Origin: Loripinus fragilis
Taxonomy: Eukaryota > Mollusca > Bivalvia > Lucinida > Lucinidae
Reading direction: 5' to 3'
Length of the DNA: 64,000 bases
Assembly (NCBI GenBank): GCA_964019695.1
Contig: OZ026516.1
Span: 81,671,018 to 81,735,017, forward strand
Under the pieces are notes generated by a model. That model had not been told where the DNA came from. It saw only the letters and a list, made by a program, of their open reading frames with translations, and searched no databases. Each line of letters starts with the position of its first letter. Positions within the stretch are counted from its first letter, which is position 1. Shown here piece after piece: positions 1-64,000 of the stretch. The translations under genes and the position numbers were made by a program.

Positions 1-40
1 GATTGCCAAAGAATGTTTTGACCCTAAAAAGATGAACAAC

Positions 41-297
41 AGCGGCAGTTCGAATATCGAATATCGAATATCGAACTAACTTCTCCATCTGAATATCGAA
101 TATCGAATGTCGAATATCAAACTAACTTCTCTATTTGAAAATCGAATATCGAATGTCGAATATCGAACTAACTTCTCCATTTGAATATCGAATGTCGAAT
201 ATCGAACTAATTTCTCCATTTGAATATCGAATATCGAACTAATTTCTCCATTTGAATATCGAATATCGAATGTCGAATATCGAACTAACTTCTCATT
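41..297. repeat. TCGAATA tandem array
   Basis: Short units of the type TCGAATATCGAA / TCGAATGTCGAA alternate with a spacer reading roughly AACTAACTTCTCCATTTGAA. This gives a higher-order unit of about 40-70 bp repeated five times. No coding potential. Confidence 0.9.
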
Positions 298-828
298 GCT
301 GATCTGTTGTATGTTTAAGTCAATGTGAATGCTTATGAAAAGTGTCCAGCCTCCTATATCTAAGAATGGTTAAGTAGATGTATCTAAATATTTATTTCTT
401 TTATATTCAAATGAGGAATGGCTGCAATCAATCTTAGCTCTACAGTTGTGCCACATCATTATAAAAAGGGCCTTGTTCAATATCAAGCGAAAGCAAAAAC
501 CTTGCGTCCCTAGCTGTTTGGCGGACTTTGCCTTTGCTGTCCGCCATTTTAATCCATTAATGGCGAATGGAGCTTTCTTCTCAATATTTGTTTCGCATTT
601 GGGGCAGTCCATTGTTTAATGCCAAGGGTTGCTAGTCATATGTCCGAATTTTTCTTTTTTAATCTTTAACTTAATTTTTTTTTAATCGAGGCATCTCTTC
701 AGTGCCTGAACTGTTCGAAATGCACGATTTACAGTCTACCATGTTAAGATACTATGGGTTTATTTCCGGTTTATTGGTAAAGAAGCAAAATAGCACACGT
801 GCGAATATATAATCGGCAAATACATTTC
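298..828. other. No recognisable feature
   Basis: Single-copy-looking AT-rich sequence with only short, non-homologous open frames. I see no gene, TIR or hairpin. Confidence 0.5.
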
Positions 829-1145
829 CAGCAGGGCCCAGACCTGTTACTATTTTTCCGTAGACCTCCATTATAGCCTTAAAGTAAGCTGTGGTCCTCA
901 CAACTCTTAAGCACAATGAGGCTGCCATAGAATTACAGAAGAATTAGTGATACCCTGGTGACCGCAATTTTTTTACCACCTTTTGGCCCCTGAAGGTGGG
1001 CACCCTACATGAGAGGAAAATTTCATTGAAAAATACCAAACTGCAAGGCCCTTTTTTCTAAGCCACACCAGTAAACCTAATCAACAAAAGCAGAGAGATG
1101 TTGTTTCAAAAAGTGCAGCAAATATATATCCATCTAATAAACCCG
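829..1145 (-). repeat. Composite A/G repeat, 3' part
   Basis: On the minus strand this matches the 3' portion of the two tandem composite repeats at 57290-59226. Shared blocks include the stretch around AGGGTGCCCACCTTCAGGGG, the GGTGGTAAAAAATTGCGGTCACC-like block, the AAGCTATAATGGAGGTC block and the terminal AACAGGTCTGGGCC. The 5' half is missing, so this is a truncated copy. Confidence 0.75.
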
Positions 1146-1440
1146 TCATTTTATTATTAACCTTTCACGATGCATTTCGACTGAAATATTGTGCTGAGCT
1201 TCCACCCACCTTTTGAGCCAATCGGTGCCCTTTTTACAATTACCGGTGTGTGACCAGCATGCGCTTTGTGATATTTTTTTGGTCTTGTGTACTGATAAAT
1301 GGCAGACACAAATAAGTGTTTCTGACTCCATGGTTAAGTACTCAACTCCAATTTGTCCGATATTCACCGATACTGACCATGATATATTGTTTTACAGATA
1401 TTGGTGGCTTTTTAACTGAAGATATCGAAATGGTCACCTG

Positions 1441-1580
1441 CTTGTAAACAGCTGCCCTCTTGGCTTTCTGTCTCTGTTGGTGTACAGGAGACTGTCGCCC
1501 CAACCTGATTGTAAACAGCTGCCCTCTTGGCATTCTGTTCTTTTGCTGTACAGGTGTCGCCTAAACCTGATTGTAAAACA
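1441..1580 (+). repeat. 67 bp direct tandem duplication
   Basis: The block beginning TTGTAAACAGCTGCCCTCTT occurs at about 1442 and again at about 1509, a 67 bp period. A third partial unit begins near 1570 (TTGTAAAACA). There is no coding signal. Confidence 0.7.
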
Positions 1581-1628
1581 TATCGTGGCCATTTTTAAAT
1601 ATGTTTAAGACCCAACAAGAAAGAGCTA

Positions 1629-1838
1629 CAGTAAAACCTGTGTAACGGTCACTCAAAAATAGACAAAACAAAGGTTTTAATGACAAGTGGTAGCTTAATG
1701 AAGGTCGAAAGTATTGCAGAATGCTCTAAAGGGAGCACTCTGCAATACTTTTGACCTTCATTAAGCGATATTCGGTCTGAAAACCCCCCAACATTTTTGG
1801 TCATTTTGAGAGTGGCCGTTTTTACACAGGTTCTACTG
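1629..1838. mobile_element. MITE family C (TA-flanked)
   Basis: The terminal inverted repeats read CAGTAAAACCTGTGTAACGG on the left and the complement on the right, and the element is flanked by TA on both sides. The centre is a near-palindrome: the block GTATTGCAGAATGCTC is followed by its complement. TA duplication plus CAGT termini suggest a pogo/Tc1-mariner-type non-autonomous element; the superfamily is inferred. The same family recurs near 8.4, 12.8, 18.2, 24.3, 25.5 and 26.4/28.9 kb. Confidence 0.85.
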
Positions 1839-2297
1839 TACAATCATTAACAGTCAGGGGCATTACCTGTATAAGTTACAATATATATCACTTCAAGAAG
1901 TTAAAATTTTGTCTTTTCAACAATGATTTCAAAGTGAGGCCATCGAAAGTAACTTATTTAGGCTATATCTGAAATTATTTACGCCAAGGTCAAACTTTAG
2001 GACGTCAAACATATAACTTATTCAAGTTAAAAAGTAGCTTATTTTCTGATCTTCAATGACCTTGCGTACAAATTTCTAGACGATGCATACACAAATTTAT
2101 TGCATAATCGTAAAGCTTTGTAATAGGTCTTTCAGATAAAATTACCCACATGGCCGTGAAAATTGCAGTAACTCCGGAATATGAAGATGAAAAAAGACAG
2201 ATTCACTCAAACAGGTTACTTTTGTTTTTGTTGCTAAAAAGTTAACTGCTCTTAAGTGATATATTTTTTAACTTTTGGAAGTTATGCACCTGACTGA
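1839..2297. other. No recognisable feature
   Basis: AT-rich sequence between MITEs. No ORF, TIR or hairpin that I can support. Confidence 0.5.
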
Positions 2298-2620
2298 TTA
2301 AGGGGCGAATTGGCCCCTTCTGGAGCCCAAAACTGAAAGTTGCTTTTCACCAACTTCTTCTGATTGGTTTATTAGAAGAAGCCCAAGTGTAAAAGCCTGG
2401 CATTTATTTAACTTTTACCGTTGCTAAAGCGAAAATGGACGACTAAATAAGCTTAAAAGTAGAGAAATTGCTATTTTGGACCACATTTAAGCTTCGGGAG
2501 ACCACATCTTTAAGCATTAGATAGGCATTTGCCTGTGCTCTATGTTAATTTCTCTGTCAATGTCCCCAATTTAATCCAAAAAGGCCACTTTTTTATTTTC
2601 AGCCTATATTTAGAAAAGTT
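2298..2620. mobile_element. MITE family H, partial
   Basis: Begins AAGGGGCGAATTGGCCCCTT and continues with blocks shared with the fuller copy at 40986-41530: GCCCAAGTGTAAAA, CTGGCATTTATTT, TTTTACCGTTGCTA, and GAGAAATTGCTATTTTGG. The far end carries the GTGCTCTATGTTAATTTCTC block found in the middle of the other copy, so this one is rearranged or incomplete. Confidence 0.7.
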
Positions 2621-3057
2621 ACTCTTATTTTAACAGTGTGAGTGCTGATTTTGGAATCTGATCTGACCTTGTTAATGTCCTGTCTGTTCTGAGTCCTTCC
2701 TGGGCACATGGTTCGTTTTATCGTGTGTGTTTTTTTTTCATGCACAGGCTCGTTTTAGATAGCGCTTCAATTGCTAATGATGATTCAATAACCTGTTGTT
2801 CCGTTTAACAGTTTAAGATGCAAATTTATGTAAATTTCAATTTAATCTCAGAAATCAATTGAAATATGGCATGCCTTTATTTAAATGTCAGTAAAAACAG
2901 ATATCGAAAAAATAAATAGATTTTGCTAGGATGGTTGTTTGGAGGAATAAATTGAGATGAAGTAGAAGCTCTCACATTAGGATCTGTTGAAAAACTAATG
3001 CATGACACAAATAGAATGTAGGTCAAGGATTCCTACAATACAATTTTCTGGCTACCC

Positions 3058-3210
3058 CCAGGCCCTGAGGTTTAAAAGTGTTTCATACTATACTCAACTG
3101 AACATCGAATTTATCATGCTCATAAATGTTAAAATGCCAACAAGTTAGAGCAGTTGAAATTTCATTCTCAGTTGAGTTGAGCATGAAAAAAGTTTTATAA
3201 CCTCGGGACC
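3058..3210. mobile_element. MITE family E, internally deleted
   Basis: The left end reads GGCCCTGAGGTTTAAAAGTG and the right end GTTTTATAACCTCGGGACC. Subterminal ACTCAACTGAACATCGAATT faces CAGTTGAGTTGAGCATGAAA. Compared with the ~255 bp copy at 45487-45743 it lacks most of the central segment. Confidence 0.8.
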
Positions 3211-3602
3211 TTCTCTACGTCACTACCCATATGCAGCGTTCAACGAAAGTGCCGACTAGAAGCCAACACAAAAGATTGTGGTACTTATCGCATATCCAAA
3301 AAAACTCATTTAAACAGCCATAGTGATATATCAAGCAAGATTGGGGGTCTTAAGTTTGGCCTGAGTCTTCACCTACATAAAGACTTTGTGTATGCGAGCA
3401 TCGAAAGCTCAGGCAAGCCTGTGCATTTGCGTAGGTTAGTTTCAGGAGTACCAAATCTCAAGTTTTGGCTCATTTAGACAAGTTTTAGACAGTAAAATCA
3501 ATCAACAAATTATACATGTATCTAGTACCACCGAAGCTGAAGCAATGGTGCAGCTGGTATGTAGCAGCAACAAAAGCAGTAAACTACATCAGTTTTAACT
3601 CC

Positions 3603-3828
3603 AGTTAACCCATTTAAGCCGAATGGACTTTCCTATCCTTATCCGTAGGACTAGTCTATTACTAATTTTAGTAGTGTTGGGTGGTAATTTTCTCTCTTTT
3701 TCATATTTTGATAAAACAATCTGTAAGCAAACAGTAAAGATCCTAATCAGACGCCGGCGTCTGATCTGGGTCTGCACTATTTGCCTGTATCCCATAAAAA
3801 GGACGCTAGGCTTATATGGGTTAACTCA
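3603..3828. mobile_element. MITE family F
   Basis: Inverted termini: TTAACCCATTTAAGCCGAAT on the left and the AGGCTTATATGGGTTAA block on the right. The interior carries the symmetric GACGCCGGCGTC followed by the core GTCTGATCTGGGTCTGCACT that recurs in several families in this window. No coding capacity. Confidence 0.8.
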
Positions 3829-5081
3829 TCTGCTGACAACCTTTGTAAACAGCTTGGACTTTAGAAATAGCTCATTTGAAACTATATTCAAACTATATGT
3901 ATATCCACCGTAAATCTATAGTCTGGACCAGGTCTTCACTTTCCAAAAAACCCCTAATTGAACTGTTGCATAGTTTCCAAACAACGCTTGTGTTTATAAG
4001 ATGCATATGCTCGCTCGGTTTGTTCAATTACAGTTGTGTGTGAATTCGATAAACTAATGCAATTTTCCGATTAACTGCGTAGGAAACACGCAACACCAGA
4101 TTTTTCATGATCCATGCAAGAGTTTCACTTATCCTACATTCTCGCATAAACTTTGCTACTTCGATGTTTGCACCAGATAATGAGACACACAAGAAACCAT
4201 GAACGCTCTGTACATGTATGCAAACTAACCTTCTAAAATTTAAAACGTGTAAAAAGAAACAACAACAACAACGCACACAAAAACCACATTGTATTGGAAT
4301 TCACGGGACTGTTTTGCAATCTCAACTTTAATTGATTAAATATAAATTTCATTATGTCAAAAATCACGTGCGTATGACCAGGAAATGCCACAATCACAGA
4401 TCACAGATAATGCGGGAAGCCATCTATTCATTCAGTTTAGTGATTCCCTTACACAGACGACGTCATTGGGAATGCCCATTTAGCATCACTTAGAAGCTTA
4501 CAGTGTGTTCAATTTCGATAACAATACTAATAGTTTAGGTCTAGGTGCGTTTGAATGCTTTGCAAACTGACACATTTATAGCATTGCATTGTTGTTATGT
4601 CCTTTCTAGCAGTCTAATCACCCCGTTTGATTGCAACTGGACCGTCTGTTCTGCTCAGTCGGTGCTTGTTACTGTACTCGTTCTCTGTGAGTTTCTTTCT
4701 TGCTCTTGATGCCCTGCAACTGAGTAGGCTATATATGATTGGAATTTTCTTTGATTTCTTTTGACAAGTCTATTTATAAGCCGGGTTTATAAGCAGCACT
4801 GCTGTCAATCTCAAAATACAATGTGTATGCCGGTTCAGCAGCCTACAATTCGTGGTGCAGTTTCGCTTCGTAGTTTGATTTTTGATGAATGATTGTCATA
4901 TTTGGTATGGTAGCTCCATTTGACAACAAAATTGGTCAATGTTTTTACAGCTCAGTATGACCTAGACACCATTTTACATTTCCAGTGAATTGTTTTGCTG
5001 GCATAATAGTGGTTGTATATTTCACGTTCCATGTGATACCGACTTGAATACACATTTGTAATGAGATGAAATTTCTCTTTC
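3829..5081. other. No recognisable feature
   Basis: About 1.25 kb of AT-rich sequence. Short open frames show no motif that I recognise and no exon-like composition. Could be intergenic or intronic. Confidence 0.45.
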
Positions 5082-5420
5082 AAAAAGTAAATGAATATGA
5101 TCAGGAAATACCACAATCGCACACTACAGACCAACACACCGTGAGGAAGAGCCACAGAACACAAACACTCACAAGACATCAGGAAGCCAATTAAAGTAAA
5201 GCAACAAGCTCTCTATTCCTCGTTAAGATGATTGTAAAACTAGAAAGAACACTAAGTAATAATGCATAAAATACAAGAACCAAACACAGAACCTCCACAA
5301 ATCAATGGAAGGAACATTAAACAATGAATCAACAACATAACCACCACCTTAGAACAGACAACAGCCTCAGCCATCGGGGATGGGGGTGCTAAATGCATTT
5401 TACTGGCGCCAAATCTTCGT
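5082..5420 (+). repeat. Dispersed repeat A
   Basis: Begins AAGTAAATGAATATGATCAG and runs through the conserved blocks GAGGAAGAGCCACAG, AAGCAACAAGCTCTCT, AAGATGATTG, and CACCTTAGAACAGACAACAG, then a G-rich tract and TAAATGCATTTTACTGG. Other copies are near 6.2, 22.3, 32.9, 33.4, 57.4 and 58.3 kb. In the 57-59 kb copies it is the internal part of a larger unit. Classification unknown. Confidence 0.85.
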
Positions 5421-5598
5421 AGCCTCGTAGCATGTGTGGTTTATTTATTAATTATTTATGTTAGTAATTTTATTCTTTCTAGTTTGACATTTATCTTTAC
5501 ATGTACTTCGGGTTGTATGTTTTCTTCTATGCGAATGTGCAAATGTAGTTGGTTTGTCAATGGAAAGTCGGTATAGTTCTCAAAACTCGTGATATAAG

Positions 5599-5702
5599 TA
5601 ATAGTTATACCATGGGTTGTCCGCCTGCTTGTGTAGATAATCCACGAGCTTTAGCGAGTGGATTATCTTACATACAGGTGGACAAACATGGTATAACTAT
5701 TT
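5599..5702. repeat. Hairpin (inverted repeat)
   Basis: The left arm AATAGTTATACCATGGGTTG and the right arm ending ATGGTATAACTATT are complementary over about 45 bp each. GATAATCCAC pairs with GTGGATTATC across a short loop. MITE-like or foldback DNA. Confidence 0.85.
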
Positions 5703-6200
5703 TATACCACCTACATCAGTGTAGACCTTGCACATCAAGTGATATTCCATGCTAAAGTTGGTAAAGGTGGTATAAACCACAACTTTCAGATTTCTCCATA
5801 CTTAAGTTCGTGTTATTTTACCAGCGGCCTTAAACAGCTCCCAACTTCGTCATACGTTAGAACTAAGCAAGACGGACAGCTGAATATATATGAGATTCCT
5901 TAATGTGCATTAAGCTATCTGATCTACAATATTACATAAGGCAACCCAGACTTGGTAGCTCTTAATGTACATAAAGCTGTTTGATCTAAACATAACACGA
6001 TGCATATTTAAAGCTAAAATACAATAACATGCAACACTCTATTCCCTAAACACCGATTGAGTGTCGAACATTTCAAAGACAACAGAACATCAGTAATCCT
6101 ATACACTTTGGATAAAAGGTTAGTTTGATAGCATGTCCTAAGGGTATGGTATCTCCAAAACAAGTGGTTATACCAAGGAAAAGGCTGCATACAGCTAAAA

Positions 6201-6597
6201 AGTAAGTGAGTATGATCAGGAAATACCAAAATCACACACTGCAGACTAGGCCGAGTTTTCTCTGAAATTTTTGGGGCTTTTCTTTATTTTCATATTTGCA
6301 ACTAGTGGCAAATATCAAAATATGGAAAAGCCACTTAAACATCAGGAAAGCTCGGATTAACTGCAGACCAACCCACGACACCGTAAGGAAGAGCCACAGA
6401 TTATATATAGTAACAATACATCTGCAAGACAACAATAGCAAAGCAACCAGCTTTCTCTTCCTCTTCAAGATAATTTCAAAACTAGAATGGACACAAGTAA
6501 TACATAACAAAACAACGAAAAAAAACTCTTCCTCTAGGGTGCCGTGGGCTGGTCTGCAGTTTGTGTGTGGTATTTCCTGATCATACTCCCTTACTTT
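6201..6597. repeat. Repeat A copy with inverted 3' end
   Basis: Opens with AGTAAGTGAGTATGATCAGG, is interrupted by a small MITE, resumes at the CCAACCCACGACACCGTAAG block, and continues to about 6520. It ends with the reverse complement of its own start (GGTATTTCCTGATCATACTC), so this copy has inverted ends unlike the others. A snap-back or rearranged copy. Confidence 0.8.
6247..6360. mobile_element. Small hAT-like MITE with 8 bp TSD
   Basis: A 114 bp insert splits repeat A. The 8 bp CTGCAGAC lies immediately on each side (6239-6246 and 6361-6368); in uninterrupted repeat A copies the site occurs once (GCAGACCAACCC or similar). Imperfect inverted termini: TAGGCCGAGTTTTCTCTGA against TTAATCCGAGCTTTCCTGA. 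The interior folds (ATATTTGC pairs with GCAAATAT). The 8 bp duplication is typical of hAT elements; the superfamily is inferred. Confidence 0.8.
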
Positions 6598-8375
6598 GGG
6601 ATGGTGTAACTCGACTATGTCATTTTATAATAATTACATGTTTTATTTATAGGCATATGTTAACACAGAAGGCCACATGTGGCTAAAAGAGAACAACAAG
6701 CACGTGTGTTTTAATTCACCGGCAATACTGCGGTCATATTCACTCGTGTGTTTAAGATTCATATGAAACACCGCTGGAGCAAATTACACTACCCCTTCTT
6801 TTAAAGAAGTGGGTGGGGTAACTTAACCCCTCACATTTTGTCGATGGCAAAAGAAATGTTCATGGTATCGCGTTAACAATCACAAACTTGATTGATTTCT
6901 ACTTTCAAGGTATTTTTTGTATGCCACCGTTTTCATTTGAAATGAACCAAAACGTCAACTCATAGCTAAATTAATTCTGCCCCATAGGAAGATTATAAGA
7001 GTTACTTTCCCTTTGCTTTGGTCTACAAAATTTATTTTGGTTTCAATACAAAAGAGCATAAAAATGTGGTTGACAAAAATACCAACGCGCGTCATTTATA
7101 AACTAGTGTCGGTAATATATTTTCAAAGTATGTGCATTATGACCTGCGATTTTTAGTCGAAAAAAATTAGCGCCTTGCTTTGCTTTCTAGACGGTTTTGG
7201 TATCGCTGTTCCGGTATTTAGTTATTAGTTATTAGAAACATCCAACTCGGTCATCAATTGAATAATAACTGTACGATATTGTGGCCTACCAATGGTACAA
7301 AATTATCTAATTTCATGAACTATTGTTAATGTTCTGCACACTTTTCAAAAGGTAAAATGTTATATTTTCCACTGAAATTTTGCATTTTCTAGAATACGAG
7401 AAACAGTACATGCATTCACAATAATATTTTTCGTGTCTGCATTATAATATTCTCAAGAAATTTGTACCATAACATAGAGGAAAATAGCTTTTTAAAATGA
7501 TACCAAACATGACAGGGTTTGTAAATCGGTTACTGAGATAAAATACCCTGCTAAGAACTTTCCAAATGTCCCTCGCGTCTGTGTTGCAAAGAAGGTTTAT
7601 TTTACTCATTCATTTGTAAAGAAATCATTCAAGTTGCAAGAATTGTATTCTAATTTAAAAATAAAAACAAATTATACCCGGCGCTTAGGACTTGCCCTGT
7701 CGTACCTGTTTATTTCGCAAGTAATATGAGTATGATAAACATACAGCATTGAATCTCTTGTTAAGATTCGAGGAAACTGTGTCCACCAGACTGTAACACT
7801 GGAAAAATACAATATAGCGTTAACAAGATTAATTTATCAAATTACAAGCAAACTATTCGTTTCATCAAAGGCTACAGAGGCATTGTCTGTTATTTACTGT
7901 TACATATAATGGCGAGATATTTGCTTATTGATGAGATTTATTCAGCAATATTGAAAAACAATAACAATAAATCATGATCAAACATATTGATAAATGAAAG
8001 GAACAGCCTGCGGTTCCCATTAACTCCTTTTTTATTGCTTTGTTTTGATATCTCTTTAATCATGGTACGTACACCAACTGTTGTTTACAAGATTGCGGTC
8101 TATACCAAATAATGTAAATTTGTGATTGCAATTCTGTTGGCGCATAGGAAGAAGCTACTTATCAAACGGGCGACGAGTTGTTCAAATATACATCCGCGTT
8201 CATGTAACATTTTATAGAGTATGAACTCTTGAAGGGATCTGTGGGTACTCCTCCCTGTACGGTACCAGGAGTGAACCCCTGTGACAGAAAAAGGTTTAAG
8301 GGCATATCAAAGGGCTCCTCAAGACATACAACTAAACACTATTAGATGCATTTGCTTCAAAAGTCAAATAAAATA
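6598..8375. other. No recognisable feature
   Basis: 1.8 kb of AT-rich sequence. The only structure is a short imperfect hairpin near 8249-8275 (ACTCCTCC... GGAGT). No coding or repeat assignment. Confidence 0.45.
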
Positions 8376-8563
8376 CTGTAAAATCTGTCTTAAACAAGAC
8401 CAAAATTGATTTTCAAGATCGAGTATCGCTTTATGCAGGTTAAAAGTATTGCAGAATGCTCCGAGGGGAGCATTCTGCAATACTTTCGACCTACATTAAG
8501 CTTTCATTAGCCATTAAGATTTTTTGACTATTTATGAGTGGCCGCTTAAGACAGGTTTTGCTG
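8376..8563. mobile_element. MITE family C
   Basis: Termini CTGTAAAATCTGTCTTAAAC and the complement of CAGCAAAACCTGTCTTAAGC, flanked by TA. The central GTATTGCAGAATGCTC palindrome is preserved around CGAGGGG. Confidence 0.85.
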
Positions 8564-8669
8564 TAACCGAAAACCCTATGCTTGTAGCGTCAAGTTGTAC
8601 GCACATGCGTATTTGCGTGCACGTAGGTACGCCCCTGATGAACTGTAAGTTGTACAACTGCTTGAAATA

Positions 8670-9505
8670 TATACTCAGAAGAAAAAGTTTAGTCAGAACA
8701 GACACTGTGTGCAATAATTTTGCTAGACAGTCTTAATATTGACAAAAACCTTACTCAACATGAAATTCATTTAATTTCCTATGAATGTGAACATTTTCAA
8801 CAAAACATTCTGAAAATTAACCCATTTTATTCAACAAAATCACACATAAAAATTCAAATTTCAAAACTCAAAAATCAGTGATGTACCCCTCAGACGATTT
8901 CTGACAGTATAGACGGAAATTCTCGTACCTGTGGCATGTCTAAGACGTTTAAGAAATTTCCGAGCGACCATGAAGCGATTACGTCATTTTGACGTCACTT
9001 TGACCCTAACTTCAAGTGGCGTCATTATCCATGGTCTCCCTGGCGGAGGTTTGTTATTTTTTACTGCCATACTGTCGAAAACATGTTTGCAGACGATAAA
9101 TTAATCTTTCATTACATCCAAAACTACGTGGCACGTCAGCAGCACGTGCACCTGCTTCAAAACGTCCAAACGCTGTATTTCTGTAATTTGTCGATAGCCC
9201 GGACGGCGACTTAAGCTTGCTAACACTGAATTTTTTTCCGGATAATTCCAATAGGAACAACTCTCTTTTAATATCAAACAGCATATGCGAAAATAACCCT
9301 GCCGGTTTACCGCAACACGTGTACGTCGTGCATTTTGAAATTTGGTTGATACAGTCTAACAGAGGCATTATTTATCACACAATAAACAGGTACATGTAAA
9401 GTTACGATAATACAACTCATGTATACAATTTGACAATGATATATCAAGTATTGTTGATTTTATGAGAAAACATAAATACTGACTAAACTTTTTCTTCTGA
9501 GTATA
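8670..9505 (-). mobile_element. Degenerate Tc1/mariner-like element
   Basis: Two ~25 bp inverted termini bound the element: TACTCAGAAGAAAAAGTTTA on the left and its complement at about 9480-9505. TA lies outside, embedded in TATATA. Between them is a minus-strand, frameshifted N-terminal Tc1-type transposase fragment. At ~835 bp it is well below the ~1.3-1.7 kb expected, and no DDE catalytic region is seen, so it is defective. Confidence 0.7.
8876..9203 (-). pseudogene. Tc1-like transposase DNA-binding fragment
   Basis: Minus strand. The first frame reads FGRFEAGARAADVPRSFGC and then a YRLQTCFRQYG segment, which matches the first helix-turn-helix of Tc1-family transposases. A stop and frameshift near 9055 follow, then the next frame gives PPPGRPWIMTPLE, equivalent to the GRP linker and the PRE-type motif. 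After further breaks, a third frame gives RLRHATGTRISVYTVRNRLR, resembling the second HTH. The catalytic domain is absent. Homology is by recognition, not search. Confidence 0.7.
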
Positions 9506-10397
9506 TATAACATTGATTGCTTGTTTGATGCTTAATGACGCATAAACCCTTGTGGGTCATTCGACAGACGGTATAAGATTAAACGTGTTTTGGGTGGAAA
9601 CAAAGTAAAAATATGTGTTGTTCTGCATTATGGTTCAAAGATATTGTTTAAAAAGATGAAAAAAATATATATAGCATATCATAAGCCGATACAAATATCA
9701 ATACAATACATGAGTTTAAACAAATTAATTTTATTAAAAAGTTATGTTTCTTTTAAAAATGTCATAATATTATCAATATGTATATCTTGAATAACTGTTT
9801 CATTTTATCAACATGGAAGCACTTATTTCTTACAAGAAATCGCCACATTCTAAAATGAAGTGACGTACGAAAATGTTGCATTGCAACAAACACGTTGTGG
9901 ATGTTCGTCATGAATGTGTGACTGCTGTAGGACCTATACGGATTCGAGCCAAAACAACTTCCATTAAGTTTGCCATTTATCAAAGATGTATTTATTGATA
10001 GAAATTTAAAATCAGAAAACGGAGGTTTTAAAATAAGTTTGATCTAATGCAAGATAGATGTTTTTTTTTTTATTCATTTCATGGGATGGATATTTGACCA
10101 GGAATCCAACAGAGAACAATTTCTTTATTTGCTAAAATCTCGTGACTTTTTCCAAACATTTTTGAATCTGTGTGTTCTTTGAACTTGTATGGATTATCGC
10201 AGTGGGTCAGAAAATATAATGAATTCACTGTTGTCACAAGTTCTAATATAATTTAAAGCTAGATCAACTGCTTTTGCTTCAAGAGTAAAAAATGATGGAC
10301 CATATGGTATATAGTTTGCATATTCAGCACAAAAACAAACCAATTGTGCACATGTTTTATTCTGTTGTTATTTATTCATTGTTTGTTGTTGCTCTCA
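9506..10397. other. No recognisable feature
   Basis: AT-rich sequence with no TIR, hairpin or convincing ORF. Confidence 0.45.
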
Positions 10398-10590
10398 GCA
10401 TGGGCTGATCCAGAGGGGGATAGGGGTCCAAACCCCTTCCCCCCTCTCCTGTAAAATCACAAAAATACAGGAACCTACTAAGCCAGCATTAAATATTGGC
10501 CCATCATCGGCCCACCAGTGAAACGCCACTTAAAGGACGTTACGCTGGCGGGCCGATGATGACCCGCTTATAGTGGTATCTGGATCTTCT
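10398..10590 (+). repeat. Dispersed repeat I with central hairpin
   Basis: Contains CTGATCCAGAGGGGGATAGG, a GGTCCAAACC block and a strong hairpin at 10502-10562 (CATCATCGGCCCACCAGTG pairs with CGCTGGCGGGCCGATGATG). A second copy in opposite orientation is at 47172-47480. Confidence 0.75.
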
Positions 10591-11432
10591 CTACCCTCAT
10601 CAACTTTGTCAAAGTTGGACAGTATGCTGCATTTCATCTGGATCTTCACTGTTTGCAAAAATGCTCATTTAGGGATTACCCGAATACAAAGGGTTAGACG
10701 AGTTTTAATGGTCTGGGTTATTGACCCTTGACTGGTCTTATTCCTCTTACTAACTCAGTCTACGCACGAGGCTACGGAAATTCGGAATTGTTCAATATGA
10801 TCAAGGAATGGCATGCTGTTTGAAGATTGCAATAGCACATAACCTGATATTAACAGTCACCTATATGTAAGTTGAAGTTCAGATGCGTTCGTTTCTTTCC
10901 TCATATTGCATGCCAGGTCGAACTTGGGATGAGAACCGATACATAATAAATGAGCGAATGTTCTGTAAACTTGTCTCTGAAACCAAATATGTAATTCTAT
11001 CAGGCGTTAAAACGATAAAGCAATGGCGTGCAGACTTAGAAGATGCAGGAATAAGTTCTTAGGAATTATGCATTACGTGCTCGTATCACTGACCCACAAT
11101 GCGAGAAGCCCTGTCTTTTGTGGTATTAAACAACAAAGCCAAAAATCAGACTGCGCATTTGTGCAGTCTGATTAGTGGCTCTAGAAATATATAATAGCTA
11201 TTAACCCTATATCCGAGTTTTCAAAATTCTAACTAGTCTGTAGCTGAAAAGATAAGTGTTCCTAGGTCGCCAAATCAGCAGATAGGTTTCCTTGGCATGA
11301 GAATCATTTGGTATATGTTAATCCTGTGATTTTCAGTGTTAGACTGTATGTAAATAGTTCAGGTCACAAACAAACTCGAAACCGCGTGGACTTTTGCAGC
11401 TATTCAGATGACAGAAAGTGAAAAAGCATATG
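10591..11432. other. Mostly featureless; short hairpin
   Basis: The core-like TTCATCTGGATCTTCACTG sits near 10630. A short perfect hairpin (CAGACTGCGC... GTGCAGTCTG) lies at 11146-11171. No gene identified. Confidence 0.45.
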
Positions 11433-11435
11433 CTC

Positions 11436-11469
<34 letters not shown>
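11433..11469. repeat. (CT)n microsatellite
   Basis: Nearly pure CT dinucleotide run with one CC interruption. Confidence 0.95.
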
Positions 11470-11565
11470 ATTTCGTACGTTGATTTTTATTTTTTTATTT
11501 CTGATTTTGCTTTTGTCCGTGACCTTGGCATTCATGTAATTCCCTAATACATCGATGGTACTTTA

Positions 11566-12121
11566 ACCCTCTAGTGCCCAAACATAGAACGCACTACCAG
11601 AAAACATTATAAAATTTCAATTCCACCCGGTTACTAGATTGGGGAAGTCAAAAAGAAAACAGGGTCTGAATTTGTGTTGAGGTAAAAGATTGCTGAGATT
11701 GACAAGTATCATATATGATACATTGGGTATTAAACTTTCAAAACAATCTTTTTTTAGGGTGACTAACTCAAGTATCAACAATAATTTAGGGCCACGTTTT
11801 TGGATGAAAACTGAGTGTATGAAAACAATTTATTGGCTTATATTTATCAGGGATATCCAAAAAGGTAAAATAAACATCTCGAATTTTATTTTTATTGCCC
11901 AATGTATTGTATATGATACATTTTCGTTTTTTAACTTTGGCGACATTTGGTGGCTGATAAAATCCATTTCAGATAAATAATCTCAATTGGAATGATTTAT
12001 GCTTATTGCCTGACAGCTTTACTGATTTTCTAGCAATTTAACTTAACTAACAAGTCAATATCCTGGCCACAGTACCAAAAAAGAGACATGTAGCGTATAT
12101 GATACACTAGGCATTAGAGGG
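11566..12121. mobile_element. Possible TIR element (~556 bp)
   Basis: The left end AACCCTCTAGTGCCCAAACA faces the right end CACTAGGCATTAGAGGG. The motif TATATGATACA occurs three times inside, near 11712, 11909 and 12094. Termini are imperfect and short, so this is tentative. Confidence 0.4.
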
Positions 12122-12416
12122 ATATTGTATATAAATTGTTTTAACATATTTTTCAATTTATCCAACAACATGTTTGAAACCCCATGTCGTACCATTTACT
12201 AGCCATAGTGTCTCTAGCATTATCCATGTACGCAAATCCTGTGACACTATTGCTGCCCATTTGGAAGTGGAATAACTTTATTTGTATACTGTTCGCCAAG
12301 AAGTGTACAATGTATGCTTCATCACGGCCTGATTTGTTGTGTGTGATCAATAAAGGCACAGACTAGCATGCACATTCGCACACTCTGATCAGCGCTCTCT
12401 GGAAAGTATACTGTAT

Positions 12417-12612
12417 ATTAGGAAATTTCGCGACAATTTTATTTTCGCGAATAGCGTTAAAAGACATTTTTGCGACATTAAAAATTCGCGACAAGATCAT
12501 GATTTACCTATATCAGTAAACGACATAATGATTGCGAGGATTTTGTTTTCACGAAACTTGGCATGAAGTTTCGCGAATATAAAAACCTCGCGAAAAATTC
12601 CGAATTTACGAC
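12417..12612. mobile_element. TCGCGA-rich inverted-repeat MITE
   Basis: The left end AGGAAATTTCGCGACAATTT faces the right end CTCGCGAAAAATTCCGAATT. Additional TTCGCGAA motifs sit symmetrically inside. About 195 bp, non-coding. Confidence 0.7.
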
Positions 12613-12777
12613 TAGTTTCAATACTCTAGGTGGTTTATGTAGCTGAGCAGGCTGTAATCAGATTAAGCAGGTCGCCGATGCCGAAGACGAAAATTCTCGC
12701 CTCGGGGTTAACGCTAACCACGATACAATTCTTACGTTTGTAATATCTTAAATATAATTGTCCACTAAAATGAAGTA

Positions 12778-12986
12778 CAGTAAAACCTGTCTTAAGCAGT
12801 CACTTAAAAATAGACAAAGCAAAGATTTTAATGGAAAATGGTAGCTAAATGAAGGTCGAAACTGAAACGAAGGTCCAAGGGGAGCAGTCTGCTATCTTTT
12901 GACCAGCATTAAGCCGTCCAAAATCGTATTTGTAAACCAATTATTTGTGTAAAATATTGAGTGGCCGCTTAAGATAGGGTTTACCG
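12778..12986. mobile_element. MITE family C
   Basis: Starts CAGTAAAACCTGTCTTAAGC after TA, and ends with TAAGATAGGGTTTACCG before TA. The central palindrome is degraded compared with the other copies (the GCAGAATGC block is lost), suggesting an older copy. Confidence 0.8.
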
Positions 12987-15900
12987 TATGCAGCAGTATT
13001 TGTTATGCTGTTTGGATAGGGATTACTTACATATGTGCCCACGCATGGATTTTCTTTAAACTTCGCATATTAAAAACTCAACATATACAAACTATGAAAA
13101 TAGATAAATTGAATTAGATCATTAAGAATAAAGCTTGGGAAGCAACCCTGACTTACTCCAACTTTGAGGCGGTACCTTTCTCTAAATTTCTATGTCCTAA
13201 ATCTATAGTTTTATTTATTTATATGATTTTCATCTTGACTGACTCCAAAAAATCACAGGCATTATCAATACCACAAAAACACTTGGATGAATTATGGTTT
13301 ACGATTTCTGAAAAAGTAATTTTAAAATTTCAATATTTTCTCAAAATTTTACAAAAATATCCAAATATATGATAATAACTACTAAAGAAACCTGACAATT
13401 TTTAATTACTAACAAAATATAGAGCTTAGTCGATATGCTTATTTTAATAACAAGACATAAGAAAATCTTCGAAAAAAATATATATTCATCAAATATAAAA
13501 CATGACGTCACGACGGCAAAAATACCTATTTTATCACTTTTGCCTCGGTAGTGTATGTCTAGATATTTTTTTGAAAACTTTTGCATGCAAGGCAAATACC
13601 AGTACAGACAAAAGTGCATTTTAAAAATTTGCAATTTCTTGCTGTGACGTATGATATAGAATTTTTAAGTTGTGCTTACGACGTTGTCTCAACGGAATTG
13701 TTTTTGCTTTGTTTAAGCAATTTCTAAGAATGCATTTTCAAGAAACAGATCTTATATTTCGCGTCACGTTAAAGGGTAAAAGCCGCGTATTAAACCAAAT
13801 TTAACGTCAATTAAGAAACAACGTAAACTATGGATAATAACCGTATTTTCTTTGTCAACGTATGTCGCCGTTTAGTGTGTGCTGTCTACTTTGTTATAGT
13901 GCCAATTGGCTACACTTTACTTTAATCGCGTATGAATTTCAAGCTTTGCAGTATACACATATCAGCATATAATTGTAACGCTTAACGTCACTAAATGGAC
14001 GTAGGCGGCAGCTACGGAACTCAAAAGGACTGAAACATTGTCAAAATGCATTCCAAGCATCATACAAAGTGAAAAGAGTTGATAAAGAAGCATTGCTTTT
14101 TAAAAGCTTGTAAAAACGCTGATAAGGTAAAAATGGCGCTAAGAAAATGAAAATAGGATTTAGGTTGAACAATGCATGCATGCTGTATTTGAATGCCCAG
14201 AAATTGTCAATGAAATAACAAAGAATCACACTAAAGTGGTTTCTGGTGAATTTTGCGTGATTTCTTTGTTCTTGCAAAAATGATTTTAGGGGTTATGTGA
14301 CGTTTTGATAGCTGATGTCTGAAATTAGTTCATCTTTTCAAATAATCTCAGTGCACCTTAGTCTACATTTGTTCACTTTTACGCAATGGAAAGACAAGTG
14401 TACGTCGTATTCATTTGCTACCAAAAATGGACTCACAGTATGTGTCAGGTTTCTTTAGTAGTTAAGTATATGTTCTAGTCTGTGTCAAGATGTCATATTA
14501 CCACTAAACATGCCATATATATCCCGCTGATCTGAGCAAAATTTCATGAAAATCAAAAACCGGTAACATTGTTATTTCTACCTCCTATTGGTGTAGGTCA
14601 GTTTTAGCAAAATCAATTATTTAGTTGAAATGAATCAATAACTTCACAGAAGGACGTTTGTTTTAAATCTACTTACACTTTTCTTAAAGAAAACAAACGT
14701 GATTAGACAATTTCAAATGATTTGATGCTCAGAAATGCCTAAGGTCATTGCACTATGAGGCCAAGACATTGTGTATCACTACCTCTTGTCCTGCATGATA
14801 TTGTTGAAGAAATACCGCTATAATATCATAACAATTAACATATGAAAACAAGAATACCAAGCATTTCCTTTACATCTGAACTGAACTGGAGAAACCAAAG
14901 TTCAGGATATAGTGTAACAGAGTCTGGTCAGTGGTATCACAGAACAGCGTTCTACAGACCAAAGTGAGATCCAGAAACAAAGTTGTATGCCTAGAATACT
15001 CAGCCAGCTTAAGTATAAATGTTGCTCTTTGATGTAAACTGGCATTAGTTTTACAGAACAGAATAAACAGAAATGATTTAAGCATTGAATTAGCATTATA
15101 CTCACCATCCTGATCATACTCACTTACTATGTTTAACTTTGCGGCCATGAGTTCTCTGTTAACAAAAATTAATTTTAATCAATAGGTTTGACACTGGGTT
15201 ACTTTTGTGAACCAGTTTTTTTTTTTAAATTAAGCTTACAATTATGATTCATAGATATAAGGTTCTTCTCCTGTATGAATTGACTTGCCATAAGTTTCTT
15301 TCTGTATGAATTTACATTCTTAATAATGGTACATATTAAGTCTAACATTGGTAAGATGTAGTTTTAACGTAAGAAACTAGATGTGGTAAGTAGAGTTGTA
15401 ACCATATTGTATCATTTTTGGTAGTATTATAGTGTAAGCACTTCATTAAATAAGTATTGTTGAACTTACTATCAAAGTTTACTGTTATTTTATTTGCTAA
15501 TCAATAATAGGGAAAACACTGACCATATTAACTTCTACCAATAAACATACGAGCACGTTGATTCAAAATTAGCCAGTATTCAAGTATATTTAACACTGAA
15601 ACATAAATATGGTACTTTTTTACATTTTGATAAATTAGGGCCTTGTGTTTACACCAAGTAAAAAAATGTTATCTGTCCTTGATTTTCATGAAATTTGATC
15701 AACATATATTCGTAACATATATGGACAGTTTTTATGTTGAAATGGTATCTTGACAAAGATTGCAACGTGTTAAAATTTGAATTCCAAATTTGACTGAATA
15801 CAAAATATACAGTTGCATATTGGGATACCATTACATAAAAATGAATGCCTGCCCACTATCCTAATACAAACAAAGCCATTTATAGAATTAATTAACGTAT

Positions 15901-16586
15901 CAATGATATCATTAATGACCTGATACATGATATGGCAATTACTGTAGAAATGTTTATAACTGGGTACCTTAAGGTATGGTAGTGATATCATACATGGCGT
16001 CACAAATTAACAATGTAATAGCATAAAAACTCAAATGCATCATAAATATAAAAGTCATACCCAGGCAATTGATCAACTTTATATTATCAAATTTTAAGCG
16101 TGGGCAGACTCCCATGTTAATTTCCCATACCTTGTAAGAGCCACTTTGTTGAGTAATGACGCATTTGATCTACTATCAACAAACATGCTTCCCTATTCAG
16201 TTGGGATATTGAAAGAAATATGGCAGAGATACTTACATGTCTAAAAAGTTTTTATATTAGTTTAGACAATAACGAATAATTGAAACCTGCTTTAAGTCAA
16301 CAGACATGGTTGTATGGAAGCAGCACAAGCTTTACGATGCTTTTGGTGTGTCTGCTCCCCGTAAATTACCATTCAAATTGATCCTGCTCTCTACCTCTTC
16401 CACTTCTTTTGACTATAGAGAAAAGATCATTATAAACAACGTATTGATTCCAGATGTTCCATACAGGGGTGCACTGTTTCCTACAGGTAGCTCCAGAATG
16501 TAACAGTAACGACTTTAGTTGTGAATTGCAATAAAAATGTTGAGATAGAGGATCCTATATGAGTGCCCACATATAATTGGATTTAT
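12987..16586. other. AT-rich stretch without genes
   Basis: 3.6 kb with low GC. The only repeat hit is a ~25 bp match to the start of repeat A on the minus strand near 15100-15125 (CCTGATCATACTCACTTAC). Short ORFs lack recognisable motifs. Confidence 0.45.
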
Positions 16587-16774
16587 TAACCCATATAAAC
16601 CTAGTGACATAGGCAAAGAGTGCAGACCCGGAACGCGGCGTCTGATCAGGGCCTCCACTGTTTGCTTACAGAATGTTCTAATAGAATTTGAATAAAAACG
16701 AAAAATAACACCCAACACCGGGCTCCTCCTACTGATAATGGAAGGAAAGTTCATTAGGCTTAAATGGGTTAAAC
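16587..16774. mobile_element. MITE family F
   Basis: Left end AACCCATATAAACCTAGTGA and right end TAGGCTTAAATGGGTTAA are inverted. The core GCGTCTGATCAGGGCCTCC is followed by ACTGTTTGCTTAC. It carries the AAAAATAACACCCAACAC block that is the complement of the interior of the 3.6 kb copy. Confidence 0.85.
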
Positions 16775-16859
16775 ACGTTGGGAAAACCCGAGGAAATATG
16801 AGGCTTGTCGACCTGACTTATGTTTGGAACATTGTTTCTTGTTTTTTAATCGTCTTTTG

Positions 16860-17100
16860 CAAAGTAAGAAAGACGGCAAAGATCATGAAAGGATACAATC
16901 AAGTACCACACCTGATCCAGGATACCAATTGGGAAAGTAACAAAAATACAATAATCATCACCAACAAGAGCCAAGAGGACAGCCCAATCCTAGTAGGTGA
17001 CCACAATGCAGCAATGAACAGACGCGAAAGCATGAGAAACACAAGACACAAAATACACAAATGATCCACAATAGAAGTACCAAAAGCCCAATATTAATCA
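16860..17100 (+). repeat. Dispersed repeat B
   Basis: Shares the block order GATCATGAAAGGATACAATC, AAGTACCACACCTGATCCAG, GGGAAAGT, AGAGCCAAGAGG, GTGACCACAA, AACAGACGCG and GATCCACAATAGAAGTACC with copies near 31.1, 38.1, 46.4 and 52.2 kb. Related in layout to repeat A (both have a CCGCCTTRGAACGG block). Class unknown. Confidence 0.8.
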
Positions 17101-18012
17101 ATTTGGTGAAAGACTACCACAGTATCCCAAGAAGATTCCGATCTATTGCGGTCCACATACACACTGGTAAACTGAATAAAGTGCACACCCCAAAGCCTTA
17201 CAGAACGATTGGTCATTGAGTACTGATATAAAAATAATAATACGAACAACTCAAATGGTGGTAAAGGAGGTTAGAACATTACAGATGAACTACTCTCAAG
17301 ATAGTTCCATTGTAATACAACGCAATAGGAACAAATTACAAGAGCCTAAGTCTATTACGGATGATAAGTACAACTGAGATAGTAATTTCTAAGTTATGGT
17401 TTAGAAATAACAACACATCTTATAACAAATTAGTCCTGGTGAGTTTGTAAACCTTAAAAGCTCTAGTCTCCACTGCAAACTCCCAGCGTTCATTCTCTCT
17501 ATCGGTCCTGTTTTCTGACTGAGGTGTTGGTTGGAGAATACAACCTGGATTAGGACTAAGGCGCAACAGGGGGCAATTTTTAAACAAGCGTAATAGTTTT
17601 CACCTAAACATGTAAATTACCAAGCCCTCCCCAAAAGCAGAACTTGTTTTCAAAAGCTTGTGTGCTACGAACTATAAGTGGAGCTTTAAGGCTTAATGAA
17701 GCCAGCGAGTTAACTACCAACATAACCACTAGGAGGAACGAAGAATACTAATTGTTTTGTGTTTCTTTTATTCTTCTACTCCCATGCTTACAAGCAAACT
17801 TAATGAGATATATAATTAACTAAGTCGTTAGATAATATGTGTAAACAGTGCAATAATGTTGAGAACATGACGCTCGATTAACCCATATATGAGCCTAGCG
17901 ACACACAAATTGGGCATTTCAAATCAGTGTAAACCCAGATAAGATGTTACAGAACTCTGCAAAGTAAAATGAAATCTGTAGTTACCTCGTCAAAAGAATT
18001 AGTTAATCCTTT
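17101..18012. other. No gene; fragment of MITE F
   Basis: Mostly unassigned. At 17878-17950, TTAACCCATATATGAGCCTA plus a degraded core resembles one end of MITE family F. Confidence 0.45.
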
Positions 18013-18088
18013 GGGCCGCGACATGAGCTTTCCAACAATGTGGTATGTGCGACCAGCAAAGCCTGAGATCAGCCTGCGCATACGCCGA
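18013..18088 (+). mobile_element. MITE family D, 5' fragment
   Basis: GGCCGCGACATGAGCTTTCC followed by AACAATGTGGTATGTGCGAC and AGCCTGCGCATACGC matches the left third of the ~240 bp family seen whole at 59338-59578. The remainder is lost. Confidence 0.8.
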
Positions 18089-18192
18089 TGTATATTTTAA
18101 TATGCAATAAATAATAATTGGTCTAGAGTGAAAGAAAAACTATTGTGAATATTGTTCTCCCTGGCTCATTATCCTTTTTTTGCTGAGTGCTA

Positions 18193-18329
18193 CAGTATAA
18201 ACCTGTCTTGAGCGGCCACTCAAAATGAAGACCCAAAATTGTTTTTAAGACCGTGAATGTCGCTTAATGCAGTATTGCAGAACGCTCCTTTCGTCTATTT
18301 TGAGCGGCCGTTTTACACAGGTTTGACTG
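18193..18329. mobile_element. MITE family C, short form
   Basis: CAGTATAAACCTGTCTTGAG on the left; complement of CAGTCAAACCTGTGTAAAAC on the right; TA outside. Only 137 bp, with one arm of the central palindrome deleted. Confidence 0.8.
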
Positions 18330-18461
18330 TATATAAAACCTGACTTATTCCTATTTAAGGCTCGAATACCGTAAAAGTGTACATCTGTACGCAGTACTTT
18401 ATATCAATTAAATGATGTCCCCTGAAAAATAATCAGAATGTGCGTCATACATTCAGCAGCA

Positions 18462-18513
18462 ACAACACAAACACCACCACACCCACCACCACCACCACCA
18501 ACAACAACAATTA
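18462..18513 (+). repeat. CAA/CAC-rich microsatellite
   Basis: Interleaved CAA, CAC and ACC triplets, ending in AACAACAACAA. Confidence 0.9.
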
Positions 18514-18555
18514 AATATTCTTATATTGATTTTCATAATTTGCGTGTTGTTTATT

Positions 18556-18718
18556 TAAGAATTGAAAGTTATTTTTCTGCGTTTCACTGAGGTATGAAAT
18601 GTCGGGAAAATTACATCTAATTTGCATGAAAACCGAAGGTTTTCATGCTAAAATTAGATGTAATTTAAACGACATTTCATACCTCAGTGAAACGCAGAAA
18701 AATTACTTTCAATTCTTA
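18556..18718. repeat. Near-perfect 163 bp hairpin
   Basis: Left arm TAAGAATTGAAAGTTATTTT and right arm ending in AATTACTTTCAATTCTTA. The arms pair almost completely, down to a loop around GAAAACCGAAGGTTTTC. A foldback MITE or hairpin-forming sequence. Confidence 0.9.
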
Positions 18719-19284
18719 TAATTACAACTTCTTCTTTATTAATTCTTATTCAGTATTTTTAATTATGTTTTCCTTAAAAAATACGTTTCCAGCTAATAAT
18801 TTGTTTCGCGCATTTAGACTATGACGTGCGTATGTAGACGTAACGATCGCGACGTTCAAAAATCAAAATGGCGGCCGTTCTCCAATTGAATTTTAGAGAC
18901 TAGAATCTCGTTTTTACCTAGTGACAACCGAAAAAACTTAACATGGGTGTTCAATGTGTACGATAGTTACGTCATCGGATATGACGTCATTCATTTACAT
19001 TGGTGACGAAAAGCATCATCTGTCAAAATGGCTTGGAAAAGAAAATAAATGACCCCCAGCAAAAAGAAATTGAGCTATCTTTATTGAGTGATTGAAGAAT
19101 GCAAAGACGAATTGCAAAGGATGTTGGACAAACCAGGCAACAGTCATGTAGTAAGTTCAAGAAACGATTTTATTGCGGGGCTTGACTGAAAACATACAAC
19201 GAAGTTGCAGGAAAACGAGCACATGCGCAAGCCAAGAGGCGATCGCATCATTTTGCGGACTGGGAAACTAAATAGATCGCAGCC

Positions 19285-19612
19285 AAGTGCGGATCCAGAG
19301 GGGAGGGCCAGGGGGTCCGGACCCCTGGAAAATCACAAGTTATTTGGGTTTCTATAGGGAGTAAGCAATTGCCCCCCCCCCCACCCCCCCCCCTGGAAAA
19401 ATTTGGAGCCCCTCCGGAACCTTGAAAAATGATAAATTTCTCTTTGAAATTAACCATTTGACTTCTGTAAAATATGCCGAAGACTAAGAAAAAAGCAAAA
19501 AAACAAAAACAAACAAACAACGCTGTCAGAGTTTTTTTTTTTTTGTCAGGTTGACGTGGACCCCCCCCCCCCCCCCCCCCCCCCATTACGAAATTTCTGG
19601 AACCGCGCATGG
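19285..19612. repeat. Poly-C-bearing inverted-end repeat
   Basis: Left side TGCGGATCCAGAGGGGAGG; right side TTTCTGGAACCGCGCATGG. Two long C homopolymer tracts (about 19368-19391 and 19561-19584) lie inside. The poly-C makes a spurious glycine-rich frame on the minus strand. Resembles repeat I at one end. Confidence 0.5.
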
Positions 19613-21104
19613 CAGCAGACAGCCGATCGGTATGACTTCTGTTCATTTAGGCGTCGTATGTAAGTTAATCTTTGCTTTTCTACCTGAAAATATAGTTGTA
19701 GGTGCAAGGTAAAGTGTCAGTAGTTGCAGGCTGTCCATTTCTGTTCATTGAAGCATTGCACAGTATCACAAAAGTAGTTCTGTCGTGAATGGCCCCGCCC
19801 CCCTCATGAATACGGACCGGGTTCATTGGAAAATGAAATACAGGTCAATGCGATCAGATGACCGTTCTTGACCAATCAGATTAGCGGATCTCAATAAATG
19901 TTATGACAGTTGTAATTATTGTATGCTGGGCTGTGTTTCGCAGTTAAACTGTCTCTCACACAAGATGATAACAAGCAAGAATCGTAAGAATGAAAAACAA
20001 TTTGTATAACTTATCTGTTCAGACACCACAGACAGCAGACGCAATAAAACTCAGAAATAAATATTGTAAAAATACAGGAATAGACAGAAATATTGTTCGA
20101 GCAGATCAGAGAAAGTTTTATGGGCATTTTAACCGGTGATCACCCGTTGCTCCAGGTACAAAAGCCAGAACTTTTCTTAGTTGATTAACTGGAACTTTTT
20201 TCAGTTTTAAGGTGGGGGGACGAAAAAAGCTCTGAAAAGGAACATTAAAACGTCCCCATTAATAACTGGTCAAAATTGGCAGAAACCTTATCATTTTCTT
20301 TAAGATACACATGTACGTGTTTCAAAAGGGGGGGGGGGGCGTGAGCTCTAGCACTTTTTAAGTGTATCATGGATAGTCAATAAACCCAGATTCACATTTT
20401 CAGTGTTTTATTTGCTTCCAATCAATCACCTATTCAGAACCTAGTATACACATACAAATGCTAAAACAAAAACTACTGCGCTTTAAATGCATGATAGAAT
20501 CTGAAAAAGAGTGATTTTAGAAAATGTAAAAATAAAACTATCAAGATTGTTGTCTATAGTTACTATATTGTGCTATGTAATGGTTCCAAGCTGTTTTTCC
20601 AAAAGCTAATCCTGTGTACAGAAGTGCTGGTATTTAACATGCATATCTCGATAATAGAAAACGTCTGAGATATTTCAAAACGCATTGAAAACGAAAATAC
20701 CGATGAACACTGTATTTTATTTTTTCCACACAACAAGATACAATATACAATAATATTTATTGGATTTTTTCGCTGTACAACATGTGGTAAAACATTAGCT
20801 ATCAGGCTATTTTACCGACTAACAAAGATAAACATCTATACAAAGCATAAAAGCAACAGCAATCACACCATGCAGAAAACTACATCACATATACTTAAAA
20901 TTTACCAGTGCAAAATTGACCCCTTTCTTTAGTAAGCAAAGGAAAAAGTCAATAATGCAGCTGGTATTGCTTTGCTATTGTTATTCCGGCTGGCCCTGTC
21001 CTGCTTTTTATTGGAATAGTATGTAGGTGACGTAAAAAAAAGTACGGTCATGGTCAATTTACTGCAAGGAGGCTTGCATCGAAAAACAAACAAAATCAAG
21101 TCAA
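19613..21104. other. No recognisable gene
   Basis: AT-rich apart from a G homopolymer at about 20327-20339. No ORF or inverted repeat that I can support. Confidence 0.45.
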
Positions 21105-21400
21105 ATTGAAGTTTTGAACATTTCTTGTACTCCGTATCTACTCGTACGGGAGATTATATCACTTTTAAAAACATTAAAAAGCAAGGGTCCTAGTATTGAG
21201 CCCTGGGTACACCTTTAATGATTTCTACCAATCACTAAAGTTATCACCCAACCTAACTCTCTGTCTCCTATTAGAGAGGTAGCTATGCTGACTCTACAAG
21301 GCCATAAGCCGTCAGCTTATCTATTATGAGGTCATGCAGATAGGTCCATCAGGACGACACCAACAGAAAGAATTTCTAGCGATACGGCGAGCAATCTCCC
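21105..21400 (-). pseudogene. LINE reverse transcriptase remnant (palm)
   Basis: Broken minus-strand frames reconstruct the RT palm order piecemeal. VGVVLMDLSA comes from the motif A region, with the following FD pair deleted or disrupted. Then DLIIDKLTAYGLVESA, SYLSNRRQRVRLGDNFSDW, a damaged GVP-GSILGP motif B and LGPLLFNVF follow in order. At least three frame changes and several stops are present. This differs in sequence from the intact LINE ORF at 26.9-28.9 kb, so it is another family or an old copy. Confidence 0.75.
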
Positions 21401-21766
21401 TAAACGAGACGTTCGTTTTATTTTGTTGAAATGACGACTGGAGAAACTAGGCACATTAAACAAATATATATAGACGGGCCGTCGATGCACCATTGCCCCC
21501 GAATTTGTATATTTAAAACGGGATTACCTTAGTGCATGTAATAACTCTACTTCTTATTGAATGGGAATTTATTTCGATCATCAACTGTACTTGTTATTCA
21601 GTAACATATATGGGAACTAGACCGTTAAACAAGGGAACCAATCGTCCTATCACGCTATGTACAGTAAAACTATTTATACAGTTGATGTACAATAAAAACG
21701 ACCATCTTGCAAAGTGGTCTATTTTTTGTCAGATATTTGATATGTCTTCTTTCGCTTATACAACCC

Positions 21767-21866
21767 CTTTGCCCCCCTAGACCCAAGACGCCCTTTACAT
21801 ATGTTATGTATTTGTATAGCGACATTTAATTGTCCAAAGGGCATCTTGGGTCTAGGGGGGGCAAAG
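21767..21866. repeat. 100 bp hairpin with CCCCCCTAGACCCAAGA arms
   Basis: Left arm CTTTGCCCCCCTAGACCCAA, right arm ending in CTTGGGTCTAGGGGGGGCAAAG. The arms are ~32 bp with an AT-rich loop. Confidence 0.85.
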
Positions 21867-22317
21867 CATCTAAAAACATACTGAAAGACGCCAGTTTCAT
21901 CATTTCAATGACAAACGTCACAATTTTAAGTATATTTCGTACGCATGCGCAGAAGAAAAACCGCAAAGTTTCGAAAATGAAGGGTACTTATATCCTTAAT
22001 ATTTTAGCACTTTTACTTTTTGAAAACCTGCAAAGGATTTACTAAAACTCTCGTCTAAACGGCACCCAGTCTAAAGACGTAAAATGAGGGGTGGGAGTAG
22101 AAGGCGCAAGTTTTAACGGTTTTGTAAACGATGAATCGCTTTGAAACCTATTTTGATGCTTTCTATGTAAATTTTACTACCGGAACAGACCAATTTTAAA
22201 AACATTAGGGCAATTTCAAAATTTAGGTTTTGTAATCATGTCAACTAGGGAAAATATACGCCTTATCGCTAGAACTCCTTGGTTATCCAAATCCCTTCTC
22301 TAATCCTCCACAAAAAT

Positions 22318-22960
22318 ACTAAGTGAGTATGATCAGTTAATACCACAATCACAAACCGCAGATAACCCCATGGCACCGCGAGGAAGAGCTACCCAACCAT
22401 CAAGAGACACCAGGAAGCCAATTAAGCAAAGCAACCAGCTCTCTCTTCCCCATCAAGATTTTTGCAATACTAGAATGGACATAAAGTAACGTACAACAAA
22501 ACAAAGAACAATTACAGACTCACACAATGGCAGTAGCAATAAATAAAAAGTCAACAACAACAGAACCACCGCCTTAGAACGGATAGCAGCCTAAGCCACC
22601 GGGGGGGGGGGGGGGGGCTTAAATGCATTTACTGGTATCAAATCTTCGCCCTAGATTCTGCTGTTGAAGTACAAGAAATGTTCAGCTCGCATGGAAGCCA
22701 TCTAACTAATGCAATGTATCATCATGGAGAGACACTCTAATCAAATTAACACATGATGAAACAAAGAAAACGGCTCATGACTCACAGATAGTCAGAGCTA
22801 AAAAAACCTCAAATTGAGCCACGGTGGGTCAAGCTACAGATACCAACCAACCGATTAAAGCTTTACGTCAGAGCCGTCATAGAGTCTGAGGCCTGTCCCA
22901 CTGTCGTGATATTAAAGAGGAAAACATAGCTAAAAACCGTGATTGGGTTTAGTAGTGTAG
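22318..22960 (+). repeat. Dispersed repeat A, long copy
   Basis: Starts AAGTGAGTATGATCAGTTAA, contains a 19 bp G tract near 22602, and extends past TTAAATGCATTTACTGG. It continues through the block GACTCACAGATAGTCAGAGC and ATTGAGCCACGGTGGGTC to TTACGTCAGAGCCGTCATAG. It shows that the repeat extends at least 640 bp. Confidence 0.85.
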
Positions 22961-23109
22961 TCTGGCAGCAGAAGCCCTTTCTGAAAGCAGATAAGTAATT
23001 GTTAAAATATTTTCAAAATATTAGCTTAGTTGACAGTGATTAAGACTTTCAAAAATTTAGAGTGGGAATTAAAATTACTGACAGGTCTGTAGTTTTTCTA
23101 TACAAATGG

Positions 23110-23540
23110 GTTATCTATTTAAATAAATGGGGTCACCTGAGCCTCCTTCAGGTCATCAGGGAACTGCCAATTTTTAATACTTTTATTAAAAATATTTGAA
23201 AAGTGGGTTGATATTGCCTCAGCTGTCACTTTTAAAATTTTGAGTGCCAGATTATCAACTCTAGTAGCCTTTTGGGGGTTTAACTTATTTATTGTCTTTG
23301 CCACCCGTTTTTGGTCGACATGCTCAAAGCTAAAAGAGAAAATGACCCTTTCAGGGTTATTAACCATTAAAGCTGTGATGCTAGGGTGCTTATTGTCATC
23401 ATCTGTCTGTGAATTTATGCCAATTTCTTTGGCAATAGTTATGTATTTGAAAATCATTTAAAACCTCCTTTTGGTCACTAACCGGGGCATTTTTCCATAA
23501 GAATTTTGCCACAATCATTTTTGTCTGACTTAGTGCACAA
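23110..23540 (-). pseudogene. LINE ORF2 linker remnant
   Basis: One open frame contains KTINKLNPQKATRVDNLALK, then EAISTHFSNIFNKSI and the FPDDLKEAQVTPF motif. This corresponds to the region just upstream of the RT domain in Jockey/CR1-like LINEs (usual form KATGxD...VTPLHKK). A frameshift near 23450 separates it from an upstream frame reading KFLWKNAPVSDQKEVLNDF. The usual Gly after KAT is Arg here. It is in the same orientation as the palm remnant 1.7 kb away and could be part of the same disrupted element. Confidence 0.75.
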
Positions 23541-23654
23541 AAATGGTTTTATGGTGGACTAAAACTACTTAGAATTTGGTCCACCACTACATCTCTCAAA
23601 AAGTAAAACCTTATGGCACAGGTTTAGATAAACAAACATTTTCAGCGTAAAATA

Positions 23655-23750
23655 GTAAATATTTTCATTGAGACGTTCTTTTGAGTACCCACAACATATG
23701 TTTTGGTTGAGAAATAAGAAAATTATTTTTCTTACACACTCTTAACTAAA
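23655..23750 (+). repeat. Short dispersed repeat (pair with 43.0 kb)
   Basis: GAGACGTTCTTTTGAGTACC and AGAAATAAGAAAATTATTTT correspond to the 43030-43115 sequence (GAGACGGTTGTTTTGAGTAC, GAGAAATAGGAAAATATTTT). Family unknown. Confidence 0.65.
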
Positions 23751-24257
23751 GTCCAGCCTTATGGATTGTTTCCTTAGCTTTGTGACATGATTTCTGTGTT
23801 TTCGGTACACTTCCCAATTTGAGTTTTAAATGTACCTGTTATGGAGCGTTCTTTTATTGTATATTGCTCTCCTAAGTTCACCATGCATAAATGGAGGGGG
23901 TATTTTTGCGATTTTTTTGTTTTATGATTCGATGCTCATTCACAAAATCTATCAGCACAATAGTTGTTATTTACATTATCAAAAAATGTCAGCTATGTAC
24001 AGTGGGGCCTGATAGATATCCTGAATGAAATATTCTTTTTCGAAGTTTTTGTAGCTTCTAAATTTTCCTTTTTCCTTTTTTGTAGACATATTGTTTTCTT
24101 TGGAAAAAGTTGCCAACATGTTGTGACAGTCACTTGTTCCACAGTCAATATTTATGGTACCAAGAAGATAGTTTTGGCTATTTGTCAGAATTGCATCTAT
24201 TAAAGTGGGTGGGTTATTCGTAGTGAAACATGTTTCTTTTTACCAGGTTTGTGAGTA

Positions 24258-24463
24258 CAGTAAAACCTGTCTTAAGCTGTCACTCTCAAAAATACCAAAA
24301 ATGGGTTTTCAAGACCAATTATCGCTTAATGCAGGTCAAAACTATTGCAGAATGCTCCAACGGGAGCATTATGCAATACTTTCGACCTGCATTGGTCTAC
24401 CACATGGCTTTAAGACCTTTGTTTTGTCTATTTTTGAGCGGCCGCTTAAGACAGGTTTCACTG
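24258..24463. mobile_element. MITE family C
   Basis: CAGTAAAACCTGTCTTAAGC at the left and the complement of CAGTGAAACCTGTCTTAAGC at the right, TA outside. One of the better-preserved copies, with the full GTATTGCAT/AATGCTCC central palindrome. Confidence 0.9.
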
Positions 24464-24715
24464 TATAAAAGAATCACATACAATCTGCTTCAAACAGATT
24501 ATCCCTTGTGGATGGGGGTCTATAGTTACAAGATATCCTTCACGTTCTATTTTGAGCCTCATTTCTATGTATATTGATTCCTCACATTCTAGAAATTTTA
24601 GCCTTCTTATAGGTAGGTCAGATATGTAGAACACCACCAGGACTCCTCTATTGGTATGTCTTTCTTTTCTTTCAAATTTATAGCCATTTATTATTCATAA
24701 ATTGTCATTCAAGCG

Positions 24716-24772
24716 GTCGTCTAATTTGGTTTTGTTTACAACTAAGTTGTAAGCAAAACCAAATTAGACGAC
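24716..24772. repeat. 57 bp hairpin
   Basis: GTCGTCTAATTTGGTTTTG and CAAAACCAAATTAGACGAC are exact complements around a short loop. Confidence 0.9.
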
Positions 24773-25455
24773 AGATTGTCTGTTAGTATAGATTTTGTCA
24801 TTTAGTTTGTATCGTAAATTGTTTATATTCAGGTGACCTTCTTTGTATACACGTAAATCTTTGAAAATATCGAATGTTTTTCGTATTATGATTCATTTGG
24901 GAATAGCCTATAAGATCCTCTGTGTGGGTCGATTTAGGTGAGTCCACAGAAATAAAGGAGGATTCACTGCTTTGGGTTTCATGAGTCAGTAAAATTTGAC
25001 AGAATGCAATGTCTAGAGTAAACTGCTTAAATTTTGAAAACACAATTCTGGATGCTTAAGCATTTTGAAAAATGGTAAATTGGTATCTATCAAAGTTTAT
25101 GATAATTGAAAGCAATAAAAATAGCGTTAATGTAAATTATGCATGTTTTTCACGGTACACACTTAACAAACATCGTCTCCATCAGTTTTATAGCATTTTA
25201 ACGACACTCTTCTCGAGCTGTCATGTGTTTTTATTACTTTTTCAATATTTCACATAGTGTGAATGTTCCATTAAACAGGCGCTTTTGTCACATCCATAGA
25301 TAGTTTGATTTGAGTCTGCATACGCTGGCAGATTTAATTGCTAAAATCCATTAAATCTTTCATTCAACCATTCGTATTGCCCCACTTGGATTTCCCTAGC
25401 AACAAACGAGGTAAAAGAACAGAAATACAGTATAAACTGGAATAGTTTTAGACTA

Positions 25456-25660
25456 CAGTAAAGCCTGTGTAAAACGGCCACTCTCAAAAAGACCAAAAAT
25501 TAGTTTCCAAGATCAATTATCGCTTAATGCAGGTCAAACATTTGCATAATGCTCCAAGGGAAACATTCTGCAATGCTTTCGACGTTCATTAAGCTACCAT
25601 TTGTCATTAAGATCTTTGTTTTGTCTATTTTTGAGTAGCCGTTTTACACAGGGTTTACTG
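25456..25660. mobile_element. MITE family C
   Basis: CAGTAAAGCCTGTGTAAAAC on the left, right end GTTTTACACAGGGTTTACTG. TA on the left, CA on the right (one duplicated base mutated). Confidence 0.85.
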
Positions 25661-26360
25661 CATTATAAAGTATTATTTTTCATGTCTACCTGCAAAATCG
25701 CATGTGAAAATATTATCTACTTATGCTGTCTGCTGTCTATATTTGCTTACATTATTGAATTATTTATTTATAGAGGCAATCAGTGAGGACCTACAGGAGC
25801 AGTCTGATCTGGGTCTACATTGTCGGAGAGGCTTCAAAAACATTTTAGCATACGACAAAGCAGGCGACATGTGGGTTATCGTAGTATCTGTCCAGAGTAC
25901 ATTAATTTGTAAAATAGGTTTTACAAACTGAATTAGATTAAATTTAATCAGAATATAGGCCAATGATGTATTTAAGCCCCCAGGAGCTGCGGCTATTGTC
26001 CTTCCTTAGGCGGTGATTGCTCGACCCTTAATATAGGTGTACTGTTAGAAAATTTTGCTCATTTTATAAAATCCTGGCAAAATGCTGAGAAATATTTTTT
26101 AGGAATCATCGGTCTGTATGATAAATGCTTTCTCTGTCGCCAAAGTTTCATCAGATAAATACATAAATACTGAGATGCGCGCCATCACGGATCGCAATAT
26201 GTAGCCAAATCATATTAAGAGTGTAGATACTCATCTTCCATCAACTAAAACAAATAAGGCTGAGATTGCAGAACAAAAGACACACTAGCATCGGAGTACA
26301 AATTCTGATTAAGGCGGTCAGAAAATTAGTATTGCACCTTATTGGTTCTAAAATGGACTA

Positions 26361-26434
26361 CAGTGAACCTGTCTTAAGCGGCCGCTAAAAATAGACAAAA
26401 CAAAGGTCTTAAAGCCATGTTGTAGACCAATGCA
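26361..26434. mobile_element. MITE family C, left part (split by LINE)
   Basis: CAGTGAACCTGTCTTAAGCG through GTTGTAGACCAATGCA. The rest of the element resumes at 28864, after the LINE insertion; joined, the two parts give a ~191 bp copy. Confidence 0.85.
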
Positions 26435-28863
26435 ATACAATACAATACAAATTTTATTTAAAGTCGGAAATCTAACAAATTAACATTAGCTATGTATAGC
26501 TATTAACCGACACATATAAGTATTAAGACATGTTACATAGTACAACATACAAAATTATAAAAGGATAAATAAGTTTTAAATTGCACATAGAAGCATTAGC
26601 ATCATAAGACATACATATTATGATAAAATTTAAAAGCGTTTAACTTTTTGCAAGCACATATTGTAGCAAACATAACTGAAAAGGAAGGAAAAATATCTTC
26701 AGCTATAGCCATAATTGAGTCTGTACAATTATTAAATTTGATATAAATAGTCAATATTATTAAGAAATCACCATAAAATCACCATAGAATAATCACAGCT
26801 TTACAATCATAATCATATCACAATGTTAAGTTTTAATACATAATTGACAAAGACCCAAAAAGAGCTATTAAACTGAAGATTTAGCATTAAAAGCAATAAA
26901 AGCAACAAAAAATTAAAACAGAAGCATTAACAGTTTGAGCAGAACGAGCATGTGCAGACCCCCCCGCTCCATGTACCAATTTGTGACCTAAATTGCTCCG
27001 TAGATGTAATGTCTCGGAACTTTTGTGGTAGGGAATTCCATATTTTAGCAGCAGTAGAGCGGAAGGATCTAACACCATATGAACTGGTCCTCACCTGGGG
27101 TATTTCAACTGTATTTGTGTACCTAAAAGAATAAGAATGGGGTTTATATGTTAAAATATTCAAATATACAGGTGTTTGATTATTTAAAATCTTAAAAGCC
27201 TCTAGTGCTATTGCCCTCAGTCGTCTGACTTTTAGTGAAGGTAGTTTTGATTTATCAAGCAAAGTATCATAGCTAGAATTGTAGTCTTGATATATAAATC
27301 TGAGGGCCCTTTCCTGAATTTTCTCTATCTTCTTTGTGTTAACTTCCCCACAAAAATGCCAGACGAGAGGGCAATAGTTAAAATTTGACATGATAAATGA
27401 ATAATATATATTGAGTTTCCCCAATCTGCATAAGTTTTTTCCTATTCTCTTCAACACATTTAGTTGTCTAGATGCTTTTTTACATACATTTGATATATGA
27501 AGATCGAAACTCAATTTAAAATCAATGGTAACACCTAAAAGTTTAACATGATCCTCACAATGTATGATATTATTATCAAGATTAAAAGTTATATTTTCAT
27601 CTTTTGTACGCTTACCAACAGCTATGGCCTGGAACTTGTCTGGATAAGCTTTCATATGATTGTCAGCAAACCATTTAATCAGCATCAAGCTGTCTTCAGC
27701 AAGATTTGCGATTAGTTTTGAAAGTACTCGGTCCGCAGCAGACACTGTATTGTCGTCTGCGTAGTTGTACAACTTACTGTTTTTAATAACATGGAAAATA
27801 TCATTAATAAATATGTTGAAGAGAATAGGACCAAGAATGGATCCCTGGGGCACACCCTTGAGGATAGGTTGAAAATCACTTATGAAACTTCCAAGTTTTA
27901 CACACTGCTTTCTATTGGTTAAATAGCTTTTTAAAAGTTTAATTGCATTTTCTGACACACCATATGCTTTAAGTTTAAGAAGGAGCAGGTCATGTGGCAA
28001 ACAGTCAAAGGCTTTTGAGAGATCCATTAAAATAGCTGCCACATACTTATTTTCATCCAAAGCCTGCTTCCAGTCCTCAATTATCCTCAGGAGTGTGCTC
28101 TGACATCCATATCCTGGCCTGAATGCAGAAAAGTAAGTATTGAAATGTTGACTGAAAAAACTACATAATTGTTCATTTATTGCCCTTTCATAAATCTTAG
28201 AAATAACAGGTAAAATACTAACAGGGCGGTAGTTTTCCTTATCAAGGTTGCTATTCTTTTTGTGCAAAGGGGTAACCATTGCTTTTTTTGCATTGTCGGG
28301 GAATTTCGAACACTCAATTGTCAAATTGATAAGATTTGTTATTGGCTTGACAATCACTGGCCTTGCCAACTTCAAAATCTTTGACGAGATTCCATCATGG
28401 CCAGTCGCCTTTTTAACATTCAGTCGGCCTATCTGTTTATTTACAAATTCTTCATCAACAGGTTTGAATTGGAGGTCTGACTGCACTGTTAGATTTTCCT
28501 GTATTTTCAAAAGACTTGGGTGTTCCTCGTTAATGGGGATAGAATTTTCTCCTATATTTTTTGCCACGTTTACGAAAAAATCATTAAAAATATTACAAAC
28601 ATCTTGCTGGTCATTAATCAGTTTATCATTTTCAAGTAAAATTGTGTCTTTCTGAATAAAACTTCCTTTATTTGTTAAAAAAGGTTTAACTGTAGGCCAA
28701 AAGTCTTTGGCCTTGCAGCCGCCAACACAACGTTCAATGAAATACTGATTTACAGATCTGCGTTTCAATTTAGTGACAAGATTTCTTTGTTGTCTGAATT
28801 TTTCCCAATTGCTAGCAGATCTGTAATTCTGAAATTTATTAAACAGCATTCTTTTCTTATAAA
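26435..28863 (-). mobile_element. 5'-truncated non-LTR retrotransposon
   Basis: A minus-strand LINE inserted into a family C MITE. Its 3' end is the TTGTA pentamer tail at 26435-26450, followed inwards by ~490 bp of 3' UTR and then the reverse transcriptase ORF. The 5' end is cut at about 28863, inside the linker before the RT domain, so the endonuclease and any ORF1 are missing. The target duplication is at most CA. The truncation fits target-primed reverse transcription. Jockey/CR1 superfamily is inferred; clade uncertain. Confidence 0.88.
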
Positions 28864-28909
28864 CAGGTCGAAAGTATTGCAGAATGCTCCCAATAGTTTT
28901 GACCTGCAT
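26927..28909 (-). CDS. LINE reverse transcriptase (Jockey/CR1-like), truncated
   Basis: This 660-codon open frame encodes an RNA-directed DNA polymerase of a non-LTR retrotransposon, which copies element RNA into DNA at the target site. Visible order: linker with KKATGHDGISSKIL (about 167-180) and VTPLHKK (212-218), then NYRPVSILPVISKIYERA, then motif A AAILMDLSKAFD with catalytic D296. Motif B is KGVPQGSILGP (351-361). The YADD box has the catalytic aspartates at 385-386. A thumb region with KLLGVTID follows, and a Cys-rich end CTCSFCSNC. The N-terminal endonuclease is absent because the element is 5'-truncated. The first ~15 residues and the ATG come from the flanking MITE, so the annotated start is fortuitous. 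No stops or frameshifts, so a recent insertion, but it is not expected to be autonomous. Confidence 0.9.
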   Translation of the reverse strand: MQVKTIGSILQYFRPVYKKRMLFNKFQNYRSASNWEKFRQQRNLVTKLKRRSVNQYFIERCVGGCKAKDFWPTVKPFLTNKGSFIQKDTILLENDKLINDQQDVCNIFNDFFVNVAKNIGENSIPINEEHPSLLKIQENLTVQSDLQFKPVDEEFVNKQIGRLNVKKATGHDGISSKILKLARPVIVKPITNLINLTIECSKFPDNAKKAMVTPLHKKNSNLDKENYRPVSILPVISKIYERAINEQLCSFFSQHFNTYFSAFRPGYGCQSTLLRIIEDWKQALDENKYVAAILMDLSKAFDCLPHDLLLLKLKAYGVSENAIKLLKSYLTNRKQCVKLGSFISDFQPILKGVPQGSILGPILFNIFINDIFHVIKNSKLYNYADDNTVSAADRVLSKLIANLAEDSLMLIKWFADNHMKAYPDKFQAIAVGKRTKDENITFNLDNNIIHCEDHVKLLGVTIDFKLSFDLHISNVCKKASRQLNVLKRIGKNLCRLGKLNIYYSFIMSNFNYCPLVWHFCGEVNTKKIEKIQERALRFIYQDYNSSYDTLLDKSKLPSLKVRRLRAIALEAFKILNNQTPVYLNILTYKPHSYSFRYTNTVEIPQVRTSSYGVRSFRSTAAKIWNSLPQKFRDITSTEQFRSQIGTWSGGVCTCSFCSNC

Positions 28910-28980
28910 TAAGCGATAATTGGTCTTGAAAACCCATTTTTAGTCTTATTTAGAGTGGCCGCTTAAGAAAGGTTTTACTG
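28864..28980. mobile_element. MITE family C, right part
   Basis: CAGGTCGAAAGTATTGCAGA through to GCTTAAGAAAGGTTTTACTG, with TA outside. Completes the MITE interrupted by the LINE. Confidence 0.85.
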
Positions 28981-29998
28981 TACATTTTGCTGCTGCTGCT
29001 GGTATTAATGCATAACCCAGTACAGTTTCATAACGGTTTTACTACCGAGCCGAAAACACAGCTGATTTCATATTGTTACATCATTTCGCATCCTTTTTTA
29101 TTTTGGATACTTGTAATAGGATGATACTTTGGGAAGCAGTGAATAACCAGATGAAATGCCACATAATGTTGCATTTCATCAGGGTATGCACTGTTTGTTT
29201 AAATAAAAACGATCGTCAGAGACATAAAGTAATTTTGAAAGTTCGACCTGTGACAACTTACAATACAAATATGTACACATTCATGCTTAATGTATTAATT
29301 GAAATAAATAAAGTATTTCTATAGATATGTTCATTTTCGTTTGACGACTGAACATGAAAACTTTGTAACATTTAAATCGGATTTGCATGTGTGTATATCA
29401 GATTATACATGACAGGACAGTCCATCATTTTGCATCACGATTGTTTGCCACATGAGATAAGGTTAACAAAATGCGTTTTGGATTTGCACTTTGCATGTTC
29501 ACAATGCTTAGTTGCTACTTCAAGCCATGAAAATAATTAAACAATTCTCTACGGACATTTTTCCAATTCTTTATCCCCGTTAGTGCAATATTATTCATGA
29601 TGTTACTCTACTTTTAAACACTTTGTGACTACACACTCAAGAGACTTGCTTTTATTTTATACTTAGCAGTGAAATCAATGCATGTCAAAAACAAATAAAA
29701 GTGATACCAGTCACTCACTAGTGAAATGATATATTTTCACTGTAGCGTGTGTTTTTTTATTACTTCTGAGTTTTCCATTCACTTAATGCATTCCACTTCA
29801 GAACTTCAAACGCCCATAACTTTCTTATTTGTGAACGAAAACATCAAGTATGGGCATGCATTTTCTTAGTTAGAACGTGACGAATATTTTGGTACCAAAA
29901 TTTTTTGGGTTTGCTAAAATATTCCTTTTTATGCTTTTTCAGTTTATAAAAAGTATAAAATAAAAAGAAAATTTACTTTTTTGGTATATACCAAAGCT
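28981..29998. other. No gene recognised
   Basis: AT-rich. Near 29125-29190 an inverted pair (AGATGAAATGC / GCATTTCATC) precedes AGGGTATGCACTGTTTG, a degenerate form of the recurring MITE core. Confidence 0.45.
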
Positions 29999-30087
29999 AT
30001 TTCATCTCGTAAGTTGAAACATCAGAATTTTCACTCGTGCTGCGCACTCATGAAAATTCTGATGTTTTCAACACACTCGATGAAATA
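29999..30087. repeat. 89 bp hairpin
   Basis: ATTTCATCTCGTAAGTTGAA and the block ending TTTTCAACACACTCGATGAAAT are complementary. The inner stem ATCAGAATTTTCA pairs with TGAAAATTCTGAT around a loop containing GTGCTGCGCAC. Confidence 0.9.
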
Positions 30088-30657
30088 TGTATGGTATTCA
30101 CCCAAAAAAATAAATATCCCCCATGTACTCAGAACATGACGTGTACATTTGACTGGAATCGAGCTGCTATTTCATTCGATAATGTGTCTAATTCGGTTAG
30201 AATACAATATACCAATAACACATGTGTGTTTCGTGAGAAACAATGTATTGTGTTTATTCAATTTAATCTACCCGCTGTGTCATCAGGTACAGTGAAGCCG
30301 ACGCTAACCGTAACGGGAAGCACGCCATCATATACAAATACAACCTAAGAAAATGAGAAAGTTGCAATGGCATTGCCTTATAAATAGTATAATGCTTCAA
30401 TATTAAAAAAGCACAAGGTTATAAGTGGAAAGCAATTTGAGACTTAAGTGTGTCAAAGAGAGAATGTATTCATAACTTCAAAGAAAACGATAAAAAGTAA
30501 TGAGAATTAATTTCACAGGAAATATCTTGCATGTTCCACGTTGCGTGGGTAGCATGTTTCATTTGCCTTGGACTAAATCTAAAATATTGTTTTGATGTCA
30601 AACATGGCATTGAATATAACTGGGAAATGATATGAGAAACATGCTGTTGTTGAGAAC

Positions 30658-30704
30658 ATGCTCAGTTGAGTTAAGCATGAACAAGTTTTATAACCTCAGG
30701 GCCT
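30658..30704. mobile_element. MITE family E, terminal fragment
   Basis: CTCAGTTGAGTTAAGCATGA then AAGTTTTATAACCTCAGGGCC: the right end only. Confidence 0.75.
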
Positions 30705-30794
30705 GTTTTTTCGACAGACCAAAATAGATTTTTACCATTCCTCTAATAAACTTTTCACAATATTTTATAACATGTCATTTAACACATATATATA

Positions 30795-30982
30795 AACCTA
30801 GTTTCTTTTTTTGTCGGACATCAGCAAACAGTGCAGAACCAGATCAGGTTTTCCACTGTTTGCTTACAGAAGATATTTTAAAATTTGAATTAAAATGAAA
30901 AATACCACCAAACAACCATAAAATTTGAAATGGACTCGTCTAATTGATAAGGGTGGGAAAATACATTCGGCATAAATGAGTT
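30795..30982. mobile_element. MITE family F, degraded
   Basis: AACCTAGTTTC at the left and GGCATAAATGAGTTAA at the right, with ACCAGATCAGGTTTTCCACT and GTTTGCTTACAG inside, and AAAAATACCACCAAACAACC as in the 16.6 kb copy. Confidence 0.75.
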
Positions 30983-31084
30983 AATCGAAGCGATGCATAA
31001 GGTTAAATGTATAGACAACTCAGAAGTAGTAGTATTCGCAATGGAATTAACAATAAACGTGAATTATGTGGTACTTTATAAGGT

Positions 31085-31400
31085 TAGGAAGAAGGCAAAG
31101 ATCATATATCGATACGATCAAGTACCACACCTAACCAGAGACACCATATGGGAAAGTGATAAAAACACAAAACGTCACACACAAGAGAACCAAGATGTTA
31201 GCCCTTTCCCAGCAGGTGATCACAAAGCTGCAAGGAACAGACAAAACAGCATAATAAAGACAAACGTAAAACATAAATAACAAAAAGTATCCACAAAAGA
31301 AGTATCGCCTTGGAATAGACAGTAAAAGAAATACTGGGGGGCTTAAACATGTTTAATTGCACCAACCTCACCCTTAGTTCTGATGTGGATCAAGACACAT
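31085..31400 (+). repeat. Dispersed repeat B
   Basis: GCAAAGATCATATATCGATA, AAGTACCACACCTAACC, GGGAAAGTGATAAAAACACA, CCCTTTCCCAGCAGGTGATC, TCGCCTTGGAATAGACAGTA and the GGGGGGCTTAAACATGTTTA end. Longer than the 16.9 kb copy at its 3' side (CACCAACCTCACCCTTAGTT). Confidence 0.82.
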
Positions 31401-31554
31401 ATTGAATAGTGACACAAACACAAGAAAACACAACACACAAGAAGTTTGAGTAACCAGTATAATCAGTATAAAGCATGTCATATTCTCATCAACACACACA
31501 CCAAGCAACTACATGACTGCAGACGCTAACACATACTTCCTCTGATCTTTTCGT

Positions 31555-31810
31555 GGGCAACTTTTCTCAAACGTCTAAAAGTTAATTTAGGAATCTGAAT
31601 TGTTGCAATTTAGACATGGAATGGAATATTTTGATCATTATATAATACATACTTTCCAATTGGCGAGAGAAAATCTCTCATTACCTGTGATGAAATTTCT
31701 GGACACCTTTCTTCAAACGGTCAAAAAGGCGGACGTAGATCTAAATTGTTGCATTTTGGACATCTAGCATTATACTCTCCAATTGGCAGGAGAAAATCTC
31801 TCTCATTACA
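31555..31810 (+). repeat. Imperfect direct duplication (~130 bp unit)
   Basis: TTTCTCAAACGTCTAAAAG through CTCCAATTGGCGAGAGAAAATCTCT-like sequence occurs twice, with AATTGTTGCATTTTGGACAT in the second unit mirroring AATTGTTGCAATTTAGACAT in the first. Confidence 0.7.
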
Positions 31811-32901
31811 TGTGATGACCTTTATCAATGGCAACGCAAATACATATACTGATATGGCATTCACTGTCCTGAATGTGTGATGGTGTTGGATTCCTCTCAA
31901 AGCAACATTAAATGCCAAGCTGAACAATTTCAGCATCATCTTACAGATAAAGGCACGGAAATCAATCATTTATGATAGCTTAAATTAATCATTTAAACAA
32001 ACACATTAATGCTAAGGTAATGATTCTCTAGGATGCAATAAACTGCAACACCATAGCTGATAGATAGCAAACTCGCAATCATCAAAGTCATTTTGTTAAC
32101 TGTCATAAGGAAAACCAACTTTATAGATTGTGCGAACATTGACTCTTAGGAAATATAGTGTGGCACTTATAGGCTTTGTTATGTGATGAAGGGTCTAGGA
32201 TTGAAGTGTAAAATACGATGTTTTACACGAATACAATTCAATCGTGTCTTTTTTTATATTCTTCAAGAGCTTGGTGTCCCTAACTGGTTCTTATCATAAA
32301 AATGAGCTATTATTTTATGTGGTTTAGGACTCGGACCCCAATGGTTTCAGAGACATTAATGTTTTATGAACTGTTGGGGGACAGGGTTCAGTGTCACTGA
32401 CTGTGTCTTTGATAATGAACAAGGTACGGGTGAGATATTTTCATCAACCCTTGATGAGCTGGAGGGGTGGGGCATAACTGTTGATGTCATTGGATGTGTC
32501 TTATCATAATGAACAATAATATATATGACTGAGGGATGGGGATCTGAACAGTTACTAGGACTTTATACATTTTATGAAGTGGAGGGGTGAGGCCTGAGTC
32601 GGTTCTAATGAGGGATCAAAATATGTTTTATGAAGATACATGTAAAAGTATATGAAAAGTTATCCCACTGGACCCTTCTAATATTTATGGAGCTGTGTCA
32701 GATTTTAAATCAAAAATTTGACAATTTCTAAACAACAATTGAAGGATATTCAAATTATTTTGACAATATAACATTTGAGAAATAATTTCCAAATAAAGTA
32801 TTTTCATTCTGATATAACTACCAATACGAAATTCAGCAAAATGCAAAATAAAGTTTACGGTTCATTGGTAAAGATACAGTACCACGCCAAATGTACAAAA
32901 A
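31811..32901. other. No recognisable feature
   Basis: AT-rich. Repeated weak similarity around TTTTATGAA and GGGG-rich blocks at 32340-32600 suggests an old degenerate tandem repeat, not resolved by eye. Confidence 0.4.
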
Positions 32902-33410
32902 TAGTAAATGAGTATGATCAGGAAATACCACAATCACAAACCGCAGACAACCCTGTGGCACCGCGAGGAAGAACCGCTCAACCATCACGAGACACCAGGA
33001 AGACAAAATAAGCAAATCAACCAGCTATCTCTTCCCCATCAAGATGATTGCAATACTAGAATGGACATAAAGTAACGTGCAACAAAACATAGAACAATTA
33101 CAGAATCCCACAATGGGAGTGGCAATAAACAAAAAGTCAACAACAACAGAACCACCGCCTTAGAACGGACAGCAGCCTAAGCCACGGGAGGGGGGGGGGG
33201 GGGGGCTTAAATGCATTTTACTGGTACCAAATCTTCGCCCTAGATTCTGCTGTTGTTGAAATACAAGAAATGTTCAGCTCGCATGGAGGTCATCTAACTA
33301 ATGCAATATATCATCATGGAGAAACACTCTAATCCAATTAACACACCATGATGAAATAAAGAAAAGGGCTCATGACTCACAGATAGTCAGAGCTAAAGAA
33401 AAACTCAAAA
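32902..33410 (+). repeat. Dispersed repeat A, first of a tandem pair
   Basis: AGTAAATGAGTATGATCAGG to the AGTCAGAGCTAAAGAAAAAC block, with a G homopolymer at about 33187-33204. Directly abuts a second copy. Confidence 0.88.
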
Positions 33411-33790
33411 ATAGTAAGTGAGTATGATCAGGAAATACCACAATCACAAACCGCAGACAACCCCGTGGCACCGTGAGGAAGAGTCGCTCAACCATCACGA
33501 GACACCAGGAAGACAAATTAAGTAAAGCAACCAGCTCTCTCTTCCCCATCAAGATGATTGCAATACTAGAATGGACATAAAGTAACATACAACAAAACAT
33601 TGAACAATTACAGACTCCCACAATGGGAGTAACAATAAACAAAAAGTCAACAACGACAGAACCACGTTGAGCCACGGTGGGTCCAGCTACAGATAAGCAT
33701 CAGGCACCACTGATTAAAGCTTTACGTCAGAGCCGTCATAGAGCCTGAGGCCTGACCCACCGTCGTGCAATTAAAGACAAACCCTCTTTA
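33411..33790 (+). repeat. Dispersed repeat A, second copy
   Basis: Begins AGTAAGTGAGTATGATCAGG. It jumps from AACGACAGAACCAC directly to GTTGAGCCACGGTGGGTC, so the middle with the G tract and TTAAATGCATTTT is deleted relative to the first copy. Ends with GAGGCCTGACCCACCGTCGT. Confidence 0.85.
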
Positions 33791-34610
33791 CCCAAAGTTC
33801 AGAAGCAAAAATTTAGCCATTTATTTTTTTGCTGCAACCTTTACCTGGTCATTGCTTATGTTCTAAATCCGACCACAGACAAGTGTTCACACCCACTTGT
33901 CAGCAATTGCACCCAATAACGTGACAACGTCTTCAACAAAAATGCACACATATGGCATACACCAGCCAGTATGACAACAAATTCTAAGTAAAAACTGACA
34001 AGAGCTACAAAAGTAGGTGCCATACTTTTTACTGAGAGCCAGCAATGATTTTGTAGCCAGTAATTATGGAATACAAACGATATAAATGGGTTACACTCAT
34101 TTTTGAATGTTTGTGACTTTTCAGTATAGAGGATTGCACCATTTGGACCTGTACTGTACTTTTGTCATTGAAGCGTTGATTAAATCAAACTTTCATTTTG
34201 ATTGCAGATATCTGAAACTATGAAATGCATGCATGGTTAGTTTTTATTGTGTTGAATGTTAGAGATTGAGCTGAATCTAAATATCCTTCAATCGTTTTTC
34301 TGAGTATACTATGTGTTACAGCTACATAAGTACATGTGTAAGACAGGCATTCTGAACTGTTTTAAATTTGATTTGTTTAACAGCTTTTTATCATTTTAAA
34401 CCTGTTGATCCAGACTAAAGACCATTTTGTTGACTTCCTTCTATGCTGTACTCTCAGGTAAATTGCAAATTATAATTGATTTTATCTCTATATCTTAGCT
34501 AAACAAAAACTGCTTGAATGCACTTGCAGAAATGAAGATCATGGACTCCTTATATATTCTATAACGTCTGTATAGTTCGGAGCCCCTTGATTATATCAAA
34601 AATATGATGG
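33791..34610. other. No recognisable feature
   Basis: AT-rich sequence without ORFs, TIRs or hairpins that I can support. Confidence 0.45.
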
Positions 34611-35796
34611 TGTTAGTCAATTCCCAACATAGCTTCTTCAAGTGTGCTTTCAGACCTGAACTTATTGCTTAATTTGACTGCAATTCAATTGCAATTTAGA
34701 ATCGAAGTTCAGAGCTTATATAATAGATGAAAGGAACATACGAGGGTTATCCAATAAAAAGAGAGAATTTCCTTATAATGCAAGAGCTTGTACCATTAAA
34801 ACATTGCAAATGTAATCATTAGGTGGCATAACTTGTTCAGCATGCAGCAGCGTATCCAAATTTTGTTTGAAAGTGAGGTTGTTGTTGCTTAGCAACCAAA
34901 AAGTGATATTAAAGCTAGCCTGGCCAGATTTTCCACATACAAAAAGCTAATGCTAAAGAAACATAGCCTGACATTAAATTATTATCAATTATCTGAACAT
35001 AGATTGTCCTGTAATCAGTAATAGTTTAATTGTTCTCAATGTTAAAAATAAAATATGGTCATTAACATGTACATGTAAGTCATGGTTGCCTAGCAACCAG
35101 GCACTTGTGTGAAATTGGATTATTGGCTAAGTCTATATATTTCTGTTGCTAGGCAACAGTGGACACATGGTATACATGGTTTTTAAAGATACTGTTTTGA
35201 AATATAGAATATATTGAATAATTTGAGGGTGGTTTAAAACTATTATACCAACCAACAATGATTCAATGGCAAATTCATGACCCATACCCCCTTTTCTGAT
35301 TCCACATTTTTGCATTCTTGTCGCTTTTTTACTGTATATGTCCCTGTCAGTTTGACATTTTGAAAAAGAAGTCAATGAATTTTACATAATAATTACCTTT
35401 TGTTGTCGTTTATAGAATAGATTCTTTTTGGAATTGATCTTCACATGCCAGTAACCATGGCAACCATTTTAAGGTATCTGGCCAGGTAAGCTTTAAGTAC
35501 ATGTTTGGGTTGCTAAGCAACAAGAGACATCACATTCTGTCAAACTTTTGGATATGTTGCTGCATGCCCAACAAGTTATGCCACCTTATGGTCCTATTTG
35601 TGGTGTTGAAATGGTAAAACCTCTTGCATTATAAGGAAATTCTCGCTATTTATTGGATGACCCTCGTATGTTCCTTTCATCTATTATATAAGCTCTGAAC
35701 TTCGATTCTAAATTGCAATTGAATTGCAGTCAAATTAAGCAATAAGTTCAGGTCTGAAAGCACACTGGAAGAAGCTATGTTGGGAATTGACTAACA
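34611..35796. mobile_element. 1.19 kb inverted-repeat element with X-box-like sites
   Basis: The left arm starts TGTTAGTCAATTCCCAACAT and the right arm ends with its complement. Pairing continues through GAACATACGAGGGTTATCC and TCCTTATAATGCAAGAGCTT and on to the GTTGCTTAGCAACC / GGTTGCTAAGCAAC blocks, about 310 bp of arm. The ACGAGGGTNATCC segment resembles mariner termini. No transposase frame, so non-autonomous or a mariner-type insert nested within a palindrome. Confidence 0.8.
34884..35521. promoter_or_regulatory. Cluster of five X-box-like dyads
   Basis: Five dyad sites: GTTGCTTAGCAAC (34884-34896), GTTGCCTAGCAAC (35085-35097), GTTGCTAGGCAAC (35145-35157), GTAACCATGGCAAC (35451-35464) and GTTGCTAAGCAAC (35509-35521). 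They match the general X-box form bound by RFX winged-helix factors (GTNRCC, spacer, RGYAAC). Two lie in the paired arms and three in the interior. Sequence similarity only; function is not shown, and no nearby gene is visible. Confidence 0.45.
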
Positions 35797-36065
35797 TTTG
35801 ATGTTAGCTAACCGGTTTTGAAATAAAATTATTCAATACTAAAATTTTGTTGATTTTAATGTCAAAGTCTTTGCATAGTAACACTAAATGGTCAATATAG
35901 ACTGCATTTTTACGGTTTACCATGAAACTATTTGTTCTCAGTGCAGATTTAGACTGGCACTGACTATTTATAGTCTGTAGCCCTGCTGCAACCAAACATT
36001 TGCTGCTCAGGTCATAAAGACACTAGTTGAGTAATTGATACAATATTTTCTATGTCAACCATATA
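35797..36065. other. Spacer between two inverted-repeat elements
   Basis: AT-rich, no feature. Confidence 0.45.
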
Positions 36066-37605
36066 CAGCTGCTTTCCAAAATTTTTATAGATAGCGATTC
36101 TTGTCATAATTATTTACATACCCTATACGTGTTTGCGTGTTTGTTGTAAACATATGCTTTGTTTGATGTATGATTTTTTTCTGCCAATACACGAACGATA
36201 TATCTAGTTATAGTGAGTAACAATATTTATTGCTCTTGGAGATTTTTTGTATCAAGTTTTAACTTCTGAAAAAGTTGTATATATTTTTAGTAGATCAAAG
36301 TTGCTGATCAAAACTCTATTTCAAATTAAGGGCTAATAAGGAGAGCAGCGAAGAACACTGTGGTGGCCATCTATAATGCCATGTGTACCAAGCATTGTGA
36401 ATATACTTTGAGAATTGAAGCTATCCAGTGTATCGACAATGAATCACTTGACTGACTTGGGTGTATGCGCACTAATTGGTTGTACAAATTTTATAACTTA
36501 ACAAAATGACTTTTAAAAGATATTTTAAGCGCCTTTTTGGATGTTCAAAATTGATACTACATAGTAAGTGCCCTTTATTAGGAGAAAGACCAAAAGGAAA
36601 GTAATGCCAAACAGTTAGAATGGACCAAATGGATTTGAAATTGTATTAAGATTGGGAAATGTCATCTTTTAAGATGAATCCACACTCCAAACATATTCTC
36701 ATCGCAAACCCAGAATGTCTGGAGTCTAAAACACGCAAATGTTTATCCACATTACATTGATTGGTGTGTAAAAATCCACTGGAAGTCGTAGATGGGGGCT
36801 ATTTCATGACTTTTAAAGGGGTCCCCTAACTTAAGCTTGTAAATGAAACAATCACCAGTATGTCATGAGATAGCCCCTATCTGCCCGTGGATTTTTACAC
36901 ACCAATCAATGTAATATGGATAAACATTTTCGTGTTTCAGACTCCAAACATTCTGGGTTTGCAATGAGAATAGGTTTGGAGTGTGGATTCATCTTAAAAG
37001 ATGACATTTCCCAATCTTAATACAATTTCAACCCTACTTGGTCCATTCTAACTGTTTGGCAGTACTTTCCTTTCGAGTTTTCTCCTAATAAAGGGCACTT
37101 ACTATGTAGCATCAATTTTGATCATCCAAAAAGGCGCTTAAAATATCTTTTAAAAAGTCATTTTGTTAAGTTATAAAATTTGTACAACCCACTAGTGCAC
37201 ATACACCTAAGTCAATCAAGTGATTTATTGTCGATACACTGGATAGCTTCAATTCTCAAAGTATATTCATTCACAATGCTTGGTACACATGACATTATAG
37301 ATGGCCACCACAGTGTTCTTCGCTGCTCTCCTTATTAGCCCTTAATTTGAAATAGAGTTTTGATAAGCAACTTTGATCTACTAAAAATATATACAACTTT
37401 TTCAGAAGTTAAAACTTGATACAAAAAATCTCCAAGAGCAATAAATATTGTTACTCACTATAACTAGATATATCGTTCGTGTATTGGCAGAAAAAAATCA
37501 TACATCAAGCAAAGCATATGTTTACAACAAACACGAAAACACGTATAGGGTATGTAAATAATTATGACAAAAATCGCTATCTATAAAAATTTTGGAAAGC
37601 AGCTG
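36066..37605. mobile_element. 1.54 kb near-perfect palindrome (TA-flanked)
   Basis: Arms of about 745 bp (36066-36810 and 36862-37605) are complementary with only scattered mismatches, around a ~51 bp loop. Ends are CAGCTGCTTTCCAAAATTTT and its complement, with TA immediately outside each end (36064-36065, 37606-37607). No ORF. The TA flanks suggest transposition by a Tc1/mariner-type mechanism; if transcribed it would make an extremely long hairpin RNA. Confidence 0.9.
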
Positions 37606-38078
37606 TACAGCTGTATGTTTCTTGTAAGAGGAGTTTTAATCTTACTCAGCTGTTATTTACACTGTATGGCTAAAAGCAAAATATACTTCTAGATTGCTTT
37701 AATTGGTACTTGCAATCTAACATGGTTAAAATGTTTTCCTCTTTAAAATGGTTAATGTTTTGTCTACAAATTTTGATGTTGACAGATTACCATACATAAT
37801 GAACTGTTAAGGCTATCTAAAAGCAATATATTCTATCTTAAAGCTGCATGTTATGCACAGATATGTATTGTCCATAGCCCCCACAGCTATTAGTATATAT
37901 TGGCCTGTAACTTGTTTTTTTAGGGCTTGTACCATTTGAAATCGCTTTGGAATATTATGCACAAAGCTCACAGCTTACATATTTCAATAGAAGTTTGAAG
38001 ATTAAAGCAATTCTGAAAATTGACCTTTGTGCAACACAATTGTCACCTTTTGCTCGGTTAAGCCGATATGCGCAAAAT
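37606..38078. other. No recognisable feature
   Basis: AT-rich spacer. Confidence 0.45.
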
Positions 38079-38420
38079 AAGTAAGGGTGCAAAGATCAGG
38101 AATCGATACAATCAAGTACCACACCTGACCCAGGATACCAATGGGAAAGTGACAAACTCACAGTAGACACCACAAACGAGAGCCAAGAGGTCAGCCCTTT
38201 CCCAGCAGGTGACCACAAAGCACATATAAACAGACGCGCACAAAGATATAGCAAACACAAGACAGAACAAAAACATAAAAGATCCACAAAAGGAGTACCG
38301 CCTTGGAACGGTCAGTAAAATATTTTACTGGAGGGCTTAAACCGGTTTAACGGCGCCAACCTCACCCTTAATTCAGATGTGGATCAAGACACATAGATAT
38401 TTGGTATACATGAAAGACCC
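38079..38420 (+). repeat. Dispersed repeat B
   Basis: AAGTAAGGGTGCAAAGATCA, ACACCTGACCCAGGATACCA, CCCTTTCCCAGCAGGTGACC, ACCGCCTTGGAACGGTCAGT, GGAGGGCTTAAACCGGTTTA, GCGCCAACCTCACCCTTAAT. Sequence to about 38830 (AAAGTTTGGCATGTGTCTTC and on) may belong to the same unit, since similar blocks appear near 3345-3430. Confidence 0.82.
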
Positions 38421-39242
38421 CTAACTTATCAATGCATCATCTCCTAAAACATATAAATCCAGATATAACAAGGAGATAAAGCAAGGATAAGGACTCAACA
38501 GTAAATTAAACTGAATACCGGAGCAAAAGAAATCCAACAGGTAAACCCCGGTTTGGCCCCACAAACAGCCAAAGCATCAGGCCCCTACCATCTCATCAAT
38601 AGATAAGCCTCATTTAAACGCCCGTGCTGATGTATTCAGTGGGACTAGAGCTCCAAAGTTTGGCATGTGTCTTCATCATCATCCGTACTTAGTGTATGCA
38701 TGCAGCCTAAGCTCTGGCGAATTCGTACATTAACGCAGGCTCAGCTGAGCCTTCGTTGCTCGAATTTGTATTGCAATCAGTACCAACATCCGGCATGTGT
38801 CCAATTTATGATCATTTCGTAGAGGATTCTTCTTGGTTCTGAAAATCATAATGTACATTTTATTCACGAAATTACTTGCAATTTAACAAGACACAATGTC
38901 TCAGATCAAAGTATAAATACTAATTAAGTGAGAATCGTAAATCAATCAGCCAAAATATGATTCCACTAGTGGTTATCCTTAGGTGGTTGTCTGGGCTTAT
39001 TTCTATGATTACTTGGCTTGATTTATTCCATCGATTTGCTGATAATATAAATAGATAAATGTCAAGAATAATTAGTATTCCAGTACTTTGCAGAAATGAA
39101 TTTCCATCTCTATCATACAGAAAGTCGTTTTCTACCGTTTATTTCATCATTATCAGTAATTATACCATTAAAAAGACATTTGATATTTGTACGAAAACAT
39201 AAAGAAAGTTGAAAATCGAGGAATTCCGCGATATGACCACTA

Positions 39243-39472
39243 AATCAGAGAGAATCCAACAAGTGGCGCACACAGATCTGTATAGATCCATAAGGTTTGT
39301 AATTACACCATCTATACTGCATACACTGTATGCAGTATAGATGGTGTAATTACAAACCTTATGGATCTATACAGATCTGTTTGCGCCAAGTGTATGCAGT
39401 ATAGATGGTGTAATTACAAACCTTATGGATCTATACAGATCTGTTTGCGCCATTTGTTGGATTTTCTCTGAT
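39243..39472. repeat. Hairpin with one arm tandemly duplicated
   Basis: The left arm (ATCAGAGAGAATCCAACAAG, GATCTGTATAGATCCATAAG, to CTGCATACAC) pairs with a 64 bp unit that occurs twice in the right arm, starting at 39327 and 39391 (TGTATGCAGTATAGATGGTG). The outer ends pair again (CCAACAAGTGGCGC / GCGCCATTTGTTGG). Confidence 0.92.
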
Positions 39473-40985
39473 GTAGTATGTACCACGTAATTCGTGTAAA
39501 ATGTGCAAAATCACCTGATGCTGGTCTATGGATAGGGCCATCCTGAAAGATCTGTTGGTTTTCTTAAGGTTGTATGTCATCGTTTTGTGTGTTGTTTTCT
39601 TTGAATATATTTATAAGCTATCTACCAGGGTTCCGATATTGAGTGCCATAACGATAGTGACCTGAATATATATTAAAACAAATCTAGTTTTACAATATTT
39701 GTAGAAATGTTTAATTTCACCATTTAAGTTTTGAAAAAATCTGATCAATTTAACTTACTATGATGAAACAAAGAAAATGTCTCTTCACTGAGTAGTAGAT
39801 TTCTGCTATTGCGTTTGCTTGTCGTCTATAAGATAAGTGCCAAAATATCACGTGCTGGTATTACCTGTATACATTAACCTGATCCTGACCTTAATGCATG
39901 AATAAACTATTACAGTATTTGCACTGAATAACGCAAAGTTTAAAATTCACGTGTTCTACCCAATGAGTCACTCATACAACCGATATCCAATTGATATTAT
40001 ACAGCGATTCGGTCACTGTATCGCCACGTGGTATGGAATGCTCCGGTCTCTTATAAAGCTAATGGAGAGAGGAACCAGTAAGCTAGACAGTGACCCATAT
40101 GCCAATTTATTTATAGCTATTGTATTATAAAGTATACCACGTGCATTTCCGTACCAGCATTCGATGAAAGTCGAAGATATCATTATTCACCTGTGAAATT
40201 ATGTTAATGATAAAGGCCAGAGTCAGGTTAATATTGGCGAGAAATAAAATTATAATTTATATAATTAAGCTTACATACATGCAGCACACACATACGAGCC
40301 AACTCGTGAGGTTTTGGTCCATACCGCATATAAGCAAAACCCTCTACATATACATACACTGTGTGTATGCCAGCAGCGTAGACTCTAGACATTTTGCGCA
40401 TTTTCGCAGGTGCGCAACAACTTTCGTTGGTATGTACCAAAATCATACGTGTTGGCCATTTATTGATACAATCTGTTTTCTCATGACAAGAAACAGCTTT
40501 TCTTTCAGAAAACATAATCGAGTAAGGACACCGATTACATCAAAGTATCTGTCATAAACTCTGATGACTAAAATCTGCGACTGACACCTTATCATTTTCT
40601 TGTCTATTTGCCACAGAATACGTTCACTTAAATCACGTAGAATTAATTGTGAATGCCATGTTTTATGGCTCTCATGTAAGACAGATGCAAAATCATTCCC
40701 TTTATGGCAGTTTTAATCCCAAATGGAAATATTTATGCTCTATTCTCTGTGTTTTATTTTAGAAATAATATCACTTCATTTGACGATCTCTATCTGATTT
40801 CTGTGGTTATCGCGGATAATGTTTAATTATAGTTTGCAGAGTTATTGTCAAACGCTTCTAGGCTCTTACAAATGCCGTGCCATCATGCGACACACTCTTC
40901 TTGATCTCCAATCCTAAATAAGACTCCACATTGTTTTAAACGAAATTCAACGATCTGAATGGTTTGGAAAGAGCTGCGTTCATTA
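39473..40985. other. No recognisable gene
   Basis: AT-rich, with two overlapping opposite short frames (40201-40557) that show no conserved motif and read as chance ORFs. Confidence 0.45.
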
Positions 40986-41530
40986 AGAGGCTATTTTGGC
41001 CCCCACCCCTCTTTGAGGCCAAAAAAATAAAAGTTGCTTTTCACTAGTTTCTTCATATTAGTTCATTAGAACAATAGCCAAAGTGTAAAAAGTCTGGTAT
41101 TTATTCGACTTTAACCGTTGCTATGGTAACAAAAATGGCCGCCAAAATACGCTGAAAAAAGGAAAGTGGCCATTTTGGAGCAAATTCGAGGCATTTAACA
41201 GAGAAATTAACATAGAGCACAAGCAAATACCAAAATACATTTTAACAGATGATGAGAATTATCACGGCACACAACATATTAAAAGGTGTTTTTGGTATTT
41301 CTAATTCTTATAAAACAGTCTCCAAAAGCCTTTAATTTGGCCAAAAATGGCAATTTCTCTATTTTGAGCCTTTTTTGTCAGCCATTTTTGTTACCATAGC
41401 AATGGTAAAAATAAAATAAATGCCAGAATTTAACACTTGGGTTATTATTTTAATAAACAAGTTGGATGAAATTGATGAAACGCAACTATCAGTTTTTGGG
41501 TCCAAAGGGGGCCAAATTTGCCCCTTAATG
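40986..41530. mobile_element. MITE family H, ~545 bp
   Basis: Left blocks AAGAGGCTATTTTGGCCCCC, GTTGCTTTTCA and TTGCTATGGTAACAAAAATG face right blocks CATTTTTGTTACCATAGCAA, GGGGGCCAAATTTGCCCCTT. The inversion covers most of its length around a centre near 41250. Non-coding; a rearranged copy is at 2298-2620. Confidence 0.85.
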
Positions 41531-42413
41531 CACATAGCTCTGTTCATCCTTGTACATGTATCTAGGTAACGTGTATACTGTTGCAGGAACCGTCTGTTGA
41601 TCCGCATAGGTGACTGCCTGCCAAATGAGGCCAAATAAAAAATACCTATGTTTAGGGTAACCCGACCCTACCTGACTTCGCTGGTGAAAACTAGATTTTT
41701 TCAGGTTTTCTGGGAAAAATATAATTCGATGCATTTTGAAAGGCAAAGTGCCTTTCAAAAGGCATAAAATTACATTTTTTCCAAATAATTAAAAAAATGT
41801 GTGCCTACCCTATCTGAAATGTTCAGACCTGTTACCCGAAATGCACTTATTTTTTTTTATTTGGCCTGAGCCAGCACACTAAAATTTTGTAAACATGCCT
41901 CGTCAGAGATTTTGCTGTTAATGTGTTTCCATGTTTAAAGTGACCCCCGTTTTTCTTTTTTTAAACAGTTTTAAATTGAACTTAGAAGAAATGCATTTAG
42001 CATGTGGGTTTAAATGCACACTGCGTAACTAAAACTTATTTTTGGAGACGCCCTTATTTGTGAATGAAGCCCAAATCCTCTGTGCAAAAGAATAACTTAG
42101 TTATTTTTCCCTGTGAATATACCCATGTGTACCCCAATAGATACACGTGGTATATTTGCATTGCATTGATGATATGTACTAGACTACAGGAATATCTATA
42201 TCCGCTGATTTCTACGAAAATCTATATCAAAAACCCAATCATCATCATTTTGACACACAAGCGCACAAATGTATTGTTAAAGTTTATATGGGTCCTAGAC
42301 CGTGCCATTTTGAAAGCAGGCAAATATAAGGCTTAAGCTTGAAACATGCATGTACATGTAGCACCTTCCATTTCAATTCATTGACTCTTTTTGGGTTTTT
42401 TGTCATCGTTTTG

Positions 42414-42588
42414 TCGTCTGGTGATATTTTTTTTCAAAACCAGTTTGTTTGTTGTTGTTGTTTTTCTAAAAAAAAACATTTCGAGAATATCAGTAGAGTA
42501 TCAAGCAGTTTGGATCCTGATCATGCCTGACGTTTTGTGGGTCCTGATCTGGGTCCAAGTTGTATGCAAAGGTTATCAGCAGACGACA
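42414..42588. mobile_element. Short MITE with GTCGTCTG ends
   Basis: GTCGTCTGGTGATAT at the left and ATCAGCAGACGAC at the right. Inside is TTTCGAGAATATCAGTAGAG, AGCAGTTTGGATCCTGATCA and CCTGATCTGGGTCCAAGTTG. The layout resembles a MITE type that I associate with bivalve genomes (from memory, unverified). Confidence 0.65.
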
Positions 42589-43029
42589 CTAGTAAGTAAA
42601 GAGTTTATGACGACAATTCAAGCAAATTAGAGAGTTGACGAGAAATAGCGAATCAGAGATAAAGAGCATCAAATATTTGCCTGCTAAAGCTTTTTCGTTG
42701 ATAAACTTTGTCAACAGCTGAAGCCAAGTTCAGGCTAAAAATGTTGGGCATTATCTTGATAACCTACTTGTATTTCTGAAAGACATATTTTTAGAAAACA
42801 ATTATCTCAAAAGAAAATTCAGCAGAGGACAGCAACCCAGCATTTAAGGATCAGACAATAATGTAACACGAATCGTCAGTTTTAGATGTACAGTGATGTT
42901 TATGAGTCAGTATAAGCAGTGAATCATATCCTAATGCACAAAGACTGGGCCAGTTAAGCAAATTTAGCGTGAAGTGGCAATTGTCTTCTCCAGTTAAAAC
43001 ACGTGTTTTGGGTGCTCAAAAGAACCGTA

Positions 43030-43115
43030 TCATCGAGACGGTTGTTTTGAGTACACACAACATATTTTTGGTTGAGAAATAGGAAAATATTTTCTGTTAC
43101 GCCCTCTTATCTGTG
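43030..43115 (+). repeat. Short dispersed repeat (pair with 23.7 kb)
   Basis: GAGACGGTTGTTTTGAGTAC and ACACAACATATTTTTGGTTG correspond to 23669-23735. Confidence 0.65.
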
Positions 43116-43430
43116 GGACTGACGAATTACCTCAACTGACCTGTATAAGCCATGTTTTATTTATATCGCTAGATTCATTTGGGGACTAATTCAAAGAGGA
43201 GCGGCAAAAACACACCAAAATTCCATCTAATTGGAGCCTATACAAAATCTCATATTTGTGGAAATATTTGGAAAATAATATATTCAATTACGCGGTCTAT
43301 ATCGAAATTCATTTCCCTAACTCATTTTTCAATTAAAATCACCATTAAAGAATAATTAGCAAAAAAAGGGGGTTCACTTAAGACATGGAAACACAGTAGT
43401 ACTCACAACGTATTGAAGTATATAGAAATG

Positions 43431-43585
43431 GCCCAGGTCACAATGTTATAAAACTTTTATCATGCTCAGCTCAACTGAGCATGAAATTTATCCCGCTAAT
43501 AAATGTTAAAATGCCAACAATTGTTGGCATTTGAACATTTATTAGCAGGATAAATACAACAACTAAGAGTTTGACAGCAAGAAAA
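43431..43585. mobile_element. MITE family E, left half
   Basis: GGTCACAATGTTATAAAACT, CATGCTCAGCTCAACTGAGC and ATGCCAACAATTGTTGGCAT, then AACAACTAAGAGTTTGACAG. The right terminus is missing. Confidence 0.8.
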
Positions 43586-44529
43586 ATCACCATTTTTCAT
43601 CGGATAATGTTTCAACAGATCTAACAAGGTGGACGGATAGTCGTTCTTTAATAGGTTCAGGACAGAGCCCGCTTTGTTTGGAAGCTGTGTTTGGATAGCC
43701 GAACGGAAAGATTTAAGTTGAGTTTACTACTACTATTTTCGGTTCTGATGTCGACACAATGTGGCCCCGCCTCTGGCATACATAGCGCGCACAAAACGCC
43801 CAGTTTTATGCACCCACGTAGGCTTTTTTTGTGGCTTTTTCATGGGTAGAAACCAGTACTGGGCCGGGAGGGTTTAAGATTTGTGTGTTTATTATATGAC
43901 GGGAACTCCCGAAGGCTCAACCGAAAGTGGTTTTATGGAGAAGCCGGCAATCGAACATGCGACCCCTGGTTTGGTGCAGTCTTTGCTTCCAAAGGATACC
44001 CTTTTAAGAACATATTTGAGAAGTTTACAACCTTGGCTTAAAGTATATATCGCCTGGTTTATCAAAATTAATGGTTTAAAGAAATCCATGAAATAAGCTC
44101 AGATAATATATGGGAGTGACCAGATATTGTCTGTCCTTTAGTTTTATGAATAAGTGAAACTGCCTCTTCTTCCTAACTTGACAGAGGGTGAAGTGTCCCG
44201 TACAGGTAAAATATTGCACACAAACTTCGAATTATATCTCACGGAAATTTACAAATATGATAGCGGAAAACAACGGCGCAAGAATAGCGTTTTGAAAAAA
44301 ATACTAGACACTAAAATACTTGTAAGTTTTCTCTCATACAAAGCTAAACTTTACAGATGTCACCGTAAATTATGACCAAGAAGGATCAGATCTATTGATC
44401 CTAGCCTGGGACTACTACACAGCAAAGTAGAATAGATCCTTGCAACAAGGGAGATAATATATATATATATATAATTCACTTACGTTTTACAACGTATGCA
44501 AGGGAGATAAATCAATGGTTTCCTGGGTC
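43586..44529. other. No recognisable gene
   Basis: Slightly higher GC near 43740-43990. A short frame (43881-44096) is open on both strands and has no motif. A short (AT)n tract lies at 44457-44474. Confidence 0.45.
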
Positions 44530-44965
44530 TTCGTTTTGCATACCTATGCCTCGATAATGTTAAAATGTATTAGTATGCAAAAATTGAATAAAATATACCA
44601 TGGGGTTCAAGAGTTATGAGCATTCTCACTAAAATACCTCGACGGGCCAAAATGATACTCGGCAAACACTCGTCTCACCGTTTTGCATACCAGTGGCTGG
44701 ACAGTATTAAAATAAATAATTATGCAAATTTGATCCAAATATCCCGTACGGTTCAAGAGATATGATGATTTTCACTAACTGACCACAACAGGCTGGACTG
44801 ATGCTCAGCAAACCCTCGTCCATCAAAAAAGGTTGTTTTGCATGCCAGCGGTAAGGGAATGTTGACCTGTGTATGCAAAATTTGATCAAAAGATATACCA
44901 TGTGGTTCAAAAGTTATGAACATTTTTACTAAATGATAACGTACGGACGGACGGACTCACATACA
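44530..44965 (+). repeat. Degenerate tandem repeat, ~150 bp unit
   Basis: Three units, each opening with GTTTTGCATACC or GTTTTGCATGCC (about 44533, 44676, 44831). Each continues with ATGCAAAATTTGATC-like sequence, GGTTCAAGAGTTATGA and TTTTCACTAA. The array ends in ACGGACGGACGGAC. Confidence 0.8.
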
Positions 44966-45486
44966 TAGTGATCAAAGTGCAGACCCAAGGGTCGTGCAAT
45001 GACCAATTTCACATTCTGTACTTTGGCGGCTTATATTGCAAATAATATGGACCCAGATCAGACGCCCCCCTTCCAGTAGGAGCCCATAGTGTTTGCTTCC
45101 GTGATAAAACTAATCTGGGTTGCATTTGAAAACATGTAATTAGCAGACGACATTTTCTTGGCAAAACATATCACCGGGACAAGGGTTAAGGAGTCATTTT
45201 CTTTTACGATGTCGTTAAATACATATCTTTTTAACATAGAATTTCTAATTTTTTGCCTCAGTGCAAAACATGCAAGACAGCGTTGCGGATTTACTGAGAT
45301 CAATGGCATTCTTGCAATAACTGTTTAAAGGCTTGTGAAATTGAGCTAAACATGTTATGACACAAATGGACGTTTCCTCGCCAGTTATACATCGAAAGGC
45401 AAAACAATAAATACCACGTGTTCACATACGTAACAAGCAATTCAACCCAGAAACTTGAATGACGCAGAGAAATACATTGCAAAATC

Positions 45487-45743
45487 AGGCCCGAGGTTAA
45501 AAAAACTTTGTTCATACTCAACTCAGCTGAGCACGAAATTTATCATGCTCATAAATGTTAAAATGCCAACAATTGTTGGCATTTTGTTGGCATTTTAACA
45601 TTTATCTGCATGATAAATACAGCATCTGAGAGACTAAAAGCAATAAACTTTTTTATTTGCCGGTATTTTAGTTTTTTTTGAACAGTTGGAATTTCGTGCT
45701 CAGTTGAGTTGAGCATGAAAAAAAGTTTTATAACCTCGGGACC
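45487..45743. mobile_element. MITE family E, most complete copy
   Basis: Left end GGCCCGAGGTTAAAAAAACT, right end AAGTTTTATAACCTCGGGAC. Subterminal TCAACTCAGCTGAGCACGAA pairs with TTCGTGCTCAGTTGAGTTGA. The middle has the palindrome ATGCCAACAATTGTTGGCAT. About 257 bp, no coding. Confidence 0.88.
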
Positions 45744-45845
45744 AGGACCAAACACGAGCCGCTATTCATTCTCATCTTGAGGATCTAAGCATAGCAGATT
45801 TCGCTTAGCTTCTAGTTTATACCTCCGTTAGAACTCAGTGGTTAG

Positions 45846-45990
45846 AGCATTGGTTAATGTATCATCACAGAGAAAGAATCAAATCAAAACTGTGATGATT
45901 CAAAACCCACAGACAGTCAGGACTATGGAAGAACAGTGGCCCCGCCATAGACAAACAACAGGGACAGACTATCGGCATTGAATATCATTT
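45846..45990 (+). repeat. Possible repeat A 3' fragment
   Basis: AATGTATCATCACAGAGAAA, then GATTCAAAACCCACAGACAG TCAGG and a CCATAGACAAACAACAGGGA tail resemble the distal part of repeat A near 58730-58860. Confidence 0.5.
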
Positions 45991-46408
45991 TCTGAAAATA
46001 AAGAAAGGCTTATTCGTCATCTGAAATTAGTGTTGCGATTGGTATTATACATGTATTGTCCACTGAAAACATCATGTAATATCAAAAAGTGTTTCTCACC
46101 AGAGTTATAGATGGACATACTGCGGTCTACCTTTGCATTGCATAGTACTTAATATGTATCGTTTAGTTCGGTTCAAAGACGACCAAATATATGTAGTTTT
46201 AAAACGTTATTTGAGCCAGCATAGTTAAAACGAATGGACTTAATTTGATGCATCGTGTTTTGTGAGACATCAAACAACCCTACAGTATTTGCCTCGGAAT
46301 TTTACAAGAATACCTTATAACTAACTACAACAACGTTTTAATATTCCCCATTGATACTTAGTCTCATAGTGTTCGAAATGAGATACCACACAACGCGGTA
46401 CCATGGAA

Positions 46409-46660
46409 GTAAGTAAGGGTACAAAGATCAGGAATCGATACAATCAACTACCACACCTGACCCAGGATACCAACGGGAAAGTGACAAACTCACAGTTAGA
46501 CACCACAACGAGAGCCAAGAGGTCAGCCCTTTCCCAGCAGGTGACCACAAGGCACATATAAACAGACGCGCACAAAGGCATATAGCAAACACAAAACAGA
46601 AAAAAACCCATAAAAGATCCACAAAAGAAGTACCGCCTTGGAACGGTCAGTAAAAAGCTT
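46409..46660 (+). repeat. Dispersed repeat B
   Basis: Very close to the 38.1 kb copy over GATCAGGAATCGATACAATC, AAGAGGTCAGCCCTTTCCCA, CAGACGCGCACAAAG and CCGCCTTGGAACGGTCAGTA. Truncated after that. Confidence 0.85.
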
Positions 46661-46716
46661 AATCAGCGCCTTTGATATTCGCTCTCTGTAAAGTATAATA
46701 GCTACACTTGCAACAT

Positions 46717-47130
46717 CAGACTGGTAAATGTATACGTCGATTTGGTGGTATTTACGCGTATTGCCGGTACTTCACAGACCGGAAGTGGTAGATATTGGTG
46801 TTAATACTATAAAGAAAAACATGCAATATGCCTAAAGGACTATATAATAAGATCATTTTTAAGTATTAAGTATGTGCATGGCGATTTATGTAAGCATTTA
46901 GGAATAGATTCGAGTACCGATCATTCAGATCGGTACTCGAATATATTCCTAAATGCTTACATAAATCGCCATGTGCATGCCGAATACTTAAAAATGATCT
47001 TATTCTATAGTCCTTTAGGCATATGGCATGTTTTTTCTAAAAAGTATTAACTTCAATATCTACCACTTCCGGTGAAGTACCGGCAATACGCGTAAATACC
47101 ACCAAATCGACGTATACATTTACCAGTGTG
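46717..47130. mobile_element. 414 bp palindrome with 22 bp flanking direct repeats
   Basis: The left arm CTGGTAAATGTATACGTCGA pairs with the right arm ending CGACGTATACATTTACCAG, nearly to the centre at CGAGTACCGATCATTCAGAT. An identical 22 bp sequence (ATAATAGCTACACTTGCAAC plus AT) lies on both sides, 46695-46716 and 47131-47152. No ORF. Confidence 0.9.
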
Positions 47131-47171
47131 ATAATAGCTACACTTGCAACATACCCCAATTGTAATAATTT

Positions 47172-47480
47172 GTATGCGCGGATCCAGAAAGTTTTGTCAG
47201 AGGGGGTCTAGCTTTGGCAATGTTTTTTTTGTTTTGTTTTGTTTTGTTTAAGTTGATAAGGGGAGGTAAGATCCAAATACCACTATAAGGGGAACATCGT
47301 CGGCCCGCCAGCGAAACGCCATTTAAATCGCTTTTCGCTGGCGTGCCGATGATGGCCCAACATTGAATGCTGGCATGGCTTGGTAGCTTAGTAATTTTTC
47401 AGGGGATTTGGACCAGTAATGCTAAGAAACCCTATATTTTTGTGATTTTTCAGGGGGGTCCAGACCACTTGCGCCCCATT
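47172..47480 (-). repeat. Dispersed repeat I, opposite orientation
   Basis: The hairpin at 47295-47354 (CATCGTCGGCCCGCCAGCG / CGCTGGCGTGCCGATGATG) with flanks CCAACATTGAATGCTGGC and GATCCAAATACCACTATAAG correspond in reverse to 10398-10590. GGATCC-type ends (GCGCGGATCCAGAAAG). Confidence 0.75.
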
Positions 47481-47805
47481 TTAGATAGTCTCTGTAGCTT
47501 TGTATGCTGGCTCCAGCCTTGCCTCGTCGCCAATTCCGAATTAAGACATGTTATCTCTCGACTTGGCCCTAGTTTAAAATTAGTCTATTTATGATATTAC
47601 ACAGAAATATAAATGATGTCTAACAGTGGTATATCTGAACATTTCATGAACTTTTTATGAGCATTAACCAGCAGGATATATTAATGCTGCATTTTCGTGC
47701 ATTTTAGTGGATTTTTATCAAAAGTATTTGGTAATTGATTGATAGGCCTCACGTCTCCTTGCTGAATAAAAGCGGTTGCTTTTTCTAAATTTTGTATCTG
47801 ATTTA

Positions 47806-48008
47806 AGGTCGGTAAAGTTAGCACTAATTTTGCTGCAGCAAAAACGGTAAAGTTGGCAGCAATTTTTCTGCAGCAAAAAACGGTCAAGTTAGCAGCAACA
47901 GTAAAAAACGGTAAAGTTGGCAGCAATTTTACTGCAGCAAAAAGCGGTCAAGTTAGCAGCAATTTTGCCGCAGCAAAAAAGGTAAAGTTGGCAGCAATTT
48001 TATGGCAG
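47806..48008 (+). repeat. Left outer terminal domain
   Basis: Alternating units: GGTAAAGTTGGCAGCAATTT and GGTCAAGTTAGCAGCAATTT, each followed by CTGCAGCAAAAAAC or a variant, period about 37 bp. Mirrored almost unit-for-unit at 57059-57280. Distinct from the 18 bp units further in. Confidence 0.88.
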
Positions 48009-49285
48009 AGAAAAACGGTCAAGTTAGCACAAAATTTGCTGCTGGCACAAAACTTCTGCCAGCACAAAATTTGCTGCTGGCACAAAAATTCTTGCTAGCA
48101 CAAAAAATTTTGCTAGCAAAAAATTTGCTGCCAGCAAAAAATTTTCTGCTAGCACAAAAATTTCTGCTAGCAAAAAAATTTGCTGCCAGCAAAAAAAATT
48201 CTGCTAGCACAAAATTTGCTGCTGGCAAAAAAATTTCTGCTAGCACAAAAATTTCTGCTAGCACAAAATTTGCTGCTGGCACAAAAAATTCTGCTAGCAT
48301 AAAATTTGCTGCTGGCTCAAAAAATTCTGCTAGCACACAAAATTTTGCTAGCAAAATATTTGCTGCCAGCAAAAAATTTGCTGCTGGCACAAAAATTCCT
48401 GCTAGCACAAAAAAAATTGCTAGAAAAAATTTGCTGCTAGCAAAAAATTTCTGCTAGCACAAACATTTCTGCTGGCCCAAAATTTGCTTCTGGCACAAAA
48501 ATTCCTGCTAGCTCAAAAATTTCTGCTAGCACAAAATTTACTGCTGGCACAAAAATTTCTGCTAGCACAAAAAATCTTCTAACACAAAATTTGCTGCTGG
48601 CACAAAAATTCCTGCTTGCACAAAAAATTTTGCTGATAAAAAATTTGCGGCCAGCAAAAAATTTTCTGCTAGCATAAAATTTTTGCTAGCACAAAATTTG
48701 CTGCAGGCAAAAAATTAACGGCTAGCACAACATTTTCGGCTAGCACGAAATTTGCTGCTAGCACAAAAATTCCTGCTAGCACAAAAATTTCTGCTAGCAC
48801 TAAATTTGCTGCTGGCACAAAAATTTCTGCTAGCACAAAATTTGCTGCCAGCACAAAATTTGCTGCTGGCACAAAAATTCCTGCTAGCAAAAAAATTTCT
48901 ACTGGCACAAAAATTTCTATTAGCACAAAATTTACTGCTGGCACTAAAATATCTGCTAGCACAAACTTTGCTGCCAGCAAAATTTCTGCTAGCACAAAAA
49001 TTTCTGCTAGCACAAAATTTGCTGCTGGCACAAAAATTTCTGCTAGCACAAAATTTGCTGCCAGCACAAAATTTGCTGCTGGCACAAAAATTCCTGCTAG
49101 CATAAAATTTGCTGCTGGCACAAAATTTTCTGCTAGCACAAAAATTTTTGCTTGCACAAAATTTGCTGCCAGCAAAAAATTTGCTGCTGGCACAAAAATA
49201 ACGGCTAGCACAAAAAAAATTTGCTAGAAAAAATTGGCTGCCAGCAAAAAATTTCTGCTGCCACAAGATTTGCTGCAGGCACAAA
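48009..49285 (+). repeat. Left 18 bp array L1
   Basis: About 70 units of two alternating types, roughly CTGCTAGCACAAAAATTT and GCTGCTGGCACAAAATTT. Each is centred on GCTAGC, GCTGGC or GCCAGC, and is close to self-complementary. All six frames stay open because the 18 bp unit has no stop, producing long spurious hexapeptide-repeat ORFs on both strands. Confidence 0.92.
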
Positions 49286-49524
49286 TGAGCCGTGATTGAT
49301 ATTTCCAACAATGTGATATATGCGACCAGCAAAGGCTCAGACCAGCCTGCGCATACGCGCAGACTGATCAGAGTTTTTGCTTGTCGCTTAATTTTTATAT
49401 TAGTGTTAAGCTACTGATCGAACTTAATTTGGTGTTTCTAAGTATAACAGGAGGCTGTACAGGTTCGTCTGAGTCTACACTTGTTAAAATGGCACATTGT
49501 TGGAAATCACATGTCACGGTTCAA
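49286..49524 (+). mobile_element. MITE family D within left arm
   Basis: Starts GAGCCGTGATTGATATTTCC and ends AATCACATGTCACGGTTCA. The interior is AGCCTGCGCATACGCGCAGA followed by CTGATCAGAG. Full length (~239 bp). It follows the array directly. Confidence 0.88.
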
Positions 49525-49530
49525 ACATTC

Positions 49531-50050
49531 CTGAATACCGGGCCGCGTAGGCAGTCGGTAACGTGTCTGGCTACAGATGCGTGTCTGACTTCAGATCCTG
49601 GTGTCCCGAGTTTGATCGCAGCCCGGTCTCATACTTTCATGGAGATTGATCATGAAATAATCTCTACGGTCATATTCCTCCCTTCAGCTGAATCATTCAA
49701 AAAAAGTAATTGTCAGTTATAAGCGAAAGTATGCGCTCAAATTACTGGTTTGATTTGATTAATTACGTCCCGTCAACAATCTTTCAGTTATATAGGGACG
49801 GGTCTTCCTGGGTTGAACCAGTACTAAGCTAGGATAAATGCGTCTTGCTTAAGGGCGCAATGCAACGCCACCAGTGAGGCTCGAACCCGCGGCCACTCGG
49901 TCTCGAGTCAAGAACTCTCGCTCCCATGACAAAGTACTGGTTAACCGCTTCTTCAATGTTCCCAAGGAAAGATGTGATAAGGTGAGCTGACCGTCTCGCC
50001 ATGGCCAAAGTAGTTGACTTGGGGACGTAAAGCAGCAAAACAAACAAAAC
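49531..50050 (+). mobile_element. SINE1 interrupted by SINE2 (left arm)
   Basis: SINE1 head: CCGGGCCGCGTAGGCAGTCG (A-box area) and GAGTTTGATCGC (B-box area), continuing through TCATACTTTCATGGAGATTG to about 49700. Its 3' tail CGTCTCGCCATGGCCAAAGT, GACGTAAAGCAGCAAAACAA is at 49990-50050. Between them is a minus-strand tRNA-headed SINE2 (GGCTCGAACCCGCGGCCACT, the complement of a B box). Same nest mirrored at 55467-55978. Confidence 0.8.
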
Positions 50051-50510
50051 ACAAATATTCCTGCTAGCACAAAAATTGCTGCCAGCACAAAATTGGCTGC
50101 TGGCACAAAAAATTCTGCTATTTATAGCACAAATATTTCTGCTGGCACAAAAATTTCTACTAGCACAAAATTTGCTGCTGGCACAAAAACTTCTGCTAGC
50201 AAAAAATTTGCTGCCCGCACAAAATTTGCTGCTGGCACAAAAATTTCTGCTAGCACAAAATTTGCTGCTGGCAGAAAAATTTCTGCTAGCAAAAAAATTG
50301 CTGCTGGCACAAAATTTGCTGCTGGCCCAAAAATTTCTGCTAGCAAAAAAATTGCAGCCAGCACAAAAATGCTGCTGGCACAAAAATTCCTGCTAGCACA
50401 AAATTTGCTGCCAGCACAAAATTTGCTGCTTGCACGAAAATTCCTGCCAGCACAAAATTTGCTGCCAGCACTAAAATTTCTGCAGGCACAAAATTTGCTG
50501 CAGGCACAAA
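50051..50510 (+). repeat. Left 18 bp array L2
   Basis: Continues straight from the SINE1 tail (AAACAAAACACAAATATTCC) into GCTAGCACAAAAATTGCTGC-type units. About 25 units; ends GCTGCAGGCACAAA at the start of a MITE D. Confidence 0.92.
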
Positions 50511-50708
50511 TGAGCCGTGACATGAGATTACCAACAATGTGGTATGTGCGACCTGCAAAGGCTCAGACCAGCCTGCGCATACGCGCAGACTGATCAGAGC
50601 CTTTGCTTGTCGCTTAATTATTATATGAGTGTAAAGCTACTGATCGAACTTAATTAGTTTTTCTAAGCTTAACAGGAGGCTGCACAGGCTCGTCTGAGTA
50701 TACACTTC
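50511..50708 (+). mobile_element. MITE family D, 3' truncated
   Basis: GAGCCGTGACATGAGATTAC through AACAGGAGGCTGCACAGGCT. The right TIR is lost at about 50708. Confidence 0.85.
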
Positions 50709-50733
50709 AGGAAAAGCTGAAATTGCATGAATT

Positions 50734-51285
50734 TTAGAGAGCAGATGTCGTTATAACCGACGATTTTTCATAAACTAAGGGCAATAAATCCTTAAATAGA
50801 CCATTATAAAACTTGAAGAAAACATCATGGTACTAAACAATGTGACAAAGTTAGTACTAAAAATGTGACAAAGTTTCATAAAATTCTGATCAAAACTATT
50901 CGACTTAGAGAGCGGACATCGTTTAAAACGGTGATTCTTTATAAACAAAGGGCCATAACTGCGGAGAGCATTGTGCGATAGGGACCATTAACAAACTAGA
51001 AGATATCATGGTTCTAAACAATGTGACCCAAATTTCATTAAATTCTGATCAAAAGTATTCGTTTTAGAGAGTGGACATCGTTTCAAATAGTGAATTTTCA
51101 TAAACAAAGGACCATTACTACTGAAAGCATTGTGCGATATGGACCATTATCGAACTTGAAGAAGACATCATGGTACTAAACAATGTGACCAAGTTTCATA
51201 AAATCTGATCAAAAGTATTCGACTTAGAGAGCAGACGTCGTTGGACAGACGGACGGACAGGGGTAATATTTAATGGCCGGGTCAT
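50734..51285 (+). repeat. Tandem ~150-175 bp repeat
   Basis: Units open with TTAGAGAGCAGATGTCG or similar at 50734, 50909, 51062 and 51222. They include TTATAAACAAAGGGCCATAA, GCATTGTGCGATA and AATGTGACCAAGTTTCATAA. The array ends with GACAGACGGACGGACAGG. Part of the central region of the large element. Confidence 0.85.
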
Positions 51286-51394
51286 TGTCATGGCGGGGGC
51301 ATAAAAATGTTTCCGCTCAATAATTTTAAAACACATGGATAAAATTTCATCAAATGTATACAAGTTTACGCCTTGACATTTGCCGGGGCATTAG

Positions 51395-51510
51395 GTGTTA
51401 CCCCTGTATGTACGTCTGTCTGTATGTCACACCCAACGACATCCGCTCTTTCGGTTGAATAGTTTTGATCTGAATTTTATGAAACCTGGTCACATTATTT
51501 AGTACCATAA
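51395..51510 (-). repeat. Inverted partial unit of the same tandem repeat
   Basis: TGTATGTACGTCTGTCTGTA, CAACGACATCCGCTCTTTCG and GAAACCTGGTCACATTATTT are the complement of the last unit and its GGACGG end, so the two face each other. Confidence 0.8.
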
Positions 51511-51706
51511 TTTAGTTCCGATTATGGCCCTTTTCCGATTTGAAGACTTCCGACTTATTAAAGCATATATCACGCTTCCCAAGGCATAAAATCACCCAAA
51601 AATCATAAATTCAAGTCCATGTGCATAAATGAAGTTTAGATTAAAAGAATGCATTAACAGGCGTTGGGATCACAGCAATATGAAATTTATGAAGATCTTT
51701 ATCCGA

Positions 51707-51886
51707 GGTTATAAAACTTTTTTGTACTCAACTGACCAATGAGCGTGATTATTACCGCATCTGTGCGCCCTCGGGGTCCGGTGAACGTCTGGAAGCAAGA
51801 AAAGTTTATTTTAAGCATTTGACTTTATGATCATTTAAACAATCCTGCTCATTTGAGTTGAGCACGAAAACGTTTTTATAACTTAA
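51707..51886. mobile_element. MITE family E, diverged
   Basis: GAGGTTATAAAACTTTTTTG, CTCAACTGACC at the left and CTCATTTGAGTTGAGCACGA, CGTTTTTATAAC at the right, with an unrelated centre. Confidence 0.7.
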
Positions 51887-52159
51887 AAATTATTCTTCCA
51901 GCCTTTAATTCACTCTGTCCACTTTTGATAACATTGGTGTATGTATACATGTGTATGCCAGGTATACGCTTTAATTGAGTCACACAAAAGCTTGGTCTTT
52001 GCTAAGCAAGCCTAAAATCATTATTCTGATCAAAATAATGAGTATGGTCAGCAAATACTACAATCACCAAAAACCAAAAATATACTGAACAAAAAAAAAA
52101 ATAAGTTTACACTTTAACCAATTTAACAAAAACTCAATACTTTAAAAGGTATGCGTATA

Positions 52160-52376
52160 TGACAAAGATCAGGAATCAATGCAATCAAGTACTACACCTG
52201 ACACATGACACCACATTGGAAAGTGACAAAAACTCAACATCACATACAAGCAAGAGGTTTACCCCTTCCAAGCATGGATGACCACAAGGCTGCAATTAAC
52301 AGGCAAGAAAGCATGACAAACACGAAACATAAATAACAAGAAGGATTCACAAAAGAAGCACCGCCTTGGCCACACG
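52160..52376 (+). repeat. Dispersed repeat B
   Basis: ACAAAGATCAGGAATCAATG, AAGTACTACACCTGACACAT, GGAAAGTGACAAAAACTCAA, GGATGACCACAAGG, CACAAAAGAAGCACCGCCTT. Diverged. Confidence 0.75.
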
Positions 52377-52696
52377 TCTGACAAGACAACCATGCGAAAC
52401 TTGATCAGGCGTTCATGAATAACGTTGAAAAACGTCAAACTGCATTTTTAAGTCTGGAAGATTATCTTTACGATATTTTGAATAGGTAAACACACTATTC
52501 GGGAGTATTTCTGTCTGAACATCGAACATCAAGAAGTAACGTCTGCGATGTATACTGTACTAATGTTACGGTACGTCAAAATGAGCGTAAGAAGGCTTTT
52601 GGCAGATCACCACCATACCAAGAGTAATCAGCACGGTATAGATGTTTGGTTGCTCAAGATTTAATGGAGAAATATAAAGTAAAAAATCGAAAAAAT

Positions 52697-53037
52697 AACA
52701 ATTTTTAAATGCTGGCAACAATTTTGCTGCTGGCAGAATTTTTTTTGCTAGCAGGAATTTTTGTGCCAGCAGCAAATTTTGTGCTAGCAGAAATTTTTGT
52801 GCCAGCAGCAAATTTTGCGCTAGCAGGAATTTTTGTGCTAGCAGCAAATTTTGTGCTAGCAGGAATTTTTGTGCCAGTAGCAAATTTTGTGCTGGCAGCA
52901 AATTTTGTGCTAGCAAGATTTTTTGTGCCAGCAGTAAATTTTGTGCTGGCAGCAAATTTTGTGCTAGCAGGAATTTTTGTGCCAGCAGCAAATTTTGTGC
53001 TGGCAACAATTTCTGTGCTGGCAGAAATATTTGTGTT
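52697..53037 (-). repeat. Right 18 bp array R1
   Basis: Complement orientation: GTGCCAGCAGCAAATTTT and GTGCTAGCAGGAATTTTT units, about 19. Begins abruptly after an AT-rich stretch (inner end of the right arm) and runs into the SINE1 tail complement (ATTTGTGTTTTGTTTGTTTT). Confidence 0.92.
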
Positions 53038-53264
53038 TTGTTTGTTTTGTCCCAAGTCAACAACTATGGTCATGGCGAGACTATAAGCTCACCTAACTAC
53101 ACCTTTCTGGGGCAAGCTTGAAGAAGCGATTAATTAGTACTTCGTCATCGGAGCGCAGTGGCTCAGTGGTAGAGTGCTTGACTCGAAACCGAGGGGCCGC
53201 GGCTTCGAGCCTCACCGGCGTCATTGCGTTGTGCCCTTGTGCAAGACACATTAATCCTAGCTAA
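53038..53264. mobile_element. SINE1 tail (-) and SINE2 tRNA head (+)
   Basis: SINE1 tail complement (AAGTCAACAACTATGGTCAT) then a plus-strand SINE2 head. Its A box is TGGCTCAGTGGTAG (53159-53172) and its B box is GGCTTCGAGCC (53201-53211). These match the Pol III internal promoter consensus and are spaced as in a tRNA. SINE2 is cut at 53264 by a further insertion and resumes at 54713. Confidence 0.82.
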
Positions 53265-53609
53265 AGCCCCGTTCTCACTGTCCCGGTTTAAGGTGCCGGT
53301 TCATCCCGGTTTGATGATCCGGGATGAACCGCGATGAACCGTGTCACAATCGTGGCGGCACCGTGGACAACTTTGGAGATCCGGGATGAACCGTGTTGAA
53401 CCGGCTCATGTCCCCGGTTGTTTTAAAATGTTTTAAACAACCGGAACTCACCGGGAGTAACCGAGAAGGCTGTCAAATACCGTGGTAAACTGGGACGACG
53501 CCGGGAGCAACCGTGTCTCCACCGGGACGGCGTCCACGCGATACCGGCGCATTCCGGAAACATCCGTGTCTCCACCGTGATAAACCGTGCGCGATGAAGA
53601 CCTCCGGTA

Positions 53610-53838
53610 TGCCTGATTTTTCAGCAATGTGGTATGTGCCAATAACAAAACCTCAGATCAGCCTGCGCCTAGGCGCAGTCTGATCAGAGCCTTTGCCAGT
53701 CGCTTGATTATTATTTGACTGTTAAGCTACTGACCGAACTACATCTAAAATTTCTTAGCTAAAATGGTTACTGCACAGGCTTGTCTGAGTCTACACTTCT
53801 CAAAATACCACACTGTTGGAAATCACATGCCGCGGCGC
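53610..53838 (+). mobile_element. MITE family D
   Basis: GCAATGTGGTATGTGCCAAT, AGCCTGCGCCTAGGCGCAGT, CTGATCAGAGCCTTTGCC, ending AATCACATGCCGCGGCGC. The left TIR is eroded. Confidence 0.82.
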
Positions 53839-53874
53839 ATAGTGTTTATATATTTTTACTAAAAAGCAAGACAA

Positions 53875-54140
53875 TCTGGGCCAAAATTACAATGCACCCT
53901 TAAAGTTAAGGAAGACTTAAGTATTGAATTTTCAGGATGCGAAAAACAACGTTTTCAAACTGATTAAAATCAAAATAGTTTCTTTTTTTTTTCTATAGAT
54001 CACAATGATATTTTTGACAACAAGTACTGCACAGGTCCTGGCAATTTATTAAGCATTAATGTAACATGTTGAAATATACTTAAATTAAGTCTTCCTTAAC
54101 TTTAAGGAGGCATTGTACACATGTAGGTCTGGGCCCAGAT
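53875..54140. mobile_element. ~266 bp inverted-repeat MITE
   Basis: The left arm TCTGGGCCAAAATTACAATG, CCTTAAAGTTAAGGAAGACT pairs with the right arm AGTCTTCCTTAACTTTAAGG, CATTGTACACATGTAGGTCT, GGGCCCAGA. Loop AT-rich. Confidence 0.85.
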
Positions 54141-54170
54141 CAACAACATTTGAACCTCGTCGTCAGAAAA

Positions 54171-54405
54171 CAGGCCCCGAGCTTAAAAACATTTTTCATA
54201 CTCAACTAAGCTGAGCACGAAATTTATCCTGCTCATAAATGTTAAAATGCCAACAATTTTGGCATTTTAACTTTTATTAGCATGATAAATACAACACCTG
54301 AGAGACTTAAAGCAAGAAACTTCTTTATTTGCCGGTATTTTAGTTTTTATGAGCAGTCGAATTTCATGCTCAGTTGAGTTGAGCATGAAAAAGTTTTATA
54401 ACCTC
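54171..54405. mobile_element. MITE family E
   Basis: GGCCCCGAGCTTAAAAACAT and TCAACTAAGCTGAGCACGAA at the left, CTCAGTTGAGTTGAGCATGA and AAGTTTTATAACCTC at the right, with the ATGCCAACAATTTTGGCATT centre. Confidence 0.85.
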
Positions 54406-54712
54406 TGCTTCTGCTTATACGACAACATACATGTAAATGAGCTGCGAGGTTACTAAGCATTTGTTTTCGCTACATAGATTATGATTCCTCTAGAACCGTG
54501 GCTCCACCGTGCTCCAACGTGCTGCACTGTAAGTGCTCCGTGGTGAACCGGGAATCAACCGGCGTCTTGCCGGACCGGGGCTATACTGGGGTAACGTCGG
54601 CAAGGTGAGAACGAATTTTTTTTTTATGAAATGTGTCCCGGTGCATCACGGTATACCGGCTGTCCTGCATCGCGATGTACTGTGGCTCCATCTGCACAGT
54701 GAGAACGGGGCT

Positions 54713-55007
54713 TTTGCACCGGTTCAACCAAGGAAGACACGTCCCTACATAACTGAAAGCTTGTTGATGGGACGTAATGAATCAAATCAAACCAGTACTT
54801 CGTGCGCATACTTTCGCTTAAAACTGACAGCTACTTCTCTTGAATGATATAGCGAAATGGAGTGATATGATGGTAGAAATTATTTCACGATCAATCTCCA
54901 TGAAAGTATGAGACCGGGCTGCGATCAAACTTGGGACACCAGGATCCTCAGTCAGACACGCATCTGTAGCCAAACTACCGACTGCCTGCGCGGCCCGATA
55001 TGAAGAT
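54713..55007 (-). mobile_element. SINE2 remainder and SINE1 head
   Basis: GGTTCAACCAAGGAAGACAC through TTGATGGGACGTAATGAATC is the other part of SINE2. TCAATCTCCATGAAAGTATG then GACCGGGCTGCGATCAAACT is the complement of the SINE1 head. It parallels 55690-55975, so the module is duplicated in the right arm. Confidence 0.8.
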
Positions 55008-55466
55008 TTGTGCCTGCAGCAACTTTTGTGCCAGCAATAATTTTAGTGCCTGCAGCCAATTTTGTGCTAGCAGGAATTTTTGTGTCAGCAGCATATTTTG
55101 TGCTGGCAGCAATTTTTTGTCCTAGCAGAAATTTTTGTGCCAGCAGTAAATTTTGTGCTAGCAGGAATTTTTGTGCCAGCAGCAAATTTTGTGCTAGCAG
55201 GAATTTTTGTGCCAGCAGCAAATTTTGTGCTAGCAGAAATTTTTGTGCCAGCAGCAAATTTTGTGCTAGCAGGAAATTTTGTTCCAGCAGCAAATTTTGT
55301 GCTAGCAGGAATTTTTGTGCCAGCAGCAAATTTTGTGCTGGCAGCAATTTTTGTGCCAGCAGCAAAGTTTGTGCTGGCAGCAAATTTTGTGCTAGCAGGA
55401 TTTTTTGTGCCAGCAGTAAATTTTGTGCTGGCAGCAATTTTTGTGCTAGCAGGAATATTTGTGTTT
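55008..55466 (-). repeat. Right 18 bp array R2
   Basis: About 25 units. Starts TTTGTGCCTGCAGC, the mirror of the end of L2, and finishes with GCTAGCAGGAATATTTGTGT next to the SINE1 tail. Length nearly equal to L2 (about 460 bp each). Confidence 0.92.
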
Positions 55467-55978
55467 TTGTTTGTTTTGCTGCTTTACGTCCCCAAGTCAA
55501 CAACTATGGCCATGGCGAGACGGACAGCTCACCTAATCACATCTTTCCTCGGGAAGCTTGAAGAAGCGGTTAACCAGTACTTTGTCATGGGAGCGAGAGT
55601 GCTTGACTCGAGACCGAGTAGCCGCGGGTTCGAGCCTCACCGGCGGCGTTGCATTGCGCCCTTAAGCAGGACGCATTTATCCTAGCTTAGTACTGGTTCA
55701 ACCCTGGGAGACCCGTCCCTATGTAACTGAATGATTGTTGATGGGACGTAATGAATCAAATCAACCAGTACGTACTTCGTGCGCATACTTTCGCTTAAAA
55801 CTGACAGCTACTTCTCGGAAGGGAGTGATATGACGGTAGAAATTATTTCACGATCAATCTCCATGAAAGTATGAGACCGGGCTGCGATCAAACTCGGGAC
55901 ACCAGGATCTGCAATCAGACACGTATCTGTAGCCAGACACGTTACCGACTACCTACGCGGCCCGGTATTCAGGAATGT
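55467..55978 (-). mobile_element. SINE1 interrupted by SINE2 (right arm)
   Basis: Complement of the nest at 49531-50050, with the same breakpoints: SINE1 tail complement, plus-strand SINE2 head (CGCGGGTTCGAGCCTCACC B-box region near 55625), SINE2 body, then the SINE1 head complement ending at GCGGCCCGGTATTCAGGAAT. Confidence 0.82.
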
Positions 55979-56219
55979 TTGAACCGTGACATGTGATTTC
56001 CAACAATGTACCATCTTGACAAGTGTAGACTCAGACGAACCTGTGCAGCCTCCTGTTAAGCTTAGAAACACCAAATTAAGTTCGATCAGTAGCTTAACAC
56101 TTACATAATAATTAAACGACAAGCAAAGGCTCTGATCAGTGTGCGCGTATGCGCAGGCTAGTCTGAGCCTTTGCTGGTCGCACAGACGACATTGTTGGAA
56201 ATCTCATGTCACTGCTCAT
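55979..56219 (-). mobile_element. MITE family D within right arm
   Basis: TTGAACCGTGACATGTGATT to AATCTCATGTCACTGCTCAT. Mirror of the 49286-49524 copy. Confidence 0.88.
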
Positions 56220-57058
56220 TTGTGCCAGCAGCAAATTTTGTTCTTGCAGAAATTTTAGTGCTGGGAGCAAATTTTGTGCTGGCAGGAATTTTTGTGCCAG
56301 CAGCAAATTTTTTGTTAGCAAAATTTTTTGTGCTAGCAGAAGTTTTTGTGCCAGGAGCAAATTTTGTGCTAGGAGAATTTTTTGTGCTAGCAGAAATTTA
56401 TGTGCCAGCAGCAAATTTTGTGCAAGCAGAAATTTTTGTGCTAGCAGAAAATTTATTTTTTGCTAACAGAATTTTTTGTGCTAGCAGGAATTTTTGTGCC
56501 AGCAGCAAATTTTGTGCTAGCAGAAATTTTTGTGCTAGCAGAAATTTTAGTGCTGGTATCAAATTTTGTGCTGGCAGGATTTTTTGTGCCAGCAACAAAT
56601 TTTTTGCTAGCAGAAATTTTTGTGCCAGCAGCAAATTTTGTCCTAGCAGAAATTTTTGTGCTAGCAGAAAATTTTTTGCTGGCAGCAAATTTCTTGCTAG
56701 CAAATTTTTTTGTGCTAGCAGGAATTTTTGTGCCAGCAGCAAATTTTTTGCTGGCAGCAAATATTTTGCTGGCAAAATTTTTTGTGCTTGCAGAAATGTT
56801 TGTGCCATCAGCAAATTTTGTGCTAGCAGAAATTTTTGTGCCAGCAGCAAATTTTGTGCTAGCAGAAATTTTTGTGCTAGCAGAATTTTTTTTGCCAGCG
56901 GCAAATTTTGTGCTAGCAGAAATTTTTGTGTTAGCAGAAAAATTTTTGCCATCAGAAAAATTTGTGCTAGCAGAATTTTTTGTGCTAGCAGGAATTTTTG
57001 TGCCAGCAGCAAATTTTGTGCTAGCAGAATTTTTGTGCTAGCAGAAATTGTTGTGCTA
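56220..57058 (-). repeat. Right 18 bp array R3
   Basis: About 46 units; shorter than its counterpart L1 (about 70), so the arrays have changed in copy number independently since arm formation. The longest plus-strand frame (297 codons) switches from VPAANF/VLAEIF to SRNFCA-type hexapeptides partway, showing an indel that was not selected against. Confidence 0.92.
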
Positions 57059-57280
57059 ACTTGACCGTTTTTCTCTGCCGTAAAATTGCTGCCAACTTTA
57101 CCGTTTTTTGCTGCGGCAAAATTGCTGCTAACTTGACCGTTTTTTGCTGCAGTAAAATTGCTGCCAACTTTACCGTTTTTTACTGTTGCTGCTTACTTGA
57201 CCGTTTTTTGCTGCAGAAATATTGCTGCCAACTTTACCGTTTTTTTGCTGCAGCAAAATTAGTGCTAACTTTACCGACTT
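57059..57280 (-). repeat. Right outer terminal domain
   Basis: AACTTGACCGTTTTTCTCTG, AATTGCTGCCAACTTTACCG and AATTGCTGCTAACTTGACCG units. Ends GTGCTAACTTTACCGACTT at the TCTGATTTA duplication. Confidence 0.88.
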
Positions 57281-57289
57281 TCTGATTTA

Positions 57290-58204
57290 CATGTCTGGGT
57301 CCTTTATTTTGGCCACAAACCTGTAAATGTAATTGTAAAAAAGGCAGTGATTGGGTCAAAAGGTGGATGGGGGTCAAAAGGTGGATGGAAGCTCAGCACT
57401 GTATTTAGAAAAGAAAGTGAGTATGATCAGGAAATACCACAATCACACACCGCAGACAAACCTTGCCGTGGGAATGAGCCACAGAACACAAGGGCCACAC
57501 ACAAAACCCACAAACAATGGAAGCAACAATAAACAAAGATTCAACAACAACAGAGCCACCGCCTTAGAACGGACATCAGCCGAAGCCGCTGGGAGCGGGG
57601 AGGGGGAGGGGCTTAAATGCATTTTACTGGTACCAAATATTCGCCCTAGATTATGTTGTGGTTGTTTAAACACAAACACTGTTTAGCTCGCATGGAGGCT
57701 TCCGAACTATTGCAATGTACCATTACAGAGAAACAATCTAATCAAACTAATACACTATTATGATTCAAAGAAAAGGGCTCATGAGGCACAGATAGTCGGA
57801 GCTAAAGAAAACCTCAAATTGAACCACGGTGGGACCAGCCAAAGACAAAAGTAGTAAAATGTTTCGTGATTGGTCAATAATAAACATACAGGAAAGAAAT
57901 CATATTTATTAGACGAAAATATATTTGCTTTGATTTTTTTAAACAACATCTCACTGTTTTTATGGATTTAGTTTACCGGTGTGGCTTAGAAAAAATACCT
58001 CATATTTTGATATTTTTTCAATGAAATGTTCCTCCCATGTAGGGTGTTGATCCCCAGGGGCCAAAAAGTGGTAAAACTTGGCGGTCACCAGGGTATCTTA
58101 TTCTTGTTTATTGATTGAACTAGGTCTAATCCGTAATTCCATGGCAGCCTCGTTGTGAATAAAAAGCTTACTAAAAAGCTATAATGGATGTCTATGGAAA
58201 ACAT
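57290..58204 (+). repeat. Composite A/G repeat, tandem unit 1
   Basis: CATGTCTGGGTCCTTTATTT, GGCCACAAACCTGTAAATG, AAAAGGTGGATGG, then repeat A (AAGTGAGTATGATCAGGAAA from 57414) with a G-rich tract near 57593. It then continues past ACCACGGTGGGACC into ATTGGTCAATAATAAACATA, TAGGGTGTTGATCCCC, AAGCTATAATGGATGTC. Shows that repeats A and G are parts of one ~0.9-1.0 kb unit. Confidence 0.85.
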
Positions 58205-59226
58205 TTACATGTCTGGGCAATTTATAAAGGCCACAGACCTGTAAGTGTAAAAAGGTCAGTGATTGGCTAAAAAGGTTGATTGGCTCAAAAGGTGGATGGA
58301 AGCTCAGCACTATATTTAAAAAAAAGTAAGTGAGTATGATCAGGAAATACCACAATCACACACCACAGACCAACCCACGGCACCGCGAGGAAGAGCCACA
58401 GGGCAATGACTGTCACAGACATCAGGAAGACAGTTAAGGCAAAGCAACCAGCTCTCTCTTTCCCATCAAGATGATTGCAAAACTAGACGGACACAAAGTA
58501 CTTGATAACAAAACAAGGACCAAACACAGAACCCCAACAAACAATGGGAGCAACAATAAACAATGAATCAACAACAACATAACCAACGCCTTAGAACGAA
58601 CAACAGCCTAAGCCACTGAGGGGGGGGGGGGTTAAATGCATTTTGTGGTACCAAATCTTCGCCTAGATTCTTTTGTTGTTAAAACACTAAACTTGTTTAG
58701 CTCGCATAGAGGCTTCCTAAACCTTGCAATGTATCATCACAGAGAAACAATCTGATCAAATTAAAACGATTTGATGATATAAAGAAAAGGGCTCATGAGT
58801 CACAGAAAGTCGCAGCTAAAGAAAACCTCAAGTTGAGCCACGGTGGGCCAGGCCAAAGACAAAAAGGTGTAAACTGTTACGTGATTGGTCAATAATAAAC
58901 ATGAAGGAAAGAAATCGTGTAATTTATTAGACAGAAATATATCGGTTGCATTTTTTGAAACAACATCTCACTTAAGTTTACATGTGTGGTTTAGTAAAAA
59001 GGACCTTGATTTTTATGATTTTTTAATGAAATGTTCCTCCCATATAGGGTGCCCACCTTCAAGGGTCAAAAAGTGGTAAAAAATGGCGATCGCCGGGGTA
59101 TCTCATCCTTGTTTATTGATTGATCTAGGTCCAATCTGTAATCCAATGGCAGTCTCATTGTGATTTAAGAGTTGTGAGGACCACAGCTTACTTAAAAGCT
59201 ATAATGGAGGTCCATCGAAAATCATT
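58205..59226 (+). repeat. Composite A/G repeat, tandem unit 2
   Basis: Starts TTACATGTCTGGGCAATTTA and repeats the order of unit 1, with a 12 bp G tract near 58620. Ends GGAGGTCCATCGAAAATCAT, followed by another start-like TTACAGGTCTTGGGCC. Confidence 0.85.
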
Positions 59227-59337
59227 TACAGGTCTTGGGCCTACAATGGATCACATTTTCGGATATTTACCCATGAAGATAACATTTATGGACAAATGCA
59301 CTATAATTAAGCATTCTTTGAATTTAGCATTTTTAAA

Positions 59338-59578
59338 TTGAGCCTTGGCATGGGATTTCTAACAATGTGGTATATGCGACCAGCAAAGCCTCAGATCAGC
59401 CTGCGCATATGCGCAGTCTGATCAGAGCCTTTGCTAGTCGCTTGAGTATTCTTTGAGTGTTCAGCTACTGACTGAACATCATTTGGAGTTTCTCAGCTTA
59501 AAAGGAGGCTACACAGTCTCACCTGAGTCTACACTTGTCAAAATGCCACATTGTTGGAAATCACATGTCGCGGCTCAA
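59338..59578 (+). mobile_element. MITE family D, complete isolated copy
   Basis: Left TIR TTGAGCCTTGGCATGGGATT, right TIR AAATCACATGTCGCGGCTCAA (~33 bp inverted). The interior has CAGCCTGCGCATATGCGCAG, TCTGATCAGAGCCTTTGCTA and CTGAGTCTACACTTGTC. Best reference copy for the family; outside the large element. Confidence 0.9.
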
Positions 59579-59625
59579 TTGATCTGTGTCATTCCTTTAA
59601 TTGATGTGATATATTGCAATGGGTG

Positions 59626-59818
<193 letters not shown>

Positions 59819-60039
59819 CTCAAAGTCTAAAGTTATCTTATGCACATTTTGAAGATTTCCAGATAGCCGTACTTCAGTTTCAATTAAACTTCCTAAATGC
59901 CATCGTTTATGTCGATCAACGTTTGGTTAAGTTCTTCTACAACTTGATTAAAGCAATTAATATCCTTGAATACTGTTTAGTTTAGTTTCTGTGAGTTTTA
60001 TAGCATTCTTGGTGGAGAAAAACACACACCAGAACTACT

Positions 60040-60273
60040 AGACTGGCTTCTGTCCATAAAACAATTTTTCACCAATGTGTGATATCATAAACTTGTAGCT
60101 AGTCTAACTCTGATGACTCTGTTTTACTGTTGTAGAAAAACTTTTACTTTTCCTGTTGTAGCTAGTCTAACTCTGATGACTCTGTTTTACAACAGAGTCA
60201 TCAGAGTTAGACTTGCTACACGTTTATGATATCGCACATTGGTGAAAAATTGTTTTATGGACAGGAGCCAGTC
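60040..60273. repeat. Hairpin element with a duplicated arm segment
   Basis: GACTGGCTTCTGTCCATAAA pairs with TTTATGGACAGGAGCCAGTC; TA lies on both sides. TAGCTAGTCTAACTCTGATG plus ACTCTGTTTTAC occurs twice in the left arm (about 60094 and 60156) but its complement occurs once in the right arm. Confidence 0.88.
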
Positions 60274-61560
60274 TACAGAACTACAACCAGGTCATCCATT
60301 TGCAAACTGTATAGACGCCCTTAAAAAGCTGCATGATTTTGATCTCCACGTATTGTTCACTTCATCATTTGCTCAATGGCATGTTACGCGTTTAATAGTT
60401 TATGTATGTTTCCATCCCCAGCAAGGGGTCAAAGTTTAGAATTTCTCAATTAAGATATGTATGTAACAAAACTAACAGGACTTAACACAAAAACATAGAC
60501 ACAACGGGAACAACAATTAAATAGATCATGCTGGTGTCTAGCATCATTGGTGATAAATTGCAGCTGAGGTTATACATTTGCCCGAGGTTGCATGTTTTTT
60601 TCTTTCTTGTTGTGACACTGAGAGGCGCGATCGTTGAGACTTTACAATCTATTATCACTTCTCAAATATGTGTTTTTATTCCTATGATCCATATTCGTTG
60701 ATACCTTTGAATTGTTTTCATGGTTTCTTTTAGCTGAGGCTGAATGTGTGATGTCGTTGAGGTTGATTACAAGTTCTGCCTTTTAGAAAACAAACAGCAA
60801 CTGAATTGTTTTTAATAAAGCAATACAAGTTAATCCGCTATTCAAGGCATCGATGGCACTTAAATCTATGTTGTAAATATCCCCATATTTGTATAAGTGA
60901 TAATCTCGATCACTGGTAAAATATTCTCAAATGTAGTGTTGTACTGCAATGTTAGTCAGACTTGAGGGAGGTGCTGTGCTGGAGCTTGAATAAATCTCCA
61001 TGTGGCTCTTCTGGTATATCAACATTGAGTAGACTTCCAAATGGTGAGTTTTGATATCTCTTTTTAAAGCAAAATACTTTCAGGTTCAATAATCTGCAAT
61101 GTAGAAAGGGGCAGTATGTGTTTTCTACTTGACACTAAAAGCATGATTAAATTTCAAACATTACCAGAAACACCGTTAAAGATTTTGGGCATGCTATTCC
61201 TCTTTCCCCCTCATCAATTCCAAAAAAAAAAAAAAAAAAAAACGTTGTCAAGGTAGAGTTGGACCCCCTTCGGATCTGCACATGCACAGAACAAAGAACA
61301 GCTTGCTTTAGATATCTGTCTCGCCAGCAAATAAAAATCCACAATTCTAAATAACGATATTGCCAAAGCTTTCTTCTGTGGATTGGTGCCTGATTATGAT
61401 TGGGTCAACTCAGACTAAACCATTGATTTCTTTTTCTTTTATCTACTTTATCACAGTTATTCATCTTCGCTTAATTGTTCCTCTTTAATAGTAGGGGCTA
61501 AACAATTTTGGAATTATAGCAGCCGCATCTTTGTCGAAAATTTGGCCAGTGAATTATATA
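60274..61560. other. No recognisable gene
   Basis: AT-rich; an A homopolymer at about 61221-61241. Short frames lack known motifs. Confidence 0.45.
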
Positions 61561-62257
61561 TACTGTCCACAAAAAGTAGGGGATATTGGGACATAAACAA
61601 GTCTAATAATTAAAATCCTAATTTGTCGCATTAATAATTTTGTATTTTCATAAAGCAATGTGTATGCCAGTTTTCCTGCTTAATTTTAGGGCTGAAAATT
61701 GGGTAATATGACCTTAAGGGCGTACCAAAGAAACTAGGGGTCAAGACCCAAATTTCACAAAAAAGTATCAAATTTTTTGGAATGCTTTCGATAAGGCATG
61801 CTCAAGATGAATTATGGATATCTTTGTTTTTTAAGATTTTTTTCGCGTACCAAAATTGTTATTTTTAGGAGATAGGGTGGTGACAAAAATGTAAAAAATT
61901 ACATAATTCACTAAAAATTGACAGATTTTAGCCTCACATTCCAGAAATTGAGAACAAAGAGATCAAAACAAATTCTGAACATAAAAACTATTGAATAACG
62001 GATATTTTCTTTTTAAAAAGCATAGCAATTGCATAATTCGTCACAGTGATGTTCACGTGTGAAAATTGAAAGGCTACCCCTGGTCTAAATACGGTTGTCT
62101 CAGAAACACGTGACCAAATTAATCATTGATTATTTTATACAAATTGGCCGTGAGATGACTTTGCTAATTAATACTAGCTGTTTCAGAACTATGACATTCG
62201 TTTGTTAAATGTTATAATTTTTAATATTCGAATATCCCCTACTTTTTGTGAACAGTA
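61561..62257. mobile_element. TA-flanked TIR element (~697 bp)
   Basis: TACTGTCCACAAAAAGTAGG at the left and CCTACTTTTTGTGAACAGTA at the right (about 28 bp, one mismatch), TA outside each end. Tc1/mariner style; no transposase frame found. Confidence 0.8.
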
Positions 62258-62450
62258 TATTTCAGCCACCAGTGGTTGTAGCCACTGTCAGTTTTCTTCA
62301 CTTTTCAGGCGATGGTTCTGTTATTGGTAGTTCAATGTTTTTATAGATCCCATTTTGTGTAGGGAATTCATATACGTATTAGGTCGCGGTATGATGAAGT
62401 GCTTGTTGTCCTTTCTAGTTTGGAATTTGTTTTGCTTTTTGCTTATTGCA

Positions 62451-62452
<2 letters not shown>

Positions 62453-62495
<43 letters not shown>
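62453..62495 (+). repeat. (TC)n microsatellite
   Basis: Pure TC dinucleotide over ~43 bp. Confidence 0.95.
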
Positions 62496-62497
<2 letters not shown>

Positions 62498-62639
62498 GTG
62501 GGGGTCCCTTCTCTTGTGTTTGTTTCTATTTCATTGGGTGCCAAGGGTTTGTCTGTTGTCTGCAGTTGTGACATTTTGTACTTGATAATTTTTTTTTAAA
62601 AGATCTACCTGACAGTGTACAGCTTTATCTAACCCATCG

Positions 62640-63033
62640 TATGGGTTTAGATTACATACCTGTAAATATAAGAATGGTGGCGATTGGGTGAAAAGGTGGG
62701 TGGAAGATAAGGTGTATATTTTAAAAGCAATATGTCCACTGATTGGACATTAATGTCTACATTATAGAAGAATTGTTTTCACTTGAGGGAGGGACAGCTG
62801 CTGCACATTTGCAAGCAATTCCGATTTGATACGTTGTATTTGTTTTAAGGCAGGGGAGCAGAAAATGAGACCCTGTGCATTTATGATTTTTTTTCTGTGC
62901 AAATTCGCTGCATGGTTGGGGGTAGATGCATTTAGGTGGCCAGTCTAAGGCCAAGCTACACTTCTGTGATAGCCATTTAGCTGTTCACAATTCACCAAAT
63001 TCTTATTTTGGAGGTCTACAGGTCTTGGTCCTA
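62640..63033 (+). repeat. Possible internally replaced A/G unit
   Basis: Start-like ATACCTGTAAATATAAGAA, GGCGATTGGGTGAAAAGGTG GGTGG and end-like TTTTGGAGGTCTACAGGTCT TGG match the ends of the 57-59 kb units, but the middle is unrelated. Confidence 0.45.
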
Positions 63034-63448
63034 TTATATATAATAAGCAAGGCTTCATGTTGTGCTCAGCTGCCATCGGAACAATGACAGTATATCAGAT
63101 ACTAGCTATAAATTGACTGAAATAGCTGACTTATTAACTTGTTGTAGACATAATACAAGCTAGACTAACCCCAATATTTTCAAACCCCAGAGAGAAAATT
63201 GAGATATTAGAATACAGTTGCAGCAAGCATATCAGATATTATACTGCTGTGTGAATGGCCGTTGTCTAAAAAACAGTAGCTATTATTCTCAGACAATAGT
63301 TATGACAGCTGGTCTAGTCAACAATTAACATTTGGATACCAATGGCAATAGCAGCAACACAATCGTCTTAACCCTATGTATTAGGGAAACACATAAACAA
63401 ATATTTTGCAAACAGTGCCTACCTAGATGAATTGCAGCATAATGTTTG

Positions 63449-63671
63449 AACCGGGCTGCGTAGCGCTGTCGGTAACGTGTCTGGCAACAGATGCAAGTCT
63501 GACTGCAGATCCAGGGGTCGCGAGTTCGATCCCCGCCCGGTCCCATACTTTCGTGGAGATTGATCATGAAATAATTTTTACGGTCGTTCTCCTCCCTTGT
63601 GGTAAGGTAAACTGACCGTTCCTCACTGACCATAGCTGTTGACTTTGGACGTAAAGCATCAAAACAAACAG
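63449..63671 (+). mobile_element. tRNA-derived SINE1, isolated copy
   Basis: The tRNA-like head has an A-box region TAGCGCTGTCGG (63461-63472) and B-box GAGTTCGATCC (63522-63532), followed by ATACTTTCGTGGAGATTGAT and a body. The 3' end is GTTGACTTTGGACGTAAAGC followed by ATCAAAACAAACA. The same SINE family is embedded three times in the large element at 47.8-57.3 kb. Possibly related to molluscan V-SINE/RUDI-type elements, which I cannot verify. Not a functional tRNA: the spacing between boxes is long and the acceptor pairing is poor. Confidence 0.8.
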
Positions 63672-64000
63672 CATCATGTTTGAAAAAGTGTAAAAAATCT
63701 CTATTTCTGGAGGATCCGTTTTTTCAAATTATCTAGGGGTCGCAACAGCTGTCGTTGTTTCTGTGTGGAGTTGGTAAAACTTCTCCCAGTGCAGCGATAT
63801 AGTGTTGATATTTTTCATATAAGTGGGATTCTGACGTAAAGCGAAAAACCGCGTAAGACGGTGTTAGGGGGCGTGAGAATTGTTGCACTTTCCATTAGTT
63901 CCATGAACAGGCTCAATAAAACTTAGCCGACTGTTTTCTTATATTGTATGTTCTTTCTATTTCTGAAGGATCCATTTTTCGAGATTATTCAGACTAAAGC
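63672..64000. other. No recognisable feature
   Basis: A short repeated phrase (TCTATTTCTGRAGGATCCRTT) occurs near 63702 and 63958, about 256 bp apart; otherwise nothing is seen. Confidence 0.4.

Follow-up and report, generated by a model that had tools for sequence, protein, structure and literature searches.

A foldback-type DNA transposon with 9 bp target duplications and its family of copies in the genome of Loripinus fragilis

The DNA analysed here, a stretch of 64,000 nucleotides from Loripinus fragilis (the window), contains a complete foldback-type DNA transposon at 47806–57280. Its tips recur in the 1.99 Gb genome, and we observed among the copies target duplications, empty sites, a broad range of lengths and, in the frames scanned, no known transposase domain. 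We consider it highly probable (about 0.9) that these copies form a young family of non-autonomous, cut-and-paste foldback DNA transposons, moved by a transposase, probably of the MULE type, that is made elsewhere. Three features place the copies in the foldback class: (i) the arms are long, inverted and built of short tandem repeats, (ii) a target-site duplication is found at both ends of most copies and (iii) the middle is variable, with no gene for a transposase recognised there in the copies read.

The window copy measures 9,475 bp without its duplications. An earlier note on this DNA had described inverted shared ends with a 9 bp duplication exactly outside them, and this was confirmed at 47797–57289: the shared tip GTCGGTAAAGTTAGCACTAA is found at 47808 on the plus strand and at 57259 on the minus strand, and TCTGATTTA is present at both flanks. 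Outside the shared tip, each end has two extra bases, AG on the left and AA on the right; the right-end A is probably a point change, since nearly all other ends read have AG. The foldback-like structure was also recovered by BLAST, which aligned the inverted arms over 47805–48893 versus 57281–56219 (84% identity) and, overlapping this first alignment, over 48438–50511 versus 57058–55006 (85%).

The arms are modular: they comprise 36 bp tip-like repeats, 18 bp repeats and MITE-like and SINE-like pieces (Table 1). Tandem units, which the earlier note had given as the whole make-up of the arms, are thus one part of it. Module X is presumed to be a SINE on the basis of box motifs, module S is likewise taken to be one, and repeats of apparently mollusc type are present.

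Table 1. Features of the window copy (positions in the window)
Feature	Position	Strand	Remarks
Left 9 bp target-site duplication TCTGATTTA	47797..47805	.	
Left tip and outer array, about six 36 bp units	47806..48029	+	other copies 93–99% identical
Left 18 bp array L1, TAGCACAAAATTTGCTGC type, about 70 units	48025..49285	+	
Module M, MITE-like, own inverted ends	49286..49529	+	stand-alone relative at 59336–59578
Module X, tRNA-SINE-like	49530..49750	+	stand-alone relative at 63450–63598
Module S, second tRNA-SINE-like piece	49790..50049	+	
Second left 18 bp array L2	50050..50510	+	
Module M, partial second copy	50511..50707	+	
Core without recognisable gene	50708..52705	.	parts 85–98% identical to four other copies (L026, C9, C3, C18)
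Third 18 bp array R3	52710..53035	-	
Module S, second right copy	53036..53262	-	
1.45 kb insert, right half, inverted ends AAAGCCCCGTTCTCACTGT	53264..54716	.	whole or partial in 6 of 8 other copies mapped
Module X, second right copy	54718..55001	-	
Second right 18 bp array R2	55007..55463	-	
Right module S	55464..55692	-	
Right module X	55693..55978	-	
Right module M	55979..56218	-	
Right 18 bp array R1, about 46 units	56219..57058	-	
Right tip and outer array, unit order as in left array	57054..57280	-	
Right 9 bp target-site duplication TCTGATTTA	57281..57289	.	

Arm units of 37 and 18 bp had been proposed; the 18 bp array stands, whereas the outer unit is mostly 35–36 bp long (with one 28 bp variant). 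The tip and the 36 bp unit are identical at 31 of 38 bases. When the 36 bp unit was compared with the 18 bp unit, its second half scored above all 1,000 shuffles, whereas its first half was not outstanding (a score reached by 215 and 45 of 1,000 shuffles on the two strands). The arrays were matched nowhere else within the window by BLAST. Homogenization of the two arms of a copy was looked for and not observed: among 18 outer arrays from nine copies, the nearest array was that of the same copy in only one case (L021), and mean identity was 97.2% within copies versus 97.1% between them. The arrays were also considered as genes, as they contain open frames of up to 300 amino acids on both strands and in several frames, and this was rejected, the frames being taken as a by-product of a stop-poor 18 bp unit. 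Predicted proteins from such frames (20 matches) were used solely to indicate that more copies exist. As expected for a eukaryotic element, the tip pattern had no match in the viral_contigs and genome_contigs collections, nor did the 18 bp pattern in the viral_contigs collection.

A search of the genome for the terminal sequence, as suggested in the earlier note, yielded many copies with the tips of the window copy. The tip was found at 208 places (102 forward and 106 reverse, with up to 3 mismatches), and the reversed-pattern control gave no match; we estimate the family at roughly a hundred copies, and the high identity of their ends suggests that it was probably recently active. A perfect target duplication of 9–10 bp was present in 43 of the 49 end pairs read (9 bp in 39, 10 bp in 4), which is the consistent duplication anticipated for other copies; it was imperfect in three pairs and absent from three, one of which has Ns in its flank. 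Unoccupied paralogous sites were identified for six insertions, the best with 94% identity over 159 bp across the junction. Empty sites had been proposed as a check, and for the window copy itself none was found in the portion of the genome examined. Among near-full-length end matches (best 40 of 484 candidates scored), 36 of 41 begin at query base 9 or 10, which are the last base of the duplication and the first base of the element, respectively; the remaining five have starts of 1 (the window's own copy), 4, 6, 6 and 12. These starts at the element boundary, together with the duplications, strongly support the proposal that all 9,475 bp were mobilized together as a single unit.

The length of the duplications also bears on the type of transposase. 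Sea urchin TU elements, with which the window copy had been likened, make 8 bp duplications and therefore fit less well, those here being 9–10 bp long. P-type elements make duplications of 7–8 bp, which likewise speaks against mobilization by a P-type instead of a MULE transposase. We regard such an origin as improbable, even though the arms of Galileo, a P-type foldback element, are described as likewise long and internally repetitive, with several transposase binding sites (PMC3688188, in excerpt). For MULEs, duplications of 8–11 bp are given in the excerpted text of PMC6446971, and the lengths observed here, mostly 9 bp, agree with this range; the superfamily is probably Mutator.

Two further explanations were weighed. 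The first is that two separate tandem arrays face each other by accident, or through an assembly artefact, and are flanked by a chance 9 bp repeat. Long arrays are indeed easily misassembled, and chance identity of 9-mers does occur (in 84 of 2,000,000 random draws of two 9-mers from the window). However, tips identical to those of the window copy are accompanied by duplications at dozens of other loci. The 154 exact 35-base tips listed form 55 inward-facing and no outward-facing pairs of neighbours within 60 kb, contradicting separate arrays at the level of the family. When end pairs were crossed (n = 2,352), only six perfect matches were obtained, all from one triplicated locus. We therefore give this explanation almost no credence. 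The second, a Helentron-type element, is just as hard to credit, since long inverted arms and target duplications are present here; Helentrons are not known to have either, nor Helitrons to make such duplications. What it has in its favour is that a non-autonomous element of a possibly bivalve genome contains tandem repeats, as do the satellite-carrying elements reported from the Pacific oyster (PMC7492417, in excerpt).

The lack of a transposase frame noted earlier held up: none of the 14 non-array frames of at least 60 amino acids in the window copy had a significant Pfam match. Ten frames chosen from other loci gave a single significant match, to a reverse transcriptase (in L025). No RNA family reached its gathering score, and no tRNA gene was called by ARAGORN. 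The copies read, several of the long ones in part, yielded no transposase, so the longer copy with a MULE- or FB/NOF-like transposase that had been envisaged was not encountered within that reach. At least 86 places with a MULE domain were found in the genome (best 150 of 212 candidates scored), and none of those listed comes closer than 227,716 bp to any of the 154 exact tips. The autonomous partner that had been postulated was thus found neither among the copies read nor near exact tips.

On the preferred reading, of a foldback family mobilized in trans, a transposase encoded elsewhere would recognise the AGGTCGGTAAAGTTAGCAC tips, and whatever sits between two inward-facing tips would be moved regardless of its content, presumably by cut-and-paste, with insertion at a staggered cut of 9, sometimes 10, bp. 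On this reading, the 36 bp outer repeats arose from the tip by multiplication and slight change and likely serve as extra transposase binding sites; the inner 18 bp arrays are a further derived expansion that can be dispensed with. Whether the arms of foldback elements consist of multiplied binding sites can be tested directly on the tip-like 36 bp units.

Copy sizes range from 170 bp to 39.8 kb, a series that sets the requirements at the ends apart from mere cargo. Copies of 170, 507 and 784 bp each have perfect duplications; the two shortest have short arms, and because the 170 bp copy consists of two opposed tips, ∼85 bp per end suffices. At the other extreme, the 39.8 kb copy (C18:80677839-80717617) has a perfect 10 bp duplication, TTACTTTACA, at its outermost tips. 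A worn internal right tip is located near 80689352, where the duplication does not follow, and this tip is separated from the outer right arm by ∼27 kb of DNA that bears little similarity to the element. It is conceivable, if somewhat doubtful, that any two inward tips can act together and so move large host segments, while the arms absorb and spread SINE- and MITE-like pieces; were this the case, the family would act in this genome as a carrier of host DNA in general.

Foldback elements of Drosophila (FB/NOF) resemble the present family in their 9 bp duplications and in long inverted arms that consist of short tandem repeats; a NOF-like gene was not found here, and the comparison with FB is by description, not by sequence. 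Galileo differs in its shorter duplications. It also differs in its P-type transposase; it resembles the present family in its long repetitive arms, and its multiple transposase binding sites provide a model for the repeats seen here (PMC3688188; this and the following papers are cited from excerpts). Rehavkus likewise makes 9 bp duplications, and its 3' inverted repeat is preceded by a minisatellite, but it has a transposase gene and is listed for arthropods and annelids, again compared by description; the same published listing includes MULE groups from Mollusca (PMC6446971). Tetris of Drosophila virilis is a modular non-coding foldback element with 8–10 bp duplications, tandem arm repeats that have a segment in common with the outer part and no autonomous copy found, whereas its units are ∼220 bp long (36 and 18 bp here) and three structurally complete copies are described, versus dozens here (PMC4079207). 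Closest in build, on our best reading, is Tm1, a Mutator/Foldback family of root-knot nematodes (PMC3169594). Both have composite arms with short tandem repeats, duplications of 8–10 bp, mostly 9, in the majority of copies (45 of 53 for Tm1 versus 43 of 49 end pairs here), a class resembling MITEs and arms that usually are not identical within a copy. Tm1 differs in the sequence and length (∼14 bp) of its repeat unit, in its asymmetric ends, which are symmetric here, and in one copy that encodes a 496 amino acid Phantom-type MULE transposase, none being found here; the copies here extend to far greater sizes and contain SINE-like modules. Foldback elements have been described from Drosophila, Chironomus, sea urchin and plants (PMC4079207) and from nematodes (PMC3169594). 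In excerpts of the open-licence literature we found no description of such a family in molluscs, the one mention of foldback elements in the excerpts of three bivalve papers (PMC5139131, PMC8268682 and PMC11136912) being a reference to Tetris. The foldback family documented here has numerous complete copies, its duplications are clean, unoccupied sites are available for comparison, and it was probably active recently; the family itself is new, while its foldback build is already known elsewhere.

The genome (1.99 Gb, 685 contigs) was searched for the terminal sequence of the window copy. With the first 304 bases as query, at least 77 matches were found among the 40 of 484 candidates scored. 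Of these, 41 are near full length (two being the window's own ends); in 36 of them the match begins at the element boundary (query base 9 or 10), and in the remaining five at bases 1 (the window itself), 4, 6, 6 and 12. A 36-base tip pattern (≤3 mismatches; all places counted, the first 100 listed) occurs at 102 forward and 106 reverse places, and its reversed control at none. The 154 exact 35-base tips (81 flanked on the outside by a purine, 73 by a pyrimidine) form, between neighbours within 60 kb, 55 inward pairs, no outward pair and 4 in the same direction. Outer arrays of nine complete copies are 94.8–99.6% identical, which suggests recent spread of the family.

The 9 bp duplication noted at the window copy has counterparts of 9 or 10 bp at most copies read. 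We read 49 end pairs (45 + 4), a part of those existing, and recounted duplications from coordinates: the duplication is perfect in 43 (9 bp long in 39, 10 bp in 4), has 1–2 mismatches in 3 (L039/L040, L047/L048 and L019) and is absent from 3 (L083/L084, whose flank contains Ns, L088/L089 and L090/L091). Three of these 43 pairs are copies of one locus on contig C12, so the independent count is 41 of 47. When left and right flanks were crossed, 6 of 2352 combinations matched perfectly, all six among these three copies. The locus (G000, C12:60789089-60870469) comprises three 17.1 kb copies spaced about 32 kb apart with a common duplication, ATTAGAATA, and looks like a segmental triplication with the element inside.

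In the window, the positions claimed in the earlier note for both tips and both TCTGATTTA repeats match the sequence exactly (two random window 9-mers are identical in about 4 cases in 100 000), and the element proper, these repeats excluded, spans 47806-57280. The ends read in other copies begin with AGGTCGG, save a few single changes; therefore the left end of the window copy is the standard form and the right end (AAGTC) a variant. Starting at the tips, the alignment between the arms reaches 50511 and 55006 and falls into two BLAST segments (84 and 85%). From outside inward, each arm carries a 36 bp array, an 18 bp array, the MITE-like module M, modules X and S (which we take, from their box motifs, to be tRNA-SINE-like) and a second 18 bp array. 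Further inward, the right half contains a further copy of X, a 1.45 kb insert, a further copy of S and a third 18 bp array. Relatives of M and X also stand alone in the window, at 59336-59578 and 63450-63598 respectively. The insert has AAAGCCCCGTTCTCACTGT as its inverted ends and contains CCGGGATGAACCGTG-like repeats; inspection by eye revealed no clear duplication. Of eight other copies mapped, six carry all or some of it. The window also contains an open frame of 670 aa that encodes a reverse transcriptase domain (PF00078; 26930-28939, minus strand), a perfect (AT) microsatellite of 94.5 units (59628-59816) and a tandem array of TCGAATA-type units with period 46 (50-284).

Window coordinates of the repeat arrays and the insert
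Feature	Left	Right
Outer array, 36 bp units	47806-48029	57054-57280
First 18 bp array	48025-49285	56219-57058
Second 18 bp array	50050-50510	55007-55463
1.45 kb insert		53264-54716

The tip and the 36 bp unit are alike at 31 of 38 bases. The second half of that unit is closer to the 18 bp unit than any of 1000 shuffles; the first half shows no such exceptional likeness. From these resemblances, the arrays look like successive expansions starting from the tip.

Among the 45 pairs, the shortest spans 784 bp and the longest 22.8 kb, with a median of 9643 bp; the four further copies, all with a perfect duplication, measure 170 bp, 507 bp, 22.3 kb and 39.8 kb. Since the 170 bp copy is made up of two opposed pieces of outer array, an element can move without the 18 bp arrays, the SINE-like modules or the core. 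L018 (C14:62522680-62532660), with two right tips 4.4 kb apart and one exact left tip at 62518094, represents nested or compound copies.

The longest case (C18:80677839-80717617; read as L024, L117, L118, L119 and L114) has a perfect 10 bp duplication at its outermost tips, which fits two tips far apart having moved 39.8 kb as one segment. It begins with a left arm and core, followed by a right arm whose worn tip, near 80689352, has no duplication next to it, and ends with a second right arm bearing a fresh tip. The intervening segment of about 27 kb has scattered matches only (to core1, core3 and 39 bases of the insert), partly dispersed repeats, and DNA may have been inserted later into an older element; no empty site for the whole unit was found in the sequence compared. 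The 10 bp match may also be due to chance. Possible movement of 39.8 kb is the point of the family most worth pursuing.

For each of the 49 insertions the two flanks were joined and compared with the available sequence, window included. The search for empty sites succeeded for six other insertions, in the form of unoccupied paralogous spans, and not for the window's own. The 13.6 kb copy L081/L082 (C10:21127183-21140793) has such a paralogue at window 21367-21525 (94% over 159 bp); element-free spans were also seen for L112 (up to 94%), L043/L044 (83%), L051/L052 (82%), L009 (about 74–76%) and L010 (about 73%; the junction has small gaps). L059/L060 has a single weak one (66%), and the other 42 have none in the sequence compared.

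The earlier note was right in its observation, and its interpretation holds in the main part. In line with it, the window copy has no recognisable transposase frame: its 14 non-array frames of ≥60 aa gave no significant Pfam match. Ten frames chosen from other loci gave one, to reverse transcriptase (L025). MULE domains occur at no fewer than 86 places in the genome (150 of 212 candidates scored). Of eight loci returned, three were scanned, and these showed matches to MULE and ZSWIM-type RNaseH-like domains; none of the eight carries the AGGTCGG tip, and among the matches listed every MULE-domain place is more than 227 kb away from any exact tip. The window copy represents a new foldback family, of a kind already known. 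This family probably belongs to the Mutator superfamily, judging from the duplication length and from analogy with Tm1, a Mutator/Foldback family of root-knot nematodes (PMC3169594), and Tetris, a foldback element of Drosophila virilis (PMC4079207).
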